This document shows, piece after piece, positions 1-64,000 of a DNA stretch of 64,000 bases (position 1 is its first letter; each line of letters begins with the position of its first letter). The translations under genes and the position numbers were made by a program. The notes beneath the pieces are model-generated. The model had not been told where the DNA came from, ran no database searches, and worked only from the letters and a program-made list of their open reading frames with translations. The stretch comes from Acidobacteriaceae bacterium (GTDB taxonomy: Bacteria > Acidobacteriota > Terriglobia > Terriglobales > Acidobacteriaceae): NCBI GenBank assembly GCA_035944135.1, contig DASZBM010000010.1:372001-436000 (forward strand), in the 5' to 3' direction.

Positions 1-297
1 GAGCTCATACGGCCGCACGTCGAGCCGATAATGCGCGGTCACCTTGCGGTAGTACTCGAGCGCTTCGCTGCGGCTGGGCTTCTGGTTCGGTGAAGGGAAT
101 GGGATGTTGCCGATCTCCAGCAGCTCCGGCGTGGTGAAGAAGGTCATGTTCGCCGGGTAATGGAAGAGCGAGTTCGTCAGGCAGCCCTTGTCGACGAGCA
201 CAACGTTGCAGCCGACGTTCTGCGCGTCAATGGCGCACGCGAGACCTGTGGGGCCGGCGCCGATGACGAGCACGTCGTGGATGGCTTGTTCGCTCAT
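1..297 (-). CDS. ypdA: YpdA-family FAD-dependent disulfide reductase, N-terminal 99 codons (partial)
   Basis: The 99 visible residues start MSEQAIHDVLVIGAGPTGLA, a Rossmann FAD-binding motif (GxGxxG), followed by the stretch HYPANMTFFTTPELLEIG that is typical of YpdA proteins (bacillithiol disulfide reductase and relatives, thioredoxin-reductase fold). The gene runs off the left edge, so the NADPH-binding domain and C-terminus are not seen. The ATG at 297 is the only good start. In Firmicutes YpdA keeps bacillithiol reduced; acidobacteria also encode homologues, but the thiol substrate here is inferred. A terminator hairpin separates it from the response regulator gene upstream on the same strand, so it is probably transcribed on its own. 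Confidence 0.85.
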   Translation of the reverse strand, partial: MSEQAIHDVLVIGAGPTGLACAIDAQNVGCNVVLVDKGCLTNSLFHYPANMTFFTTPELLEIGNIPFPSPNQKPSRSEALEYYRKVTAHYRLDVRPYEL

Positions 298-318
298 AAA
301 TCAGATTGTATGGAACGA

Positions 319-342
319 AAGGGCCGCAAGGATGCGGCCCTT
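319..342 (-). terminator. Rho-independent terminator after the NarL-type regulator
   Basis: Perfect 10-bp stem (arms AAGGGCCGCA at 319-328 and TGCGGCCCTT at 333-342, loop AGGA). Read on the minus strand it follows the stop of the regulator gene by 24 bases and runs into TTTCGTT. It sits between that gene and ypdA. Confidence 0.7.
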
Positions 343-366
343 CCTTCGATCTATTGAAGCCAGAGT

Positions 367-1110
367 TTATGCGTCGATGTCGACCAGCTTGTGGCTGATG
401 GCGAACAGCGCAAGCTCGAGACGCGTGCTGACGCCCGTCTTGTCGAAGATGTTCGACAGATGGCGCTTCACGGTCTCTTCACTGATTGTGAACTGCTTCG
501 CGATGTCCTTGTTCGAGCAGCCTTCAACGATGCAGGTAACGACTTCGAGCTCGCGCGGTGTGAGACCGTAGGTCTTCTTCTCCGGCACGGCGGCGGCCTG
601 CTGCATGAGGTCGTGCAACGCAGAGAGAAGATTGACGACGCGCTTGCCGCCGATCCAGTAGTCGCCAGAAAGCACCGCGCGCAGGCTCTCGCCGAGATCG
701 CTGGCGACGGAGTCTTTGAGCACGATGCCGCGTGCGCCGATCTGCAGCGCCTCGATGATCTGCTGGGTGGAAATGAGACTGGTGAGCAGAACGATCTTTA
801 CGCGCGGCGAGCGATTCATGATGGCGCGCATCGCTTCGAGGCCCGGAAGTTTAGGCATCGCGAGGTCGAGCAGAAGAATGTCCGGCTCGAGCTCAAGCGT
901 CTGGGTGATGGCTTCGTCGCCGTCGTTGGCTTCGCCGACCACCTCAAAGCCGGGTTCGCTGGTCAGCATGTTCTTCACGCCAAAGCGGACAACGGGATGG
1001 TCATCGGCAACGACGATGCGAATCGTCTGGTGACCTGGAACTCCGGTGACCTGGGGTCCCGAAGCGGGTTTGCGAAGTACAGGTGTGGGCATCTTGTGTG
1101 GGCTCTCCAT
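367..1110 (-). CDS. NarL/FixJ-family response regulator (REC + LuxR HTH)
   Basis: 247 residues. A 28-residue leader is followed by a receiver domain (about 30-150) with acidic pair D36/D37, phospho-acceptor D82 in LLDLAMP and K132 in VLKDS, then a LuxR-type helix-turn-helix (about 178-240, LTPRELEVV...SEETVKRHLSNIF). Such proteins bind DNA as dimers after phosphorylation by a sensor histidine kinase. No kinase is encoded in this window. It lies 19 bases downstream of a second response regulator gene on the same strand, so the two are likely co-transcribed and may act in one phosphorelay (inference). Target genes cannot be read from the sequence. Confidence 0.93.
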   Translation of the reverse strand: MESPHKMPTPVLRKPASGPQVTGVPGHQTIRIVVADDHPVVRFGVKNMLTSEPGFEVVGEANDGDEAITQTLELEPDILLLDLAMPKLPGLEAMRAIMNRSPRVKIVLLTSLISTQQIIEALQIGARGIVLKDSVASDLGESLRAVLSGDYWIGGKRVVNLLSALHDLMQQAAAVPEKKTYGLTPRELEVVTCIVEGCSNKDIAKQFTISEETVKRHLSNIFDKTGVSTRLELALFAISHKLVDIDA

Positions 1111-1129
1111 AGGGCCTAATTATTCAATC

Positions 1130-1897
1130 CTACAATTTCTCGTTCAGCATACGCTCCAGCCGCTTACACGCCGAATCGAAATCCGCAAGGGCGGAGGTAT
1201 CCACCGGGGAACCCCCTTCCGCGGCGGCGGCGAGCGCCTGTAACTCCAACGCTCCCACCATCCCGCAGCTTCCCTTGATGGTGTGGGCCTCCTGACGGAC
1301 TGTGGCCAGATCGCCACGCTCCACGGCGGCGGCGATGAGGGCGAGCCGGCTCCGGACGTCGTCCAAGGTCATGTCATAGAGCTGCCGCAGCGAGTCACTG
1401 CCGATTTTTGATTTCATTTGCGTAAAAATCGTGTCATCGAGCGGCGGCCGAATGTTGCTGCCTTCGTCTCTGTGAGGACGCTCAGCGATGCTCGTTGTAA
1501 CGTCCGCAGTGCGTGCGCGGGCTTGCTCAATTGCGTGCGCGAAGTCAACGACGGAGAAGGGCTTGCGCAAGAATCCGTCGAAGTCTTGCAACTCATCCTC
1601 ACGCGGTCCACTGCCGCTCATCGCGAGGATCACGGTGTCTGCGGGCAGCCGGGCGGCGTCGCGTTCTGCGGCCAGGGCGCTGGCGAGTTCACCGCCGCGC
1701 ATGCCGGGCATCTGGATGTCGCAAAGGATGACGCTCGGCTTCGGCGTGCCCTCGCGTGCGACTTGGAGGGCCTCGTCGCCGGAGAGTGCGCGGGTGACGC
1801 GATACCCCTCGACGGTAAGCAGCGCGTCGAGCAGCTCACCCATGATCGGGTCGTCATCGACGATCAACACTTGTGTCTCTAGATTTGGTTCGGTCAT
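1130..1897 (-). CDS. Receiver domain fused to Hpt phosphotransfer domain
   Basis: 255 residues. The N-terminal receiver domain (about 8-125) has the DDD acid cluster (14-16), phospho-acceptor D60 (LCDIQMP) and K112 (RKPF). The C-terminal half (about 155-250) is an Hpt domain with the phosphorylatable H205 in AHTIKGSCGMVG. There is no kinase or DNA-binding domain, so the protein is a phosphorelay intermediate: it could take phosphate on the receiver or pass it from the histidine to another receiver, such as the LuxR-type regulator encoded next to it. A matching hybrid kinase must be elsewhere. Its start is divergent from the DUF3999 gene, with 210 bases between them. Confidence 0.92.
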   Translation of the reverse strand: MTEPNLETQVLIVDDDPIMGELLDALLTVEGYRVTRALSGDEALQVAREGTPKPSVILCDIQMPGMRGGELASALAAERDAARLPADTVILAMSGSGPREDELQDFDGFLRKPFSVVDFAHAIEQARARTADVTTSIAERPHRDEGSNIRPPLDDTIFTQMKSKIGSDSLRQLYDMTLDDVRSRLALIAAAVERGDLATVRQEAHTIKGSCGMVGALELQALAAAAEGGSPVDTSALADFDSACKRLERMLNEKL

Positions 1898-2107
1898 GCC
1901 AGATCAGATTAGCCCAGGCGAAGCGCGGCACGCCCGAGGGGCATCTGCTGAGGTATGACCCCCGCAATCTTCTTTCGCCCGAAGCGACAAAGGGACACGA
2001 TACAGTTAGGCCAGTCCTGATCTGATGTGCTCGTCTTTACAATTCGATCGCCTCGCGGCCAGCCAATACGGTCGGTTGACGCGCGGCCGGGATGCAGGTG
2101 AGCGCCA

Positions 2108-3418
2108 TTGAGGTCGTCGGCTGCCATTGTTTTGCTGCTGTGGCAGTTGGGCTCCGCGGCGGCGCCTTCTCCATCGCGGCATCTGCGGTACCAGCGCGAG
2201 ATTTTTCTGCCTGCGCAGGCAGCAGGGCAGAGCTGCATCGTGCTGGACGGCACGGTTTTTGCGCACACCGAGAGCACAGGTGCGGGTGACGTTCGTATCT
2301 ACGGTCGCGACGGACAGCATGAGTTCAACGTGCCGTTCGCGTTGACCGAAAGTGGACCGGCCACCATGGATCCGCAGCCGGCGACCGTGGGCAATGTCGC
2401 TGTGCATCAAGGCGCGCTCGTGTTCGATCTTGCTATGCCCGCGGGCGACTATACCGAAGTCGACCTGGATCTGAAGGCGAAGAACTTCGTCGGTGTGGCA
2501 GAGGTTTCGGGAGTGGACTCGCGGGGCAAGGCGACTGCGCTCGGCACTTCTGCGTTGTTTGATCTGAGTGGGGAGGGTCTCGCACGTTCAACGGTGCTCG
2601 CACTGGGGGATGTGAGTTATCCGCTGCTGCACGTACAGCTTCGGCTGGCTGACCTGGAGGGCCGGGCGATGACCGTCGAGCGTTCGTTGATCTCCGGCGC
2701 AACTGTTCCGCCGGTCCGTGAGGACAAGACGGTGTACACGACGATCGCCTCGGCTTCGAATGTCGAACAGCAGGGACATTGGTCGATCGCAACCGTGGTC
2801 GTTCCCGCACATGTTCCGATTGAGCGAGCGCGATTCGTGCTGGAGCCGCAATTTCACGACGAGTTCATGCGCGATGCAACCGTTGCGGCGACCCCGATGG
2901 AGACTGGTTTCGCGGCGCTGGGCGCTGCCGAAGGTGTGTCGGGCCACATCTTTCGCGTGGTGCGGAGCGCGACGCAGGAAGTTCCTGCGATCGACTCGAA
3001 CCTGCTTGCGATCAATACGGTGATCGGTGCCAACCTGGCCTCGCCGGCGAAAGTGACGGCGAGCGTGGATAACGGTAGCTCTGCGCCGCTACCGATTGAA
3101 CGCGTGGACCTCGAGATGCGCGAGCGCAGGTTATGTTTCGAGGCGCGGCGGGACACAAGCTACATGCTGCGTTATGGTGACGCAGAGCTCTCCGGGCCGT
3201 CCTATAGCTACGCGCGACATTTTGTGGCGGCTGCGCGGCCCATAGCCGGGACACTCGGACCTGAGCAGAAGAATCCAATGTATGTGCCGGCTGGGGCGGA
3301 CCGGGAACAGCGCAGGCCAGGGCGAGATCTGCCGTGGGTCCTGCTGATCGCCGGGATCAGCGTTGCTGGTGTGATCGCGCTGCAGTACGTGCGTTATAAG
3401 CATGAGGTCATTGGATGA
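2108..3418 (+). CDS. DUF3999-like secreted/membrane-anchored protein
   Basis: 436 residues, with TTG as the first possible start after an in-frame stop and an AGGTGA ribosome site 6 bases upstream. Residues 1-19 look like a signal peptide (MRSSAAIVLLLWQLGSAAA); a single membrane segment lies near the C-terminus (about 407-427, LPWVLLIAGISVAGVIALQY), so most of the protein should be periplasmic. The beta-rich middle resembles DUF3999 proteins, which are of unknown function and often sit beside a DUF2339 membrane protein; no DUF2339 gene is present here. The stop overlaps the start of the TPR gene (ATGA), indicating translational coupling. Confidence 0.75.
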   Translation: MRSSAAIVLLLWQLGSAAAPSPSRHLRYQREIFLPAQAAGQSCIVLDGTVFAHTESTGAGDVRIYGRDGQHEFNVPFALTESGPATMDPQPATVGNVAVHQGALVFDLAMPAGDYTEVDLDLKAKNFVGVAEVSGVDSRGKATALGTSALFDLSGEGLARSTVLALGDVSYPLLHVQLRLADLEGRAMTVERSLISGATVPPVREDKTVYTTIASASNVEQQGHWSIATVVVPAHVPIERARFVLEPQFHDEFMRDATVAATPMETGFAALGAAEGVSGHIFRVVRSATQEVPAIDSNLLAINTVIGANLASPAKVTASVDNGSSAPLPIERVDLEMRERRLCFEARRDTSYMLRYGDAELSGPSYSYARHFVAAARPIAGTLGPEQKNPMYVPAGADREQRRPGRDLPWVLLIAGISVAGVIALQYVRYKHEVIG

Positions 3419-4224
3419 GGTTCGGGCGTTCTCGTGAGTTGCAAAGCTTATGTTTAGCAGGGACGCTGTTGTTGTGTGTGCTTTCTGGGGTATCGTCTGC
3501 GCAGATCCCAGGCAGCACTGAACCCAGCCCACGAAGCGCTCTGGCGCCTGCGCGTCAGGAACTCGCAGCCAGGCATTATGAGCGCGCAAAGGAGCTCTAT
3601 CGCGCCTATTTGCACGCGCATCCCGATAGTGTCGATGCGGAGTTGGGCGTGGCCGATTCGGAGCTCGCGCTGCACGAGTACGAAGCGGCCGAGCTGGACT
3701 ACCGGCGAGTTGTCGCTGCTCAGCCGCAGCTTTGGGTGGCGCACAAGAACCTTGTCATCGTTGAAGCAGAGCTGGGTCGTTGGAACGAGTTCGACCGCGA
3801 ACGTGCGGTTCTGCGCGCCGCGCGTGAGCGCGGAGCACCGGGCATCAGCGCGCGGGAGAGCGATGTAATCGACTCGTTCGAAGTGCCAATCGACGGCAAG
3901 CCTCAGCGCTGGATTGTGCGCGAGTATTTCGAGCCCGTGGGCCGCTCGCAGGCACGCTACAACTTCGAGCGCTTCTCGGCTGAAGGCCGGGCGGAGGAGT
4001 ACGTCTCGCTGGAGCCGACGGCAGCGGCGGAGGCAGCGCTCAAACCGGACGATGTCCACGTCGGCGCTGAGACGCAAAGCCCGCCACGTGCACCAGCAGG
4101 AGCGTTTTCGCTCAACTGGTACAGCGGCAAAGGTCACGGCACGATCGCAAGGTATTCGAAGGGCGAGCCGACCTATGAGCGTGCGCGCACTGACCTGATC
4201 CGCTGGCTGCGCCGGAAGCCATGA
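3415..4224 (+). CDS. Secreted TPR-repeat protein
   Basis: 269 residues. A signal peptide (about 1-29, LCLAGTLLLCVLSGVSSAQ) is followed by about two to three tetratricopeptide-like helix pairs (about 45-135; ARQELAARHYERAKELYRAY, ALHEYEAAELDYRRVVAAQP). The C-terminal part (about 145-269) has no family I recognise. Its 4-base overlap with the DUF3999 gene and 4-base gap to the DUF2784 gene place the three in one operon. TPRs usually mediate protein contacts; the partner is not known. Confidence 0.75.
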   Translation: MRFGRSRELQSLCLAGTLLLCVLSGVSSAQIPGSTEPSPRSALAPARQELAARHYERAKELYRAYLHAHPDSVDAELGVADSELALHEYEAAELDYRRVVAAQPQLWVAHKNLVIVEAELGRWNEFDRERAVLRAARERGAPGISARESDVIDSFEVPIDGKPQRWIVREYFEPVGRSQARYNFERFSAEGRAEEYVSLEPTAAAEAALKPDDVHVGAETQSPPRAPAGAFSLNWYSGKGHGTIARYSKGEPTYERARTDLIRWLRRKP

Positions 4225-4228
4225 CGCG

Positions 4229-4642
4229 ATGACGGCAGCGCTGGCAGATGCTGTGATTCTGATCCACCTGCTCTGGATTGTGCTGGTGCTCATTGGAGTG
4301 GTGTGGACGAGGGGACGGCCGGCGTGGACGGCGGCGCATCTTGCGTGCCTGGTTTGGGGAATCATCGTCGAGATTGGCCCGTGGCCATGCCCGCTGACAA
4401 TCCTGGAGGACTATCTCGCGGCTCGCGCCGGCGCCCACGCAGTTCAAGGGAATTTCATTCTGCGTGGCGTGCAGGCGCTGATCTATCCGAACGCGCCGTA
4501 TTGGCTGGTGACCACCGCGGGTGTGTCGGCCTGTTCGATCATCCTGGCAATCTATGCCGGGCGCGCGTGGATCTGGTGGAGCAAGAAGCAAAACTCGCGA
4601 TTCGCCAGCTATCGCATTGCCGAATCCACTTCGCTGAAGTAG
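4229..4642 (+). CDS. DUF2784 integral membrane protein
   Basis: 137 residues with three or four hydrophobic segments (about 5-26, 33-50, 90-118). The stretch WGIIVEIGPWPCPLTILE matches the conserved CPLT region of DUF2784, a small membrane family of unknown function. It is the last gene of the three-gene plus-strand run. Its 3' end overlaps the end of the convergent ftsK gene by 34 bases, so there is no room for a terminator between them outside coding sequence. Confidence 0.8.
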   Translation: MTAALADAVILIHLLWIVLVLIGVVWTRGRPAWTAAHLACLVWGIIVEIGPWPCPLTILEDYLAARAGAHAVQGNFILRGVQALIYPNAPYWLVTTAGVSACSIILAIYAGRAWIWWSKKQNSRFASYRIAESTSLK

Positions 4643-7341
4643 CTCGGCGACTTCAGAAGCTCGCGAGGCTTCGAACCATCAGCTGGGCCAACGAGCCCGT
4701 CGCGCTCCATGAGGTCGATGAGGTGTGCTGCGCGGCCGTAGCCGATGCGCAGGCGGCGCTGCAGCAGCGAAGTCGAGGCCTTGCCGAACTCGAATACCAA
4801 GCGGACAGCGTCGTCGAACATCGGGTCGTTCTCTTCGCCATCGTTCGCGCTGCCCAGGCTGTCGCCCTTCTCGTCCTTTGGTCCTTCGAGGAAGCCCTCG
4901 ACGTACTCCGCCTGACCCTGCGCCTTCCAGAACTGGGTGACGGCATTGATCTCTTTCTCGGTAACGAAGGGCGCGTGCACGCGTTGCAGGCGTGAGGTGC
5001 CCGGCGGAAGGAAGAGCATGTCGCCACGGCCGAGCAGCGACTCTGCGCCGTTCGAATCGATGATGGTGCGCGAGTCGACCTTGGTGGCGAGGCGGAAGCT
5101 CATGCGCGTGGGCACGTTAGCTTTGAGCAGGCCCGTGATCACGTCGACCGATGGGCGCTGCGTCGCGAGCACAAGATGGATGCCGACAGCGCGTGCCATC
5201 TGGGCGATACGTGTAATGGCTTCTTCGACGTTCGCGCGATCAAGCATCATCAGATCCGCGAGCTCGTCGATGATGATCATGATGTAGGGCAGAGGCTCCT
5301 GGTTTACGTCCTCAAAGAGGTAGTCGCTTCCATTTTCGAAGAGCTTGTTGAACTGGTCGATGTTGCGCACGTGATTCGCTGCAAGCAGCTTCAACCGGCG
5401 CTCCATCTCCTTCACGGCGTTGCGCAGCGCGTTCGCGGCCAGTTTGGCCTCGGTGATGATCGGCGTGAAGAGATGCGGGATGCCTTCGTACATGCCGAGC
5501 TCGACGCGCTTCGGATCGACCAGGATCATGCGCACCTGCTCCGGCGTGGACTTGAACAGTACGCTCATGATCATCGCGTTGATGGCGACGGACTTACCTG
5601 AGCCCGTCGAACCGGCGATGAGCACGTGCGGCATCGCAGCGAGATCCGCTGTCACGATGCGGCCGTTGATGTCCTTGCCGAGAGCAATGGGCAGTTTCGA
5701 CTTTGACTGTACGAAGCTCTCGCACTCGACCACGTCGCGCAGCCAGATGGTTTCGCGCTCGGAGTTCGGCACTTGGATACCGACGGTGGACTTGCCGGGC
5801 ATGCGCTCGATGAGGATGCTCTCGGCGGCCATCGCGAGGCATAGATCATCGGCCAGTCCGGTGACGCGCGAGTACTTCACGCCGGCGTCGGGGCGGAACT
5901 CAAAGGTCGTGACCACAGGGCCTGGATTGATCTGCTCAACGTTGCCGTTCACGCCAAACTCGGCGCATTTCTCGACGAGCAGGCGAGCCTCTTCGCGCAG
6001 TGCGTCCTCGCGAACAGTCGCTTGCACGGTGTCGCGGAAGAGCAGCGAGCTCGACGGCAGCTTGTAGCCGCGCACGGATTTCGGCGGCAGAGCAATGGCT
6101 TGAATGTTCGCGTCCGCGCGCTTGCCGAAGGCGATATTCTGCGCGGCGATGTCCGCGACGGGCGACGGCATCGGCGGTTCGGGAACAGCGACAGGCCTCT
6201 GCCGCGCTGGCGGCACGCGGGCCGGAGCGGGCTCCGGCATGGGAGCCTCGGCGGCTTTCCTCGTGAACAGCGGCGCCGGCGCATTGCGCTCAGGCGCTTC
6301 GAGCCACCCGTCGTCATTCTTCCGTGAAGGAGCTTCGATGAACGGTTCCTCAACCTCGGTAGAGCGCAGTGGAGCGGCTGCCGCAGCGAGCTGTGCCGCG
6401 TAGGGCGCTGCAGCAGCGGCCGCAGTCGCAAGGCTGCTCGCAGCGGGGGCATCAACCAGCGTGCGTGGAATGTTCTGCCAGACGGAGGCGCCCTCCGGAG
6501 CCACGGCCTCTTCGGCCTCGACCACCGGAACTGGAGCAGCAGTGCGGTGCCGGCGTCCGAACCAGCCAAAGAAGCCGGCGAGCAGTGAGTCTCCGCGATC
6601 GCGCTGCTTCGGTGCGGCGGCCTTCTGCGCTGCGCGCTCGCGTGCTGCGATACGTTCGCGGCGGCTGAGATAGGCTGCGTCTTCGTCGAATTTCACGCTA
6701 ACGGCGCGGCTTTGGGCACGCGCTGCACGCCGTTCTTTCCAGGCGAGATAGCGCTCGCGCATGCGGCGGAAGAAGCCGAAGTGCTCGGCAAACCACTCCG
6801 GCGCGGTCGCCAGCAGGAAGCTCGTCGTGAGATAGAGCGAGAGAGCCACCATCAGCGCGGAGATCACGGCCGCGCCGGGGAAGTTGACGAACTCGATCAT
6901 AAGGTCCGCAAGCAGGCGGCCTTCAACGCCGGAGACCGGAATGGCTCCGCGCCAAAGCATCTGGCCAGGCAGCAGCGCGATTGCGGCTGGAGCGAAGACG
7001 AGCCACAGCAACAGTCCACCTGCCTTGACCTTCGTGGAACCTACCGGCCGCGAGCGCAGCCACGCGATGCCAACCCGCCCGATGACCACCGGCGCCAGCA
7101 GCACTGCCACGCCCAGCACCTGCAGCAGCGAATCGGAAAGATACGCTCCGATCAGGCCAGCCCAGTTGTGTGCCGGGCGGATGCCCGCGCCTCCGCCGAC
7201 TGTGTTAAGCGACGGGTCTGCGGGGTTATACGTGACGAGCGAGAGGAGAAGGAGGGCGGCGGCGACGAGCACGATGAGCCCCAGCATCTCGTTGAGGCGG
7301 CGGCTACGTGTCGGGGCAAAAACCAGTCTCTGGGACTTCAT
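4609..7341 (-). CDS. ftsK: DNA translocase FtsK/SpoIIIE
   Basis: 910 residues. Four N-terminal membrane segments (about 20-190) anchor it at the division septum, then a Pro/Ala-rich linker (about 200-400), then the ATP-driven motor with Walker A GSTGSGKS and Walker B MIIIDELADLM, and a C-terminal winged-helix gamma domain (about 835-900, DPMFDDAVRLVFEFGKASTS...LLQRRLRIGYGRAA) that in the family reads KOPS-type polar sequences. The role is pumping chromosome termini across the closing septum and activating dimer resolution. The linker is moderate in length compared with E. coli FtsK. The start at 7341 directly precedes the first membrane segment region. Confidence 0.96.
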   Translation of the reverse strand: MKSQRLVFAPTRSRRLNEMLGLIVLVAAALLLLSLVTYNPADPSLNTVGGGAGIRPAHNWAGLIGAYLSDSLLQVLGVAVLLAPVVIGRVGIAWLRSRPVGSTKVKAGGLLLWLVFAPAAIALLPGQMLWRGAIPVSGVEGRLLADLMIEFVNFPGAAVISALMVALSLYLTTSFLLATAPEWFAEHFGFFRRMRERYLAWKERRAARAQSRAVSVKFDEDAAYLSRRERIAARERAAQKAAAPKQRDRGDSLLAGFFGWFGRRHRTAAPVPVVEAEEAVAPEGASVWQNIPRTLVDAPAASSLATAAAAAAPYAAQLAAAAAPLRSTEVEEPFIEAPSRKNDDGWLEAPERNAPAPLFTRKAAEAPMPEPAPARVPPARQRPVAVPEPPMPSPVADIAAQNIAFGKRADANIQAIALPPKSVRGYKLPSSSLLFRDTVQATVREDALREEARLLVEKCAEFGVNGNVEQINPGPVVTTFEFRPDAGVKYSRVTGLADDLCLAMAAESILIERMPGKSTVGIQVPNSERETIWLRDVVECESFVQSKSKLPIALGKDINGRIVTADLAAMPHVLIAGSTGSGKSVAINAMIMSVLFKSTPEQVRMILVDPKRVELGMYEGIPHLFTPIITEAKLAANALRNAVKEMERRLKLLAANHVRNIDQFNKLFENGSDYLFEDVNQEPLPYIMIIIDELADLMMLDRANVEEAITRIAQMARAVGIHLVLATQRPSVDVITGLLKANVPTRMSFRLATKVDSRTIIDSNGAESLLGRGDMLFLPPGTSRLQRVHAPFVTEKEINAVTQFWKAQGQAEYVEGFLEGPKDEKGDSLGSANDGEENDPMFDDAVRLVFEFGKASTSLLQRRLRIGYGRAAHLIDLMERDGLVGPADGSKPRELLKSPSYFSEVDSAMR

Positions 7342-7726
7342 GAATGGATGGGCGCACGCGGTCCACAGCCGCTGCGCACGTGCTGATCTTGCGCAGCGCA
7401 GGCCAACGGACCGAAGACCACCAGAGCTCTTTCATTGTTCCATAGGCGGCGGTGGGTTGCGCGCCTGCGTGGCCCGGAACCAGACTGGTGACCGCCACCT
7501 TTGGGCGACTTGCGCCAGGTGTCGAACCACGGTAGCCAACACCTGGCGCAACTCCAGGCATCCAGCTATAGGGGAGTTGTCGTGTCCGTATACGGATCAT
7601 GGGCGCTCACCTTGAAATGACCGGGGCGGGAGATTTTCGCGATTTCTCTCCCTTGCTGACGGCGAAGGAGAATCGCGCACAGCCGCAGACCCGGTCGCAC
7701 TTATTCAACATACGGGGAAGAGAATC
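7342..7726. other. Intergenic region between divergent ftsK and PA2169-family gene
   Basis: 385 bases without a supportable gene. It must hold the ftsK promoter (minus) and the promoter of the gene at 7727 (plus). Two symmetric elements stand out: a 13-bp inverted repeat at 7510-7551 and a 12-bp perfect palindrome TCCGTATACGGA at 7585-7596. An open frame on the minus strand across 7304-7600 has no ribosome site or recognisable composition and is not called. Confidence 0.6.
7510..7551. repeat. 13-bp perfect inverted repeat upstream of ftsK
   Basis: Arms TTGCGCCAGGTGT (7510-7522) and ACACCTGGCGCAA (7539-7551) are exact reverse complements around a 16-base centre. There is no following T-run, so it is more likely a protein-binding site or RNA hairpin in the ftsK leader than a terminator. 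Confidence 0.55.
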
Positions 7727-8200
7727 ATGGCAAATTCACTCGAAGGATCGGAAAAGAACCGCGACATGGAGCGGGTCCTGCTTGATGTCATCAAAATTTT
7801 GCAGGACGGGCAGAAGGGGTTCGCCGATATCGGGGAGCACCTCAAGGATGAGACGCTGAAGCGCTACTTTCTGGCCGAAAGCCTGAAGCGCGCAAACTTT
7901 CGTGCAGAGCTTGAGAACGAACTGCATCGCGCCGGCATGGCCGATGTGAAGGAATCCGGAACTACCGCAGGCGCGCTGCATCGCACCTGGGGTGACCTCA
8001 AGGCCAAGCTGGGCATGGGTTCAGACCACGAACTGCTCGCAACGGCGGAGCAGGGCGAGGACGCGGCCAAGAAGGCGTACAAGGATGCGCTGAATCATGA
8101 TCTGCCGCTGCCCGTCCGCCAGCTTCTGACCGAGCAGCAGGCCCACATTGAAAACTCACACGATTACGTGAAGAGCCATCGCGACCAGAAGGCAGCGTAG
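7727..8200 (+). CDS. PA2169-family four-helix-bundle protein (DUF2383-like)
   Basis: 157 residues, almost entirely helical and charged, without signal peptide. The sequence (LLDVIKILQDGQKGFADIGEHL...KRYFLAESLKRANFRAEL) fits the PA2169/DUF2383 family, ferritin-like four-helix bundles often linked to stress or stationary-phase physiology; a metal site is not certain. AGAATC precedes the ATG with a GGGGAAGAGA ribosome-site region just upstream. It is followed by a strong terminator, so it is probably a single-gene unit. Confidence 0.85.
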   Translation: MANSLEGSEKNRDMERVLLDVIKILQDGQKGFADIGEHLKDETLKRYFLAESLKRANFRAELENELHRAGMADVKESGTTAGALHRTWGDLKAKLGMGSDHELLATAEQGEDAAKKAYKDALNHDLPLPVRQLLTEQQAHIENSHDYVKSHRDQKAA

Positions 8201-8226
8201 TCACAACGCAAGGATTAGCTTTGCAG

Positions 8227-8254
8227 GAAAGCGGCCAACGCGGCCGCTTTCTTT
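8227..8254 (+). terminator. Rho-independent terminator after the PA2169-family gene
   Basis: Perfect 10-bp stem (GAAAGCGGCC at 8227-8236, GGCCGCTTTC at 8242-8251; loop AACGC), with the T-rich stretch CTTTCTTTG on the 3' side, 27 bases after the stop codon at 8200. Confidence 0.75.
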
Positions 8255-8287
8255 GCGTTGGCGATGTTCTGGTCTTGAGGTGATTCA

Positions 8288-8647
8288 GTGCGCGTCGGGC
8301 GAGTTCTGCTTGGAAGTCTATTCATCGCCGGCGGCATCGCGCACTTCGTCTTCACCCGAGCCTACGCCAACGTAGTGCCCGATTATCTGCCTGCGCACCG
8401 CGGGCTCGTCCTGAGCTCAGGAGCGGCGGAGATCGCGGGAGGTGCTGGTCTTCTCATCCCGCAAACGCGGCGGTACGCGGCGTGGGGCTTGGTCATCCTT
8501 TTGCTTGCGGTCTTTCCGGCCAACGTCTGGATGGCCGAGAACTATGACCGTTACGGCGTTCCGCATTGGCTCTTGTGGATCCGTCTGCCGCTGCAAATCC
8601 CTCTCATCTATTGGGCTCTCAGCTACACGCGCAGACAGCTTCAATAA
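8288..8647 (+). CDS. DoxX-family small membrane protein
   Basis: 119 residues beginning at GTG, with an AGGTGATTCA ribosome site upstream. Four hydrophobic segments (about 4-22, 39-56, 62-80, 95-112) and the DoxX-like features AGGIAHFVF, PDYLPAHRGLVLSSGAAEIAGG and FPANVWMAEN. DoxX proteins are inner-membrane proteins tied to oxidative stress or quinone chemistry in some species; the function here is not known. Its last 7 bases overlap the end of the convergent uppP gene. Confidence 0.82.
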   Translation: MRVGRVLLGSLFIAGGIAHFVFTRAYANVVPDYLPAHRGLVLSSGAAEIAGGAGLLIPQTRRYAAWGLVILLLAVFPANVWMAENYDRYGVPHWLLWIRLPLQIPLIYWALSYTRRQLQ

Positions 8648-9588
8648 CCGAGATGGTGCAGGTAGAAGACGACTCCGCTCGCAATGACGCAGTAGATTCC
8701 GAACCAGTACCAGCGGCCGTTCTCCAGCCACGAGCTCAGCCAGCGCAGCGCGGCTATGCCCGCTAGGAAGCTGAGAATCATTCCCAGAACTCCCGCCGTG
8801 ATGCTTGAATGCAGATTGGTCACCTGACACCCAGGCGTCGCATCGTGTGACGCGCGAGCTACCCTCCACGCCTCGCGCGCCAGCGCCGGCGGCGTCAAAA
8901 TCACCGCAAGTGCGAAGGAGAATCGTTCCGCGCGGCTGCGCTCAGAGCCCGCCAACAGGCCCGTGGAGATCGTCGCACCGGAGCGCGAGAAGCCTCGGAA
9001 CGGCAGGCATAATCCCTGCACGGCCCCCATCCACCCTGCCTGCTTGAACGTGACGTTCTCCCCGGAGCGGGAGGCCGCGCGCTCATAGCTGAGGTTCGCA
9101 AGCGGCGACTTGTCGCGTTCCTTCATGCCAGCGATCAGAATCAGGATGCCCGCAGCAAACAGTGCAGGGGCAACAAGATCCAGCCGAGAGAACAGCGCCT
9201 CAACGTCGCCTTTGCCGAAGCTGCATGGAACGACGGATGACGTCTCGGAGGCGGTCAGGATCTTCTTCTGCTCGTGGTGTTCAATTACATGAATGATCGG
9301 ATAGCCGATGACAGCGGTTAGCGCCGTGGCCCATATCGCTCGCACCACGAACCGCTTGAACGCGTCCGCGCTGACGAAGAACGTCCGCTTCCACTGCCGC
9401 CAGAAGAAAGCAATCACGGCGAACATCGTTCCCGTGTGCAGCATCACGAGTAGCAGCGTCATCTCGGGAGCGGATGGATCTAACCCGAGCAGCTTCTCTG
9501 TAACCACCACATGCGCGGAACTTGAAACTGGAAGAAGCTCGGCGAAACCCTGCACGATCGCCAGGATTAGCACTTTGAACACGGACAT
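8641..9588 (-). CDS. uppP: Undecaprenyl-diphosphatase UppP (BacA)
   Basis: 315 residues with many membrane segments. It carries the family signatures QGFAELLPVSSSAH near residue 14-27 and FRGFSRSGATISTGLLAG near 190-210, which hold the catalytic Glu, Ser and Arg. The enzyme removes a phosphate from undecaprenyl pyrophosphate so that the lipid carrier can be reused for peptidoglycan and other surface polymers; its overexpression gives bacitracin resistance in other bacteria. It is somewhat longer than the usual 270 residues because of a loop around 105-140 with two or more Ser-rich turns. It stands alone on the minus strand. Confidence 0.95.
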   Translation of the reverse strand: MSVFKVLILAIVQGFAELLPVSSSAHVVVTEKLLGLDPSAPEMTLLLVMLHTGTMFAVIAFFWRQWKRTFFVSADAFKRFVVRAIWATALTAVIGYPIIHVIEHHEQKKILTASETSSVVPCSFGKGDVEALFSRLDLVAPALFAAGILILIAGMKERDKSPLANLSYERAASRSGENVTFKQAGWMGAVQGLCLPFRGFSRSGATISTGLLAGSERSRAERFSFALAVILTPPALAREAWRVARASHDATPGCQVTNLHSSITAGVLGMILSFLAGIAALRWLSSWLENGRWYWFGIYCVIASGVVFYLHHLGY

Positions 9589-9700
9589 GCCCTGATTTTA
9601 GCGTTCGGGCACGTGCATCCCTAAACACCAGAAGAACAATTGCACCGGCGGAGCATTTTGTGTCAACGGACTTCCTGCAAGCCAACGACGGAAGGCCTCT

Positions 9701-10720
9701 TCAGTCGCGGTCGCTGCCGTAGATCGGGATGCCCTGCTTCACGCGATAGGCGATGCTCTCCGCCCGCGCGGCGTAGTCGGACTTCGCATACTTCTGCTGT
9801 AACTGGTCGGCGATTGCCTGGCAGTTCTGCGCGGCCTTGTCGGCGTTTTTCTTGTCGTCGTCCACCGAGTACATCGTCACCAGTACGCCTTGCCGGTACG
9901 CCGCCTGGTACAGCGCCTCGGCAGACTTCGGACCGCCCGGATAGTGGTCCGCATACTTCAGGTAGAGCTGCGTTTCCATCTCGGGGCACTTGGCCAGGCC
10001 CTGCCAATCGCCGCAAAGCTTCTCGTCGATGAGGTCATACGCCGCTCGCGCCGCCCAGTCCGAGTCCGGATACATCTTCATTACCTTCTTCAACGCGCCT
10101 TCGTAGAGCTGCGGCCGCAGATACGCCTCCTGCTCATGCGCGCTGGGTAGCGAACTGATGTCCAGCTTATCGAGCTGCCAGCGAATGTCCGCCGCACGAA
10201 ACGCCGCCTCTGGGGCCAGCGGCGAGTTAGGGAAGTACTCCGGCACGCGCTCGTAGAGCAGGTGTGCTTCCTGCGCCGCATCTTTGGGCGGGTGCGGCTG
10301 CGCGGCCTGCGCCTCAAGCTCCGCCGCCGCGCCGTAGAGAATTGCGTCTCCATTCGCTGTAGTCGGTCCAACGACACCCTGATCGTGGATCCAGCCGGAA
10401 AACTGGTGATTTGACTGGTTCGGGTCCTTGAACTCCGGCTCGGAGTCAGGATCCTGCTCTTCCTTCTCGTCCGTGTTCGCGAATACATTCACCCATGCGC
10501 CGTTGCGGCCCATGATCGCCAGCTCGTGCCCCGGTGTAACCGTCGCGATCGGCGGATTACTGCTGTCTGCCTGCACGTACAGGTTGGCGACATGCAGCAC
10601 CGTCGCCCGTGCCGTGGGATCATCATTCCCCTGGTCGTTCTTGTTCTTCTTCTTCTGCGCGAACAGCAGAGCGGGAGAGAGCAATAGCAGGGCAGCGGCG
10701 GCAAAGCGTGCGTGGGGCAT
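9701..10720 (-). CDS. Secreted SH3-like/TPR-like repeat protein
   Basis: 339 residues. Signal peptide about 1-21 (AALLLLSPALLFAQ), then a Lys/Asn-rich stretch, an SH3b-like beta segment (about 38-105, ATVLHVANLYVQADSSNPP...GAWVNVFA) and a helical region (about 130-330) with motifs such as LYERVPEYFPNSPLAPEAAFRAADI that resemble TPRs of BamD/YbgF-type envelope proteins. A role in the cell envelope is likely, but the exact one cannot be read. It is the last gene of a minus-strand series with the dehydratase 36 bases upstream. Confidence 0.75.
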   Translation of the reverse strand: MPHARFAAAALLLLSPALLFAQKKKNKNDQGNDDPTARATVLHVANLYVQADSSNPPIATVTPGHELAIMGRNGAWVNVFANTDEKEEQDPDSEPEFKDPNQSNHQFSGWIHDQGVVGPTTANGDAILYGAAAELEAQAAQPHPPKDAAQEAHLLYERVPEYFPNSPLAPEAAFRAADIRWQLDKLDISSLPSAHEQEAYLRPQLYEGALKKVMKMYPDSDWAARAAYDLIDEKLCGDWQGLAKCPEMETQLYLKYADHYPGGPKSAEALYQAAYRQGVLVTMYSVDDDKKNADKAAQNCQAIADQLQQKYAKSDYAARAESIAYRVKQGIPIYGSDRD

Positions 10721-10756
10721 ACCTGCAAGATTAGACGGTCGAGCCTGGCGCTCGTG

Positions 10757-11791
10757 TCACGCGTGGACCGCGACAGCCTCTTCCTCCAGCTCTGCCCGCA
10801 GATCCGGGTCCAGATTGCCGCCCGAAACGATGGCCACCATCCGCCGTGCCGCGGGAAGCTCATGCGCGTGAAACAGTGCGGCAGCAAGGGTCACCGCCCC
10901 GGAGGGCTCGGCGACGATGTTGGTCGCCTTCAAAACAATCCGCAGAGCCTCCCGAATCTCGTCCTCTGTCACGGCAACGATGCCATCCACAAACCGCAGG
11001 ATGTGTTCGAAATTCCGCTCGCCCAGCGACTGCGTTCGCAGCCCGTCGGCGATGGTCCGCGTCGTCTTCGCCGCCGGCCATTCCGTCAGCCGCTTCGTGT
11101 CGAACGACTCCTTCGCGTCTGCCGCGAGCGCCGGCTCGCATCCCCACACCTTGGGCGCCACAACGCCCTCCGCCTCAGCCGACAGCTTGATCCCCGTCGC
11201 CACGCCCGACAGCAGCCCACCGCCCGAAACCGGCGACAGCACCAGTTCCACGCCCGGCAATTGCTCCAGAATCTCCAGCCCGCAGGTCGCCTGCCCGGCG
11301 ATGATCGCCTCATCGTCATATGGAGGCACCATCACGTAGCCGTATGCGGCCACCAGCTCCTCAGCCTTCAGCTTGCGCTCCGTGCTCGCCGGGCCAACCG
11401 TGACTATCTCAGCACCCAACGCGACTGTTGCTTCCCGCTTCACGCGCGGCGCATTCTCAGGCATCACGATAACGGCCTTTGCGCCCAGCGCACGCGCTGC
11501 ATACGCCACACCCTGCGCATGATTGCCCGACGAGTACGTAATCACGCCGTGCTTCAACTCTTCAGGCGTCAGCCCCGCGATCTTGTTGTACGCGCCGCGC
11601 AGTTTGAAGCTACCGATCGGCTGCGCCGACTCATCTTTCAGAAAAATCTCGGGAATCGAATCGGATAACTCCGGCCATCCTGCCATGCGCAGCCGCGCAC
11701 GCGACAGCCGCAGCAGCGGAGTTCGAACAGCAACGGAAGAGATGCGCTCGCGCGCGGCCTGAATATCAGCGAGGGAAATCAGCTCAAACAT
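10757..11791 (-). CDS. PLP-dependent threonine/serine dehydratase (IlvA/TdcB or serine racemase-like)
   Basis: 344 residues, a single catalytic domain of fold type II PLP enzymes. The PLP lysine lies in GSFKLRGAYNKI, the substrate loop is SSGNHAQGVAYAARALG, and the phosphate-binding loop is SGGGLLSGVA. There is no C-terminal ACT regulatory domain, so it is of the short catabolic or serine racemase type rather than the allosteric biosynthetic IlvA. It would deaminate L-threonine to 2-oxobutanoate or L-serine to pyruvate. It follows the alpha/beta hydrolase gene by 6 bases and is probably cotranscribed with it. Confidence 0.9.
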   Translation of the reverse strand: MFELISLADIQAARERISSVAVRTPLLRLSRARLRMAGWPELSDSIPEIFLKDESAQPIGSFKLRGAYNKIAGLTPEELKHGVITYSSGNHAQGVAYAARALGAKAVIVMPENAPRVKREATVALGAEIVTVGPASTERKLKAEELVAAYGYVMVPPYDDEAIIAGQATCGLEILEQLPGVELVLSPVSGGGLLSGVATGIKLSAEAEGVVAPKVWGCEPALAADAKESFDTKRLTEWPAAKTTRTIADGLRTQSLGERNFEHILRFVDGIVAVTEDEIREALRIVLKATNIVAEPSGAVTLAAALFHAHELPAARRMVAIVSGGNLDPDLRAELEEEAVAVHA

Positions 11792-11797
11792 CTCCCT

Positions 11798-13003
11798 CTA
11801 CTGTACCTCCGCCGCATGCAGCACCTCGGCGAAGAAGTGCACCAGCCGCAACTGATCGGCAATCGTCGGCCCAGCGCCGTCGAGGTTGAGATGCGACAGC
11901 ACTGGCGAAATCAGCTCGGCCTTTAGGCTCGACCGCGGTAGCTCCGCGGCCATCCACTCCGTCTCCGCCGAAGGAATGACGTTGTCGCCCGCGCCATGCA
12001 GCAGATACACCGGCGTCTTCAGCGTCGCGAGCCGCCCATGCGGGCTCACTGCTGCCATATCATTCACATGCCGCTCGTCAGAACGTTCCAGCGCAGTGCG
12101 CGTTGCTGCGAGTGTCGTATCCATTAAGGCCTTGACTTCGCTCTTCTGCTCCTCGCTCAGGCTCGTCAGCGCGACTCGCTCAGCCGCAGGGTCCTCATAC
12201 AAATGCGCGCGCAACACCGCGCGAATCGGCGCAACATCCTGTGCCGGCACAAAATCGCCCATGTGCTCGTACTCAAGCACCAGCGGGCCGTATTCATGCG
12301 GAGCCAGGGTCTCCTCGGTCCCGTTCGGCCGCTCGTCTTCGCCCGTCCGGTAGTATGCGGCCACTCGGCTCATCTCATCCTGCGCGCCCACGGCCATCAC
12401 AAAGCGAATATCGCCCTGATACACCGGGTCCGCCGCAGCCAGCAATGACAGCCCACCGGAGAAGCTCAACCCAATTACGCCAACCGGCCGTCCACCATCC
12501 TCATGTGTCAGCCACTCGGCCGACTCGCCAATCGTTGCAATGGAGTTCGCACCCACCTGGTAGTCCTTGATGTCCGGCAGTTCCGGCGTAAGCACCTGCA
12601 CGCCGCATGCGGCCATCGTCGTGGCGAAGTTCTCCAGCCTCGGCTCATCGATCCCAAGATGATGTACGCCATGCAGCACCACCAGCGCGGGCGCATTCTT
12701 CGGCCGCACCGGCGTATACAGTCGCGCGCGCACCGTCCCGCTCGCCAGCGACAGCTCCAGGTCGCGAACCGCGATCGGTTCGCTCACGAACCGCCGCAGC
12801 AGCTTGGGCACCGGCTTGTTCCCCACCAGATCCAGCACGGCCACCGACTGCAGGTGAGCCCGCATCCACGGCCATCCTGCGAACGCCAGCGCTACGGTGA
12901 TCGCCACCAATGCCAGCACGAGCCACCACCCCCGGCGGCGGGCCTCACGTGCCTGCGCCAGTGGCCCGGCTTCCTCCGCGGGTTGGCTACAGTCGACTGT
13001 CAT
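11798..13003 (-). CDS. Membrane-anchored alpha/beta hydrolase
   Basis: 401 residues from the ATG at 13003; a longer frame exists (to 13039) but would overlap the upstream gene, whereas this ATG follows that gene's stop by one base. One N-terminal membrane segment (about 28-48, WWLVLALVAITVALAFAGW) is followed by an alpha/beta hydrolase domain with nucleophile elbow GLSFSGG (Ser), the oxyanion-type motif VVLHGVHH, and a late LLHGAGDNVIPSAE that should carry the acidic residue; a final HLNLDG may give the His. The substrate is unknown. It forms a tight run with the coiled-coil protein before it and the dehydratase after it. Confidence 0.82.
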   Translation of the reverse strand: MTVDCSQPAEEAGPLAQAREARRRGWWLVLALVAITVALAFAGWPWMRAHLQSVAVLDLVGNKPVPKLLRRFVSEPIAVRDLELSLASGTVRARLYTPVRPKNAPALVVLHGVHHLGIDEPRLENFATTMAACGVQVLTPELPDIKDYQVGANSIATIGESAEWLTHEDGGRPVGVIGLSFSGGLSLLAAADPVYQGDIRFVMAVGAQDEMSRVAAYYRTGEDERPNGTEETLAPHEYGPLVLEYEHMGDFVPAQDVAPIRAVLRAHLYEDPAAERVALTSLSEEQKSEVKALMDTTLAATRTALERSDERHVNDMAAVSPHGRLATLKTPVYLLHGAGDNVIPSAETEWMAAELPRSSLKAELISPVLSHLNLDGAGPTIADQLRLVHFFAEVLHAAEVQ

Positions 13004-13004
13004 G

Positions 13005-13394
13005 TCAGCGGCGGACCAGCAGCAGAATCGTAAGCGCAAGCAGAATTACATTCAACGGCAAAATCACCGCGAGTAACGCGTTGCTCGTCGCTGCCCTGTT
13101 CTCGAGCGCCGCCACGCGCTCCTCTGCCGCCTCGGCCGCCGCCCGCGCAGCATTCACCTGTTCCGTGATCTGCGCCAAGCGCTCCCCCTGTTCGTTCAAC
13201 TGCCGATAAATGCTCTCGTGCGAGCTCGTCACACGCGCAATATCGGCACGCACCTCTTCGCGGAACTTCGCAATGGCGCCGCGAGTCGCGTCGTCCCCCG
13301 CAACCTTCGACTGCAGAAATCGGTCTGCCGTCGGTAGCAGACGCGCGATATGAGGAGCCAGTTCAATCAGTTGTGCAAGAGCCTTGGGCCACAT
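13005..13394 (-). CDS. Coiled-coil protein with C-terminal membrane anchor
   Basis: 129 residues. The first 40 residues are helical, a coiled coil follows (about 45-103, rich in E, A, R and Q: QLNEQGERLAQITEQVNAARAAAEAAEERVA in part), and one membrane helix ends the protein (about 106-127, ALLAVILPLNVILLALTILLLV). No known family is recognised. The tail-anchored coiled-coil layout suggests an inner-membrane scaffold or oligomer. The stop is one base from the start of the hydrolase gene. Confidence 0.7.
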   Translation of the reverse strand: MWPKALAQLIELAPHIARLLPTADRFLQSKVAGDDATRGAIAKFREEVRADIARVTSSHESIYRQLNEQGERLAQITEQVNAARAAAEAAEERVAALENRAATSNALLAVILPLNVILLALTILLLVRR

Positions 13395-13410
13395 GCACGG
13401 AATTGTAGCC

Positions 13411-13884
13411 TCAGACCGAAACCACCGCCGAATGTGCGAAACGTCTCCGCCGGTGGTTCATCACTGCCCACGCGATGCTCAGTACCAGGCAACCCGCGAC
13501 GAAGATCTGCGACCACACGCAGTAGATACACCACTTCTGGATGACGAACGCCTCCAGGTAACTCAGCATGCCAGCGCAAAAGAAGCCGATCTCCGCCAGC
13601 TGCAGCGTCAGCCACGTTCTGCCCGCCAACGCCGCAACCGCAATCAGCGCATAGCCGATAATCCCGATCGTCGCCACCGGAATATGGATCTTCTTCGACC
13701 CAGGCTGTTCGTCGAATGACTCCGCCGGAAACACCGAGAAGCGCGAGTGGTTCACCGCGCCGCAGTCCCACTTCTCCGTCACCGCGCACGGCGGCGCCTG
13801 GCTGGGATCCTGCATGTGAATGCGAAGGGCGAGCACCGAGTCAATAAGACCAGCAAGGGCAATCAAAGCAATCAGGAAGCGCAT
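13411..13884 (-). CDS. Vitamin K epoxide reductase (VKOR) family thiol oxidoreductase
   Basis: 157 residues with four to five membrane helices. Conserved cysteines are C33 and C41 (loop pair) and C119-I-Y-C122 (the CxxC next to the quinone site), with the VKOR-like segment AVNHSRFS. In bacteria such proteins reoxidise a DsbA-type thioredoxin using quinone and so drive disulfide formation in the periplasm. No DsbA gene lies next to it and the protein has no fused thioredoxin domain. The start is the ATG at 13884; a much longer open frame upstream is only an antisense shadow of the peptidase gene. Confidence 0.88.
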   Translation of the reverse strand: MRFLIALIALAGLIDSVLALRIHMQDPSQAPPCAVTEKWDCGAVNHSRFSVFPAESFDEQPGSKKIHIPVATIGIIGYALIAVAALAGRTWLTLQLAEIGFFCAGMLSYLEAFVIQKWCIYCVWSQIFVAGCLVLSIAWAVMNHRRRRFAHSAVVSV

Positions 13885-13986
13885 CTTCCCCGTATTGTAG
13901 GCTGAGCGCTTCCGCCGCGCATCGGCGAAAATGAAAGCGATAGAAGAGCACCATTGAGAACGAGACCGTGACACCGAGGAAACGCG

Positions 13987-16014
13987 ATGATTGAGACCAC
14001 AGCCCCGGAAGCGACCACCACTGACCCACTTCATCTCTGGTCGGCACTCAAGACAGCAGAAGAGGCCCAGGCGTGGATCGAGCATCACCTGCAGGCCTCG
14101 CGCGATCGCATCGCCGAACTCATCTCTCCTGCCGCCTCGCGCTCCGCTGTTGAAGCGCTCGCGCTCTACGACCAGGCCGCATGGCATCTGCGCATGGCCG
14201 GCAGCCAGGCGCACGTGATGTTCATGGTCCATCCGCTCGCAGACGTCCGCGACGCCGCGCAGTCGCTCTCGCAAGTAGTTGCAGCCGAAGGCGTCAAGCT
14301 GAGCCTGAACCGCGACGTCTTCAAGGTTCTCGAAGCCCTCGACGTCGCTAATGAGGACGCCGCCACGCGCTACTATCTCGAGCGCACGCTGCTTAGCTAT
14401 CGTCTCTCCGGCGTCGACCGCGACGATGCAACGCGCGAAAAGATCCGCGAGCTCGCCGACAAATCCACCGAGCTCGGCATGCGCTTCGCCCGTGCCGTGC
14501 AGGACGACGTCCGCAAGATCGAAGTCACTGATCTCAACGAACTCCGCGGCCTCCCCGCAGACTTTCTCGAACGCTTCGGTGTCCGTGAGCAAAATGGTGA
14601 ACTCGTCGCTGAGAAACCCGTCGTCCTCACCACCGACCCACCTGTCCTTGCGCCGATCATGACCTATGCGGCCAGCGCAGCGCTGCGCCGCCGCATGTAT
14701 CTCGCCTACAACGACCGCGCCTACCCCTCGAACTCCCAGGTGCTTTTGGACCTCCTGAAAGTGCGCGAAGAGATGGCCGAGACCCTCGGCTTCCGTAGCT
14801 GGGCCGACCTCGCCACTGTCGACCAGATGATGGGGTCCGCCGCCAACATGCGCAAATTCCTCAATGAAGTCGAGCAAGCCGCACGCGAAACCGTACAGCG
14901 CGAGTTCGACGAGCTCGAATCCTTCGTCCGCAGCCACGACCCGAAAGCACTCCCGCTTACGCTCAGCGACGCACGCTTCTGGGAGGAGCAGTTCCGCCGC
15001 TCCCACTACGACTTCGACTCGCAGTCCGTCCGCCCGTTTTTCCCCTACGAGCAGGTCGAAGCCGGCATCCTCGCCATCGCCGGCAAGCTCTTTGGCGTGC
15101 GCTTCGAGCGCAACACCACCGCGTCCGTGTGGCACCCCGACGTCAAAAGCTTCGACGTCTTCGAAGCCTCATCTCCAACAAAACAACCCATCGGCAGGAT
15201 CTACCTCGACATGCACCCGCGCGAAGGCAAGAGCAAGTGGTTCTCCGAGTGCTCGCTCGTCGGTGGTGTGCTTGGCAAGCAGATCCCCGAGGCCTCGCTC
15301 GTCTGCAACTTCACGCAACCTACTGACAAAGATCCCGCGCTACTTCAGTACTCCGACGTCGTCACCTACTTCCACGAGTTCGGCCATCTCATGCACGAGA
15401 TCCTCGGCGGACAGCAGCGCTGGGCCGGCCAAAGCGGCATCGCCACCGAAGGCGATTTCGTCGAAGTTCCTTCGCAAATGCTGGAGGAATTTTTCGAACG
15501 CGCCGACGTCCTCCGCACCTTCGCGCGCCACTACCAGACCGGCGATCCCATCCCGGAGGAGACCGTTGCACGCATGACGCGAGCCAGCGCACACGGCCGC
15601 GCTCTCTCCACGCTCACGCAGGTCATGTACGCAACCTACTCCATGGAGACTCACGACCGCCGCGCTGCCGAGTTGGACCTCGACACGCTCCTCCGCGAAG
15701 GCTACGACCGCTTCTCGAAGTACGAGTTCGTCGACGGCAATCGCATGTACGCCGCCTTCACGCACCTCGTCGGCTACACATCGAACTACTACACCTACCT
15801 CTTCGACAAGGTCATCGCGCTCGAGTTCTTCGCGGAATTCGCACATCAACCTTCAGATCAATTGCTCACCGGTCCTGTAGCCCAGCGCTATCGCAAACTC
15901 GTCCTCGAAGCCGGCGGGTCCAAGCCGGCCAAGGACATCGTCCGCGACTTCCTCGGCCGCGAGACCAGCATGGATGCCCTGCGTTCCTGGATAGGCCGCG
16001 AGTTCGCGGCCTAG
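13987..16014 (+). CDS. M3-family oligopeptidase (OpdA/oligopeptidase A or PrlC type)
   Basis: 675 residues without signal peptide, the usual length for M3 cytosolic oligopeptidases. The zinc site HEFGH lies near residue 462 (YFHEFGHLMHEILG), with the downstream Glu in PSQMLEEF. The enzyme should cleave short peptides, including signal peptide remnants, in the cytoplasm. Third codon positions are very rich in C, which produces long open frames on the opposite strand; those are not genes. The ATG at 13987 starts 102 bases from the divergent VKOR gene. Confidence 0.95.
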   Translation: MIETTAPEATTTDPLHLWSALKTAEEAQAWIEHHLQASRDRIAELISPAASRSAVEALALYDQAAWHLRMAGSQAHVMFMVHPLADVRDAAQSLSQVVAAEGVKLSLNRDVFKVLEALDVANEDAATRYYLERTLLSYRLSGVDRDDATREKIRELADKSTELGMRFARAVQDDVRKIEVTDLNELRGLPADFLERFGVREQNGELVAEKPVVLTTDPPVLAPIMTYAASAALRRRMYLAYNDRAYPSNSQVLLDLLKVREEMAETLGFRSWADLATVDQMMGSAANMRKFLNEVEQAARETVQREFDELESFVRSHDPKALPLTLSDARFWEEQFRRSHYDFDSQSVRPFFPYEQVEAGILAIAGKLFGVRFERNTTASVWHPDVKSFDVFEASSPTKQPIGRIYLDMHPREGKSKWFSECSLVGGVLGKQIPEASLVCNFTQPTDKDPALLQYSDVVTYFHEFGHLMHEILGGQQRWAGQSGIATEGDFVEVPSQMLEEFFERADVLRTFARHYQTGDPIPEETVARMTRASAHGRALSTLTQVMYATYSMETHDRRAAELDLDTLLREGYDRFSKYEFVDGNRMYAAFTHLVGYTSNYYTYLFDKVIALEFFAEFAHQPSDQLLTGPVAQRYRKLVLEAGGSKPAKDIVRDFLGRETSMDALRSWIGREFAA

Positions 16015-16081
16015 ACCGCACGACGCCCGCGTGCAAGTTCGAAGCCGAAAGCAACCGGCCGCATAATCGCGACCGGTCACC

Positions 16082-17983
16082 TTACCTCTTGTTTGATTTC
16101 TTCGCAGCCTTCTTCGGAGGCGTCGCCTTCACTGGCGGCTTGTGTGCCGGTGCAGACTTCGCCGCGCTCTTCACAGCCGGCTTGCCTTTGGCGTTCGCTT
16201 TTGCCGGAACAGCGGTCTTGCCGTTGCTGGCATTCTTTCCGTTCACCGCGGACTTCGCTGCAGCCGCGCTGGTCGACTTCGCCGCCGGCTTCTCGGCTTT
16301 GCCCGCATCACGCCCCACCACACGCGGAGGCGGTCCAGCCGCCGGTTCCGGATCCGCGTGCGATCCCGCTTGGCGCGGCCCCACGTCGATCCTCGTCGCC
16401 GGAGTAACCACATTCGCCTCTGTGCCACCGGCCTCGCCGCTCTGCTGCCGCAGCGCGTGCAGCACCACGCGCAGCATCTCTTCTTCTGGCGCCGGTTTGC
16501 CCGTCCAGATCTCAAACTGCCGCGCGCCCTGCTGCACGAACATCTCTACGCCGGAGATCACTGCAATCCCTTTTTGCCGCGCCATGCGCAGCAGCGGCGT
16601 CTCAATCGGGTTGTAAACCAGATCGAAAACAACTCGTGCGTTCAGCTCCTCAGGCGTCAGGATCGCAGCCGTCTTGTTGCCGCTCATTCCTGCAGGCGTG
16701 GCATTGATGATGACGTCGAAACTCTGCTTCGCCAGCGCCTCGCGCTTGATCGTCTTCGCGCCTGCCTGCCGAGCCAGCTTCTGCGCCGTCTCCAGCGTCC
16801 GGTTGAAGATGCACACCTCTGCGCCCTTGTTGCGACACCCAAACACCGCCGCCCGCGCCGCGCCGCCCGCGCCCAGCACCAGCACCTTCGCATCACGCAG
16901 GTTCAGCCGGCGTTCCAGAGGCCGCACAATCGCATCAACATCCGTGTTGAATCCGTAGAACTTCCCATCCGGGAACCGCCGGATCGTGTTTACCGCGCCG
17001 ATCTTCGCTGAAAGCGGGTCCGTCCGCTCGAGGAAGGGAATCACACTCGCCTTCAACGGCATCGTCACGCTCAGCCCCTGGATCGGAATCTCGCGAGCCA
17101 GTTTGAACAGGTCTTCCACGTTCTTCGTCTGCAGCGCGAGATACACCGCGTTCACCGTCTCGCGGCGAAACGCCGTGTTCATCATCAGCGGCGACATTGA
17201 CGACTTGATCGGATCGCCCGCAACGCCATAAACCTTCGTCGCTACATCCACCTGGTCGACGCGGTAGGTCTCGAGCAGCGTGCGCGCCGCAATCTGTCCC
17301 GGAGCCGTCGCTTCCGCCTGCGTCGCCGCAGCAAACGTGAACACCGAGCCCGCCCGCAGCCCCAGCACGCGCGAGATAATCCCTGCCTCGCCCATGCAGA
17401 TGCCCACAATGCTTGAATTCGAGCGGTCTTCCATCCGCTCCAGGAAGTGCATAAGCTTCAGGTTGTCCGTCAGGTTGCGCGCCGTAGGCACAACCTTGTA
17501 GAAGTCCGGCGCGTAGGGCTCCATCCGGGAGTAAATCGCGTCCAGATCGCCCGTCTGTTTGAAGTCATGAAAACTCAGAATCACCGCCGCGCCGGCATCG
17601 CGCAGCCGCTGGATCGTGTTCTTTGGCAGCTTCTCAATCGACTCCAGTTCGATGTCGACGAGCTGAAACCCGGCTTCTGCCGCCTTCATCAAAATGTCCA
17701 GCGCCGCATGGTTTGAGCCCTCGAACCGGCCGCCGTTCTCCTTGCACCGACAGGTCGCAACCACCGTCGCGGCCCCGTTATCTCGAATAAACTGCTTCAG
17801 CACCGGTAGCGCTGCTGCCGGCTTCGGCAAGTAATCCAGCCGGAACTCAATGAAAGTAGTGTCTTTAAGGGCTGCGGAAGCCTTCTCGACCATGTCCTCG
17901 GCAGTTTGGCCGGTGATCGCGATGCAAATTTTCCCGATTCGGGAGCGGAGCAGATGGGAGGCGATTTGGGTACTCGTATTCAT
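16082..17983 (-). CDS. aroDE: Fused 3-dehydroquinate dehydratase (type I) and shikimate dehydrogenase with basic C-terminal tail
   Basis: 633 residues from the ATG at 17983. Residues 16-240 are a type I dehydroquinate dehydratase (EFRLD at 46-50, catalytic H139 and Schiff-base K163). Residues 248-512 are a shikimate dehydrogenase (SMSP 262-265, K311 in MPLK, N332, D348 in FNTD, NADP loop GAGGAAR 371-377). Together they catalyse steps 3 and 4 of the shikimate pathway: dehydroquinate to dehydroshikimate to shikimate. The AroD-AroE fusion order is known from plants, chlamydiae and some bacteria. Residues 515-633 are a disordered Ala/Lys/Pro tail (NGKNASNGKTAVPAKA, KKAAKKSNKR), like histone H1 tails and not needed for either reaction. 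A longer frame to 18088 lacks support. Confidence 0.93.
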   Translation of the reverse strand: MNTSTQIASHLLRSRIGKICIAITGQTAEDMVEKASAALKDTTFIEFRLDYLPKPAAALPVLKQFIRDNGAATVVATCRCKENGGRFEGSNHAALDILMKAAEAGFQLVDIELESIEKLPKNTIQRLRDAGAAVILSFHDFKQTGDLDAIYSRMEPYAPDFYKVVPTARNLTDNLKLMHFLERMEDRSNSSIVGICMGEAGIISRVLGLRAGSVFTFAAATQAEATAPGQIAARTLLETYRVDQVDVATKVYGVAGDPIKSSMSPLMMNTAFRRETVNAVYLALQTKNVEDLFKLAREIPIQGLSVTMPLKASVIPFLERTDPLSAKIGAVNTIRRFPDGKFYGFNTDVDAIVRPLERRLNLRDAKVLVLGAGGAARAAVFGCRNKGAEVCIFNRTLETAQKLARQAGAKTIKREALAKQSFDVIINATPAGMSGNKTAAILTPEELNARVVFDLVYNPIETPLLRMARQKGIAVISGVEMFVQQGARQFEIWTGKPAPEEEMLRVVLHALRQQSGEAGGTEANVVTPATRIDVGPRQAGSHADPEPAAGPPPRVVGRDAGKAEKPAAKSTSAAAAKSAVNGKNASNGKTAVPAKANAKGKPAVKSAAKSAPAHKPPVKATPPKKAAKKSNKR

Positions 17984-18386
17984 GCTGGCGACCGCGGTAT
18001 CGTACCGCCGAAGTTCCTCATATGCAATATAGCCTTGAAGATAGCTCTCACGACGGGCATCCGCAGGATTCCTCGCCCGAATCCGCATGGGACGTGTTGA
18101 TTTCCCGTCCGGCTCCCGAATTTGGACGCCCTAACCGCCGAAGAGTTGCCATTTCCTTCGTCGGCCGGTGCACGACGAATTACCCCATGCAACCCCACAG
18201 CGACTCGTGCGTCTAAACAAATAACTGAGAGGCTAATTTCAGACTGTCCCACCCGTAGTAGCATCTCCCTCTTTTTGCCCTCGGGCATCCTCTACATTCC
18301 TTCAGTATCCCCTCCCCGAAAGCCTCTCATGGGCCCGCTGGAAAGCGGGCCCGATCACTTTAAGCCGGGGCGAATAAAATAGGTCT
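17984..18386. other. Intergenic region between divergent aroDE and pgeF
   Basis: 403 bases with no supportable gene; an open frame on the minus strand (17980-18288) has no ribosome site or family resemblance. It should contain both promoters. A 9-bp GC-rich hairpin lies at 18331-18352 just before pgeF. Confidence 0.55.
18331..18352. other. GC-rich hairpin with GNRA-type loop upstream of pgeF
   Basis: Arms GGGCCCGCT and AGCGGGCCC form nine perfect pairs around GGAA. No T-run follows on either strand, so it may be a leader-RNA hairpin for pgeF, whose GTG start is 35 bases further on, rather than a terminator. Confidence 0.45.
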
Positions 18387-19469
18387 GTGAGCAGCAATAC
18401 GACAGATTGGCGCGAAAGCCCGGAAGCGATCGCCGCCGTTGACGCCCTCTTCGCCAGCATCGGCCTCGAGCATGGCCGTCGCGCTACCCGCGCCGGAACC
18501 TGGGCTGGCGGGGAACGCATCAGCCGTCCCAGAACTTCTGAACCATCTGCAAGCTCCCTCAAGGCAAAAAAGCCCCGCCGCGCCCCGGGCGTCATCCGCC
18601 CCGCTGGCTGGGAGGCCTTCCCCTGGCTGCATGCAGGCTTCAGCACTCGCGAAGGCGGCGCCACGACGGTGTACGGCAACCCGGGCGACCTCAACCTCGG
18701 CTGGAGCACTGACGACGAGCCCAAAACCGTCGCCGCCAATCGCCGGCGCTTCCTCGAAGCCGTCGCCGGCCGCAAACCCGCACAACTCGTCGCCGCCCGC
18801 CAGTTCCACAGCAACCTGATCCGCGTCATCGAATCGGCTACAAATCCCCTCGCCACTTCGGACGGGAAGCCCACCCTCCGCGGCGACGGCCTCATCACCG
18901 CCGAGCCTGACCGCCTGCTCGCGATCCTCACCGCCGACTGCGTCCCGGTCCTGGTCGCCGACACCCGCCGCCGCGTCGTCGCGGCCTTCCACGCCGGCTG
19001 GCGCGGCACCCTCGCCCGCATCGTCGAGCGTGGCATCGGTACCATGCGTCTCCAGTTCGGCTCGCGCCCCAAGGACCTCATCGCTGCCATCGGCCCCGGC
19101 ATCGGCTCCTGCTGCTACTCCGTCGGCGAAGAGATTCGCTTCGACTTCGAGAGCCAGTTCGCCTACGCGCCCTCACTCTTCTCTGAGGTCTACGATTCCG
19201 ATCCGGTGCGCGACAAATATCCTCTGCTCTTCCTCACCGCCCGCGCGCCTGGCCACTCAAACATCGGGCCGCAGATTCATCTCGACCTCATCGAAGCCAA
19301 TCGCCGCCAGCTCGTCGACGCCGGCCTGAGCGCTTCAAAGATCTCCGTGGTCGGCGAATGCACCGCTTGCACCCGCCTGCCCAACGGCCAGCGCCGCTAC
19401 TTCAGCCATCGCGACGAGCACGGCTACACCGGCCGCATGCTCTCGGTCATCGGCATTGCCGAATCGTAG
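18387..19469 (+). CDS. pgeF: Peptidoglycan editing factor PgeF (YfiH/laccase-domain family)
   Basis: 360 residues with GTG start. After a variable, basic N-terminal region (about 1-70) the family core follows: GFSTREGG, RQFHSN (metal-site His), LTADCVPVL (Cys), FHAGWRG (His) and GPGIGSCCYSVGEEI. PgeF hydrolyses wrongly made UDP-MurNAc-L-Ser so that L-Ser does not enter peptidoglycan; older annotations call it multicopper polyphenol oxidase. It is longer than the usual 240-270 residues because of the N-terminal region and a loop near 280. It stands alone and ends 30 bases from the convergent ABC permease gene. Confidence 0.92.
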   Translation: MSSNTTDWRESPEAIAAVDALFASIGLEHGRRATRAGTWAGGERISRPRTSEPSASSLKAKKPRRAPGVIRPAGWEAFPWLHAGFSTREGGATTVYGNPGDLNLGWSTDDEPKTVAANRRRFLEAVAGRKPAQLVAARQFHSNLIRVIESATNPLATSDGKPTLRGDGLITAEPDRLLAILTADCVPVLVADTRRRVVAAFHAGWRGTLARIVERGIGTMRLQFGSRPKDLIAAIGPGIGSCCYSVGEEIRFDFESQFAYAPSLFSEVYDSDPVRDKYPLLFLTARAPGHSNIGPQIHLDLIEANRRQLVDAGLSASKISVVGECTACTRLPNGQRRYFSHRDEHGYTGRMLSVIGIAES

Positions 19470-19499
19470 CACTCACCCGTCTACCCTCTATTGTCTGCG

Positions 19500-21317
19500 T
19501 TACGCCTTCTTCTGCAACTCCTCGAACAGCGCATCGCGATGCACCCACGCATACGCATCCAGCTTGTTCAGGTTCACTCTGTAGACCCACAACGCGGCAA
19601 CCGCCGTTCCTGCAAACACCAGCGGCACAATCCAGTCCACCTTCCAGTACCCGGTCACAAACGTCACCGAGCCGCCCACCAGCGCGCACGCCAGCATAAT
19701 TCCCATGCTGAGAAACGCGCTTGCTGGCCGCGCCTGTTTCTGCGCCGTCCGTCCCGGATCAATCTTTTTCGGTGACCGCATCGACATGTAGTTGCCCACT
19801 GTCATCTCGATCAGCAGTGTTGTCACCATCCACAACATTGCACCCAGCAGTACTATCGGCGAAGGCAGCTTCGCAGAGTACGACAGCACCGCCAGAATCG
19901 CTAGGGTCTCCGCGATCGCCAGTCCCGCGCAGAGCACATTCTTTCCGATCATCACCTCGCGCATCCGCACCGGCGCGAGGAAGTACGTCTGCGTCCCCGC
20001 CCCATCCAGCCCAAACGAGTTGAATGACATCGGAAACACCCCGAGCAGTCCATACGCCAGCGCTCCCACCAGCACTGTCGGCCCATGCCACGACCGCGAC
20101 GCCCACCGCCCCGCGAAGATCAACACCATCACCAGCGGCATCACCAGTCCATAGAACAGCCCCGTATTGCGCCGCAGATACAACAGCTCCTTCGCCGCGA
20201 CCACTCGCACCACATCCGCCGGCCGCGACGACGCCGCAACAAATGTCCCCTGCGCCGAATGCGTCACCTCATGTTTCGTCGCCTTCGCCTCGCGCACCAC
20301 GTTCGCCGGATCGCTCAAATTCTCTCCGCGATACTCGGTCCGCATCCGCAACGAAAACACAAACAGAAACACGCACCCCCATGCCGCCACGAGCACGTTG
20401 TCGCCCGCGAACGCGGCCACATTGCCGCGCCTCGCCGCTCGAATCGATCTGCCTGCAAGCTCTGGCGGCAACACACTCAGATACGGCTCTACCTTCGCCA
20501 CTGTCTGCTGCACGGCGACAATCTTGTTCAGGTCCACTCTGCGGTTGTGATACGCAGGGTTGTAAAGAAAATTCAGTCCCTGCGCGCCGATCGAGAACAG
20601 AAAGATCAGCGCCGTGAAAGCCTCGCGCGCGCGTCGCGTCGAAAGCCAGCGATCCACCCAGGCGAAAATCGTCCGCGTGAACAGCACGTTCACCACCGCG
20701 AACACCGCCATCGCGCCGAACGCCCATCCTGCAATCGCCGGCCTCACAATCGCCACACCGACCGCCGCCGCCAGCGACATCAGCGTCACGACGATGTTCC
20801 CCGGCGCCAGAATCCCGAAGAACAACCGCACCGCCGTGTAACTCCGCACACCCATCGGAAACCGGATGAGCTGTTTCGGATCGAACGTCGTTCCGGGCTG
20901 CCCGAGATTAAGGTTCGCCAGTTGACTCAGCAGAAAGATTCCCCACAGCACCCAGCTCACTCGCTCAAGATGCCCGCTCGCGACTGCCCACGCGGCCGTC
21001 GCGCCCGCGCCAAAGCACAGGCCTCCTACGATCGCGAGCGCTATAGGCGCCACACTCAGCGTGGCCGCCAGGTCGCTCTTTCCGCCCTTGCGCCGAAAGC
21101 CATTCAGATACATCTGCCAGCGCAGGCGCGCAATCGCCCGATACTGCTCGCGCGTCTGCGCCGCCGTCCACCTTCTCGAGGCCCGCGCATTGGGTGCCCC
21201 ATTCATGGCGGCGGTTTTCTCATCGCCATGGGTGGGCTCAAGGCCCGCGTTGGCTCTCAGCTCACCGGGGTCCCCCGCGAGCGTTCCTTGCTCGGTGGGG
21301 TGGTTTAGCTCAGCCAC
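19500..21317 (-). CDS. ABC-2 type exporter permease
   Basis: 605 residues from a GTG that overlaps the end of the ATPase gene by 13 bases. About 12 hydrophobic segments follow a polar N-terminal region of about 80 residues. The length and spacing fit large ABC-2 permeases that pair with one cytosolic ATPase. Substrate unknown. Oddity: residues about 6-45 (EQGTLAGDPGELRANAGLE, PTHGDEKTAAMNGAPNA) are encoded by DNA that resembles a dispersed palindromic element also seen in the intergenic region near 27.07 kb, so the N-terminus looks like an in-frame insertion of repeat DNA; the native start may be further in, near RRWTAAQTREQYRAIARLR. Confidence 0.85.
   Translation of the reverse strand: MAELNHPTEQGTLAGDPGELRANAGLEPTHGDEKTAAMNGAPNARASRRWTAAQTREQYRAIARLRWQMYLNGFRRKGGKSDLAATLSVAPIALAIVGGLCFGAGATAAWAVASGHLERVSWVLWGIFLLSQLANLNLGQPGTTFDPKQLIRFPMGVRSYTAVRLFFGILAPGNIVVTLMSLAAAVGVAIVRPAIAGWAFGAMAVFAVVNVLFTRTIFAWVDRWLSTRRAREAFTALIFLFSIGAQGLNFLYNPAYHNRRVDLNKIVAVQQTVAKVEPYLSVLPPELAGRSIRAARRGNVAAFAGDNVLVAAWGCVFLFVFSLRMRTEYRGENLSDPANVVREAKATKHEVTHSAQGTFVAASSRPADVVRVVAAKELLYLRRNTGLFYGLVMPLVMVLIFAGRWASRSWHGPTVLVGALAYGLLGVFPMSFNSFGLDGAGTQTYFLAPVRMREVMIGKNVLCAGLAIAETLAILAVLSYSAKLPSPIVLLGAMLWMVTTLLIEMTVGNYMSMRSPKKIDPGRTAQKQARPASAFLSMGIMLACALVGGSVTFVTGYWKVDWIVPLVFAGTAVAALWVYRVNLNKLDAYAWVHRDALFEELQKKA
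21192..21237. repeat. Dispersed palindromic element inside the permease N-terminus
   Basis: GGGTGCCCCATTCATG at 21192-21207 recurs exactly at 27067-27082. Both copies continue into a stem with CATG-containing arms: here CATGGCG and CGCCATG, there CATGTGCG and CGCGCATG. The loop differs and the arms co-vary, which supports a structured repeat family. Confidence 0.6.
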
Positions 21318-22117
21318 GCGAGCTCCCCTTCCCGCACGCCAGTGTCGCCATCATCCTTGCCCACCACATTCAGAAAGATCTGTTCCAGCGTCAGCCGCGA
21401 TCCCGCGCCATTCGTTTCTGCCGCCAACGGCAGCTTCGCCTGCACACCCGCGCGCAACTCCTCCAGCGATCCATGCGCCACGATTCGCCCATGATCAATG
21501 ATTGCGATATGCGAGCACAGCCGCTCCACAATCTCCAGCACATGCGAGGTCAAAAAGATTGTCGCTCCGCGCGCAATCATCCCCTGCAGCATCGACTTCA
21601 GCGTTCCCGCTGCAACAGCATCCACGCCCTCGAACGGCTCATCCAGAAACAACACCTTCGGCCCGTGGATCACGGCCGCTGCCAGTGCCAGCTTCTTTCC
21701 CATGCCGTGCGAAAAATCCGCGATGAGTTTCTTCGGCTCATTCGCCAGGTTCATGAACTCCAGCAGCTCGGCGGTTCTTTCCTGCGACGTGCGCCTGTCT
21801 AGCCCATACATCCGGCCCACAAACTCCAGGTATTCACGTGCAGTCAGTTTCCCGAACAGCGCCATGCCCTCCGGCACAACACCGATGTTCCGCTTCACCT
21901 CCAGCGGATTTCGAAACAGATCTTCCCCCAGGATCTGAATGCTGCCTGTCGTAGGCGCAAGCAGTCCCGTCATCATCTTGATGGTCGTGGATTTTCCGGC
22001 TCCGTTCGGTCCAAGGAACCCGAAGAACTGCCCCGGCTCAACTTCAAGATCAATGTGATCGACAGCCGTAAACTCGTTGAAGCTTCGGCTGAGGTCGTGC
22101 ACCGCAATCGCAGACAT
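21305..22117 (-). CDS. ABC transporter ATP-binding protein
   Basis: 270 residues. Walker A GPNGAGKST, Q-loop region, signature FSHGMGKKLALA (a divergent form of LSGGQ found in ABC-2 exporter ATPases), Walker B VLFLDEPFEG and the switch His in LTSHVLE. It energises the membrane protein encoded directly downstream; the two overlap by 13 bases. Export of a polysaccharide, lipid, drug or ion are all possible. Confidence 0.93.
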   Translation of the reverse strand: MSAIAVHDLSRSFNEFTAVDHIDLEVEPGQFFGFLGPNGAGKSTTIKMMTGLLAPTTGSIQILGEDLFRNPLEVKRNIGVVPEGMALFGKLTAREYLEFVGRMYGLDRRTSQERTAELLEFMNLANEPKKLIADFSHGMGKKLALAAAVIHGPKVLFLDEPFEGVDAVAAGTLKSMLQGMIARGATIFLTSHVLEIVERLCSHIAIIDHGRIVAHGSLEELRAGVQAKLPLAAETNGAGSRLTLEQIFLNVVGKDDGDTGVREGELAWLS

Positions 22118-22144
22118 GTTGAGCCGAGTGTACGTTATCGCCGA

Positions 22145-22522
22145 TTACATTGGCGGCGGATGATGCGGGTCGACATTACCATCGTCGCCGCGCCCGCCCG
22201 CGGCCTCGCCGTCGCGCCCGGCCTTCTGCGTCCGCGATGTCGCCTCCGACGGGTTCACGAGGTCGCGCAACTCTTTGCTCGGCTTGAAGAAGGGAACCCT
22301 CTTCGCCGGAACCGCGACCGCAGCTCCCGTCTTTGGATTGCGGCCTGTGCGTGAGTTACGCTGCCGCGTTCTGAAGCTCCCAAAACCTCGGACCTCCACC
22401 TTGTCGTTCGCCTTCAGTGCACCAATGATGGACTCAAAGAGCGTATCGACAATAACCTCACCGTCGCGGCGGGTGAGGTCGCCGAGTGCAGTGACCTGGT
22501 CCACTAGATCAGCTTTCGTCAT
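22145..22522 (-). CDS. HU/IHF-family DNA-bending protein
   Basis: 125 residues. Residues 1-92 are a complete HU/IHF fold, with GFGSFRTRQRNSRTGRNPKTG (in part) giving the DNA-intercalating beta arm and AKRVPFFKPSKELRDLVN the C-terminal helix; the pattern is closest to IHF beta. Residues 93-125 form an extra Gly/Asp/His/Pro tail (GGRGDDGNVDPHHPPPM) not found in E. coli HU. It may act in nucleoid structure, replication or recombination. GGGAGAAG lies upstream of the ATG, and a symmetric site is found at 22577-22593. Confidence 0.92.
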   Translation of the reverse strand: MTKADLVDQVTALGDLTRRDGEVIVDTLFESIIGALKANDKVEVRGFGSFRTRQRNSRTGRNPKTGAAVAVPAKRVPFFKPSKELRDLVNPSEATSRTQKAGRDGEAAGGRGDDGNVDPHHPPPM

Positions 22523-22576
22523 GAGGGTCTTCTCCCGGGCCAGAGAATCTCGCGCTAGCGGTTCATTGCCCCTTTA

Positions 22577-22593
22577 GTCTAAGCCACTTAGAC
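22577..22593. promoter_or_regulatory. Palindrome upstream of the HU-like gene
   Basis: Perfect 7-bp arms GTCTAAG and CTTAGAC around CCA, 55-71 bases upstream of the HU-like start. Position and symmetry fit a dimeric regulator site; the protein that would bind is unknown. Confidence 0.4.
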
Positions 22594-22705
22594 GCGTTCC
22601 ACTCATCAACGTGACTCACCCGGTGCAAAAATTACTGGTTTTCGCTCCTTGGTGTAGCCAAGTGAGATGCCGCCCAGGCTTCCCGCGCGTCCATTCATGA
22701 AAGAA

Positions 22706-22733
22706 AAGCCCGTGCCAAAGCACGGGCTTTTTT
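22706..22733 (-). terminator. Rho-independent terminator after the beta-rich lipoprotein gene
   Basis: Perfect 9-bp stem AAGCCCGTG (22706-22714) and CACGGGCTT (22721-22729), loop CCAAAG. It follows the stop at 22749 on the minus strand and continues TTTTCTTT; the plus side also has six T, so it can work in both directions. Confidence 0.85.
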
Positions 22734-22748
22734 GGTCGTGATTCGAGG

Positions 22749-24725
22749 CTAATGGGTCGGTTCTGTGCCCACCAGGTTGCCGCTGGTGATCTGCGCCGAG
22801 ACTGGTGTAATCGTCGGGTAGCCCGCGCCTACAATCTCGGTCAGGGTAAACGTCCCTGGAGTGCAGTTCGTTGTGGTGCAGCCCGCGTTCGTCACCCAGA
22901 CGTTGCCAACCACATCCACCCCGATACCGTACGGCGTCGTCGCGGTTCCTCCATTGTTGGTACCGTGCAGAAGCATATTGACGGGAATATTGAGGGCCCC
23001 GCTGCTGTTCAGATAAATGCTGCTGCCGGTAGCCGTCGGATTGTTTACCGGAACCCGAACCACGCCGCTGGTGGTGGCATCGGCGACCCAGAGCTGCTTT
23101 CCGCCGTCGATCGCCGCACCCCATATTGCGTCCTGTGGCGCGCCCGCGAAGTTATAGCAGGCCGACGCCGAGTAGATGCAGAGACCGGAGGGGTTACCGC
23201 CAGTCCCTGCGGACCGCACTCCGATGTCGTCGTTGCCGGTATAAATCACCTGTCCGGCATCATCGTTGGCATTCACAATGTCGTTCGCGGTTGATCCACT
23301 CACGTAGTACTCACGCATAATGCTTGTCGTCGGATCCGTGATCGCAACCGCGTCGCCATTGCTCACGTCGCCGGCGATCGACTGCACCGGGAAGGCGAAC
23401 GTCACTCCCGACACGATCGAGTACCCCGACCGGTTCGACGAGATATTCGCCAGTTCGTAGCGGCCCCCGTCGGTAATCCCAATGTTGATCCGGTCGTCGC
23501 CGCCAACCGTCACGCTCTCGCTGTTCGTGTTCGGCAGGGACACCGTCTCTGTCGTCGAGGGCGCCGTCACCAGGTACCCCGGTACAGTCGGGTTTGCGCT
23601 GTCGTTGTACCACGCATAGCCGTTCGCATCGATCGCCACCTGTTGCGGGAAAACCATGCTTGTCGTGTTGTAAGGTCCGCTGAACGACTGCGTCGTCGGA
23701 TCGAAGACCGCCGCGCCAACCTGTCCCGACGCATTGCTCGGGAACCAGATTCTGCCTGTGCTGTCGATATCCAGTGTGCTCAGCGTGCCCGTGTTAACCG
23801 CCAGTCCCAGCGATGAGGTCGTATAGCTCACGCCAATCGACCAGTCATTCGGCTGCGTGGCCAGCCCCGCAAACGGAGGCGTCGTCGTTCCCAGGTTGTA
23901 CAGGTTTGCGACCTGCGTCGTCGGATACAAAGCCATCTGCACCGCCGCCTGAAGCGTGTCGGACGGCCGCGTCGCTGCTCCATTCTTCGTATAGTTGAAC
24001 AGCTTCCCGCAGGGCGTCTTGGTCTCCGTCCCGTTCGGCGATCCCGCGGTGTTGATGCAGGCCGCCAGAATGTTCGCGATCGTGTTGATCTTCGCCGCCT
24101 CAATCGTGATTCCCGGCGAGTTCTGGGCCGGCGCACCGACTGCAGTTTCAATAATCGAAGGAATCGTGTAGTTATTGCCCCGCACAATACCGGCCGAGTA
24201 CTGAAGCTGGTTATTCGACACGGTCGACGGGCCGCCGAACCAGTCATTCGCTCCGTTCGCTCCGCCCAGCGTCGTCGAGAAGAAGTGCGACAAGGTGAAG
24301 GCCAGCCCCACCGTCGTCACCTCGTTCAGGATCACGTAGCTCTGCTGCGCGCTCGCACACGGCCCCAGGCCCGCGCCCAGCACCGCGGATCCATTGTTGC
24401 CGGCGCCGGAATTGCCGCCGATTCCCAATATGTACACCGGCGTGTTCGACTGCGGGCAGGTGTACGGCGGCAGGGTGAAGTTCCCGTTCACGTCCGTGGT
24501 CGTCGAGGACAGAATGGTGCCCGTCGATCCGTATCCCGTCGTGCCCATCGCGAGGACCGAGATCGTCGCATTCGCCACCGGCTGCTGTCCGCCGAAGGCT
24601 CGGCCCGCAATCCCGGGTGACTCCACATTTGCGGTCACCGTGGACACCTGGTCCATACCGCAGCCGGTTAATAACAGCGCGGGTATAAGAGTCGTCACAC
24701 CGCAAAGCATGAGCTTGAGTCGCAT
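22749..24725 (-). CDS. Large secreted lipoprotein with carboxypeptidase-like and NHL-like beta regions
   Basis: 658 residues from the ATG at 24725, chosen because GGAGG lies 5 bases upstream and a lipoprotein signal follows at once (MRLKLMLCGVTTLIPALLLTGC, lipobox LTGC). Residues about 30-90 look like a carboxypeptidase regulatory-like beta domain (GRAFGGQQPVANATISVL...TTDVNGNFTLPPYTCP), then a helical segment with Cys pairs (about 90-250), then a C-terminal beta-propeller-like half (about 285-640: TLDIDSTGRIWFPSNASGQ, QVAIDANGYAWYND, PYGIGVDVVGNVWVTNAG). Family members are common in acidobacteria and are of unknown function; a sugar or protein binding role on the outer membrane is possible. 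It is a single-gene unit closed by a strong terminator. Confidence 0.8.
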   Translation of the reverse strand: MRLKLMLCGVTTLIPALLLTGCGMDQVSTVTANVESPGIAGRAFGGQQPVANATISVLAMGTTGYGSTGTILSSTTTDVNGNFTLPPYTCPQSNTPVYILGIGGNSGAGNNGSAVLGAGLGPCASAQQSYVILNEVTTVGLAFTLSHFFSTTLGGANGANDWFGGPSTVSNNQLQYSAGIVRGNNYTIPSIIETAVGAPAQNSPGITIEAAKINTIANILAACINTAGSPNGTETKTPCGKLFNYTKNGAATRPSDTLQAAVQMALYPTTQVANLYNLGTTTPPFAGLATQPNDWSIGVSYTTSSLGLAVNTGTLSTLDIDSTGRIWFPSNASGQVGAAVFDPTTQSFSGPYNTTSMVFPQQVAIDANGYAWYNDSANPTVPGYLVTAPSTTETVSLPNTNSESVTVGGDDRINIGITDGGRYELANISSNRSGYSIVSGVTFAFPVQSIAGDVSNGDAVAITDPTTSIMREYYVSGSTANDIVNANDDAGQVIYTGNDDIGVRSAGTGGNPSGLCIYSASACYNFAGAPQDAIWGAAIDGGKQLWVADATTSGVVRVPVNNPTATGSSIYLNSSGALNIPVNMLLHGTNNGGTATTPYGIGVDVVGNVWVTNAGCTTTNCTPGTFTLTEIVGAGYPTITPVSAQITSGNLVGTEPTH

Positions 24726-25056
24726 TCGGGCCTCCGGAGTCGCCACGTTTGAGGGATACAAGGGTTCTGAAGGTGTTATACACCGGCACTAGAACGGTTA
24801 AGAGCACCCTTAGAATATGTAGGGTTGCAAATATTCTGCAAACCTCCAATGTCACGTTACATACGTGCCCGTGTCGCCCCCCGAGAGAACACGCCGCACG
24901 CCTTCCCTCATGTGCTTAGGTGGCGTCCAAATCGTCTTTACTTTCAGTATTTTAGGCGGAACTGTCCCACGCGCACCCGATCGCCTTGGAGGCGGTGAAA
25001 GATCCGCGCCCGGTGCGGCGCTTCCGCGCGGCATTGTCTGCTATCCGACCCTCAGC
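24726..25056. other. Intergenic region upstream of the lipoprotein gene
   Basis: 331 bases between two minus-strand genes. It must hold the lipoprotein gene promoter and the end of the sppA transcript. The part next to the lipoprotein gene is relatively AT-rich (24760-24850). No hairpin with a T-run and no supportable small gene were seen. Confidence 0.5.
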
Positions 25057-26091
25057 CTATTTCCACAAGAAGTAAAATCCAGGCGCCTGATTCAGCACAC
25101 TTGTCGGATTTGCAAACAGTTCCGTTGTGTCATCGCCGGTCAGTAGCCCGAGCAATCCATGTTTGTCCTTGGCAGGACGTACCACGTGAGGTTCCCCCTT
25201 TATGCCCACGCGCTTGGCTGTATCCAGCAGTGCTGTCCTGAAACCGGCCTGCTGGTCGATCAGCCCCAGCGGCTGGGCCTGCTCGCCCGTCCACACCTGT
25301 CCCGTCGCCAGCGGCTGAATCTTGTCCGCGCTCGTATGCCGGCCCGCCGCCACATCGTGGATGAACTGCGCATACATGTTGTCGATCAGCCCCTGGAAGT
25401 ACGCCTGCTCCTGCGGCGTCATGTCGCGCGTCGGGTCGCCGGCATCCTTCAGCTGCCCATCGTGCAGGTTCACATTCTTCAGCTTCGCCCACTTCAGCAG
25501 CTCGCCGTAGTTCGTCCACTCCATAATTACGCCAATCGACCCCACCACACTCGCCTGGTTCGCATAGATCTTGTCGCACGCGGAAGCGATGTAGTACGCC
25601 CCTGACGCACCCACACTCTCCACCGACGCCACCACCGGCTTGTGCAGATCGTTCCTTACCCGCAGCACCTCGTGGTACACCTCTTGGCTCGCCGCCGCTC
25701 CTCCGCCCGGCGAGTCGATGTGCAGCACGATTGCCTTGATCCCGTCGTCGTTCCCGAACCTCTCCAACTGCTTGTCGATCTTGTCCGCGTCCACAATCAC
25801 GCCGCTGATATCGATCACTCCGATGCTCGGCTCGCCGAAGCTCGACGTTCCGCCCGTTGCCGACATCGCCACGACCATATGGCTGAACATCACCATAAAC
25901 GTGATCGCGATGATCGCGACGATCGCCGCAAAAATGGCCGCCAAGAACCACCCCGATCGCTTCGGCGCCTGATTCGCATACGCATACGGATACCCGTACG
26001 GCGGATATCCATACGGCCCCGGCGCGGGCACACCTGCCTGCGGCTGCTGCTGTGAATACGGCGAATACGGAGGTCTCGGTTGCTCGCTCAT
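25057..26091 (-). CDS. sppA: Signal peptide peptidase SppA (short form)
   Basis: 344 residues from the ATG at 26091; a longer frame to 26196 is not supported. The first 45 residues are a cytosolic Pro/Tyr/Gly-rich region (YGYPPYGYPYAYANQAPK), then one membrane anchor (about 48-75) and a S49 protease domain. The nucleophile Ser lies in VGASGAYYIAS and the domain begins IGVIDISGVIVDADK. Short SppA proteins act as oligomers with the active sites facing the periplasm and degrade signal peptides left in the membrane. The repeated Pro/Tyr N-terminal tail is an uncommon addition. Divergent from the GT2 gene. Confidence 0.92.
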   Translation of the reverse strand: MSEQPRPPYSPYSQQQPQAGVPAPGPYGYPPYGYPYAYANQAPKRSGWFLAAIFAAIVAIIAITFMVMFSHMVVAMSATGGTSSFGEPSIGVIDISGVIVDADKIDKQLERFGNDDGIKAIVLHIDSPGGGAAASQEVYHEVLRVRNDLHKPVVASVESVGASGAYYIASACDKIYANQASVVGSIGVIMEWTNYGELLKWAKLKNVNLHDGQLKDAGDPTRDMTPQEQAYFQGLIDNMYAQFIHDVAAGRHTSADKIQPLATGQVWTGEQAQPLGLIDQQAGFRTALLDTAKRVGIKGEPHVVRPAKDKHGLLGLLTGDDTTELFANPTSVLNQAPGFYFLWK

Positions 26092-26229
26092 AACCGCCGA
26101 GTGTAGCAGCGCCCGCATCCCCGCGTCTCCCGCCGTTAGGCCCTCATTGCTAATGCCCCTCTGTAAAAATGCCGTATCATAAACTCGCCACTGCACGGAT
26201 TTTTACCAACGCAGCGCGGACCAAGGCAC

Positions 26230-27045
26230 GTGAACCCTCCCAGCCTCAGCATCGTCATCCCGGCCTACAACGAGGGCGCGCGGATCGAAAACGCCCTCGA
26301 TCGCGTCCTCTCCTGCGTCGCCGAGCGCCGCTGGAACGCCGAAGTCCTCGTCGTCGACGATGGCTCTTCCGACTCGACCGCCAAGATCGTCTGCGAGTGG
26401 ATGAAGTCCCACCCCAACCTTCACCTCATCCACAACGACGGCAACCGCGGCAAAGGCTTCTCCGTCCGCAACGGCCTCCTACAGGCCCAGGGCGCGGTCG
26501 TCATGTTTACCGACGCTGACCTCTCCTCGCCCATCGAGGAAGCCGAGCGTCTCTTCGCCGCACTCGATGCCGGCGCCGACGTCGCCATCGGCTCCCGCTG
26601 GCTCGAGCGCCAGCGCCAGACCATTCACCAGCCCCTCTACCGCCGTTTCTTCGGCCGCTGCTTCAACTGGGTCACCCGCAAGCTCATGGGCCTGCCCTAC
26701 AAGGACACCCAGTGCGGCTTCAAGGCCTTCAAACGCGACGCCGCGCAGGTCATCTTCCGTCTCCAGACCATCGAGCGTTGGGGCTTCGACCCCGAAATCC
26801 TCTTCATCGCCCGCAAGCTCGGCTACAGGATCGACGAGGTACCGGTCACCTGGGGTCATGACGAGCGTTCCCGCATCAGCTATCTCAAAGACGGCATGAA
26901 GATGCTCCAGGACATGGCCCACATCCGCAGGAACTCACTCCGCGGACGCTACGACGAAGCCATCGCCGCCATGAAGGACACGAGCACCATGATCACCGCC
27001 CCCGCCGCCCGCCCCGACCCCATCCCCGCAAAAGCAATCCGTTAA
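26230..27045 (+). CDS. GT2-family glycosyltransferase, dolichyl/undecaprenyl-phosphate sugar synthase type
   Basis: 271 residues, GTG start. A GT-A domain: SIVIPAYNEGARIENAL, VLVVDDGSSDST, the metal-binding DADLSSP, and the acceptor region YKDTQCGFKAFKRDAA, which is typical of ALG5/DPM-type synthases that move glucose or mannose from a nucleotide sugar to a polyprenyl phosphate. The C-terminus (about 230-271) is Ala/Pro-rich without a membrane helix, so it should be membrane-associated only. No glycan cluster surrounds it. Confidence 0.88.
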   Translation: MNPPSLSIVIPAYNEGARIENALDRVLSCVAERRWNAEVLVVDDGSSDSTAKIVCEWMKSHPNLHLIHNDGNRGKGFSVRNGLLQAQGAVVMFTDADLSSPIEEAERLFAALDAGADVAIGSRWLERQRQTIHQPLYRRFFGRCFNWVTRKLMGLPYKDTQCGFKAFKRDAAQVIFRLQTIERWGFDPEILFIARKLGYRIDEVPVTWGHDERSRISYLKDGMKMLQDMAHIRRNSLRGRYDEAIAAMKDTSTMITAPAARPDPIPAKAIR

Positions 27046-27066
27046 TAGTTAGTCGGCGCCGACACC

Positions 27067-27129
27067 GGGTGCCCCATTCATGTGCGGCTTCCTCGCGCAT
27101 GAGAGGGTATCGCGCGTTAAGACGCGCGA
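27067..27129. repeat. Composite palindromic intergenic repeat
   Basis: It begins GGGTGCCCCATTCATG (also at 21192), goes through a hairpin with arms TCATGTGCG/CGCGCATGA, and ends in a second hairpin with arms TATCGCGCG (27108-27116) and CGCGCGA around TTAAGA. The last 25 bases (27105-27129) recur exactly at 29549-29573. Confidence 0.65.
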
Positions 27130-27136
27130 GGCTTCA

Positions 27137-27190
27137 GCATTTGGCCTTTACTTTTCTTGTTGTCATTCCCGCAGGATTCTGCCTTCGTCT
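27137..27190. repeat. Dispersed GCATTTG...TGTCAT intergenic element, copy 1
   Basis: Starts GCATTTG, has CTTTTCTTG then TGTCATTCCC GCAGGA and ends TCTGCCTTCG. Two related copies are at 29439-29500 and 50583-50636, all in the same orientation. Confidence 0.6.
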
Positions 27191-27193
27191 TTT

Positions 27194-27220
27194 CACTAAC
27201 CACTAACCACTAACCACTAG
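27194..27220. repeat. CACTAAC heptamer repeat, four units
   Basis: Three exact CACTAAC units and a final CACTAG directly before the end of the XRE regulator gene. A second array is at 29755-29782. Confidence 0.7.
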
Positions 27221-27227
27221 CGACTCC

Positions 27228-27440
27228 CTACCTCTTCTTCCCCTCATACTGAAACACCTGCTCCAGCGGCACCTCAAATACCCTCGCAATCCGGAACGCC
27301 GTCTCCAGCGACGGTGAATACTTATCCAGCTCAATCGCGATGACCGTCTGCCGCGTCACGCCAATCGCGTCCGCCAGCTCCTGCTGCGTCATCTCGCGGT
27401 CCGCACGCAGCTCACGAATCGTATTCCTGAGCCCCGGCAT
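27228..27440 (-). CDS. XRE/Cro-CI family transcriptional regulator, short form
   Basis: 70 residues, a single helix-turn-helix domain: LRADREMTQQELADAIGVTRQTVIAIE then KYSPSLETAFRIARVFEVPLEQVF. This YozG-type architecture acts as a dimer and often autoregulates. Its start overlaps the stop of the membrane protein gene by one base (TGATG), so both are made from one mRNA. The operators at 27891-27914 and 27937-27960 in front of the pair are the obvious binding sites (inference). Confidence 0.92.
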   Translation of the reverse strand: MPGLRNTIRELRADREMTQQELADAIGVTRQTVIAIELDKYSPSLETAFRIARVFEVPLEQVFQYEGKKR

Positions 27441-27880
27441 CAGAACCCCCTCCGATACGCCACAATCTGCGACACCGTCTTCACGATGTCCGAGATCACC
27501 AGCATCCCGAAGAACACATTCAGAAAATGCAGCCCCACAAAACCCTCATGAATCGGAAAGTTATGTCCCACCAGCGTGTGGAACCACAGCATCCCCAACC
27601 CCACCACCATCAGCGTCGCCAGCGTGATATACCCTGCCCGATACCCACGCAGTTGAATCAGCTTGTCGCGCTCATCGGTCATCCGGTGCCGCGTCACAGC
27701 CGCAATAATCGACTGCAAAATAATCTGCAGCACAATAATCGCGACGATCATCCCCGCGACCTTGTTCACCGACGTCTGCTGGCGAACGTGAAAATTCCAG
27801 ACGAAGTACGGCAGATACACCACCAGCTCTGCCACCAGCGATCCCCACAGTGACCGCTCCTGATACGAAAGGCTCCCCAT
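27440..27880 (-). CDS. Four-helix membrane protein paired with XRE regulator
   Basis: 146 residues with four hydrophobic helices (about 13-30, 43-63, 82-102, 118-138) and a charged cytosolic loop TRHRMTDERDKLIQLRG between helices 2 and 3. Small membrane proteins with a DERDxxI/L motif next to short XRE regulators (DUF2178-like) are widespread in bacteria and archaea; their role is unknown, though sensing of the membrane or a signal has been suggested for some. It is first in the operon, with its ATG 10 bases after the operator at 27891-27914 and a GGAG ribosome site that overlaps that operator. Confidence 0.75.
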   Translation of the reverse strand: MGSLSYQERSLWGSLVAELVVYLPYFVWNFHVRQQTSVNKVAGMIVAIIVLQIILQSIIAAVTRHRMTDERDKLIQLRGYRAGYITLATLMVVGLGMLWFHTLVGHNFPIHEGFVGLHFLNVFFGMLVISDIVKTVSQIVAYRRGF

Positions 27881-27890
27881 CGGCTGATCT

Positions 27891-27914
27891 CCATGTAAAA
27901 GATGTTTTACATGG
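27891..27914 (-). promoter_or_regulatory. Operator O1 of the membrane protein/XRE operon
   Basis: A perfect inverted repeat with arms CCATGTAAAA and TTTTACATGG around GATG. It lies just downstream of the predicted -10 box, about at the transcription start, and reaches the ribosome site of the operon. As RNA it would also fold into a 10-bp hairpin. Confidence 0.75.
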
Positions 27915-27916
27915 AA

Positions 27917-27945
27917 AATCTACTCGCGCAGGATTTACGTGTCAA
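27917..27945 (-). promoter_or_regulatory. Sigma-70 promoter of the membrane protein/XRE operon
   Basis: Minus-strand -35 TTGACA (27945-27940), 17-base spacer, -10 TAGATT (27922-27917). It is placed between two copies of the same operator, so a bound regulator would block it. Confidence 0.65.
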
Positions 27946-27960
27946 ACATTTTTTACATGG
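27937..27960 (-). promoter_or_regulatory. Operator O2, imperfect copy overlapping the -35 box
   Basis: One arm TTTTACATGG (27951-27960) is identical to O1; the other, ACGTGTCAAA (27937-27946), matches the O1 arm at 7 of 10 positions. It covers the -35 hexamer and overlaps the last codons of the hydrolase gene. Confidence 0.6.
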
Positions 27961-29338
27961 CAATCTTTGCAGTCCAACCCACAATCAGATCGAGTGCCGT
28001 GGGCGACATCGTCTCTTCAATATCGTTGTACTCATTCGGTCCGCCGGTCTTCGCATCCTGCATCAGATGGTTCTTCCCCGGCAGCGTCACAACGGTCGCG
28101 CGCGCATTCTTCTCGAGCGCCACCCGCGCCGCCGCCGCATCTTCGTCAGCAGGCACCTGAACATCCAGCGCCCCGTAGATTGCCAGCACCGGCACAGTCA
28201 GCCGTGCGAGCGTCGGTGCCGGATCATAGGCCAGGAAGTATCGCTCCCACGCGCTTGTATCATCCCGCGCCAGCCCTTCAGCCTCGTTCGCGTCCACCAG
28301 TTTTTCCTGCACTCCTTCAGCGACCATTTTGTCCGCCACCGCTCGCGCCGCTTCACCGGTCGGCGCCGCCACAATCGCGTCATACAGCTTCTGATCGAAC
28401 ACCTTTCGCCGCGCCATGTAGTCCTCAGGAGCGCCATACACCTTCGCCGTCCTGGCCGACTGCAACACAAACAGCCTGTCTCCCCGAAGCGCCGGCCCTG
28501 CAATCATCACCACGAACGCCACATTCTTGTCCGCCGCCGCAACCATCGGCCCGATGATCCCACCTTCCGAATGACCCAGCACGCCCACGCGTTGCGCGTC
28601 GATCTTCGGCTGGCTGCGCAGCCACTCCACCGCGCTGTCCGCATCGGACGCGAAGTCCGCCGTCGTTGCGCTGTCGAAGTCCCCGCCGGATCCCGCCACA
28701 CCGCGTTTGTCATACCGCAGCACCGCAAATCCCCTCCGGCTCAGCGCATCCGCCAGCACGACAAACACCTTGTGGCCCCACACATCTTCGTCGCGCGTAT
28801 TGTGGCCCGTGCCGGAGACCAGCACCACCGCCGGAAAGGGCCCCTTGCCTTGCGGGACGCTCATTGTTCCGGCAAACCGCACATGCGCGCCGCCGTTCTC
28901 GAACACAACCTCCTGCTGCCCATATGGCAGCGGCCCTTTGGCAATTGCCTCTTCCTGCGGCCGATTGTGAATGGCCGGCGCAAGGTCTGCCACCGTCGCA
29001 CGCTTCAGCGCCAGCGGATACACCTGCTGAAACGTCAGCTTGCCGTCCCACGCGCTTTGTCCCGCATCCCATCTGCCGTCGTAGCTCAGGCTCAGCTTGT
29101 TCACCGCAAAGTGCAGATGCGACCCATCGCTGGTCACCTGGTCCAGGTCCGTCTGATTGCCGCTCGGATTGGTTAGATAGCCGCTGTACCCGGAACTCGA
29201 CTGGCTGATGTGAATCCTTACCTTGAACCCACCGTTCAGTTGACCAATCCAATCTCCCGCAGCCTGCTCAGCAACCGCCGGCAGTACAAACACAACCCCG
29301 GCCACAGCCACCACAAAGCGCATCCATGCTCTGTTCAT
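27953..29338 (-). CDS. Secreted alpha/beta hydrolase with N-terminal beta domain
   Basis: 461 residues. Signal peptide about 1-23 (FVVAVAGVVFVLPAVA), a beta-rich domain (about 25-110, GDWIGQLNGGFKVRIHISQS...LTFQQVYPL), then an alpha/beta hydrolase (about 130-455) with the motif VLVSGTGHNTRDEDV, nucleophile GHSEGG and a late IYGALDVQVPADED and GKNHLMQ for the acid and His. This layout matches secreted esterases or acyl-peptidase-like hydrolases (EstA/S9-like). The substrate is unknown. The end overlaps operator O2 of the XRE operon, and a repeat-rich region lies upstream. Confidence 0.88.
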   Translation of the reverse strand: MNRAWMRFVVAVAGVVFVLPAVAEQAAGDWIGQLNGGFKVRIHISQSSSGYSGYLTNPSGNQTDLDQVTSDGSHLHFAVNKLSLSYDGRWDAGQSAWDGKLTFQQVYPLALKRATVADLAPAIHNRPQEEAIAKGPLPYGQQEVVFENGGAHVRFAGTMSVPQGKGPFPAVVLVSGTGHNTRDEDVWGHKVFVVLADALSRRGFAVLRYDKRGVAGSGGDFDSATTADFASDADSAVEWLRSQPKIDAQRVGVLGHSEGGIIGPMVAAADKNVAFVVMIAGPALRGDRLFVLQSARTAKVYGAPEDYMARRKVFDQKLYDAIVAAPTGEAARAVADKMVAEGVQEKLVDANEAEGLARDDTSAWERYFLAYDPAPTLARLTVPVLAIYGALDVQVPADEDAAAARVALEKNARATVVTLPGKNHLMQDAKTGGPNEYNDIEETMSPTALDLIVGWTAKIAM

Positions 29339-29438
29339 GCGCCTATGCTACGCACCCCACACAAAGAACGTTCCATCCAGTTCTTCTCGACCGGGTGTCC
29401 CGCGTCTCTGCGTTACGTGGGCTTGCCCGATTGCCCAC

Positions 29439-29500
29439 GCATTTGCTTTTGCCTTTCTTTCTGTCATTCCGAGCCGCAGGCAAGTAATCTGCTTCTTGCC
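29439..29500. repeat. Dispersed GCATTTG...TGTCAT intergenic element, copy 2
   Basis: GCATTTGCTTTTG, then CTTTCTTTCTGTCATTCC, a CCGCAGG core and AATCTGCTTCTTG. Related to 27137-27190 and 50583-50636. Confidence 0.65.
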
Positions 29501-29524
29501 CGGATCCACGAAACCGGGTGGCCT

Positions 29525-29575
29525 ACCCTTTCGCACCGCGAAAGGGTGGGGTATCGCGCGTTAAGACGCGCGATA
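29525..29575. repeat. Two tandem hairpins, second shared with 27.1 kb
   Basis: First stem ACCCTTTCGC / GCGAAAGGGT with loop ACC (29525-29547). Second stem TATCGCGCG / CGCGCGATA with loop TTAAGA (29552-29575); 25 bases of it (29549-29573) are identical to 27105-27129. Confidence 0.7.
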
Positions 29576-29649
29576 GCGATCGTGAAAGGGTGACCGAAAT
29601 CATGCTTGGCACGGACTGAGACCGGTCCTACGCCCGCCAATTCAAATTC

Positions 29650-29686
29650 TGTCATTCTGAGCGAGCGGAGCGAGTTGAAGAACCCC
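29650..29686. repeat. TGTCATTCTGAGCG-type dispersed element
   Basis: TGTCATTCTGAGCGAGCGGA followed by GCGAGTTGAAGAACCCC. Elements of this wording are frequent between genes in many acidobacterial and other bacterial genomes (from general knowledge); only one full copy is in this window. Confidence 0.55.
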
Positions 29687-29754
29687 GATACGGCCGGCAT
29701 CACCTCGATCGCCGAACCATTTTCGAACACGAACTCCAGTTCGGTTCGAGCCTC

Positions 29755-29782
29755 CACTAACCACTAACTACTAACAACTAAC
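29755..29782. repeat. CACTAAC heptamer repeat, second array
   Basis: Four heptamers CACTAAC, CACTAAC, TACTAAC, AACTAAC followed by CACTCCC, 50 bases upstream of the proline dehydrogenase start. Confidence 0.7.
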
Positions 29783-29832
29783 CACTCCCATGGACGACAT
29801 CCCCCCTTCCGATGCCATAAACTCTCTCCTGC

Positions 29833-30768
29833 ATGCTTCGTTCCTTCTTCATCGGCCTCTCCACCAACAAGCCCTTCCGCAAATTCTCCGAGAACTCCTC
29901 GATCGGCCGCCGCGTCTCGCACCGCTTCGTCGCCGGCATGGCCGTCGAGGAGGCCATCGCCGCGGCCGCCGAGCTCAATCGCGAGGGCATCGTCGTCACC
30001 CTTGACGCCTTGGGTGAGAGTGTCACCGACGCGCCGCACGCCGAAGCCTCGGCCGCCGTCTACCACCGTCTCCTCGACGAGATCGCCTCGCACAAACTCA
30101 ACGCCAACGTCAGCCTCAAGCTCACGCAAATGGGCATGGACGTCGGCGGCGCAAACTCAGCGGAGGGCCAGGCCCTCGCCGAACGCATCGTCGGCAACCT
30201 CGTCGCGCACGCCGGCCGCCTCAAAAACTTTCTCCGCATCGATATGGAGGGCTCCGAGTACACCGAGGCGACCATCGCCATCACCGAGCGCCTCTTCGCC
30301 CGCTTCCCCGGAGCCGTCGGCACCGTGCTCCAGGCGTACATGTTCCGCACGGACGCCGACGCCGACCGTCTGCTCCGGCAGGGAATCCGCATCCGCCTCT
30401 GCAAGGGCGCCTACAAAGAGCCGCCCGAGATCGCCTTCCCAGCCAAAGCCGACGTCGACGCCAATTACCTCAAGCTCGCCAGGCGCATGATGACTAGCGG
30501 CGTCTTTTGCGGCATCGCCACCCACGATGAAGCCATCATCGATGAGCTCTGCCGCTTCACCGACGCCCACAGCATCGAGAAATCCGCCTTCGAGTTCCAG
30601 ATGCTCTACGGCATCCGCCGCGACCTGCAGCGCAAGCTCGTCCACAAAGGCTTCGGCGTCCGGGTCTACGTCCCCTTCGGCACGGAATGGTACCCCTACT
30701 TCATGCGCCGCCTCGCCGAACGTCCCGCCAACGTCTTCTTCCTGGCAAAGAACTTCTTCCGCACCTAA
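29833..30768 (+). CDS. Proline dehydrogenase (monofunctional PRODH)
   Basis: 311 residues, the size of Bacillus/Deinococcus-type single-domain PRODH (PutB/FadM). A beta-alpha barrel with family motifs [57 protein letters not shown] and [14 protein letters not shown], which hold FAD and substrate residues. It oxidises proline to pyrroline-5-carboxylate at the membrane and passes electrons to quinone. No P5C dehydrogenase gene is adjacent. The ATG is followed by a conserved-looking [14 protein letters not shown] start. Confidence 0.93.
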
Positions 30769-30841
30769 ACCTCCTGTCAACAGTAACTTGCAGGCGGTCC
30801 TGCGCTAGATAGAGTGCATGCACCTGCGCAGATAAGTGATC

Positions 30842-30924
30842 TGTTTTCAAGAATTTGCGCAATAAGGCCGCATTTGACCCCATTGGTCCAAAGCTAAATT
30901 ATTTGTTTTGAAGATTTTGCGCAA
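30842..30924. repeat. Pair of near-identical 21-base direct repeats
   Basis: Copies at 30842-30862 and 30904-30924, each TGTTTT-S-AAGA-W-TTTGCGCAA, differ at two positions and are 62 bases apart. They lie between the convergent proline dehydrogenase and DUF3106 genes. Both end in the near-palindrome TTGCGCAA. Confidence 0.6.
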
Positions 30925-30948
30925 AAAGTGGGGGAGGGGAGGGGGTAC

Positions 30949-31833
30949 CTACCGCGGCTGCCCCTCAGACGGTGGAAGCAGCGGCTCCACGCGCAACAGA
31001 TTATTAAGAGCAGACCTCTGGCTCGGATTCATGTACTGATACTGCGGCGAGTTCAGCGCCGCGCCTCGCTGCTCAGGCGGCAACGCCCGCAGCTGCCGGA
31101 AGCCTTCGGCTACCTGACGCCGCTGATCCGGTGGAAGCGATCCAAGCTGCGACAGCGAGTTCCGCACCTCCGTGCGTTCGCCAACGGATAGGTGCTCCAT
31201 CCGCTCGTTGTAGGACAGGATTCTCTCCCGTCGCTGCGGATCCATGGCATTAAGCTGCGCCAGACGGTTCCGCATCCGGTCCTGCGTCTGCTGGGGTAGC
31301 TGGTTGAACCCTGGCTCCCGCTGCAGCGCCTGCTGCTGCTGCTCCGGCGAGAGGTTGCGGTGCTGGTTCATCCAGTCCGCCAAGTGCTCTCCACGCGGGC
31401 TCCCCGGCACCTGCGAGTTCCGCCGCTCGATCTGCGACAACTGTGCGCTCTGCCCCTGATTCGGCTGGACATGGTTCGGCTGCACCTGCTGCTGCTGTGG
31501 CGACCTCCGCTCCACCGGAGCCGGGACCTGCTGCTGCGCATACCGCTCCGGCTGTCCGCCACCTTGCGGCCGGTACTGCTGCTGCTGAGGCGAGTACCCG
31601 CGATACCCCTCCGGAGTGCCCTGCCGATACCCCGGCGCAACCTGCCGGTACGTAGGAGCCGCCTGCCGATACGCTGGGGCCGCCTGATGGTACGAGGGAG
31701 CCGACGAGCGGTACGACTGCCCACCGCCTCCTCCATGCCGCGACTGCCCCACCGCCCCCCCCGCCGACACCACAGCCACCACCCCGATGACTTGGGCGAG
31801 GCGTGAGCCGCGAGTTGCAGTGATACGTTTCAT
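30949..31833 (-). CDS. DUF3106-containing, Gln/Arg/Pro-rich secreted protein
   Basis: 294 residues. A signal peptide (about 1-29, LAQVIGVVAVVSAGGAVGQS) is followed by a disordered region of short repeats (SYHQAAPAYRQAAPTYRQVA, PQQQQ runs; about 35-130) and a helical C-terminal half (about 145-290) of repeating LPPDQRRQVAEGFRQLRALP-like motifs characteristic of DUF3106. It is encoded 143 bases after the anti-sigma factor gene and may belong to its regulon. Function unknown; the helical repeat resembles periplasmic chaperone-like or metal-sensing helical proteins only loosely. Confidence 0.82.
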   Translation of the reverse strand: MKRITATRGSRLAQVIGVVAVVSAGGAVGQSRHGGGGGQSYRSSAPSYHQAAPAYRQAAPTYRQVAPGYRQGTPEGYRGYSPQQQQYRPQGGGQPERYAQQQVPAPVERRSPQQQQVQPNHVQPNQGQSAQLSQIERRNSQVPGSPRGEHLADWMNQHRNLSPEQQQQALQREPGFNQLPQQTQDRMRNRLAQLNAMDPQRRERILSYNERMEHLSVGERTEVRNSLSQLGSLPPDQRRQVAEGFRQLRALPPEQRGAALNSPQYQYMNPSQRSALNNLLRVEPLLPPSEGQPR

Positions 31834-31976
31834 CGAAGGTTCAAACTCAATCTTTAGCTCAGTGTCGTGCGTTGCTTCTAGTGCTGTCTCTGTCTAGTTA
31901 CCGGCTGCGCGCCTATGATACCGAAGCCGCCGTCCGAAGGCGGCGGCTTATGGTCGAATCTCGAACTCACCCCGCC

Positions 31977-32489
31977 TTAGGTCGTTGGTGGATCCCCCGA
32001 ATCATCGTTCGCGTTTGGATCCAGTAGCTGATCCATCTGCTGATACGCCTGGGCATTGTTGTCCAGGATCTTCAGATCGTTCACGGTGGCTGAGGGCTGC
32101 GGCTGCGGACGGTTCGCAATCTCAACGCCGGCGAAGCTGCCCGCTCCCGCGAGTACCAGCAACATCAGCGCACCGGCCATCGCCGAGCGAAGCTGCCGTC
32201 CGGTGCTGAAGGTCAGGAAGGCATAAACCCGTTCAAAGAAGCCCTCAGGCTGTGCTGCCGCCGCCTCACGCACCCGCGCACGCAGCTTGGAGTCGAAGTA
32301 CGGCGACGGCTCGGGTGCGGTCCACGCATCCATCATCGCCATCGTGGAACGAAGCTCGCTCAACTCGCTCGCGCAGCTCTCACAGGCCTTCAGGTGTGCA
32401 GCAATCTCCGGGTGCGCGGCCTCGTAGCCGTCTTCGAGCAGCAGGTCCGGGAGATGCGATTTGCAGGTCTTACAGTTCATAGCATTCAT
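31977..32489 (-). CDS. Zinc-finger anti-sigma factor with one membrane segment
   Basis: 170 residues. The N-terminal zf-HC2 motif has C6, C9 in MNCKTCKSH and the H-x3-C-x2-C in AAHLKACESCASE, a typical zinc-binding anti-sigma domain. A membrane helix lies at about 103-123 (SAMAGALMLLVLAGAGSFAG) and a short periplasmic tail follows. It is expected to hold the ECF sigma factor encoded 85 bases upstream until a signal arrives. The start at 32489 has GGGGG 5 bases upstream. Confidence 0.92.
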   Translation of the reverse strand: MNAMNCKTCKSHLPDLLLEDGYEAAHPEIAAHLKACESCASELSELRSTMAMMDAWTAPEPSPYFDSKLRARVREAAAAQPEGFFERVYAFLTFSTGRQLRSAMAGALMLLVLAGAGSFAGVEIANRPQPQPSATVNDLKILDNNAQAYQQMDQLLDPNANDDSGDPPTT

Positions 32490-32574
32490 ATCAACCCCCT
32501 TTTCGGGTGGGTGTTGCTTTCAGGACGCCGTCGCAGCGAATTTAGACGCGCAGTGGCTCCGTTATAAGGCAATC

Positions 32575-33276
32575 TCAGACGAATCCTTTCAGTCGCTCTC
32601 TTAGCGTCTGGTAAGCGCGGAACAGCAGCGATTTCGTTGCAGACTCGGAGAGCTTCAGCACCTCGCCGATCTGCTTGTAGTCCAAACCCTCATACTTGTG
32701 CATCAGAACGGCGGTTCTCTGCCGCTCCGGCAGCGCCATCACGTGCTGGCGGATGGCGTTCATCCGCTCCCGGCGAAGCAAATTCGCCTCGGCGCTGGGC
32801 GTCTCGTCGGCAACGTCCGGCGTCGTTCCGGTCTCGGCGTCCGGCTCATCCAGGTATACGGTCGAGGCCGAGCGCTCGTGCCGTGTATCGCGGGCGTGGT
32901 TTACGCCCAGGTTCGTGGCAATGCGGTAGAGCCACGTGCTGAACCGGGCCTCCGCCCGGTAAGTTTCCCGCGACCGGTAGACCCGGAGGAAGACCTCCTG
33001 GGCAAGCTCCTCGGCCACAGCCTGATTGTGGACCATCCTGAACATGAAATGGATGATCGGCTTGCGATATTTTGCCAGCAGTATATCGAAGGCCGCCATA
33101 TTACCGGCACGGAGCTCTAGCATGATCTCGGCGTCGGTCAGGGCAGAGAAGTCGCCCCTGGCCATTGCGGCCGCCCGCTCCTTAGCCCGCTCGGGGCTGA
33201 GATCGACCGCGGTGGCGGGACGGTCCGCCGGAAGATCATGACCCAGAACCCCGGGATGGAGTGCCAGCGTGCTCAT
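32575..33276 (-). CDS. ECF-family RNA polymerase sigma factor (RpoE/SigW-like)
   Basis: 233 residues from the ATG at 33276, chosen for its GAGGA ribosome site 6 bases upstream; the frame stays open to an ATG at 33378 that lacks one. Region 2 is at about 55-125 (AFDILLAKYRKPIIHFMFRM...FSTWLYRIATN) and region 4 at about 170-228 (LPERQRTAVLMHKYEGLDYKQIGEVL). The N-terminal 50 residues are extra. ECF factors direct RNA polymerase to stress or envelope promoters; the regulator is the zinc-finger anti-sigma factor encoded next. The target genes probably include this operon itself (inference). Confidence 0.94.
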   Translation of the reverse strand: MSTLALHPGVLGHDLPADRPATAVDLSPERAKERAAAMARGDFSALTDAEIMLELRAGNMAAFDILLAKYRKPIIHFMFRMVHNQAVAEELAQEVFLRVYRSRETYRAEARFSTWLYRIATNLGVNHARDTRHERSASTVYLDEPDAETGTTPDVADETPSAEANLLRRERMNAIRQHVMALPERQRTAVLMHKYEGLDYKQIGEVLKLSESATKSLLFRAYQTLRERLKGFV

Positions 33277-33538
33277 ATCTTCCTCAACCCCATCTTTGTC
33301 GCGAGGTTGCGCCGTCTCAACCGAATCTGCCGGTTTCGGCGGATCGGGCGGACGGTCTGCGGGGTTGGAACCGGTCATCCGGGGTATTGTACCCGTGCGG
33401 CTCTGCCGTCGAACAATGCCTGCAAACGAAGGCAGGATTGCGGCTGCTTTGAGTCGCGGGCGTGGCTATTCTCTGCTATTCTCAAGGAGAACGGGGGGCT
33501 GGCACGGTGGGTGCTCAGTTCCTGCTGCCGCAACAGGC

Positions 33539-33613
33539 GGGCGCATAACTCAGCGGTAGAGTGCCACCTTCACACGGTGGAAGTCGTAGGTTCGAATCCT
33601 GCTGTGCCCACCA
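33539..33613 (+). tRNA. tRNA-Val (anticodon CAC)
   Basis: Cloverleaf: acceptor GGGCGCA / TGTGCCC (one G-T pair), anticodon stem CCACC / GGTGG with loop TTCACAC, T arm GTAGG TTCGAAT CCTGC, and encoded CCA at 33611-33613. A block of less typical genes and pseudogenes begins right after it. Confidence 0.95.
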
Positions 33614-33651
33614 ACTCCAACTTCTTGAAATAACATCACTTGAGCGCGAGT

Positions 33652-34180
33652 CTACCGTTCCTCAGCTAATGGGGCAGGGCAGCTGCACCTTGGATGTGGA
33701 ATGTCGCAGTCAAGATCGGTGCCTGCCTTCAGGGTCAATGCAGAAGCCTGTGCGTTGTCGGCCGCTTCGTGATGGCCGCGCGCGATGTCCGCGACCTCAT
33801 CGCAGTTGGAGACGACTGGCCATTGCAGTGCCCGTCGTGGCGCAGGTTCTGTGGAGCAGAAGGTTGCTGTCGCAGGCGGCGTTTCCATCGATGGCGTTGT
33901 AGGCGCACATCACCGAGTCTCCATGCGCTTCGGTGATCGTCGCGCGGAAGCCGGGCAGGTTCGTGTCTTCGAGATCGTGCGGAAAAACGTCGACGTTGAA
34001 CTTGTGGCGCTGCGGTTCCGGCCCGCTGGGCACGGCGAAGTGTTTGGGCGTGGACACGGTCTTGAGGTAATGCGAATCGGAGCCCCGCATTCCCTCGACG
34101 AACGCAACACCGAGGCGCGCGGTGAGGAACGGTCTTCACCGAACGCCTCCATGCCGCGCCCCCAGCGCTGGTCACGGTCG
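33652..34180 (-). pseudogene. GH3 beta-glucosidase/xylosidase remnant with frameshifts
   Basis: On the minus strand three frames in turn give conserved GH3 segments: QRWGRGMEAFGED (from 34171), then, after a single missing base near 34136, RPFLTARLGVAFVEGMRGSD and LKTVSTPKHFAV through SVMCAYNAIDGNAACDSNLL, then after another shift near 33830, WPVVSNCDEVADIARGHHEA and LTLKAGTDLDCD to a stop at 33652. Only the middle of the catalytic domain remains, including the YNAIDG and VVSNCD regions that surround the nucleophile Asp. N- and C-terminal parts are missing. It is clearly decayed. Confidence 0.8.
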
Positions 34181-34380
34181 CACTACCACCCGCGCAATGG
34201 ACTCAACCAGCCGTATGCCTACAGCTATCTCTTCGGTTACGCAATCAATCTTCCGCGGGCACACCACAACGCTCACGCTGCCCAACGATCTGAACATCCG
34301 CATCTCGCGATCTCCGTCGCGCACACAGCGCGCGACGTAATGCCGGCTCGCCCGCTCGTCAGCTTCACGACACGCTCGAG
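34165..34380 (+). pseudogene. C-terminal remnant of a large glycosidase (GH38 alpha-mannosidase-like)
   Basis: On the plus strand, SRSHYHPRNGLNQPYAYSY and LFGYAINLPR continue, after a frameshift near 34255, into TTTLTLPNDLNIRI and, after another, into LAISVAHTARDVMPARPLV. The pattern 'NQPYAYSYLF... LP.G.TTLTLP.D..IRI.AISVA' resembles the C-terminal beta domain of bacterial alpha-mannosidase-type glycosidases. It abuts the GH3 remnant in opposite orientation, so the junction is a rearrangement scar. Family assignment is from memory and moderate. Confidence 0.5.
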
Positions 34381-34478
34381 AATGAATCGCAACCGAAGGA
34401 ATGATTGCGCCATACAATTCGATCATTCGCCTCCTGCACGAAGTGGTCGGGCCGCGAGGTCGCATCTGAGGGGATTGG

Positions 34479-35672
34479 ATGAACACTCGAGATACTCGTG
34501 AGTTAGCTGAGGCTCTGGCCTCGAACTGGCAGGCCGAAATGCGCGGATGGCACACCTACGGTGCGCTGGCTGACCGCGAGAGCGATCCACACCGCAAAAG
34601 TGTGCTGCGAGGACTCGCCCATGCCGAAAAACACCACGCGGCTCTCTGGGCCAGCCGAATGGAGGCGCTCGGTATTCCCACGCCGGAATACGAAGGCCCT
34701 CCGTCTGGCGATGCGGACTCATTGGCAGCTCGTGTTGGTGGCGATCAACTCGAGCTACGCCGGCTGGAGCTGGACGAGAGCCGCGACATCGCTCGGTACG
34801 GCAAGCAACTTCGCGATTTGGGCGACCAGGAGAGCATTGCGATTCTTGAGGAAGTCATCTCTGACGAGAAGGATCATTATCAGGCGCTCGGCCATCTGAT
34901 CCGTGGCCGGCGACCTGCTCCCCAGGTAACCACTGAAGAGGCGCAGCGGGCGCTGGATGAACTGGTGGCAGCTCGCGATGCTGGTCAGCCGCGCGCCGGA
35001 AGCTGGATTGGAGATGCTATTTACGGTGTGAACGATGGCCTCGGGGCGATCTTCGGGATCGTCTCGGGCGTCTCCGGTGCGACGCTCGGCAACAGCCACT
35101 TCGTCCTGATCGCAGGGCTGGCAGGAATGATTGCCAGTGCGCTTTCAATGGGCTCCGGAGCGTACCTGGCCGCAAAGAGCGAGCGTGAGATCTACGAGGC
35201 GGAGTATGCGAGGGAAGAAGAAGCTGTCACCCTGAACGAAGCCGAAGCTCGCGAACTCCTCACGCTGAGCTACCAGGTGCGTGGGCTGAACCGTGACGAC
35301 GCAGAACGCTTTGTCGAACACATCGCGAGCGACAAGAAGAGGCTGGTTAGCGCGCTCGCGCGTGAGCGGCTTGACACGACGGAAGAGGGCCTGACCAAAC
35401 CTATGGTCTCAGCGGTCTCCGGCGCGTTGTCCACGGCTATAGGTGCATTCATTCCGATTGTGCCGTTTTTCTTTACGTCCGGCTATACGGCCGTGATCAT
35501 CGCCGGAATCGTTTCACTCGCGGCGCATTTTGCCGTGGGCGCTGCCAAGTCCCTGATCACGATACGTTCATGGTGGAGCAGCGGGCTGGAGATGACGCTG
35601 ATTGGGGCGGTGGAGGGTGCGGTCACCTACGGTATAGGCATCGGGCTGGGTCACATCGGTGGTGGATCCTGA
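34479..35672 (+). CDS. mbfA: MbfA-type protein: rubrerythrin-like domain fused to VIT1/CCC1 transporter
   Basis: 397 residues. Residues 1-145 form a ferritin-like four-helix domain with the iron ligands E20, E50-K-H-H53 and E130-K-D-H133. Residues about 174-395 are a VIT1/CCC1 family transporter with five membrane segments (GDAIYGVNDGLGAIFGIVSG, IASALSMGSGAYLAAKSERE). In alpha-proteobacteria MbfA exports iron and protects from iron and peroxide stress; that role is inferred here. No Fur or Irr gene is next to it. The ATG has GGGGATTG upstream. Confidence 0.9.
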   Translation: MNTRDTRELAEALASNWQAEMRGWHTYGALADRESDPHRKSVLRGLAHAEKHHAALWASRMEALGIPTPEYEGPPSGDADSLAARVGGDQLELRRLELDESRDIARYGKQLRDLGDQESIAILEEVISDEKDHYQALGHLIRGRRPAPQVTTEEAQRALDELVAARDAGQPRAGSWIGDAIYGVNDGLGAIFGIVSGVSGATLGNSHFVLIAGLAGMIASALSMGSGAYLAAKSEREIYEAEYAREEEAVTLNEAEARELLTLSYQVRGLNRDDAERFVEHIASDKKRLVSALARERLDTTEEGLTKPMVSAVSGALSTAIGAFIPIVPFFFTSGYTAVIIAGIVSLAAHFAVGAAKSLITIRSWWSSGLEMTLIGAVEGAVTYGIGIGLGHIGGGS

Positions 35673-35790
35673 ACGGAATCGAGCTGCCACGCAGACTCGG
35701 CGTAGAAATGCGCAGGTTTAATGCCGTGTTGTTATGCTGGCGCATGCGGTAATAACTTTCGGACCGCAATTCTCAAGCTAGAGGAAAGCA

Positions 35791-36705
35791 ATGGCCAGGA
35801 TGGCTCCGAAGGAGCTTGCAAAGAAGATTGGTGAAGGGCTGCTGTCTTTCCCGGTGACCCACTTCACTGACGACTTCGCGTTCAATGAAGCTGCCTATCG
35901 TGAGCACATCGAATGGCTGCTGCAGCACGCGCCCGCCGGTCTCTTTGCCGCAGGGGGCACCGGAGAGTTCTTCTCGCTCACATTACCGGAGTTCAGGAGT
36001 GTTGTTGCAGCAGCTGTTCAGCAGACGAGTGGACGTGTTCCCGTAGTCGCGGGCTGCGGATACGGCACCGCTATCGCCAGGCAGTTTGCGCAAGAGGCGG
36101 AGGCAGTTGGCGCGGATGGTCTTTTACTGTTGCCTCCCTATCTCGTGAACAGTGAGCCCGCGGGACTGATAGCCCATGTGGAGGCCGTATGCTCGTCGAC
36201 ACAACTTGGCGTGATCTTCTACAACCGTGACAACGCGATCCTGAACGAGTCTGCGATTGAGCGCCTTTGTGAGCGCTGCCCGAACCTGGTTGGATTCAAA
36301 GACGGCGTTGGAGACATTGAGTTGATGACGCGCATCTACGCGAGGCTCGGCGACCGGTTGACTTATGTTGGTGGACTTCCTACAGCCGAGACTTTTGCAT
36401 TGCCGTATCTCGAGATGGGAGTGACGACGTATTCGTCCGCGATCTTCAATTTCCTGCCTGAGTTTGCGCAATCGTTCTATCAAGCTGTTCGGCGGCGCGA
36501 TCGAGACGAGGTATTCAAGCAGTTGCGCGAGCTCGTTCTTCCGTATATCGAGATCCGCAATCGGCGAAAAGGCTATGCGGTCTCGATTGTGAAGGCAGGC
36601 ATGCGGGCCGTCGGGCGACCCGCCGGCCCAGTGCGGTCGCCGCTTATGGACCTGGATCAAAGCGAGATGAATGCGCTGAGCCGTCTGGTTGCCGGACGAT
36701 CATGA
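35791..36705 (+). CDS. kdgD: 5-dehydro-4-deoxyglucarate dehydratase (KDG dehydratase)
   Basis: 304 residues, DapA/NAL-family barrel: GGTGEF at 55-60, Tyr144 in FYNRDN and Schiff-base Lys170 in VGFKDG. The FYNRDN motif and gene neighbours separate it from dihydrodipicolinate synthase. It converts 5-dehydro-4-deoxy-D-glucarate to 2,5-dioxopentanoate with loss of water and CO2, the common step after GudD and GarD. The ribosome site GAGGAA is 5 bases before the ATG. It is first in a four-gene operon. Confidence 0.93.
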
Positions 36706-36715
36706 GCGCGTTGCG

Positions 36716-38050
36716 ATGACCGCAGGCAAGCAAACGCACGTTCGATATCTGATCATCGCGATGCTGTTTATCGCGAGCAGCTTCAGTTACGGCGACCGTG
36801 TCGCGCTCTCGATTGCGGGCACGTCGATGGAGCGAGAGCTTACGCTGGATCCGGTGAAGCTTGGCTTGCTGCTCTCCGGTTTTGGTTGGGCCTATGTGGC
36901 GGGGCAACTGCCGTCCGGCGGATTGCTGGATCGCTTCGGCTCGAAGCGCATTTACGGGATGAGCATCATCGCCTGGAGCGTTTGTGCATTTCTGACCGGC
37001 TTTGCGGGCTACGTGGTGCCTGCGATGGCCTTCACCACGATCTTCGTGTTGCGGCTTATATCAGGGTTGGCGCAGTCGCCTGTCTTTCCTGGGAACGGTC
37101 GCATCGTCGCAGCCTGGTTTCCCACGGCCGAACGGGGAACCGCATCTGCGATTTTCAATTCGTCACAGTATTTTGCGCTGGTGATGTTCGGTCCGCTGTT
37201 TGGCTGGTTGACGCACAGTCATGGATGGCGAAGCTGCTTCTGGTTCATGGGTGTGTTCGGGTCTGTGCTCGCATTTGTGTGGTGGAAGACCGTATACAAC
37301 GTCAAAGAACATCCGCTGATCTCGTCCGCTGAGATAGAGCACATCGAGAAGGGCGGAGGACTCGCCAACCTCGATCAGCGGAAGGGCAAAGCCAATCCCG
37401 TGACCTGGAATGGAGCGAAGCAACTGCTGAGTCAGAGGATGCTGATTGGCATCTACATGGGCCAGTTCTGCATCACGACGCTGACGTACTTCTTCATCAC
37501 CTGGTTTCCGATCTATCTTGTGCAGGCCCGGCACATGTCCGTTCTACGCGGCGGGTTTGCGGTGGCTCTCCCCGCGCTCTGCGGCTCCGTCGGCGGAGTG
37601 CTCGGCGGCGTATGCTCGGATGGTCTGCTGCGGCACGGATACTCACTGACCTTTGCGCGCAAGGCGCCGATCATTGCAGGCATGCTGCTCTCGATCACGA
37701 TGATCGCTTGTAATTTCACGAACACGCAGAGCCTCGTCATGTTCCTGATGTCAGTTGCATTCTTCGGAAAGGGCTTCGGCGCACTTGGCTGGACGGTCAT
37801 CGCGGACGCATCGCCCAGGGAATTGATTGGGCTGAACGGCGGCATCTTCAATCTGTTCGGCAACACCGCAGGTATAACGACGCCAATCGTCATTGGATGG
37901 TTGGTGAAGAAGACCGGCTCGTTCAACGATGCACTGATCTTTGTCGCTGCGACAGCTCTTCTGGCGATCTTCAGCTACCTTGTTGTGGTCGGTGAGATTA
38001 AGCGAGTCGAGATTCGTCATCCGGCCCCTGCGACAGCCGTTGGAGAATGA
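36716..38050 (+). CDS. gudP: MFS transporter, glucarate/galactarate (GudP/ExuT-type anion:cation symporter)
   Basis: 444 residues from the ATG at 36716; a TTG further up would overlap kdgD. Twelve membrane segments. Family features: YGDRVALSIAGTSMERELTL, QLPSGGLLDRFGSKR in the loop between helices 2 and 3, and the ACS-type helix 4 to 5 region SPVFPGNGRIVAAWFPTAERGTASAIFNSSQYFA (in part). Members carry D-glucarate, galactarate or galactonate with protons. Ten bases after kdgD and three before gudD, so its substrate is well supported by context. Confidence 0.92.
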   Translation: MTAGKQTHVRYLIIAMLFIASSFSYGDRVALSIAGTSMERELTLDPVKLGLLLSGFGWAYVAGQLPSGGLLDRFGSKRIYGMSIIAWSVCAFLTGFAGYVVPAMAFTTIFVLRLISGLAQSPVFPGNGRIVAAWFPTAERGTASAIFNSSQYFALVMFGPLFGWLTHSHGWRSCFWFMGVFGSVLAFVWWKTVYNVKEHPLISSAEIEHIEKGGGLANLDQRKGKANPVTWNGAKQLLSQRMLIGIYMGQFCITTLTYFFITWFPIYLVQARHMSVLRGGFAVALPALCGSVGGVLGGVCSDGLLRHGYSLTFARKAPIIAGMLLSITMIACNFTNTQSLVMFLMSVAFFGKGFGALGWTVIADASPRELIGLNGGIFNLFGNTAGITTPIVIGWLVKKTGSFNDALIFVAATALLAIFSYLVVVGEIKRVEIRHPAPATAVGE

Positions 38051-38053
38051 TTC

Positions 38054-39403
38054 GTGAGCCTGGTTGAAGCAGTAGGAAAGGCGACCCCGGTCGTGACCCA
38101 GATGCGAGTAATTCCCGTCGCCGGTCAAGACAGCATGCTGCTCAATCTGAGCGGAGCTCATGCCCCATTCTTTACGCGAAACGTTGTGCTGCTGAACGAC
38201 AGCGCGGGGAACATGGGCGTCGGAGAGGTTCCTGGTGGCGAGAAGATTCGTCGTGTACTGGAATCCGCTCGTCAGCTTGTGAATGGAAAGCCAATTGCCG
38301 CGTATCAGGCTGTCCTGAATTCAGTCCGAGAACAATTCGCGGGCGAAGATGCTGGCGGGCGCGGGCTGCAAACATTCGATCAGCGGACCGCGATCCATGC
38401 GGTGACGGCGATCGAATCTGCAATGCTGGACCTGCTCGGAAAATTCTTAGGCCTTCCCGTTTGCGACTTGCTCGGAGAAGGGCGGCAACGCTCGAGTGTC
38501 GATGTACTCGGGTATCTGTTTTACATCGGCGACCGCGGCAAGTGCGATTTGCACTACCGCGACGAGAGCGCTGAGAAGGACGAATGGTTTCGACTGCGCA
38601 ATGAGGAGGCGCTGACAAACGAAGCGATCCTCCACCTTGCGGCTGCAGCGCAAGCGCGCTATGGATTTCGCGACTTCAAATTGAAAGGCGGAGTTTTCGA
38701 GAGCGCGCGCGAGATGGAAACTGTCGTTGCACTTGCAGAGCGCTTCCCGAAGGCACGAATCACGCTGGACCCAAACGGCGCATGGTCGCTCGACGAAGCG
38801 ATTCGCCTGTGCAGCGGAAAACAGAATGTCTTGTCCTATGCCGAAGATCCCTGCGGAGCAGAGAACGGCTTCTCAGGCCGAGAGATCATGGCGGAGTTCC
38901 GCTCCGCCACCGGTCTGCCGACGGCAACCAATATGATCGCGACCGATTGGCGTGAGCTCAAGCATGCCGTCCAGCTACATGCAGTGGACATTCCACTCGC
39001 GGATCCACACTTCTGGACGATGCAGGGTTCTGTGCGTGTCGCGCAGCTCTGTGAGGACTGGGGACTGACCTGGGGATCGCATTCCAATAACCACTTCGAT
39101 ATCTCACTTGCCATGTTCACGCATGTCGCCGCGGCCGCGCCGGGCAGAATCACGGCCATCGATACGCATTGGATATGGCAGGATGGGCAGCGTCTTACGA
39201 AAGAGCCGCTGCGAATCGCAGACGGAAGAATTCGCGTGCCGGATCGCCCAGGACTTGGAGTCGAGCTCGATCCCGAGCAGGTAGCGCGCGCTCACACGCT
39301 CTACAATGAGGTAGGATCCGGTGGCCGTGATGACACGCGAGCGATGCAGTTTCTCATCGCAGGCTGGCAGTTCGACAACAAGCGCCCCTGCATGGTTCGG
39401 TAA
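38054..39403 (+). CDS. gudD: Glucarate dehydratase
   Basis: 449 residues, GTG start, enolase superfamily. Catalytic KxK region FKLKGGVF, metal ligand region [18 protein letters not shown], and the catalytic His in [14 protein letters not shown]; the N-terminal [14 protein letters not shown] is a GudD hallmark. It dehydrates D-glucarate (and L-idarate) to 5-dehydro-4-deoxyglucarate, the KdgD substrate. Length is as in E. coli GudD. Confidence 0.95.
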
Positions 39404-39445
39404 GGATCGCGCTGACACTCCGCCGCTCATAGCAAGGATTTCGAG

Positions 39446-40999
39446 ATGTTAAGAGCAGAAGAATCACGTCCGCTGTATGTGCAGGTTCACCCCGACGACA
39501 ACGTTGCCATTGTTGTGAATGAAGGCGGTTTGCCCGCGGGGACGAAGTTCGAGTCGGGCCTGGTACTGACGGAAAACATTCCAGAGGCGCACAAAATCGC
39601 ACTCAGCGATATACATGCAGGCGCGCCAATCGTTCGCTACGGTTCTGTGATCGGGTTCGCTGAGGGAGAGATTTCAAAAGGAAGCTGGGTCCATGAAGAA
39701 AAGATGCGTCTGCCAAGCGCGCCTTCCCTGGACTCTCTCCCACTCGCAACTGCAGTGCCACCGGCATTGCCGCCGCTTGAGGGTTACACCTTCGAGGGCT
39801 TTGTCAACGATGACGGCTCCGTTGGAACAAAGAACATTCTCGGAATCACCACAACGGTGCAGTGCGTGGCCGCAACCGTCGATTACGCCGTGCGGCGAAT
39901 CCGACAGGAGATTCTTCCCCGCTATCCGAACGTGGATGATGTCATCGCGCTCACGCACACCTATGGGTGTGGCATAGCGACCGATGCGCCCAACGCCGAG
40001 ATTCCCATTCGCACATTGCGCAATTTGAGCTTGAATCCAAATCTGGGTGGCGCACCGATGGTGGTGAGCCTTGGTTGCGAGAAGCTGCAGCCGACACGCT
40101 TGATGCCGTCCAGCACACTGCCGATTCTTAACGCGACACCTTATGTGGTGCAGCTCCAGGATGAGAGACACCACAGCTTCGAAGAGATGGTCGCTGCCAT
40201 CATGCAGATGGCTGAGAAGCGCCTGGAGATGCTGAATGGCAGACACCGGACCGTGCGCCCTGCCGCGGACCTGGTGGTCGGCGTGCAGTGTGGAGGGAGC
40301 GACGCTTTCTCTGGTGTGACCGCGAATCCGGCCGTAGGCTACGCTACCGATCTCCTGGTGAGAGCCGGCGCGACAGTGATGTTTTCCGAGGTCACGGAGG
40401 TTCGCGACGCTGTGCACCTTCTCACAGCGCGCGCTGCAACCGAGGACATCGCACGCGACCTGGTTCGCGAAATGGCCTGGTATGACGCTTATCTGAGCAG
40501 CGGCGGCGTTGACCGCAGCGCAAATCCGAGCCCCGGAAACAAACGTGGCGGCCTGACGAATATTGTCGAGAAGACTTTGGGTTCAATTGCCAAAGCAGGC
40601 ACTTCGCCTATAGCGGGCGTCTTCGGCCCCGGCGAGAGGGTGACGAAGAAGGGCCTTATCTTTGCGGCGACGCCTGCAGGCGATTTTGTCTGCGGGACAC
40701 TGCAACTCGCCGCCTCGATGAACATGCATATCTTCACAACGGGGCGGGGAACTCCTTACGGACTCGCAATGGCTCCAGTCATCAAGGTGGCGTCACGGTC
40801 CGCGCTCGCCCAACGCTGGCGCGATCTTATCGACATTGATGCAGGAGCAATCGCCACAGGTAACGCCACCATCGAGCAGGTCGGTTGGCAGATATTCGAG
40901 ATGGTGCTGGACGTCGCGAGCGGCCGCCGGCAAACCTGGGCCGACCACTGGGGCCTGCATAACGACCTCGCTCTGTTCAATCCGACACCACTCACCTAA
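39446..40999 (+). CDS. garD: Galactarate dehydratase
   Basis: 517 residues of the UxaA/GarD family. N-terminal SAF domain (about 8-85: [19 protein letters not shown]), then the large domain with [35 protein letters not shown] and [16 protein letters not shown], typical for GarD rather than altronate dehydratase. It converts galactarate to 5-dehydro-4-deoxyglucarate. An AAGGA site lies before the ATG. The last four bases overlap the end of the convergent fapF-like gene. No dioxopentanoate (ketoglutarate semialdehyde) dehydrogenase gene follows. Confidence 0.93.
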
Positions 41000-42297
41000 T
41001 GACTCGCAACGTAGGATGGCCTCCATAGCGTCCATCGAATCGGAAGCGAGACTGAAAACTGCAGGTTTGGTGTATCCGGCGTGAGGCCAACGCCCATGCT
41101 CACGTCCATCAGCCGGCCCGGCGCGAACATATACGACGTGCCGATGCGCAGCGAACCTTCCACAAGGTATGACGCCGGCAATGCCTGGCCATTCAGTTTC
41201 GCCTGTCGCGTGAACTGCTGACTCCAGCCGACCGTCATCGACGTTTCCGGGTTCAAAGACAACACCGAACCCAACTGGAACCCGTACGCATCGCCCGGAC
41301 GAATATAACCGACCTCGCTGGTGATGTCCGGATTCGAAGGATCGCTGATGGGAATTGTGTGGTGCGCCGGGAAGTTCTTGGTGTAGGCAAGGCTGCCGAA
41401 AAACACAAGCGGATCATTCGTCTTCGCCGCGGTCAGGGACGCTGTTACACCATTGAACCCGGTTCCCAGCGATGTCTCGGAGCTGGTAAGGTCATACGAA
41501 TTCGTTCCAGTGCTCGACTTGAAATGCAGGCTCGCCAGAAGGTCCGGAACGCTGCCATGTTCGGTTTGGAATTGGTAGGACGCACCTCCCGAGATGTCAC
41601 CGAGTCCAAACTGGCTCTGTGTCGTCTGCGTTTCCGTGGCGTCAACCGTGCGATTCAGAACGTAGCCATAGGGAACATTGACGTCCAATTGCAGCTGCTT
41701 TGTAACGCCGAGTCGCGAAGTGACTGAATTGATCAGGATGTCTCTGCGCAACCGCTCAGAGGTGATATCTCCGACGACAAGAACGGGAAACAATGCGAAC
41801 CCATTAACCGTCACGTGGTCCGAAGAAAGGCTATAGTACGAAGCCGCATCATCAACCTCCATCAGGCCGGGTGGCAATAACAGACCACCACGCACCAGCA
41901 GGGCGCGATCCAGTGCTGCTGACGCGTGTCGCTCTGCCTCGTCGTACGTTGAGTTGCTTATCGTCGTCGAGAGCGAAGTTGTCGGTGCCGGCGCTATCGC
42001 GACGGCCGAGGGAACGGGGCCATGACCGGTCAGCCCGGTATTGTTAACCGCGTTCAGTCGCGACTCGAGCTCCTGCACGCGCTCCAGAAGATTGCGAATG
42101 ATGGCATCGCGCTCGCGCAGGGCCTGCTGAATCTTGACGTCGACGACGTCGGCTTGTGTGTTGCGTACTTGTGTCGAGCGTTCCGCCTGGGCTGCCGGGT
42201 TTACAGGCGCCGGCGCCGCGGTGGCGGACTGCGTTTGTGCGCTGACGCTCGCCGCAAGCAGCAGAACCGTGCCTACTACGAATGGCCGTAGAAACAT
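40996..42297 (-). CDS. fapF: FapF-like outer-membrane barrel with N-terminal coiled coil
   Basis: 433 residues from the ATG at 42297 (GGAGG 5 bases upstream). Signal peptide 1-20, a Pro/Ala linker, a coiled coil at 51-84 ([20 protein letters not shown]), then a beta barrel of the phenol-degradation MetA family type (about 130-433), with alternating strands such as [16 protein letters not shown] and a final strand [12 protein letters not shown]. In Pseudomonas, FapF has this same coiled coil plus barrel layout and exports the amyloid subunits FapB and FapC. It is the last gene of the operon that also encodes the protease and the repeat protein. Another substrate is possible, as related barrels import aromatics. 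Confidence 0.82.
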
Positions 42298-42310
42298 ATA
42301 GCCCTCCCCG

Positions 42311-42994
42311 TTAATACAAGCCATTGGTAGGCGTCGACACCCCAAGTGTCCGCGTAATGAAGGTCTCGTCAGGAATCAGCTTTGCCGAGGAGCTGATTTG
42401 CTTTGCGACCTGCATTCGCTCATCCGGAGGGTGAACGATAAAGACAACGCCGTTCTTCCACAGTTTCTGGAAGCGGTCTGCCTTCATCGTGACGTTGCCA
42501 AAGCCAGGATCAGCAAGAAATACTCTCCCCTGAATGATGCCGTTGACAACAACAAAATGATCGAAGCCCTTCAGGCGGATCGGTACGATGACTGCCGTCT
42601 TTTGGCTGGCTAGTTCGTCCATGGACATGTCGCTGAAGCCTTCAGCCGTGTATCCGCGCGCTTGCGCAAAATGCTTCATGTCCAAAAGAGAAAACCCGTG
42701 CCTCGCACGGACAAGGGCAGGGTCGGTTCGATGCAACATCCACACGACGATGTCGGTCTCAGGTGTGACGTCTCTGAATTGATACGTGAGGAGCGTGCTT
42801 AGTGCGGCAGCGCCGCAGCTTATGTCCCACCGTTGCCGTGTAACTCCCTCGTTGCGGATGTCCTTCAACGAGGCGACAGGCTTCCCCCACCCCGCGTCCT
42901 CCCCTGGTGCAGGCTTGTTCAGAGCCTGCGCCAGGGTGACGACGGACGATGCGCTCAGCAGTACTACTGCGATCCCGATCCTGAATGAGGTCAT
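42311..42994 (-). CDS. fapD: FapD-like C39-family cysteine protease
   Basis: 227 residues. Signal peptide about 1-24, then a papain-like C39 peptidase domain: Cys in RQRWDISCGAAALSTLL, His in GFDHFVVVNGI, Asp in FLADPGFGN, giving the full catalytic triad. Pseudomonas FapD is a C39-like periplasmic protease needed for Fap fibre export. The start overlaps the stop of the small amyloid-like gene by one base (TAATG), and 13 bases separate its stop from fapF. The substrate may be one of the operon's two secreted proteins, but that is inference. Confidence 0.85.
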   Translation of the reverse strand: MTSFRIGIAVVLLSASSVVTLAQALNKPAPGEDAGWGKPVASLKDIRNEGVTRQRWDISCGAAALSTLLTYQFRDVTPETDIVVWMLHRTDPALVRARHGFSLLDMKHFAQARGYTAEGFSDMSMDELASQKTAVIVPIRLKGFDHFVVVNGIIQGRVFLADPGFGNVTMKADRFQKLWKNGVVFIVHPPDERMQVAKQISSSAKLIPDETFITRTLGVSTPTNGLY

Positions 42995-43401
42995 TAATGC
43001 GATTTCCCGCTGAGGTTGGCCTGCGTGATGGTTCCAACAGTTGAGTTGATGTTTACGTTGAGGTTCAACAGTACGTTGATAGCGGAGTTCACAGCATTGA
43101 TGTTGATCAGCGAGCTCATGTTCTGCTGTGCGTTTCCACTAAGGTTGATCGACCCCACAGTTGTGTTGGTCGTCGTGCTGTTCGGTGCTTGAACCACAAG
43201 CGATCCAATACCTGAGACAAGGCCGTTTGCTGTGGGCACCTCGCCCGAAAAATTAATGACGTTGCCCGGACTGACGCTTGTCGTCACTCCGGCCGCCGTC
43301 ACCCGGTCAAGCATGCTGTCGTCGAGTGCCTTCTTCCTCGACTGCGACACACTTGTCTGTGTCGCCAGCAAAAGACCGATGACCAAAAGAGTGCGGTACA
43401 T
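42994..43401 (-). CDS. Small secreted amyloid-like protein (FapA/FapB/FapE position)
   Basis: 135 residues. Signal peptide about 1-20 (YRTLLVIGLLLATQTSVSQS), then the motif ALDDSMLDRVTAAG, then a Thr/Asn/Val/Ile-rich beta-prone region ending SLININAVNSAINVLLNLNV and GTITQANLSG. Both the D-M-V-T-A-(x)-G motif and the final VN.I/TQAN pattern also occur in the large repeat protein encoded upstream, so the two probably co-assemble or one nucleates the other. GAGGAG lies before the ATG. By order it could be a FapA-, FapB- or FapE-like subunit; sequence identity to those is too low to choose by eye. Confidence 0.72.
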   Translation of the reverse strand: MYRTLLVIGLLLATQTSVSQSRKKALDDSMLDRVTAAGVTTSVSPGNVINFSGEVPTANGLVSGIGSLVVQAPNSTTTNTTVGSINLSGNAQQNMSSLININAVNSAINVLLNLNVNINSTVGTITQANLSGKSH

Positions 43402-43439
43402 GATTACTCTCCTCGCGAGCAGTTACGCCGCGCGGCGGA

Positions 43440-43459
43440 GCCACCCCAAAGAGGGTGGC
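43440..43459 (-). other. Intercistronic hairpin within the amyloid operon
   Basis: Arms GCCACCC (43440-43446) and GGGTGGC (43453-43459), loop CAAAGA, just after the stop of the repeat protein gene. No T-run follows, so it may be a stability element or a weak attenuator that lowers expression of downstream genes relative to the first. Confidence 0.5.
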
Positions 43460-43473
43460 CCCGTCCGTGGTCA

Positions 43474-45165
43474 TCAGTGGGCTTGGGTAATGCTGTTGGT
43501 CTGGGTCAGCGTTGGGGTTGCGTTCATGTTGGCTGTGTAGGCAATGTTGACGCCGTTGGCAACCATGCTGCCTACTGCGTTGACAATGTTTACACCGGAG
43601 GCGCTCGATTCAGTCGAGCCGGCCAGGCTGAGCGAGTCCGTCTTGGTCGAGGTGATTGTCGAGCCATCAACCGCGATATTCTGCGCGACTGCATTCCCGA
43701 TTGTCGTCGGTCCCATGTAGGTCAGCGCCAGCGTGTCGTTGGTCGTGCTGCTGTGGGCGAAGTTGTCGGTTGCGGTCAGGCTGTGGCTGGCCGTGGTGTT
43801 GGTCGCGAAGTCATTCGAGGCCGTTGTGGTGTGGGACGAAGCTGACTGCTCAGCGGCTTGCTGGGCAAACGCGTTCGTGGTGGAGGTCGCAGCCTGCTGC
43901 TGTCCACCGATGGAGGAGTTGGTGGCATACGCGTTGGTGGTGGAGGTCGCAGCCTGCTGCTGTCCGCCCACTGACGAGTTTGTGTTGTATGCATTGTTCG
44001 TCGCGGTCGAGGCGCCGAAGCTGGCGTTCTGAGCCTTGTTGGACGAACTTGAAGCGTTAGCGGCGAACGCAGCGTTGTTGGTCAGAGCTGCGTTGTTGGA
44101 CAGAGCACCCGTCGAACTGGAGCTCGAGCTGCCCTGGCTGGCGGCGGCGCTGTTGTTGTTGGAGGTGGTTCCAGTACCGGTGGTTGTCGAAGTGTTCGTG
44201 TTGCTGCCCGTCGAGTTCGCAGCGTTGGTGCTGGCGGTGTTAGACGGGTTGCTGAACGTGTCAGTGCCTGCGATGGAGCTGCCACTGCTCGAGCCGGTCG
44301 AACTGCTGTTCTGATGCTGGGTGTTCGAGCTCGAGGAACCGTTGCTCGCGTGGTTGCTGCTGGCGTTGGCCGCGAGGTTGTCGGAGGCCGCGAGGTTATC
44401 GGTCGCATTCACTGCGCCGCTCGACGACTTCGACGACGACGACGCTTCCTGTCCGCCGACAGAGGCGTTGTGGCCGTATGTGTCGGATGTCGCAGTCGAG
44501 GCGCCAAAGCTGGAGCTCTCGTTCGCGCCATGTGCGAAGTTGTCGGTAGTTGCAGACGACGCGCCGAAGCTGGAGCTCTCGTTCGCGCCATGTGCGAAGT
44601 TGTCAGATGAAGACTCGCTCGCGCTCTGCGTATGAGAGCCAGTGTTCATGTAGCTCGACGTATCCGTCGTCGTGTGGTTGTAGCTTGACGCGGTGGTCAG
44701 GCTGGACGCATTCGTCGTGTTGTTGGTGTTGGCGTAGGTGTTATTGACCGTTAGATCTGGTCCGTTGCTGTAGTTGTGCAGCGTCGCATTCGAGTCCGGA
44801 TCAGACTGGCTGATGTCGTTGGCCTGGCTGACCTTCGCTCCGGAGTTGCTGTTTACGCTGCTCAGAGGAGACGCCCAGATGTTGACGCCGTCACCGACTG
44901 TGCTATCCGTGCCGGTTACGATGTTCACGCCGCTTGCGGAGCTCAGCGAGCTTCCGGCGAGAGAAGCGCTCGCTGAATCGTTTGTCGTTATCGTGGATCC
45001 AGCAGTGGCGATCGAATTATTGTCAGTCTGACCGGCCGTCACGTTGCTCATCTGGCTATCACTGATCGCATGAGCTTTCGACTTGCTGTTGTTGTTGCTT
45101 TGAGCTGCGGCAATCCCGGCAGCAAGGAAGGACGCTGTAATGAGAGTGCAAACAATTCTGTTCAC
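43474..45165 (-). CDS. Large Ser/Asn/Thr-rich secreted repeat protein, FapC-like functional amyloid candidate
   Basis: 563 residues from a GTG at 45165, preceded by GGAGG with 5 bases spacing and followed at once by a signal peptide (1-21, MNRIVCTLITASFLAAGIAA). Residues 32-45 carry ISDSQMSNVTAGQ. Residues 56-120 (GSTITTNDSASASLAGSSL, SSASGVNIV, VGDGVNIW, SQANDISQ) and 501-563 (GSTITSTKTDSLSLAGS, SSASGVNIV, VANGVNIA, TQTNSITQAH) are two copies of one motif. Between them is a low-complexity linker of S, N, T, A, G and Q with 20-residue repeats. No Cys after the signal. Imperfect beta-strand motifs separated by disordered linkers are the FapB/FapC design; fibre formation is predicted, not shown. 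Confidence 0.78.
   Translation of the reverse strand: MNRIVCTLITASFLAAGIAAAQSNNNSKSKAHAISDSQMSNVTAGQTDNNSIATAGSTITTNDSASASLAGSSLSSASGVNIVTGTDSTVGDGVNIWASPLSSVNSNSGAKVSQANDISQSDPDSNATLHNYSNGPDLTVNNTYANTNNTTNASSLTTASSYNHTTTDTSSYMNTGSHTQSASESSSDNFAHGANESSSFGASSATTDNFAHGANESSSFGASTATSDTYGHNASVGGQEASSSSKSSSGAVNATDNLAASDNLAANASSNHASNGSSSSNTQHQNSSSTGSSSGSSIAGTDTFSNPSNTASTNAANSTGSNTNTSTTTGTGTTSNNNSAAASQGSSSSSSTGALSNNAALTNNAAFAANASSSSNKAQNASFGASTATNNAYNTNSSVGGQQQAATSTTNAYATNSSIGGQQQAATSTTNAFAQQAAEQSASSHTTTASNDFATNTTASHSLTATDNFAHSSTTNDTLALTYMGPTTIGNAVAQNIAVDGSTITSTKTDSLSLAGSTESSASGVNIVNAVGSMVANGVNIAYTANMNATPTLTQTNSITQAH
43862..43984 (-). repeat. 60-base tandem repeat in the amyloid candidate gene (GGQQQAATSTTNA unit)
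   Basis: Two adjacent 60-base units encode NSSVGGQQQAATSTTNAYAT and NSSIGGQQQAATSTTNAFAQ; a third, weaker unit lies just beyond. The shared DNA core TGGAGGTCGCAGCCTGCTGC is identical in both units. Confidence 0.8.
44501..44604 (-). repeat. 60-base tandem repeat in the amyloid candidate gene (DNFAHGANESSSFGA unit)
   Basis: 44 bases at 44501-44544 and 44561-44604 differ at only one position and are exactly 60 bases apart, encoding DNFAHGANESSSFGA twice. The high DNA identity suggests recent duplication or gene conversion. Confidence 0.85.
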
Positions 45166-45740
45166 GAATTCCTCCACACATGTGCGTTGTTGAAGAACAC
45201 GACCAAACCCGCCGGCCGACACGGGCGGCGGAAGGGCCAATTGAGCGTGAACCCCCGTGCCCTCTTCACGAGAGGGTTGACGCGATCCGCGCAGGTGTCA
45301 TCTTTTAGGGGCCGAAAATTGGGGTTGAAGGCGGGGGGCTGGCGGAATGGAGTGGCTTAGCTCACTTCCTTCGCCAGTCGAGCGTAATCAACCTTCTTGC
45401 ACGTGAGCCCAGGGACCCGGAGAACTGCTCTCTTTTGCTCCGCCCATCCATCGCGCAATGGGGTAGATCGATCAGGCAAGACCGCGGCGCCGTCGCTTTG
45501 GCTTCGATCTCCTGGTTTCCTGATTCGAATCTAACCGTCGTACTGCAATTCCGTTGCCAAGCAGATCATGCCGTAATTCCGCAATTTTGTTCAAAATTCC
45601 GTGGGTAAATTGCAGGAAAATGCACTACTCAAAGGAACGACTTTGCTCCTGTGATGAAAGCCTTGTTACATTGGTGCGCTGTAAAGAGAACACCACCACC
45701 GAACATTCGTCAACTGTCTGTCCCACCACGACCGAGACGA
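45166..45740. other. Long leader/promoter region of the amyloid operon
   Basis: 575 bases between the GTG of the repeat protein and tRNA-Ile2, with no supportable gene. It holds an imperfect 15-bp hairpin (45339-45377), a small stem CCCTCT / AGAGGG (45259-45275) and an AT-richer part at 45540-45680. The promoter was not pinned down. A long structured leader would fit post-transcriptional control. Confidence 0.5.
45339..45377 (-). other. Imperfect hairpin in the amyloid operon leader
   Basis: Arms CTGGCGGAATGGAGTG (45339-45354) and CACTTCCTTCGCCAG (45363-45377) pair at 13 positions with one bulge and two mismatches; loop of 8. It lies about 175-210 bases before the start codon. Confidence 0.45.
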
Positions 45741-45817
<77 letters not shown>

Positions 45818-45908
45818 CACCCTGAACGTAGTCCTTCGCACTGCCATCCATGCCGCTGGACTACGACGTAAGTGCATTCTAAATTGCGTCGAACGTAATT
45901 ACCTATTG

Positions 45909-48032
45909 TTACTCCTCTAGCTCTTCACCGGCGGGCTTCTTCGCGCCGGCCGCAATCTTTTCTGAAATCGCCGGCGGCACAAAATCGTAGTGGTCCATCT
46001 CCATCCGGAAGCTGCCCCGGCCCTGGGTCATCGAGGTCAGCGTCGTTCCGTAGCTCAGCATCTCTGCCAGCGGCACCTGTGCATGCACCACGGTGCCAGT
46101 TCCTGCGCTATCCATCCCCTGCACGCGGCCTCTCCGGCTGTTCAGGTCGCCCATCACGGCGCCAGCGAACTCGTCCGGCATCTCGATCTCCACCTTCATG
46201 ATCGGCTCCAGCAGCGCAGGCTTTGCCTGTTCCATGGCGGCCCGAAACGCCAGCCGTCCGGCCATCTTGAACGCCATCTCGCTCGAGTCCACATCGTGGT
46301 AGCTGCCGTCATAGACGACCGCGCGAAAGTCGACGACCGGATACCCCGCGAGATATCCGCGCGCTGCCGACTCCTGAATCCCTTTCTCCACCGCCGGCAC
46401 AAACTGCCGCGGTATCGATCCGCCGAAGATGTCGTTCACGAACTCGAAGCCGCCGCCGCGCTCCATCGGTTCAATCCGGATCTTGCAGTCTCCAAACTGC
46501 CCATGTCCTCCCGTCTGCTTCTTGTGCCGTCCATGCCCCTGCGCCTTCGCACGCACCGTCTCGCGGTACGGCACCTTCGGCGCCTTCAGCGTCACCTCCG
46601 TATGGAACCGTCGCTTCAGCCGCGAAACGACGGTCTCGATGTGCATCTGCCCCGCGCCCGCCACCAGGAACTCGTTCGTTTGCGGATCCCGATAAAATTT
46701 CAGCATCAGGTCCTCTTCCATCAGCTTGTGAAGCGCAGGCGCCAGCTTGTCCTCGTCTGCACGAGACTTCGGCTCAATCGCGTAAGTCATCGCAGGCTCC
46801 GGGATCGGCGCAGCTTCCATCGCCACGTCATGTCCCTTTGCGCCCAGCGTGTCTCCCGTTTGCGACACGCGCAGCTTCGCCACGGCTCCCAGATCGCCCG
46901 CGTGCAACTCCGCAACCTCGGTCAACTTTCGTCCTTGAACAATCGAGAGATGGCTCAGCCGCTCCGTCTCGCCGCGCGTATAGTTCTCCACTGACGCGTC
47001 GTTCTTCACGCATCCGCTGATCACCTTGAAGAACGAAATCCTCCCGGCGAACGGATCGACCATCGTCTTGTACACGTACAGCGCGACCGGCTGGCTGTCG
47101 TCGATCTTGCGCATCTCCGTCTCACTCGATCCGTTGCCCGCAGCCTTGCCTGCCGCACGCATCGGCACTCCGGCGCGCTCCACCGGCGATGGCGCATAGA
47201 CCTTCAGAAAATCCAGCAGGTGGTCCGTTCCAACGTTCTGCAATCCACTCACATACAACACCGGAAAGATCCTGTCCTCACGAATCGCCTCATGCAGCGC
47301 GCCCACCAGGTGCTCCTCTGGAATCGTTCCCACCGCAAAGAACTCCTCCATCAGCTCGTCCTTGCCCTCAGCGACCAGTTCAATCAGCGCCTCATGCGCG
47401 GCCTTGGCATCCCCTTCCATCGCATGCGGAATCTTTCCCTTCGTCCCGCGTCCTTCACCACCGGGCGTATACAGATACGCCTCCATCGTCACCAGGTCGA
47501 CGACACCATGAAATCCCTTCTCGTCCACAATCGGCAGCTGCACCGGCACCACCTGCCGTCCCCATCTTTCACGCAGGCCCTCCAGCATCTCCATCCTTCC
47601 CGTGCGTGAGTCCGCCTTCGGATGGTCCACCTGGTTCATGACGACTACGCGCGGCAGTCCAATCTCCGCCGCATAATTCCACACTCGATCTGTGCCTGAC
47701 TCCACGCCCGTCTGCGCGTTCACAACCACCAGCGCCGTCTCTGCGGGCACCATCGCTGCGCGCGCCTCGTGCAGAAACATATGAAATCCCGGCGTGTCGA
47801 TCATGTTGACCTTAATGCCGTCCCACTCGGCGAACGCCACTGCGTTCGCCATCGTCATCTTGCGCGCAATTTCCTCCTCATCGTACTGAGTTACCGCGCC
47901 GCCATTCTCGCGGGAGGACGCCGCCGGCGACTTCGTGGTCTTCAGAATCGCCGAGATCAGTTCTGTCTTCCCGCTGTGTGCATGCCCCACGATGGCCACA
48001 TTCCTGACGTCAGCTCCCGCGTAAACCTTCAT
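45909..48032 (-). CDS. Elongation factor G paralogue (EF-G2-like translational GTPase)
   Basis: 707 residues from the ATG at 48032 (GGAG 8 bases upstream). G1 GHAHSGKT, G3 DTPGFH, G4 NQVD (Gln replaces the usual Lys of NKxD) and G5-like VSGLQ, followed by domains II to V of EF-G (GQMHIETVVSRLKRRF, PKVPYRETV, GHGRHKKQTGGHGQFGD, GYPVVDFRAVVYDGSYHDVDSSE). These features fit the EF-G-like/EF-G2 branch, not the housekeeping FusA, which normally sits in the str operon with rpsL and rpsG. Roles proposed for such paralogues include ribosome recycling and growth under stress. The substituted G4 residue may alter nucleotide preference. Confidence 0.9.
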   Translation of the reverse strand: MKVYAGADVRNVAIVGHAHSGKTELISAILKTTKSPAASSRENGGAVTQYDEEEIARKMTMANAVAFAEWDGIKVNMIDTPGFHMFLHEARAAMVPAETALVVVNAQTGVESGTDRVWNYAAEIGLPRVVVMNQVDHPKADSRTGRMEMLEGLRERWGRQVVPVQLPIVDEKGFHGVVDLVTMEAYLYTPGGEGRGTKGKIPHAMEGDAKAAHEALIELVAEGKDELMEEFFAVGTIPEEHLVGALHEAIREDRIFPVLYVSGLQNVGTDHLLDFLKVYAPSPVERAGVPMRAAGKAAGNGSSETEMRKIDDSQPVALYVYKTMVDPFAGRISFFKVISGCVKNDASVENYTRGETERLSHLSIVQGRKLTEVAELHAGDLGAVAKLRVSQTGDTLGAKGHDVAMEAAPIPEPAMTYAIEPKSRADEDKLAPALHKLMEEDLMLKFYRDPQTNEFLVAGAGQMHIETVVSRLKRRFHTEVTLKAPKVPYRETVRAKAQGHGRHKKQTGGHGQFGDCKIRIEPMERGGGFEFVNDIFGGSIPRQFVPAVEKGIQESAARGYLAGYPVVDFRAVVYDGSYHDVDSSEMAFKMAGRLAFRAAMEQAKPALLEPIMKVEIEMPDEFAGAVMGDLNSRRGRVQGMDSAGTGTVVHAQVPLAEMLSYGTTLTSMTQGRGSFRMEMDHYDFVPPAISEKIAAGAKKPAGEELEE

Positions 48033-48180
48033 CTCTGGCTCTCCTATGTCTCGCATCGCAGGCCGCCGCACACACGTACGTGCGCCGCAACTCTCCTGCC
48101 AGACGAAGGCAAGAACTCTCCTGCCAAGGCCGCTATTCTAGTCCTTAAATTCCAGCCCTTGCACGGTGGTGGCAGATCTC

Positions 48181-49035
48181 CTACGACCCCGCGTAATCGG
48201 TCATCGCGGATGCATCCCGCAGCCCTCGCGGGCTCAGCATCCTCACCACCAGAACGGCCACTGGCACCAGAAAAACCATCGAGTTCAGCACCCACATCTC
48301 CGCCCCGGCCAGCACCTGGTCCTTCAGCGGCGACAGCGATGAGATTCTTTCGGCCGCAGCGTACGACGGATACAGCACCTTTCCCGAGAAAGTCAGCACC
48401 GCCGACAAAATCGTATTCACCACATCCGCCGTCAGCAGGTAGGGAATTACCATCCACTGTGACCATCTGCTGCGGCTCGGCCACGGCTCTACGATCACCC
48501 ACCAGAACGCAATCGACGTGAACAGAAAACACATGTGCTCCGTGTTATGCCATGCCTCCGAGCGCAGCGTCAGCTCAAACGCCTGCGGCACATGCCACCC
48601 CAGGTACGCGACGTTCATCACCAGCCACGCCACTGCTGGATGCGCCATTGCATGCGCCACCTTGTGCACGCCACGTGATGCAAACACCGGCCGGAACCAG
48701 CGGATCAAACCTCGTGGCAGTCCGCGCAACATCGGCACAAGCGGCGCGCCCAGCACCAGCAGCGGCGGAGCGATCGACATCAAAATGAAATGCTGCAGCA
48801 TGTGCGCCGACAGCAGAAAATCATCCAGGGCATCAATCGGAGACGCCAGTGCGATCCATATTGCGAGAAGGCCGCCCAAGAAGCACGCCGCACGCCACAG
48901 CGGCAGATCCCGCGCACGTGTCCGCTGCAGCGCGCGCCATCCGCGCACATAGAGCGTGCCCGCAATCACCAATCCAATCGCCGGCCAGACTGGAAAGCTC
49001 CACGCCGCCAGAATTCCGTGCGGAAACTCCTCCAT
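48181..49035 (-). CDS. ctaG: Cytochrome c oxidase assembly factor CtaG (caa3 type)
   Basis: 284 residues with about seven membrane helices and the caa3_CtaG family motifs ASPIDALDDFLLSAHMLQHFILM, APPLLVLGAP, HPAVAWLVMNVAYLGWHVPQ and AWHNTEHMCFLFTSIAFWW. The many His residues in helices fit a copper-delivery role for the CuB or CuA site of caa3 oxidases, as in Bacillus. It ends the respiratory operon, 11 bases after the cytochrome b-c gene. Confidence 0.93.
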   Translation of the reverse strand: MEEFPHGILAAWSFPVWPAIGLVIAGTLYVRGWRALQRTRARDLPLWRAACFLGGLLAIWIALASPIDALDDFLLSAHMLQHFILMSIAPPLLVLGAPLVPMLRGLPRGLIRWFRPVFASRGVHKVAHAMAHPAVAWLVMNVAYLGWHVPQAFELTLRSEAWHNTEHMCFLFTSIAFWWVIVEPWPSRSRWSQWMVIPYLLTADVVNTILSAVLTFSGKVLYPSYAAAERISSLSPLKDQVLAGAEMWVLNSMVFLVPVAVLVVRMLSPRGLRDASAMTDYAGS

Positions 49036-49046
49036 CCTTCGCCTTT

Positions 49047-50561
49047 CTAATGAGGTGCGTTCTGCTGCCCACCACCGCTCTCAACCGTTGTATTAGGTGG
49101 TCGTCCGCCAGTCTGCACAACCTCACGCGAAGCATCGCCCGCAGCCGGTTGATAGTTCGGGTGCATCGTGTCCAGGAAGCGCACCAGCGCCGTCGTCTCT
49201 GCTGGCGAAAGCGTGCTTCCATACGCCGGCATATTGCCGCCGCCTAGCAGCACCTGCCGAATCATCTGGTCTTCGGTCAGCCGCGTGGCAACATCACTCA
49301 ACTCCGGTCCACGCTGTCCGCCCACGCCTCCGATTGCGTGACAGTTGCGGCACTGCTTCTCCTGAAACACGTTCGCTCCCTGCCGTTCCAGCGGCGTGCG
49401 GTTGTGCAGATACTCCACCGGCACCGCCGCCGAGCTCCACGCGTCCATGTGCGGGCTCCACGGCGTCGATGTGCCCAGTTCCGTAAACACACCGAAGCAC
49501 ACCGCAATAAACATCACCGCGAACACGCCAATCGGCCGCCGCCACCAGCTCTTCTCGCCAACACCCGCGACGAACGGCAGCGCAATCAGGATCGCCACCG
49601 CAACTGCCGGCACAATCAGGATGAACGGCGTCTCCATGCTCGGCGGCAGGTACGACAGCACCGTGTAGATCCACAGGAAGAAGAAGTCCGGCTTCGGCAC
49701 CGTCTGGATAATGCTCGGGTCCGGTATCCCCGTCGGCCCATACGGCCCAAACACCGCCGCGCAGAACGCAACCGCAAACAAAATCGCCGCCGAGAAGAAC
49801 AGGTCCTTCCACACCGCACCCGGTACAAAAGGCAGCCCATCCGTGTGCGCTAGCTCGTTGTACTCCTGCACGTACGTCTCGCGGCGAACAATGCGTCCCG
49901 GAACCGGCCACTCATTGATGCCCAGCTTTACCACCATCCACACATGCAGCGCTGTGAACATCAGCAACACACCGGGAATGACAAACACATGCAGCGCGAA
50001 GAACCTCGTCAGCGTTGCGCCATTAATGATCGGTCCGCCCAGGAGCAGATGCACCAGCGCTCCGCCAATGAATGGCACGCGCCCCATGATCGACGCGCCG
50101 ATTCCCAATCCCCAGTACGCATCCTGATCGAAGCGCAGCACCTGCCCCGTGAACGCCATGCCCAGCGTCATCAGCAGCATGAACACGCCGAGAACCCACG
50201 TTAGCTCGCGCGGAAATTTATACGCGCCGAACAGAAATACCTGCGCCATGTGAATGAGCACGACGGCAACCATGAAGTTCGATCCCCATCCATGCATCGC
50301 GCGCAAAAACCATCCCAGCGGGAGCTGGTAGTTCAACACCTGCAGCGTCTCCCACGCATGCCCCGCCGACGGCACATACACCAGCGCCAGCAGAATCCCC
50401 GTGACAATTTGCAGAATCAGCAGCGTCAAACTCGCGCTGCCAAACACGTACCACCAGCTCGCTGTGCTCTTCGGCACAGGATGCAGCACAGCCTCTTTGA
50501 TCGGCCCTTCGAGCTGCAGCCGCCGCTCTAACCAATCGTAGGTGTCCTTGTACCAGGCCAT
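49047..50561 (-). CDS. Cytochrome b/b6 fused to a C-terminal cytochrome c domain
   Basis: 504 residues. Residues about 25-230 are a cytochrome b6-like four-helix domain with heme ligands in GWFLRAMHGWGSNFMVAVVLIH and FFALHVFVIPGVLLMFTALHVW; about 235-370 is a subunit-IV-like part with the quinone-site PDFFFLW and three helices. Residues about 395-470 form a cytochrome c domain (CRNCH; Met ligand in GGNMPAYG). The fusion lets the bc-type quinol oxidoreductase carry its own c heme to the oxidase. It partners with the Rieske protein encoded upstream. Confidence 0.93.
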   Translation of the reverse strand: MAWYKDTYDWLERRLQLEGPIKEAVLHPVPKSTASWWYVFGSASLTLLILQIVTGILLALVYVPSAGHAWETLQVLNYQLPLGWFLRAMHGWGSNFMVAVVLIHMAQVFLFGAYKFPRELTWVLGVFMLLMTLGMAFTGQVLRFDQDAYWGLGIGASIMGRVPFIGGALVHLLLGGPIINGATLTRFFALHVFVIPGVLLMFTALHVWMVVKLGINEWPVPGRIVRRETYVQEYNELAHTDGLPFVPGAVWKDLFFSAAILFAVAFCAAVFGPYGPTGIPDPSIIQTVPKPDFFFLWIYTVLSYLPPSMETPFILIVPAVAVAILIALPFVAGVGEKSWWRRPIGVFAVMFIAVCFGVFTELGTSTPWSPHMDAWSSAAVPVEYLHNRTPLERQGANVFQEKQCRNCHAIGGVGGQRGPELSDVATRLTEDQMIRQVLLGGGNMPAYGSTLSPAETTALVRFLDTMHPNYQPAAGDASREVVQTGGRPPNTTVESGGGQQNAPH

Positions 50562-50582
50562 CTAGAAACCCTCAATACCACT

Positions 50583-50636
50583 GCATTTGTCGTTGCTTTT
50601 CTTTCCGTCATCCCCTCAGGGGATCTGCTTTTTGCT
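50583..50636. repeat. Dispersed GCATTTG...TGTCAT-type intergenic element, copy 3
   Basis: GCATTTGTCGTTGCTTTTCT, then CCGTCATCCCC, a 7-bp palindromic stem ATCCCCT / AGGGGAT (50610-50624) and CTGCTTTTTGC. It lies inside the respiratory operon, between the Rieske and cytochrome b genes, so it is transcribed. Confidence 0.6.
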
Positions 50637-51248
50637 TTACGTAATCTGCACCAGCTCGCTCTCCTTTTTCGGCTTCGCGCCAGGGCAGGGAACATTGCTT
50701 GCGCGATTCCCCAGTGTCGGCAACTGTCCCGCATCGATCATCAACTGCCCGTTCTCAACCTTCGCCTCGTATGTGAACAGCCCACGTTCCGGAGGCCCTG
50801 ACGCGCGGCTCCCATCCGCGTAGTACACACCGCCATGACACGGACACATAAATAGCTGCGACTCGGAGAACCACCGCACCGGACATCCCAGGTGCGCGCA
50901 GTTGATCGCAAACACCACAAACTGTCCCGGCGCCGTGCACCGCACATATGCAGGCACGTTGTCCGTCGCGCCATCCCACGAATCTTTGAACGGATTGCGA
51001 AACACAACCAGCTTCGTATCGCCCGGATGAAACTCGTTCACATCGCCGATCGCAACCCAATGCCGGTACTCTTTGCGCCGCAGCGTCGGCCCCAGCAGAT
51101 ACACCACCACCGGCGTCGCAATCGCAATTCCGACAATCGCGTTCAGCGCAATCCCGATATTCATCAGCAGCGTGCGCCGCGAGATCCGTTCCACCTCGAG
51201 CCGGTGCTCCTGCTCCTCCGGAGACGGTGGCGGCAACATCTCTTCCAT
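50637..51248 (-). CDS. Rieske iron-sulfur protein of the bc-type complex
   Basis: 203 residues from the ATG at 51248 (AGGAG 8 bases upstream). One N-terminal membrane helix (about 28-50, MNIGIALNAIVGIAIATPVVVYLLG) and a Rieske domain with the 2Fe-2S ligands in CAHLGC and CPCHGG. It moves electrons from quinol at the cytochrome b subunit to cytochrome c. The twin-Arg ERISRRTLL before the membrane helix fits Tat-dependent insertion. Confidence 0.94.
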   Translation of the reverse strand: MEEMLPPPSPEEQEHRLEVERISRRTLLMNIGIALNAIVGIAIATPVVVYLLGPTLRRKEYRHWVAIGDVNEFHPGDTKLVVFRNPFKDSWDGATDNVPAYVRCTAPGQFVVFAINCAHLGCPVRWFSESQLFMCPCHGGVYYADGSRASGPPERGLFTYEAKVENGQLMIDAGQLPTLGNRASNVPCPGAKPKKESELVQIT

Positions 51249-51280
51249 CTCGTTCACTCCTCTCGTCTCAAACTCTCGCG

Positions 51281-52039
51281 CTAACGCTTCGCTGGCGCAA
51301 TCGGCTGTGCCTCGCCCGGCTTCTCTGAAGTCGTGTTGTCGTCCGGGTAAGGCTGTCCCGGATTCGCCGGACGCTGCGCCATCATCCACGCCGTCACATC
51401 GTTGATATCCGCATCCGTCAGCGGATGCCCCGGCACATCGCCACGCCAATCCGGCTGCCCAATATCCGGCCGTCCTGCAATCACGGTCGTACGAATCGTC
51501 TGCGGATTAATCAACGCCAAAAATGCCCCATCAAGAATCGATCCCGCCGGTCCAGGCTTTTGCCCAACGTCTCCATGACAGCGCGCACACGCCGTCGAAT
51601 ACACCTGCTGTCCTCGTCCGGCATCTCCCGCGCCCGACGCTTTGTACGGCGGCGCATTCTGTCCCGCCAGCACATCGCCCTTCGACCAACTCGCTCGCAT
51701 CCCGCTCACAATCGCATTCACCTGCGCATCCGTCAGATTGCCTCCTGCACTCTGCGCGAACGCCGGCATCAGCGAGCCCTTCTCTCCATTCGCAATCACA
51801 TCGCGCAGCGTCGCATCGTCCACCAGCGCCTCATACAGCGGATTCGCGAGATTCGTCGCCTGCCCATTCTGCCCGTCCACGCCATGACATCCCGCGCAAT
51901 TCTGCGCATACAGCTTGTCGAACGACATCACCGCCTCCGGCCTCGGCACAATATCTGCCGGAGTCGGCCTTCCCGGCCAGTGGCAACCAGCCGTAAAAAT
52001 CAATCCCGGCAGCAACGCCGCAGCCATGCGAAATCTCAT
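51281..52039 (-). CDS. Diheme cytochrome c lipoprotein
   Basis: 252 residues from the ATG at 52039, which overlaps the stop of the previous gene (ATGA). Lipoprotein signal with FTAGC near residue 17. Two class I cytochrome c domains with CAGCH (about 47-51) and CARCH (about 142-146) and Met ligands in KGSLMPAFA and later. It could shuttle electrons between the bc-type complex and the caa3 oxidase at the outer face of the inner membrane. Confidence 0.9.
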   Translation of the reverse strand: MRFRMAAALLPGLIFTAGCHWPGRPTPADIVPRPEAVMSFDKLYAQNCAGCHGVDGQNGQATNLANPLYEALVDDATLRDVIANGEKGSLMPAFAQSAGGNLTDAQVNAIVSGMRASWSKGDVLAGQNAPPYKASGAGDAGRGQQVYSTACARCHGDVGQKPGPAGSILDGAFLALINPQTIRTTVIAGRPDIGQPDWRGDVPGHPLTDADINDVTAWMMAQRPANPGQPYPDDNTTSEKPGEAQPIAPAKR

Positions 52040-52908
52040 GGCTTGGGCTCCTGTCCGTGCTCTGCTCCATGCAGCCCTGGCGACTCCAGTCCCAGCCGCA
52101 CCGGCAGCGGAAGCTGCCTCAACCGCTCCAGCCTGCCCAGCTTCTTCACCGTGTATCCCGCCACCAATCCAAAGATCACCTGCGCCGCCAAAAACGACCA
52201 CCAGTCGATCGCCTGCTGCAGAAACGGATTCACAATCCCCAGCGCACTATGCAGCACTCCGGTCCACAACACCGGAGCGATAATGCCGCCCAGCACGATG
52301 GGCCGCTTCGGCCATATCGGCAGCATCGCGCCATACAGAATCCCAACCAGCAGCGTCACCGCTCCCTGGATGATGTTTGCCGTGATGAACGCGCTCAGCC
52401 TGAAGTGCGTCAGCTGATACATCGTCGGGTTTGTCCACTCGCCCACACCCGCGCCGCCCAGCAGATTCACCACGTACCAGATGCTGTGGTATCGAATAAT
52501 CCCGTACAACTCCGCCGGGATCAGCATTGCAATCCCGCCCGCGATCCCTCCTTTGATCCCGCTCGCAAACGTAAACGTCTGCAGAGGCAGTTGCGCGCGA
52601 TGCGTCTCATCCACCTCAATCCTGCTCACGCCCTGTTGCGCCGACTCAATCTCAATCACCGTCGTATCGACTTCAAGATCCACATGCTCTTCATGCGGTA
52701 GCACCGCGCGGAACCACCCAATCGCCGGCAGAACTGTCAGCACAATTCCCAGCCACATCACCCACGGTGACGTCACCAGCGAGAAGAAGATCAGCGTCAC
52801 GCCCGCCGCCATCAGGAACGGCCACATCGTCGGCGCCGGCAGATGAATCGTGGCGTGGTGCGTCTCGCCCGCATGCCTCGTCGTTGGCTGTATCGTCTCG
52901 TCCATCAT
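52036..52908 (-). CDS. Membrane protein of the respiratory operon, COX subunit IV-like N-terminus
   Basis: 290 residues (start at 52908 or the next ATG). The N-terminal 75 residues, with two membrane helices (TMWPFLMAAGVTLIFFSLVT, WVMWLGIVLTVLPAIGWF) and the AVLPHEEH motif, resemble short cytochrome c oxidase subunit IV proteins of caa3 enzymes. The rest has about five more helices (about 115-265) of no known family. The fusion and its tight overlaps with COX III and the diheme cytochrome genes suggest a structural subunit that could hold oxidase and bc complex together (inference). Confidence 0.72.
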   Translation of the reverse strand: MMDETIQPTTRHAGETHHATIHLPAPTMWPFLMAAGVTLIFFSLVTSPWVMWLGIVLTVLPAIGWFRAVLPHEEHVDLEVDTTVIEIESAQQGVSRIEVDETHRAQLPLQTFTFASGIKGGIAGGIAMLIPAELYGIIRYHSIWYVVNLLGGAGVGEWTNPTMYQLTHFRLSAFITANIIQGAVTLLVGILYGAMLPIWPKRPIVLGGIIAPVLWTGVLHSALGIVNPFLQQAIDWWSFLAAQVIFGLVAGYTVKKLGRLERLRQLPLPVRLGLESPGLHGAEHGQEPKP

Positions 52909-53507
52909 CTCCCCACGATGTACACAACGGTGAACACCACAACCCACACCGCGTCGACAAAGTGCCAGTACAGCGCCAGCACCTTCACGCGTTCCGCATG
53001 TGTCGCATTCAATCTCCCGGTCAGCGCAAACACCAGCGTGATCAGCAGCATGATCAACCCGATAATCACGTGCGACGCGTGCAGCCCCACCAGCGAATAA
53101 AACGTCGTGCCGAACAGGTTCGTCGCAATCGTCAGGTGATCATGCGTAATCAGCTTGTCCCATTCCACGCCTGTGCCGATGATGAAGATCAACCCCAGCA
53201 CAATCGTCACCGCCCACCACAGCTTGAACGCGCCCATCTTTCCGACCGTGATCGCGTGCTCTGCGAGATAGATAAAGAAGCTGCTCGAAAGCAGGCACAC
53301 CGTGCCGAAGATCGGCAGCTCCAGCACCTCGCGCGGTTTTGGCCCCGAAACATCGCGCCCCAGGTAGTAGAGGTACGCCACCACGAAGATCGTGAAGATC
53401 GCACTCTCCGCCACTATCAGCGAAGACATCCCGATGTAGCCGCGCGATGGCAGCTTCCACGCCTCCGGGTGTTCGATATGTTCCAGCGGTACAGTGCCCA
53501 CATCCAC
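52905..53507 (-). CDS. ctaE: Cytochrome c oxidase subunit III
   Basis: 200 residues with five helices, the short caa3/bo3-like form. Motifs: GMSSLIVAESAIFTIFVVAYLYY, FFIYLAEHAI, and the C-terminal LHASHVIIGLIMLL and LYWHFVDAVWVVVFTVVYI. Translation may start at GTG 53507 or at GTG 53501, which has the better-spaced AAGGAG. It stabilises subunit I. It overlaps the next gene by four bases. Confidence 0.94.
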   Translation of the reverse strand: MDVGTVPLEHIEHPEAWKLPSRGYIGMSSLIVAESAIFTIFVVAYLYYLGRDVSGPKPREVLELPIFGTVCLLSSSFFIYLAEHAITVGKMGAFKLWWAVTIVLGLIFIIGTGVEWDKLITHDHLTIATNLFGTTFYSLVGLHASHVIIGLIMLLITLVFALTGRLNATHAERVKVLALYWHFVDAVWVVVFTVVYIVGR

Positions 53508-53544
53508 TCCTTAAACGCTCGCAACTCTCCTCTACAACCGAATC

Positions 53545-55248
53545 TCACTCAAACGCCGAATCCGGATCCTCCGGATGCTTCAAATCCCACAGCGGCCGGC
53601 GGCTTGCCACCACCGGATCAACCGCGAAGTTATACGCTGGCGGGGGCGAGTGCGTGGACCACTCCAGCGTCCACGCATCCCACGGATCCGGCCCTGCCTC
53701 TCTACCTTTGAAATACGAGTGCACGAGGTTGTAAACCAGGATCAGCACAGCAATCGCCTGGAGGAATCCGCCCACAGACACAATCTGGTTCCAGATCGCC
53801 CATCCGCGGTCCGCCTGGTACGTGTAGATCTGCCGCGGCATTCCCAGCAGCCCCGGGATATGCATCACGTCGAACGTCAGGTGGAAGCCGATCAGCATCA
53901 GCCAGAAATGCCACTTGCCCAGCCGCTCATCCAGCATCCGCCCCGTCATCTTCGGATACCAGTAATAGATCGCCGAGAAGATCATGAACACGATCGCGCC
54001 CACCAGCACATAGTGGAAGTGCGCGACGACAAAATACGAGTTATGCAGTTGCCAGTTCCACGGGCTTACCGAAAGCATGATGCCCGTTAGCCCGGCGATC
54101 AAAAACTGGAATAGAAAGCCAATCGCGAACAGCATCGGCGTCGCAAACCGCACCCGCCCGCCCCAGATCGTCGCCAGCCAGTTGAAGATTTTTATACCCG
54201 TCGGAATCCCCACCAGCATCGTCGAAAGCGTGAAGAATGCATTTCCAAACGATGTCATCCCGATCGTGAACATGTGGTGCGCCCACACACCCAGGCTGAT
54301 GAACCCAATCCCCACGCTCGCCGCCACCATGGCCGGATACCCGAAGATCGCCTTGCGCGAAAACACCGGAATGATTTCATTCGCAAACCCGAACGCCGGC
54401 AGCACCAGGATGTACACCTCAGGGTGCCCGAAGATCCAGAAGAAGTGCGCCCACAGAATCGCGGACCCGCCTGCCTGCGTATCGAAGAAGTGCCCGCCCA
54501 GATAGCGATCGATCGTCAGCATCGCCTGGCATGCCGTCAGCGGGCTGATCGTGATCAGCACCATGCCTGCAACCGTCGTGTAAAGCCACGCCAGTAGCGG
54601 CATGCGGAACAGCGTCATCCCTTTGCAGCGCATGCAGAACACCGTCGCCAGGATGTTGATCGCAGTTCCAATGCTCCCAATCCCGCTGGCGATGATCGAC
54701 AGCGCCCAGTAGTCGGTCGAGTGCCCCGGCGAAAACGCCCGCTCCGTCAGCGGTGCGTACGCAAACCACGCCACATCCGGCGCCGTTCCCGTGCCCGTGA
54801 GCCCGTTGCCGCCAATGAAGCTGAAGTACAGCATCATTCCCGCAAACGCGCTGATCCAGAAGCTGAAGGCATTCAATCGCGGGAACGCCATATCCCGCGC
54901 GCCGATCATCAGCGGAATTAAATAGTTCCCAAACCCAAACAGAATCGGCATGCCCACCAGGAACACCATCGTCGTTCCGTGCATCGTGAACAGCCGGTCG
55001 AACACAAACGGAGAGATCAGGTGATTGTCCGGAAAGAAGAGCTGCGCACGAATCAGCAGCGCCTCGACGCCTGCCACCAGCAGGAAGATCAGCGCATACG
55101 AGATGTACATGATGCCGATCTTCTTGTGATCGACCGTCACCACCCAGTCGTGGATCACCTCGAGGTACGTGCCCGGGTATGGTTGCGGCGGCGTCTGGTC
55201 AAGAACGCCTTCAACGCGGTTCGGGATGGGCACGCTCGGAGTCGCCAT
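53545..55248 (-). CDS. ctaD: Cytochrome c oxidase subunit I (A1-type heme-copper oxidase)
   Basis: 567 residues from the ATG at 55248. Twelve helices. Heme and copper ligands and proton-channel residues are visible: FTMHGTTMVF (low-spin heme His), WIFGHPEVYI with the CuB His-Glu-x-Tyr crosslink motif of A1-type enzymes, GVWAHHMF (CuB His pair) and FHYVLVGAIVF (heme ligands). The acidic Glu in HPEV marks the D-channel type. It reduces O2 to water and pumps protons. Confidence 0.97.
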   Translation of the reverse strand: MATPSVPIPNRVEGVLDQTPPQPYPGTYLEVIHDWVVTVDHKKIGIMYISYALIFLLVAGVEALLIRAQLFFPDNHLISPFVFDRLFTMHGTTMVFLVGMPILFGFGNYLIPLMIGARDMAFPRLNAFSFWISAFAGMMLYFSFIGGNGLTGTGTAPDVAWFAYAPLTERAFSPGHSTDYWALSIIASGIGSIGTAINILATVFCMRCKGMTLFRMPLLAWLYTTVAGMVLITISPLTACQAMLTIDRYLGGHFFDTQAGGSAILWAHFFWIFGHPEVYILVLPAFGFANEIIPVFSRKAIFGYPAMVAASVGIGFISLGVWAHHMFTIGMTSFGNAFFTLSTMLVGIPTGIKIFNWLATIWGGRVRFATPMLFAIGFLFQFLIAGLTGIMLSVSPWNWQLHNSYFVVAHFHYVLVGAIVFMIFSAIYYWYPKMTGRMLDERLGKWHFWLMLIGFHLTFDVMHIPGLLGMPRQIYTYQADRGWAIWNQIVSVGGFLQAIAVLILVYNLVHSYFKGREAGPDPWDAWTLEWSTHSPPPAYNFAVDPVVASRRPLWDLKHPEDPDSAFE

Positions 55249-55295
55249 CGTCGCTCTCCCTCCAAAACATTGCTGCCTGCGCAGCGTTAGTAAAT

Positions 55296-56423
55296 CTAGT
55301 GCAGCGTTAGCAGGTACGCCGTAATCTGCGCGTTCTGTTCGTCGGTCAAATGCATCGCCGGCATCAGGCATCCGGGTTTGAAATCGTTGGGGTCATTAAT
55401 CCATCGCAGAAGATTCTCCTGCGTATTCGGCAAAATCCCCGCGCCAATCGTGTCGCGGCTCATCAGGTGCGTCAGGTCCGGCCCATATCGTCCATTCGCC
55501 ATCGTGCCCTTCACCGTATGGCAGTTCACGCACGCCTGCTGCTCGAACACCGTCTGTCCCGCGTGCGCGTTCACCGCATTCGAGCTCTGTGCCGCATTCA
55601 CTCCCTGCGCGCTCACCCGAATCACACTCGCATTAGTCGAAACCGCGCCTGATGCCTGTTCTCTTGTTTCCGGCAGCTCCGCCTGCGCCTGCTGCTGTGC
55701 TTTCACCCACGCTTCAAATTTGTCCGGCGGATCCACATACACCCGCAGCAGCATCTTCGCGTGCTCCGGGCCGCAGAACTGCGCGCACTGGCCCACATAC
55801 ACTCCCGGCACTTGTGGGTCGAACCACAACTCATTCACCCGGTTCGGAAGCAGGTCAGTCTTTCCCGCAAGCCTCGGCACCCAGTAGCTGTGCATCACGT
55901 CCGCAGACGTCAGCTTCAGGAACGTCGGCAGCGGATGCTCCTTTGTGCTCTGCGGAACATGCAGCTCATTGGCTGTCACCACGCCGTACTTCGGATATCG
56001 GTACTCCCACCAGAACTGGTGTCCCACCACGATCACGTCCAGCGCGTTCGCCGGCTTCGGTGCATCCTGAATTGCGAAGATCATCCTCGCCGTGCCCAGG
56101 AACAGGACCGTGATCAGCAGCACCGGGATGATCGTCCATGCCAGCTCGATCTGCGTGCTCCCGAACACCTGCGGCGGTTCTGTCCTGTCTTCCGGCCTGC
56201 AGCGGAACCGAATCAGCGCATACACCAGCAGCGAGCTCACGCCCAGAAAAATGCCGCCCGTAATCAGCAGCACGAACAGCGACAGCGAGTGAACATCACG
56301 CGCCGGCGTCGACGCAGGTTCAAAGATGTTCGTATTAATGAAGGGACTTCCGCTCTGCGCCTCGCTGCATGACGCGGCCATGCAGCCCAACATCACCGGA
56401 ATGAGGCGAACGCGGAACACCAC
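55296..56423 (-). CDS. ctaC: Cytochrome c oxidase subunit II with C-terminal cytochrome c (caa3 type)
   Basis: 375 residues from GTG 56423 with GAGGAG just upstream. Lipoprotein-like signal (CMAASC), two membrane helices (about 48-70 and 90-110), a CuA domain with VGHQFWWEYRYP and GQCAQFCGPEHAKM, then a cytochrome c domain (about 285-375) with CVNCH and Met in GCLMPAMH. This fusion defines caa3 oxidases. It is the first gene of the run that continues through subunits I and III to CtaG; the 47-base gap to ctaD has no terminator. Confidence 0.96.
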   Translation of the reverse strand: MVFRVRLIPVMLGCMAASCSEAQSGSPFINTNIFEPASTPARDVHSLSLFVLLITGGIFLGVSSLLVYALIRFRCRPEDRTEPPQVFGSTQIELAWTIIPVLLITVLFLGTARMIFAIQDAPKPANALDVIVVGHQFWWEYRYPKYGVVTANELHVPQSTKEHPLPTFLKLTSADVMHSYWVPRLAGKTDLLPNRVNELWFDPQVPGVYVGQCAQFCGPEHAKMLLRVYVDPPDKFEAWVKAQQQAQAELPETREQASGAVSTNASVIRVSAQGVNAAQSSNAVNAHAGQTVFEQQACVNCHTVKGTMANGRYGPDLTHLMSRDTIGAGILPNTQENLLRWINDPNDFKPGCLMPAMHLTDEQNAQITAYLLTLH

Positions 56424-56715
56424 ATACTCCTCGGGGGTTGAGGCGTACTAAATTCCGTGCGAGGCGCTCACCATCGGCCTCATACGGAGGAATTGGCGCA
56501 CGCGTCGTTTCTATCACATTGCGCCACAACAACTAAAACAGCTGAAGAGTATCGCCCTCCTGACTTGCATTGGTAATCCCTCAGAGCGCAGTCACCCGTA
56601 TCGGGTTGCAACCATGACGAATACCGCGCAATGCACGTCAGCTTCTCGCGCTCCGTTCAATGTCGCCCGCCTTCGACGGCCATCGCAGCTCACTGGCAGG
56701 AGCTGCGTCGCACGC

Positions 56716-56925
56716 TCATCCCTTCTTTCCGGAAGTCGTGCCCGTCTCTCCCGGCGCCGAAGGATTGATCCGATTTTCGGCATTCTCTGGCGTGCCTGAG
56801 CTCACCTGCGTCTCCCCGCTCCCTGCCGTCGCCGGATTGTCTCCCACCGGCCCCGACGGTTGAGCCTTCGCGTCTCCGCGGTCGCCTTCCATCCCTCTCC
56901 CGCCCTTTGCCTCATCCTTCGCCAT
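56716..56925 (-). CDS. Small disordered Gly/Asp/Ser-rich protein
   Basis: 69 residues from the ATG at 56925, which has AAGGAGG 5 bases upstream, the best ribosome site in its neighbourhood. Composition is G, E, D, S, T, A and K with no hydrophobic segment (MAKDEAKGGRGMEGDRGDAK ... TGTTSGKKG). Such small hydrophilic proteins often act in desiccation or stress protection, but nothing specific is recognised. The 292 bases between it and the coxII gene (56424-56715) show no other gene or hairpin with a T-run. Confidence 0.6.
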   Translation of the reverse strand: MAKDEAKGGRGMEGDRGDAKAQPSGPVGDNPATAGSGETQVSSGTPENAENRINPSAPGETGTTSGKKG

Positions 56926-57235
56926 GAACCCTCCTTGACCTTTCCCTTCGATGCCTCGGCACGCCACGGGGGCATCTCCTCTCTTTCTGTCTCGTAACTT
57001 CTTACACGCGATAGATATATGATCGCGCCCTCGCCATGCCGCTGCCATTCTCCAAGCCCGCGGCCGCCCCACGTTACTCCTCCCGCAACTCCCCTGTACT
57101 CTAGGGGTCTAATCCTTTCGTCTCACTAGGCGAGTTACCAGCCGCACTTAAACCTCCGGACCGGGCCCCAGGCACGCCATCCGTTCACGTCAACGCTCCA
57201 AATCCGAATCAGGGCCCCTTTTCGCAGGATCTTCC
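56926..57235. other. Intergenic region between the small disordered gene and the S53 peptidase gene
   Basis: 310 bases between divergent genes, holding both promoters. An AT-richer part is near 57000-57025. No symmetric site or small gene was supported. Confidence 0.5.
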
Positions 57236-59821
57236 ATGACCGCAAGCCGCTTTACCCCCGCTCTTCTCGTCGTTGCCGGCCTGTTTTGCGCCGGTCCCGG
57301 TTTCTTCGCTCTCAGTCAGGCTCAGCAGCCTCAGGCGCGCCTCTCGACTGCCATCGCGAACACGTCCCGTGCCACGCTCGTCGGATCGCAGCCGCCGCGC
57401 GCCCACCTCGCGCATGATGCCGGAGCTGTCGACCCCGCGACGCCGCTCCAGTCCATCACCATGTACTTCAGCCGCACCTCCCAGCAGCAGAGTGACCTCG
57501 ACGCTCTCATCGCGGCCCAGCAGAACCCCGCCTCACCCCAGTACCACCAGTGGCTCACGCCCGCCGAATTCGGCTCCCGCTTCGGTGTCGCCGACGCCGA
57601 CATCGCCAAGACAGAGTCCTGGCTCGAGTCCCAGGGCTTCACCGTCCAGAGCGTCAGCCCCAGCCGCAATAGCATCACCTTCTCCGGCACCGCAGCCACC
57701 GCCGCCTCGGCCTTCGGAGCCCCGCTCCACCACTACAGCCTGAACGGCGAAAACCACATCGCGCCCTCCGCCGACCTCACACTCCCGTCCGCACTCGCCG
57801 GCATCGTCGCCGACGTCCGCGGCCTTTCCGATTACCGCCCTCACGCCCACGTCCGCAAGGGTAACGGCGCAGCCTTTAAGCCCAACTTCACCTCCGGGCA
57901 GACCGGCAATCACTTCCTCACGCCCGGCGACATCGCTGTCATCTACGACATCAAGGCTGCCTACAGCGCCGGCTACAACGGCTCCGGCCAGACCATCGCC
58001 ATCATGGGCCAGTCCGCCATCTCCAGCACCGACGTGACTCGCTTCCAGACCGGCATCGGCCAGACTGCAAACGCGCCCACCAGCATCCTTGTCCCCAGCA
58101 CCGGCATCTCCCAGGTCTACAGCGGCGATGAGTCCGAATCCGACCTCGACGTCGAGTACGCCACCGGCATCGCCCCTGGCGCGACCATCGACTTCGTCTA
58201 CGTCGGTGCCGACGCCACCGCCAGCGTCTTCGACTCGCTGACCTGGGCCATCCAGAACCGCATCGCGCCCATCCTCAACATCAGCTATGGTGAGTGCGAA
58301 GCCGCCCTCGGCCAGTCGCAATACAACTCCCTCAATGCCACGCTCCAGCAGGCCGCCGCGCAGGGCCAGACCATCGTCTCGGCCGCCGGCGACGACGGCT
58401 CCAGCGATTGCTACGACCCGTCCAGCGTCACCACCATCGCGCAGACCGAGGGCGTCGGCGTCGACTTCCCATCCTCCAGCCAGTACGTCACCGGCGTCGG
58501 CGGAACCGAGTTCCCCGCCGCAGACGTAACCGCCAGCACCAGCAGCACCACCTACTTCTCGGCCAACGGGACCTCTGACGTCATCGTTTCGGCTCTCTCC
58601 TACATCCCCGAGATGGCCTGGAACGATGACTCAGTCGCGGGCATCTCCTCCGGTCTCTCTGCCGGCGGCGGCGGCATCAGCATGTTCACGCCCGCTCCTT
58701 CGTGGCAGACCGGCGTCCCTGGCATCCCCGCTGGCACCAGCTTCCGCCTCCTGCCGGACGTCGCCCTCGACGCCTCTCCCAACAACGCTCCCTACGCCTA
58801 CTGCAGCAGTGACAGCACCGCCTGGGCATCGGGTCAGCAAGGCAGCTGCACCACAGGTCTGCGCGACAGCTCCAGCCAGGACCTCACCGTCGCCGGTGGC
58901 ACCAGCTTCGCCGCCCCCATCTTCTCCGGCATGGTCGCCATCCTCGGTCAGGCCAAGGGCTACACCTGGCAAGGCGTCGTCAACCCGACCCTCTACAGCC
59001 TGGCCGCCAATCCGGCCACCTACGCCACAGCCTTCCACGATGTCACCTCCGGCAATAACGAGTGCAATCTCGGTGTCACGTACTGCGGCACCGGCACCGA
59101 TGTAACCAACTACGCCGCGGGCGTCGGCTATGACGAAGCCACCGGCCTCGGCTCCATCGACCTCAACAACCTTCTCACCGCCTGGCCCAAGAACACCTCC
59201 ACCAACACGGCCAAGGCCTTCACACTCAGCGCCTCCGCGCTCACCATCAACCAAGGCTCGGGTACAAATGGTACTGGCTCGGGTACCTCCACCGTCACCG
59301 TCACTCCGGTGAACGGATACACCGGTACCGTCACTTGGACTGTTACCTCCAACTCCACTGTGACCGGCGCCTGCTACTCGATCCCCAACGCCACCGTCTC
59401 GGGGACCTCCGCAGCCACCGCGACCCTCACCGTCACGGTCGGCAACACCTCCTGCCCGTCCGGCACAACGGCTCTGCTCAAATCCGCAGGAACCCAGACT
59501 GCTGCCGTCCACTCACCGGCTCAACCCGCGCATCGCTCACCTGCAGTCCCGGTGCTCGCGACTCTCGGCCTCGCCTCGCTGCTCTTCATCGGACGTCGTA
59601 AGCGGCGCCTGCCCGCTCTGCTGGCTGTCGTGGTCCTCGCAGGTGTAGGCCTCGGCCTCTCCGGGTGTGGTGGTGGCTCCAACACATCATGCGGCGTGTC
59701 CTGCGTCACCGGTGGCAATCCCACGCAGTACGACTACACCGTCACCGTCATCGGCAGGGACACCACGACCAGTTCGATCGTCGCCAACACCACCCTCGCC
59801 TTCACCCTCACCGTCCAGTAG
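57236..59821 (+). CDS. S53-family (kumamolisin/sedolisin) secreted serine peptidase with C-terminal Ig-like region and anchor
   Basis: 861 residues. Signal peptide about 1-30. Pro-kumamolisin activation domain about 45-200 (SPQYHQWLTPAEFGSRFG, SFSGTAATAASAFGAPLHHY in part). Catalytic domain about 225-645 with ESDLD giving the Glu and Asp, oxyanion Asp in GDDGSSD and nucleophile Ser in GGTSFAAP. A calcium-type end motif AFHDVTSGNNEC follows. About 660-745 is a beta-rich Ig-like region with two Cys. The end has two hydrophobic stretches around GRRKRRLP and then LGLSGCGGGS, an unusual anchor. S53 enzymes work at acidic pH outside the cell, which fits an acid-soil bacterium. Confidence 0.93.
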   Translation: MTASRFTPALLVVAGLFCAGPGFFALSQAQQPQARLSTAIANTSRATLVGSQPPRAHLAHDAGAVDPATPLQSITMYFSRTSQQQSDLDALIAAQQNPASPQYHQWLTPAEFGSRFGVADADIAKTESWLESQGFTVQSVSPSRNSITFSGTAATAASAFGAPLHHYSLNGENHIAPSADLTLPSALAGIVADVRGLSDYRPHAHVRKGNGAAFKPNFTSGQTGNHFLTPGDIAVIYDIKAAYSAGYNGSGQTIAIMGQSAISSTDVTRFQTGIGQTANAPTSILVPSTGISQVYSGDESESDLDVEYATGIAPGATIDFVYVGADATASVFDSLTWAIQNRIAPILNISYGECEAALGQSQYNSLNATLQQAAAQGQTIVSAAGDDGSSDCYDPSSVTTIAQTEGVGVDFPSSSQYVTGVGGTEFPAADVTASTSSTTYFSANGTSDVIVSALSYIPEMAWNDDSVAGISSGLSAGGGGISMFTPAPSWQTGVPGIPAGTSFRLLPDVALDASPNNAPYAYCSSDSTAWASGQQGSCTTGLRDSSSQDLTVAGGTSFAAPIFSGMVAILGQAKGYTWQGVVNPTLYSLAANPATYATAFHDVTSGNNECNLGVTYCGTGTDVTNYAAGVGYDEATGLGSIDLNNLLTAWPKNTSTNTAKAFTLSASALTINQGSGTNGTGSGTSTVTVTPVNGYTGTVTWTVTSNSTVTGACYSIPNATVSGTSAATATLTVTVGNTSCPSGTTALLKSAGTQTAAVHSPAQPAHRSPAVPVLATLGLASLLFIGRRKRRLPALLAVVVLAGVGLGLSGCGGGSNTSCGVSCVTGGNPTQYDYTVTVIGRDTTTSSIVANTTLAFTLTVQ

Positions 59822-60989
59822 TCGGGCCCACATTCGGTGAGGGAACCAGCCCCGGGCGGCGCACGCCGTCCGGGGCTTTTGTTATCAGCGCCCTTTGCGC
59901 TGCCCAAAATCCGCCCACAACCAGCATCACAGCCATCGCGCCGAACCTTTGGCTCGCCGGCACCATGGCAGCTTCCAGCAGACCCACCCCCCAAAGCCAC
60001 ACTGCGAACCACGGCCATCTTCGAACCATCAGCACGCCTGCCAGTGCCAGGAGGCTCAAGTCGTGCATAAACAAGTGATAGTCCACCGCCAGCCCGAGCA
60101 GTAGCGCCGACACAAACAACAAATCGAACCTCCGCTGATCGGCGCGCACCCACATTAGCGCGCCCGCGGCCAGAACCGCCGCCGAGGCCACGGCTGTCGT
60201 CATCACCAGTTCGCGGGGTTCCTTCACAACCAATGCCAGCAATCCGCGCACCGAGGGCATTCGCGTCAGGTTCGTGGCATCATGCACGGTCGCCAGGTAC
60301 ACGATCGCCGCTCGATAGCTTGGGACCAGCCCTCGCCCCACCAGCGCAAACGACACCGCCGCCATCGCCCCCACTGTAGCCACCGCAGCGCCCACCACCC
60401 TCCACCGTCGCATCAACACAAAGAACACCAGCACTGGAATCGCGAGCTGAAACCGCACAAACGCCAACCCCAGGCAGCACCCTGCCGGCATGTCCCGTCC
60501 GTCCTCTGCAAACAGGTACGCCCACGTATACAGCAGCAGGCAAACGATATGGTCCTGCCCCCAGGCCAGCCCACAAGCCAGCGGAAGCCACGCCGCCACA
60601 AACACCGCACCGAGCTGCGCTCCCGTCAGATCTCCCAGCAGTCGGCGCATGCTGAACGCGATCCAGCACAGCACGAGAATGTTCACCACCGCCCACACCC
60701 GAAACGCACGGTCGATCCCCATGAAGGTCAGCGGCGCAAACACCAGCGCTTCCACCGCCGGATGCAACCAGGGCAGAAATGGTCTGCCTCCCAGCGCCGT
60801 CTGGTATTGTCTCTGCACGTCCAACGAGTACAGATTCTGCGGCTGCTGCCGCACCATCTCGCCCGCCGCATAGTGACTCACGAAATCCGAGGTCCTTGCT
60901 ACAGCGAATTTGGCCAGCGGCACAAACACGCTGAGTATGCACACCATCGCCGCGATCGTATTCAGCCACATCCGCGATACCGGCCGCAT
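59808..60989 (-). CDS. Polytopic membrane glycosyltransferase, GT87/DUF2029-like
   Basis: 393 residues from the ATG at 60989 (a longer frame to 61262 is not supported). About ten membrane helices. Early loop motif RTSDFVSHYAAGEMVRQQ with acidic residues and NLYSLDVQRQYQ, followed by FLPWLHPAVEALVFAPLTFM, is characteristic of DUF2029/GT87 polyprenol-phosphate mannose-dependent transferases. It should act at the outer face of the inner membrane; the acceptor is unknown. Its stop overlaps the convergent peptidase gene by 14 bases. Confidence 0.83.
   Translation of the reverse strand: MRPVSRMWLNTIAAMVCILSVFVPLAKFAVARTSDFVSHYAAGEMVRQQPQNLYSLDVQRQYQTALGGRPFLPWLHPAVEALVFAPLTFMGIDRAFRVWAVVNILVLCWIAFSMRRLLGDLTGAQLGAVFVAAWLPLACGLAWGQDHIVCLLLYTWAYLFAEDGRDMPAGCCLGLAFVRFQLAIPVLVFFVLMRRWRVVGAAVATVGAMAAVSFALVGRGLVPSYRAAIVYLATVHDATNLTRMPSVRGLLALVVKEPRELVMTTAVASAAVLAAGALMWVRADQRRFDLLFVSALLLGLAVDYHLFMHDLSLLALAGVLMVRRWPWFAVWLWGVGLLEAAMVPASQRFGAMAVMLVVGGFWAAQRALITKAPDGVRRPGLVPSPNVGPTTGR
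59848..59883 (+). terminator. Rho-independent terminator of the S53 peptidase gene, inside the convergent gene
   Basis: Stem AGCCCCGGGCGGC (59848-59860) and GCCGTCCGGGGCT (59865-59877) with one G-T mismatch, loop GCAC, followed by TTTTGTT. It lies inside the 3' coding part of the opposite glycosyltransferase gene. Confidence 0.8.
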
Positions 60990-61622
60990 GATCGGCAGCC
61001 TATCGCCACCCACGGCAGCTGGAAAGCAAATTCGTAACCTCGTCGTCGGCTGCTTCGGGCATACCGCCGAACCACGCCAGGTGAACGTCCGCCGGAGGAC
61101 CGGCAAACGTCCCTGTTTTCCACTATCTGGTCCTGCTCTCCACCGCTGCTTACCTTGCAGCCACCACCACGTGGAACTACCTTTGAATCTGGCCCGCGCC
61201 TGTTGACCACTTTTGCACCGGGGCGGAATCCACGATTGATGCGGCCCGGGCACGCTTTCCACAGCGAAACGCCAGCATTTTCGTTACCCCAAATCCTCCA
61301 ATGCCCATTTTGGGGAGTATCTGCGCTAGCACCACAACATCTAGTTGTTTTATACTTGACTCGTACCAGAGCTGGCGGTACTTTCGACTTCACGCCCGGC
61401 TTTGGTGAAGCGCCTGACTCCTTGGCTCACACCCTGACCCAGGACCTCTAACCCGGCTCCCTCCCACCCGTAGGACGAGGAGACCGGCGCAAGATACCCA
61501 GGTCGAGTTCAGGCCAGTTTCACCCTGTCGGCATTCCCCCGGCATCGCCGAAATTACCGCACGGATCTACCGCCCGCAGCCACCGCGCTGCGGCCATCTC
61601 AGCTCTTCGAGAGGTTTCGCCC
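60990..61622. other. Intergenic region between the GT87-like gene and nrdJ
   Basis: 633 bases with no supportable gene. The nrdJ side holds a promoter candidate (61356-61384) and a leader of about 230 bases with a string similar to the B12 box (61477-61488). The left part (60990-61320) should hold the glycosyltransferase promoter. Confidence 0.5.
61356..61384 (+). promoter_or_regulatory. Candidate nrdJ promoter
   Basis: TTGACT, 17 bases, TACTTT. It would give a leader of about 230 bases before nrdJ. The -10 box is weak, so this is tentative; an alternative TATACT at 61351 has no good -35. Confidence 0.35.
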
Positions 61623-64000
61623 ATGGCCGACATCGTTACCCCCGCCACTTCCGCTTCCGCCACTCAGACCTCCTCCAGGCCGGTGACAACTCCCGATGCC
61701 CTCAAGAGCGCCCGCGGCCTGAAGTTCGAACGTCACTTCACCAAGCCCGGCGTCTCCCCCTTCGACGAGCTCACCTGGGAGCTCCGCGACGCCATCATTC
61801 AGGACTTCAAGGGCAAGATCATCTTCGAGCAGAAGGACGTCGAGACGCCCAGCTCCTGGTCCATGACCGCGACCAACATCGTCGCCTCCAAGTACCTTCA
61901 CGGCCAGGTCGGCACGCCCGAGCGTGAGTCCGGCGTTCGCGCCCTCGTCTCCCGCGTCGCCGAATCCATCCGCGACTGGGGTATCCGCGACGGCTACTTC
62001 GCCTCCGACGAAGACGCAGCCGTCTTCTTCGCGGAGCTTTGCCATCTCCTCCTCAACCAGAAGGCCGCCTTCAACTCGCCCGTCTGGTTCAATGTCGGCT
62101 GCGACCGCCTCGAGCCCAACTCCGATGCCCACAACTGGCACTGGGACGCCGAGAAGAACGACACCGTTTTCTCCAAGACCGGCTACACCCGCCCGCAGTG
62201 CTCCGCCTGCTTCATCAACTCCGTCGACGACTCGCTCGACAGCATCCTCACGCTCGCCAAGACCGAAGGCATGCTCTTCAAGTGGGGCTCGGGCGCAGGC
62301 TCCAACCTCTCCAAGATCCGCGGCAGCATGGAAACTCTTTCCGGCGGCGGCACGGCCTCCGGCCCGCTCAGCTTCATGCGTGGCTTTGACGCCTTCGCCG
62401 GCGTCATCAAGTCCGGCGGCAAGACCCGCCGCGCCGCCAAGATGGTCATCCTCAACGTTGACCACCCCGACATCTCCGACTTCATCGAGTGCAAGGTCGC
62501 CGAAGAGCGCAAGGCCTGGACCCTGATGTCCGCGGGCTACGACGGCAGCTCACCCGACAGCGAGGCCTTCACCAGCATCTTCTTCCAGAACGCCAACAAC
62601 TCCGTCCGCGTCACCGACGAGTTCATGAACGCCGTCGCCAACAACGACACCTTCTTCACCAAGTCCGTCAAGAACGGCGCTCCCGTCAAGGAATACCGCG
62701 CCCGCGACATCATGAACCACATCGCCGAAGCCACCTGGCAGTGCGGCGATCCCGGCATGCAGTACGACTCCACCATCAACCGCTGGCACACGAGCAAAAA
62801 CACCGACCGCATCAACGCGTCCAATCCCTGCTCGGAGTACATGTTCCTCGACGACTCCGCCTGTAACCTCGCCAGCTTCAACCTGATGAAGTTCCTCACC
62901 CCCGGCGGCCAGTTTGATGTCCCCGCCTACCGCCACGCCATCGCCGTCGTCACCACCGCGATGGAGATCATCGTCGACGCCGCCGGCTACCCCACCGAGC
63001 AGATCAGCCGCAACTCGCACGACTACCGTCCGCTTGGCCTCGGCTACGCCAACCTCGGCGCGCTCCTCATGGACTTCGGCCTGCCCTACGACTCCGACGC
63101 CGGCCGCGCCTTTGCCGCCACCGTCACCGCCATCCTCTGCGGCGACGCCTATGCCCAGTCCGCTCGCATCGCGGAGTCCTGCCCTCCGCTCGGCGCAGCC
63201 ACACCGCTCACCCAGCGCGTTGAGCGCGACGGTGGTGCCTGCCCCGGCTTCTACGTCAACCGCGAGCCCTTCCTCGACGTCATCCGCATGCACCGCGCCG
63301 AGGTCAACAACATCGACAAGTCCCTCAAGCCCAGCCCCAAAGGCGCGCAGGACGCCGCCGGCTTCATCGCTCCGCAGCTTGAAGAACTCAAGGCGGCCGC
63401 GCAATCCGCCTGGGACGAAGCCCTCGTCCTCGGCGAGCTCTACGGCTATCGCAACTCCCAGGTCACCGTGCTCGCCCCCACCGGCACCATCGGCTTCATG
63501 ATGGACTGCGACACCACCGGCATCGAGCCCGACCTTGCCCTCGTCAAGTACAAGAAGCTCGTCGGCGGCGGCATGATCAAGATCGTCAACAACACCGTCC
63601 CCGGCGCCCTCTTCAAGCTCGGCTACAAGGACGCTGAAGTCCAGGGCATCGTCAACTACATCGACGCCACCGGCACGATCGAAGGCGCGCCCGGCATCAA
63701 GCCCGAGCACCTCGGCGTCTTCGACTGCTCCTTCAAGCCCGCTAAGGGCACCCGCTCCATCTCCTGGCAGGGCCACGTCAAGATGATGGCCGCCACCCAG
63801 CCCTTCCTCTCCGGCGCCATCTCCAAGACCGTCAACCTCCCCAACGACTGCACCGCAGCCGACATCGCCGAGGCCTACACCGAAGCCTGGCGCCTCGGCC
63901 TCAAGGCCGTCGCCATCTACCGCGACGGCTCCAAGGGCACCCAGCCCCTCAACGTCTCCGCCGTCGACAAGAAGGACGAGAAGGCCACGACCCCCGTCGA
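61623..64000 (+). CDS. nrdJ: Adenosylcobalamin-dependent (class II) ribonucleoside-diphosphate reductase, 3' partial
   Basis: 792 codons without a stop before the window end. Ten-stranded barrel motifs of the NrdJ type: CSACF near 193, FKWGSGAGSNLS, NPCSEYMFLDD near 401, CNLASFNLMKF near 414 (site of the thiyl radical Cys) and APTGTIGFMMDCDTTGIEPD near 618. It reduces ribonucleotides to deoxyribonucleotides with coenzyme B12, independent of oxygen. The expected C-terminal Cys-rich region is beyond the window. The ATG has GAGAGG 8 bases upstream. Confidence 0.96.
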   Translation, partial: MADIVTPATSASATQTSSRPVTTPDALKSARGLKFERHFTKPGVSPFDELTWELRDAIIQDFKGKIIFEQKDVETPSSWSMTATNIVASKYLHGQVGTPERESGVRALVSRVAESIRDWGIRDGYFASDEDAAVFFAELCHLLLNQKAAFNSPVWFNVGCDRLEPNSDAHNWHWDAEKNDTVFSKTGYTRPQCSACFINSVDDSLDSILTLAKTEGMLFKWGSGAGSNLSKIRGSMETLSGGGTASGPLSFMRGFDAFAGVIKSGGKTRRAAKMVILNVDHPDISDFIECKVAEERKAWTLMSAGYDGSSPDSEAFTSIFFQNANNSVRVTDEFMNAVANNDTFFTKSVKNGAPVKEYRARDIMNHIAEATWQCGDPGMQYDSTINRWHTSKNTDRINASNPCSEYMFLDDSACNLASFNLMKFLTPGGQFDVPAYRHAIAVVTTAMEIIVDAAGYPTEQISRNSHDYRPLGLGYANLGALLMDFGLPYDSDAGRAFAATVTAILCGDAYAQSARIAESCPPLGAATPLTQRVERDGGACPGFYVNREPFLDVIRMHRAEVNNIDKSLKPSPKGAQDAAGFIAPQLEELKAAAQSAWDEALVLGELYGYRNSQVTVLAPTGTIGFMMDCDTTGIEPDLALVKYKKLVGGGMIKIVNNTVPGALFKLGYKDAEVQGIVNYIDATGTIEGAPGIKPEHLGVFDCSFKPAKGTRSISWQGHVKMMAATQPFLSGAISKTVNLPNDCTAADIAEAYTEAWRLGLKAVAIYRDGSKGTQPLNVSAVDKKDEKATTPV

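Follow-up and report, generated by a model that had tools for sequence, protein, structure and literature searches.

Four genes on the minus strand of a 64,000-nucleotide stretch of Acidobacteriaceae DNA (the window) raise the question of whether an acidobacterium secretes fibres with the Fap amyloid machinery of Pseudomonas, as the original prediction suggested, or with a system that shares only part of it. All four predicted genes are present, and their ORF coordinates, which span 45165 to 40996, were confirmed. On the evidence set out below, they probably form a Fap-like but non-canonical fibre-secretion operon.

The first gene (43474..45165, with a GTG start at 45165) encodes a putative large fibre subunit precursor of 563 aa, composed of a Sec signal, a C39-type leader, an N-terminal repeat, a long Ser/Asn/Thr/Ala linker and a C-terminal repeat. 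Its double-glycine-type leader, ISDSQMSNVTAG, occupies residues 34–45 (45031..45066), and the repeats, delimited by hhalign, lie at about residues 48–100 (44866..45024) and 485–545 (43531..43713). The second gene (42994..43401), characterized by HMM and alignment, encodes a small secreted subunit of 135 aa with a single NINAVNSxINVLLNLNVNI repeat and its own double-glycine-type leader, LDDSMLDRVTAA, at residues 26–37 (43291..43326). The third (42311..42994) encodes a periplasmic C39 cysteine peptidase of 227 aa, assigned to the FapD/FilB family by Pfam and NCBIfam models and by its tree. The last (40996..42297) encodes a FapF-type outer-membrane transporter of 433 aa, whose start we took as the ATG at 42297, the mechanical ORF beginning further upstream at 42345. 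Signal peptides of the operon proteins were judged by eye.

The homology of the peptidase and the barrel to the Fap machinery is strong. The peptidase matched PF03412 (3.2e-15) and, among the NCBIfam models, FilB best (8e-35) and also FapD (2.6e-30); the catalytic Cys, His and Asp expected of it are intact: Gln54, Cys60, His146 and Asp162 do not vary across an alignment of 15 sequences that includes the window's own. The barrel matched the NCBIfam FapF model NF058560 (5.5e-33), the two profile searches proposed with the original prediction thus both giving matches, and FapF structures headed the PDB profile search (1.2e-30). Neither protein reached the curated NCBIfam cut-off (barrel, 114 versus 700 bits for FapF; peptidase, 105 versus 330 bits for FapD). 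Many proteobacterial FapD matches fall short of the latter as well: 34 of 349 genomes match FapD at E ≤ 1e-15 and 7 of 349 exceed the cut-off. Comparison of folds with Foldseek gave 7.9e-22 to FapF 5o67. In the AlphaFold model of the barrel protein, a helix at residues 45–85 (42043..42165) is followed by a stretch with pLDDT <50 (88–114), a helix in the plug position (115–136; 41890..41955) and the strands of the beta-barrel domain (145–423; 41029..41865, also by Foldseek). The first helix agrees with the N-terminal coiled coil that had been predicted, a coiled coil being assigned by analogy with FapF, and a 13-residue stretch of the N-terminal helix is invariant among 15 aligned sequences. 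By our own mapping, K401 of the FapF E98–K401 salt bridge is probably not conserved in the window barrel. An aromatic porin of the COG4313/MetA type, which would have undone the FapF assignment, was rejected: FapF chains (5o65/5o67) took Foldseek ranks 1–18, ahead of the porin 4rl8 at 19–20, and the long N-terminal helix is present.

The gene set, which might have proved scattered in relatives, stays together in those acidobacteria that have it. The four-gene order was found in 15 of 15 Edaphobacter-group loci having the peptidase and, in a scan of named contigs, in 18 of 18 acidobacterial loci, at least five of which come from the same genomes as the 15; at least six Edaphobacter-group genomes lack the operon. 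In the peptidase and barrel trees the window falls in a separate clade, T3, which also holds rare proteobacterial and desulfobacterial relatives, and in these an HMM found the small subunit at 13 of 13 loci. The nearest locus in both trees belongs to a Granulicella MAG (L054), placed in the peptidase tree at the unresolved base of the acidobacterial clade. Recent horizontal gain found no support, given this nearest locus and the ordinary composition of the window; nor was any direct repeat listed that matches the 3′ end of the tRNA. None of 27 same-genus genomes matched, however, so that differential loss or an older transfer may lie behind the distribution. The empty-site comparison rests on a neighbouring uxaA-like gene whose own distribution is patchy (3 of 28 genomes), and it gave no guidance.

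The repeats of the large subunit, part of the original prediction, are real: profile–profile comparison (hhalign) aligned the N-terminal with the C-terminal repeat at 98.8% (1.3e-16), and the C-terminal repeat matched the small subunit weakly (62%, 7.5e-5). The mature subunits are Ser/Asn/Thr-rich and nearly uncharged, the large one carrying a low-complexity linker. The window large subunit matched no Pfam or NCBIfam family at E ≤ 1; when 15 small and 14 large subunits were scanned against NCBIfam, nothing rose above noise (best 0.033 and 0.0072), and AlphaFold gave the large subunit no confident fold (mean pLDDT 39). The 'amyloid-style motifs' first ascribed to this protein are not detectably Fap repeats. 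An HMM that we built from 32 canonical FapB/C repeats, and that recovers 28 of 29 canonical proteins (mostly its training set), matched none of the 105 subunit sequences from T3 (threshold E < 1e-3), the best T3 match having E 1.8 and the best shuffled sequence 0.088; hhalign of T3 subunits against FapB/FapC repeats reached at most 5%. A correspondence plausible by eye (SLSGSAL..ASG vs SLGGNSL..SSG) was rejected on these tests. Because homology to FapB/FapC repeats is undetectable, amyloid cannot be inferred from the subunits. We consider it likely that the subunits form a polymer, and a cross-beta structure for the fibre seems somewhat favoured.

A doubtful but serious alternative is that the product is a non-amyloid surface filament or adhesin, comparable to the Acinetobacter 'putative pilus' encoded by fil; among the papers listed in a literature search on fil genes, none was recognisable as describing the system. 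The window peptidase has FilB (NF050078) as its top NCBIfam match; Fil-type operons likewise pair a C39 peptidase with a FapF-like barrel (FilC, NF050079) and carry a leader-bearing secreted protein in 4 of 6 loci examined; and a low-complexity linker would suit a brush or an adhesin. However, the fil leader ends in TGQ, the other genes differ, and the Fil type, assigned from gene content and leader, forms its own clade (100) with the window outside it in both trees. Moreover, the terminal repeats of T3 subunits are conserved across phyla, as expected for stacking.

It is improbable that the operon truly belongs to the Fap family of Pseudomonas (fapABCDEF), as a divergent form in which FapB, FapC and FapE have changed past recognition. 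The likeness is considerable, comprising a FapF-type exporter with helices in coiled-coil and plug positions, a periplasmic C39 peptidase, subunit genes that precede fapD, a barrel gene in last place and glycine-type leaders common to both systems. Thus the barrel, the protease and the order of the predicted Fap part list stood, whereas FapE and FapA are absent and the subunits are not detectably FapB/FapC. The C39 and barrel genes, 13 bases apart, have no FapE gene between them and also adjoin in relatives, and no extra minus-strand ORF of ≥60 aa that could be FapA lies from the operon to the tRNA and the EF-G-like gene. Absence of fapA is not disqualifying, as it is often missing from accepted Fap operons (PMC3792158). 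FapB and FapC have three imperfect repeats (PMC12822426), whereas the window large subunit has two, at its termini, and T3 separates from Fap in both trees (clade values 98 and 97 for T3, 96 and 98 for Fap). Repeats, the missing FapE and the trees rule out canonical membership, and the missed cut-offs also argue against the divergent form. The view that Fap occurs mainly in Proteobacteria is in any case outdated: co-located fapD/fapF homologs were reported from five further phyla in 2018 (PMC6173800), and a 2025 paper (PMC12822426) added Fap operons from Desulfobacterota, Nitrospirota and Bacillota.

The leaders connect the peptidase to the subunits. Substrates of bacteriocin ABC exporters bear a double-glycine leader with the consensus LSxxELxxIxGG. 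A leader of this kind, L.D..LD.VTAG, follows the Sec signal in 100 of the 102 subunit sequences from T3, a set in which some genomes appear twice, against 1.2% of shuffled sequences; the two exceptions lie at contig starts. The regexes used for the leaders were composed after the sequences had been seen. The leader is hydrophobic at −12, −7 and −4 and small at −2 and −1, before the mature chain. The T3 leaders listed keep small residues at −2/−1 throughout, except for one Pro at −2, and all 15 small and all 14 large aligned subunits have the leader, window included in each. A PSSM built from 33 leaders, drawn from Proteobacteria alone and including one spurious string, was tested on held-out sets; it ranked the small subunit first (20.6) and the large second (17.1) among 388 window ORFs, ahead of the next at 5.8. 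Leader type follows peptidase clade: leaving the window aside, TAG-type leaders occur at 35 of 35 T3 loci. The RG type occurs at 12 of 12 loci of the T4 group described below and 15 of 16 Fap loci, and the VTGQ type at 4 of 6 Fil loci. Occasional crossings are seen, with RG-type leaders also in 2 of 13 proteobacterial T3 loci and TAG-type in 1 of 16 Fap loci. Leaders of any type lay on the same strand at 73 of 78 loci and on the opposite strand at 12 of 78. Every complete T3 secreted subunit bears the leader, whereas in canonical Fap it was found on FapE (ELxxLRGR, the spaced motif being found in 23 of 24 FapE or FapE-like proteins), and FapE's leader too accords with its clade. The leader thus probably marks what the operon's protease cuts, we hold with good confidence that C39 acts on it, and the same link predicts the FapD substrate.

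Papers of 2017 and 2018 described that substrate as unclear or undetermined (PMC5557850, PMC6173800), and a 2025 review goes no further than a presumed processing by FapD of FapE and of FapF's periplasmic portion (PMC12822426). In Pseudomonas, MS found only FapE fully processed at its N terminus and no processing of FapA–D (PMC5557850), a result that would give FapD different substrates in different systems. The same study notes that C39-like domains without catalytic activity can serve as substrate chaperones, which, with the lack of a detected cut in FapB or FapC, would suit a leader-like motif that is an uncut docking or chaperone tag. We regard such a tag as unlikely, given the invariant catalytic residues, the mostly retained small residues at −2/−1, and the need for the FapD active-site Cys in FapC secretion, which C38A abolishes (PMC5557850). 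The window C39 shares peptidase fold, Cys/His/Asp and leader spacing with the C39 domains of bacteriocin ABC exporters (PCATs) but is a free periplasmic protein, with no ABC-exporter domain found by Pfam, and its substrates would arrive via Sec. That the genes of a porin merely happen to adjoin those of a bacteriocin-type peptide system, as the generic Pfam labels (Phenol_MetA_deg, Peptidase_C39) might allow, is scarcely credible beside the conserved four-gene order, the same groups in both trees, the missing ABC domain, the Sec-type signals (by eye) and the large low-complexity subunit.

For the fibre-secretion operon, we propose that Sec exports the two subunit precursors into the periplasm, where the C39 peptidase would recognise the leader just inside the signal-peptide cut and cleave after TAG or TAA. 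The mature chains, rich in Ser, Asn and Thr, would then pass out in unfolded form through the FapF-type barrel, a presumed trimer; we regard this route as very probable, and the coiled coil and plug helix may govern the opening of the barrel. Outside, stacking of the large subunit's two repeats would build a beta-rich fibre, probably an amyloid, and the one-repeat small subunit may seed or anchor it, a nucleator or anchor role being possible. The product would be a cell-surface or matrix fibre, with a potential role in biofilms.

Further FapD-family operons (T4, L160–L173) show at several loci a comparable set of an Asn/Ser-rich low-complexity large protein, a small protein, C39 and a FapF-like barrel, with leaders present; they differ in leader ends, mostly RGG/RGR, in a FapE-like gene after C39 in several and in a clade that adjoins Fap, and comparison of their small protein with the small subunit of the operon gave no support for kinship (0.6%). 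We lean slightly towards a wider reading, in which the FapD/FilB family would be a general periplasmic maturase that combines Sec with a C39 route and removes a second, double-glycine-type leader before exit through a FapF-type barrel. It would serve at least four lineages (Fap, T4, Fil and T3) with their own leader endings (RGR/RGG, TGQ, TAG) and apparently unrelated subunits; T3 would be a second amyloid-type system missed by FapB/C-repeat screens, and FapE the FapD substrate in Pseudomonas.

The leader offers an exact, testable cut site for both the window system and FapE. At least one family of subunits that surveys based on repeats would probably overlook is thus paired with FapD/FapF-type machinery, which runs against the idea that Fap is fixed in evolution. 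Edaphobacter and its relatives gain a candidate matrix fibre.

Four minus-strand genes spanning 45165 to 40996 make up the operon in the window's open reading frames: a large Ser/Asn/Thr/Ala-rich protein (563 aa, GTG start at 45165), a small protein (135 aa), a C39 peptidase (227 aa) and, last, a barrel protein (433 aa, ATG at 42297). A tRNA-Met gene on the same strand (45741–45817) lies 575 bases upstream, an EF-G-like gene is also upstream, and a convergent altronate-dehydratase-like gene downstream shares 4 bases at its 3′ end with that of the barrel gene; both protein-coding neighbours were named from the sequence by eye, not by database match. Base composition around the operon is ordinary, and among the repeats listed by a scan of 33000–46000 there was no direct repeat of the tRNA-Met 3′ end and, thus, no sign of an integrated element.

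The original prediction had likened these genes to the Pseudomonas functional amyloid (Fap) system. Pfam labels for the operon proteins are generic only, and the NCBIfam models that matched did so under their curated cut-offs: FapF (5.5e-33) and FilC (1.5e-14) for the barrel, FilB (8e-35) and FapD (2.6e-30) for the peptidase, FilB and FilC belonging to the Acinetobacter ‘putative pilus’ (Fil) genes. A 15-sequence barrel profile matched Pseudomonas FapF structures in the PDB at 1.2e-30, with all remaining matches at E ≥ 0.42, and the peptidase profile matched, at 1.5e-6 for the best hit, the C39 domains found in bacteriocin-type exporters. The AlphaFold model of the barrel (30 aligned sequences; mean pLDDT 79, pTM 0.64) reproduced the FapF order of signal helix, helix 45–85, low-confidence linker, helix 115–136 and barrel. 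In Foldseek searches with this model, FapF chains filled the first 18 ranks, at best with 7.9e-22 and with a target TM reaching 0.87, ahead of the COG4313 porin 4rl8 (7.5e-14), which places the barrel with FapF rather than the aromatic-compound porins. In an alignment with FapF numbering inferred from the construct, the window barrel keeps R157, has Asp for E111 and probably does not keep K401.

The likeness to Fap held for this machinery but not for the subunits or the clade, and on sequence grounds the window operon is not a canonical Fap operon. Quick trees for the peptidase (79 sequences) and the barrel (77 sequences) (SH-aLRT support only, long branches flagged; 24 listed loci dropped as near-duplicates, fragments or exporter-like rows) yielded the same groups. 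The clade holding the window system, T3, comprised 23 acidobacterial and 13 other rows (support 97 for barrels, 98 for peptidases, with loci L085 and L086 falling inside it in the peptidase tree), apart from the Fap clade, in which two Paraburkholderia rows join the 16 Fap rows (96 for peptidases, 98 for barrels); further FapD-family operons including two Massilia rows formed T4 (99 in both trees), and a Fil-type clade had support of 100 in both. An HMM built from 32 canonical FapB/C repeats, which a regex had cut from 29 FapB/FapC-position proteins, regained 28 of these proteins (in large part the sequences it was trained on) and at E < 1e-3 matched none of the 105 T3 subunit sequences, a set including same-genome pairs from two sources, fragments and two sequences from L085 and L093; the best E was 1.8 for a T3 subunit and 0.088 for a shuffled sequence. 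Profile–profile comparison likewise found no homology of the T3 repeats and small subunit to canonical FapB/C repeats (at most 5%); within the large T3 subunit, the N- and C-terminal repeats were homologous to one another (98.8%, 1.3e-16), and the small subunit weakly resembled the C-terminal one (62%). Ser makes up 21.9% of the mature large subunit, Ala 15.5%, Thr 15.3% and Asn 13.2%, and about 6% of the residues are charged; the structure model of this subunit (pLDDT 39) was not usable. By analogy with Fap, the T3 subunits may be amyloid. Tandem repeats of about two 60-base units each, at 43864–43984 and 44481–44604, suggest that the linker of the large subunit grew by repeat expansion.

Past the signal peptide, T3 subunits carry L-x-D-x-x-L-D-x-V-T-A-G or a close variant, with the spacing of the double-glycine leaders cut by C39 domains in bacteriocin precursors. 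Such precursor leaders have been described as ending in GG or GA (PMC10233263) or in GG, GS or GA (PMC10986499). The leader was present in 100 of 102 T3 subunit sequences versus 1.2% of shuffled segments, both exceptions lying at contig starts. With a matrix derived from 20 distinct acidobacterial leaders, 37/39 sequences from locus L071 onwards scored above 4 (one elsewhere than at its leader; two of the 39 from L085 and L093), and 13 of 1,034 background ORFs reached 5, the three best lying in L085, L093 and L086, contigs with a FapD-family C39. The reverse matrix (33 strings from L071–L090, one spurious) ranked the window subunits first and second of all 388 window ORFs, at 20.6 and 17.1, the next scoring 5.8. 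On the contigs of L085 (Crenothrix polyspora), L093 (Methylobacter) and L086 (Granulosicoccaceae), where no large subunit was recognised, the FapD-family peptidase is accompanied by small secreted proteins with TAG-type leaders, possibly further substrates of Sec plus C39. FapE or its counterpart showed the leader spacing in 23 of 24 cases (16 canonical, 8 FapE-like, leaving out FapE of L151, L154 and L157) versus 1.8% of shuffles, for example LKDQELATLRGR, LSDSELGQQRGR and LSDPELSEYRGG; the match in L165 probably falls elsewhere than at the true site. By peptidase clade, TAG-type leaders occurred in 35/35 T3 loci (window not counted), RG-type (RGR/RGG) in 12/12 T4 loci (the L172 match is probably spurious) and 15/16 Fap loci, VTGQ-type in 4/6 Fil loci and any type in 7/9 other loci, an association and not an independent test because the regexes were drawn from the same data. 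Crossing of types was seen for RG in 2/13 proteobacterial T3 loci and for TAG in 1/16 Fap loci, and a leader of any type lay on the same strand in 73/78 loci versus 12/78 on the opposite strand.

Within the same class, 46 of 299 genomes had a C39 match to the FapD model at E ≤ 1e-6; the weaker ones were mostly in open frames of ~700 aa, as ABC exporters would give, and matches at E < 1e-22 came from 15 genomes of a single genus (Edaphobacter group) as well as from the window, G170 and G317. The predicted conservation of gene order was borne out in acidobacterial relatives having the genes: repeat, small, C39, barrel in 15/15 loci of this genus, and the module by HMM in 18/18 acidobacterial loci (L053–L070, at least five from genomes already counted) among the 43 obtained when two peptide patterns were searched for in named GTDB contigs. 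In one locus of a single-contig assembly (G241, L041:7640–9315) the repeat-subunit gene is split across two frames while the rest of the operon is intact, owing either to a sequencing error or to inactivation of the gene. Carriage in the Edaphobacter-group genus is not uniform (at least five genomes without a match, at least one with only an exporter-like C39), and the C39 protein was matched in 0 of 27 other genomes of the window's own genus. The small subunit was scanned for with an initial pass that scored no more than 12 or 17 candidates in each genome, which may limit recall. It turned up in 11/347 genomes of the phylum (the window and 10 of the Edaphobacter group) and was rare in even samples of two other phyla: 1/349 for that of Marinobacter, namely the seed, and 2/247 for that of Desulfuromusa (the seed and a partial match at 4e-7). 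In the even Marinobacter-phylum draw the FapD model matched 34/349 genomes at E ≤ 1e-15, 7 above the curated cut-off; 40 neighbourhoods were taken from FapD-model matches of this phylum. By HMM the module was also present in 13 non-acidobacterial loci (L071–L081, L083, L090) from proteobacterial, desulfobacterial and ‘Deltaproteobacteria’ records, including Marinobacter iranensis and Desulfuromusa. In these, the number of large-subunit genes ranges from one to three. L071 has them on the opposite strand, L074 and L090 have the small gene flanked by a pair of them, and L075 and L080, where the large subunit lies at the start of the contig, have a fragment of it; the second or third large subunit matches weakly in several.

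Other arrangements were also encountered. On a 9.3-kb contig (L034, G317:C243:1-9306) from a genome of the same class, all six positions from FapA to FapF are filled, giving a full fap-type operon that could be either a genuine second Fap system of acidobacteria or contamination from binning. Marinobacter iranensis (G342) has three FapD-family operons in one genome, of T3, T4 and Fil type (L072, L164, L174). In G170, a FapF-like barrel ORF (L039:9486–10859), whose N-terminal region presumably holds an excisionase-type helix-turn-helix-like segment, sits beside a C39 peptidase broken by a stop codon, and in a cable-bacterium contig (L089, Candidatus Electrothrix gigas) a FapF-like barrel precedes a FapD-like peptidase.

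Fap has been reported from three proteobacterial classes, with FapD and FapF likely members of larger families (PMC3792158), and fapD–fapF are co-located in five further phyla (PMC6173800), which may include Acidobacteria. The surveys PMC12822426 and PMC12392863 demand FapB/C repeats. In searches of the open-licence PMC literature, no description of a T3-type system was found among the titles and abstract starts of the matches listed (for one search, 12 of 727).

We propose that Sec would carry the subunits out of the cytoplasm, the C39 peptidase would strip the leader in the periplasm, the unfolded chain would leave through the coiled-coil barrel and the terminal repeats would stack outside the cell. 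Parallel steps have published backing in Pseudomonas, where FapD acts in the periplasm, its C38A mutation abolishes secretion and FapE is the sole protein with complete N-terminal processing (PMC5557850). According to that study, Fap proteins are without canonical C39 sequences, although FapE was suspected there from GG/GA and mass spectrometry; in FapE the leader motif, with its spacing, was found here. Since every complete T3 subunit has a leader, the gate set by processing would act directly on the fibre proteins in T3, and on FapE in canonical Fap.
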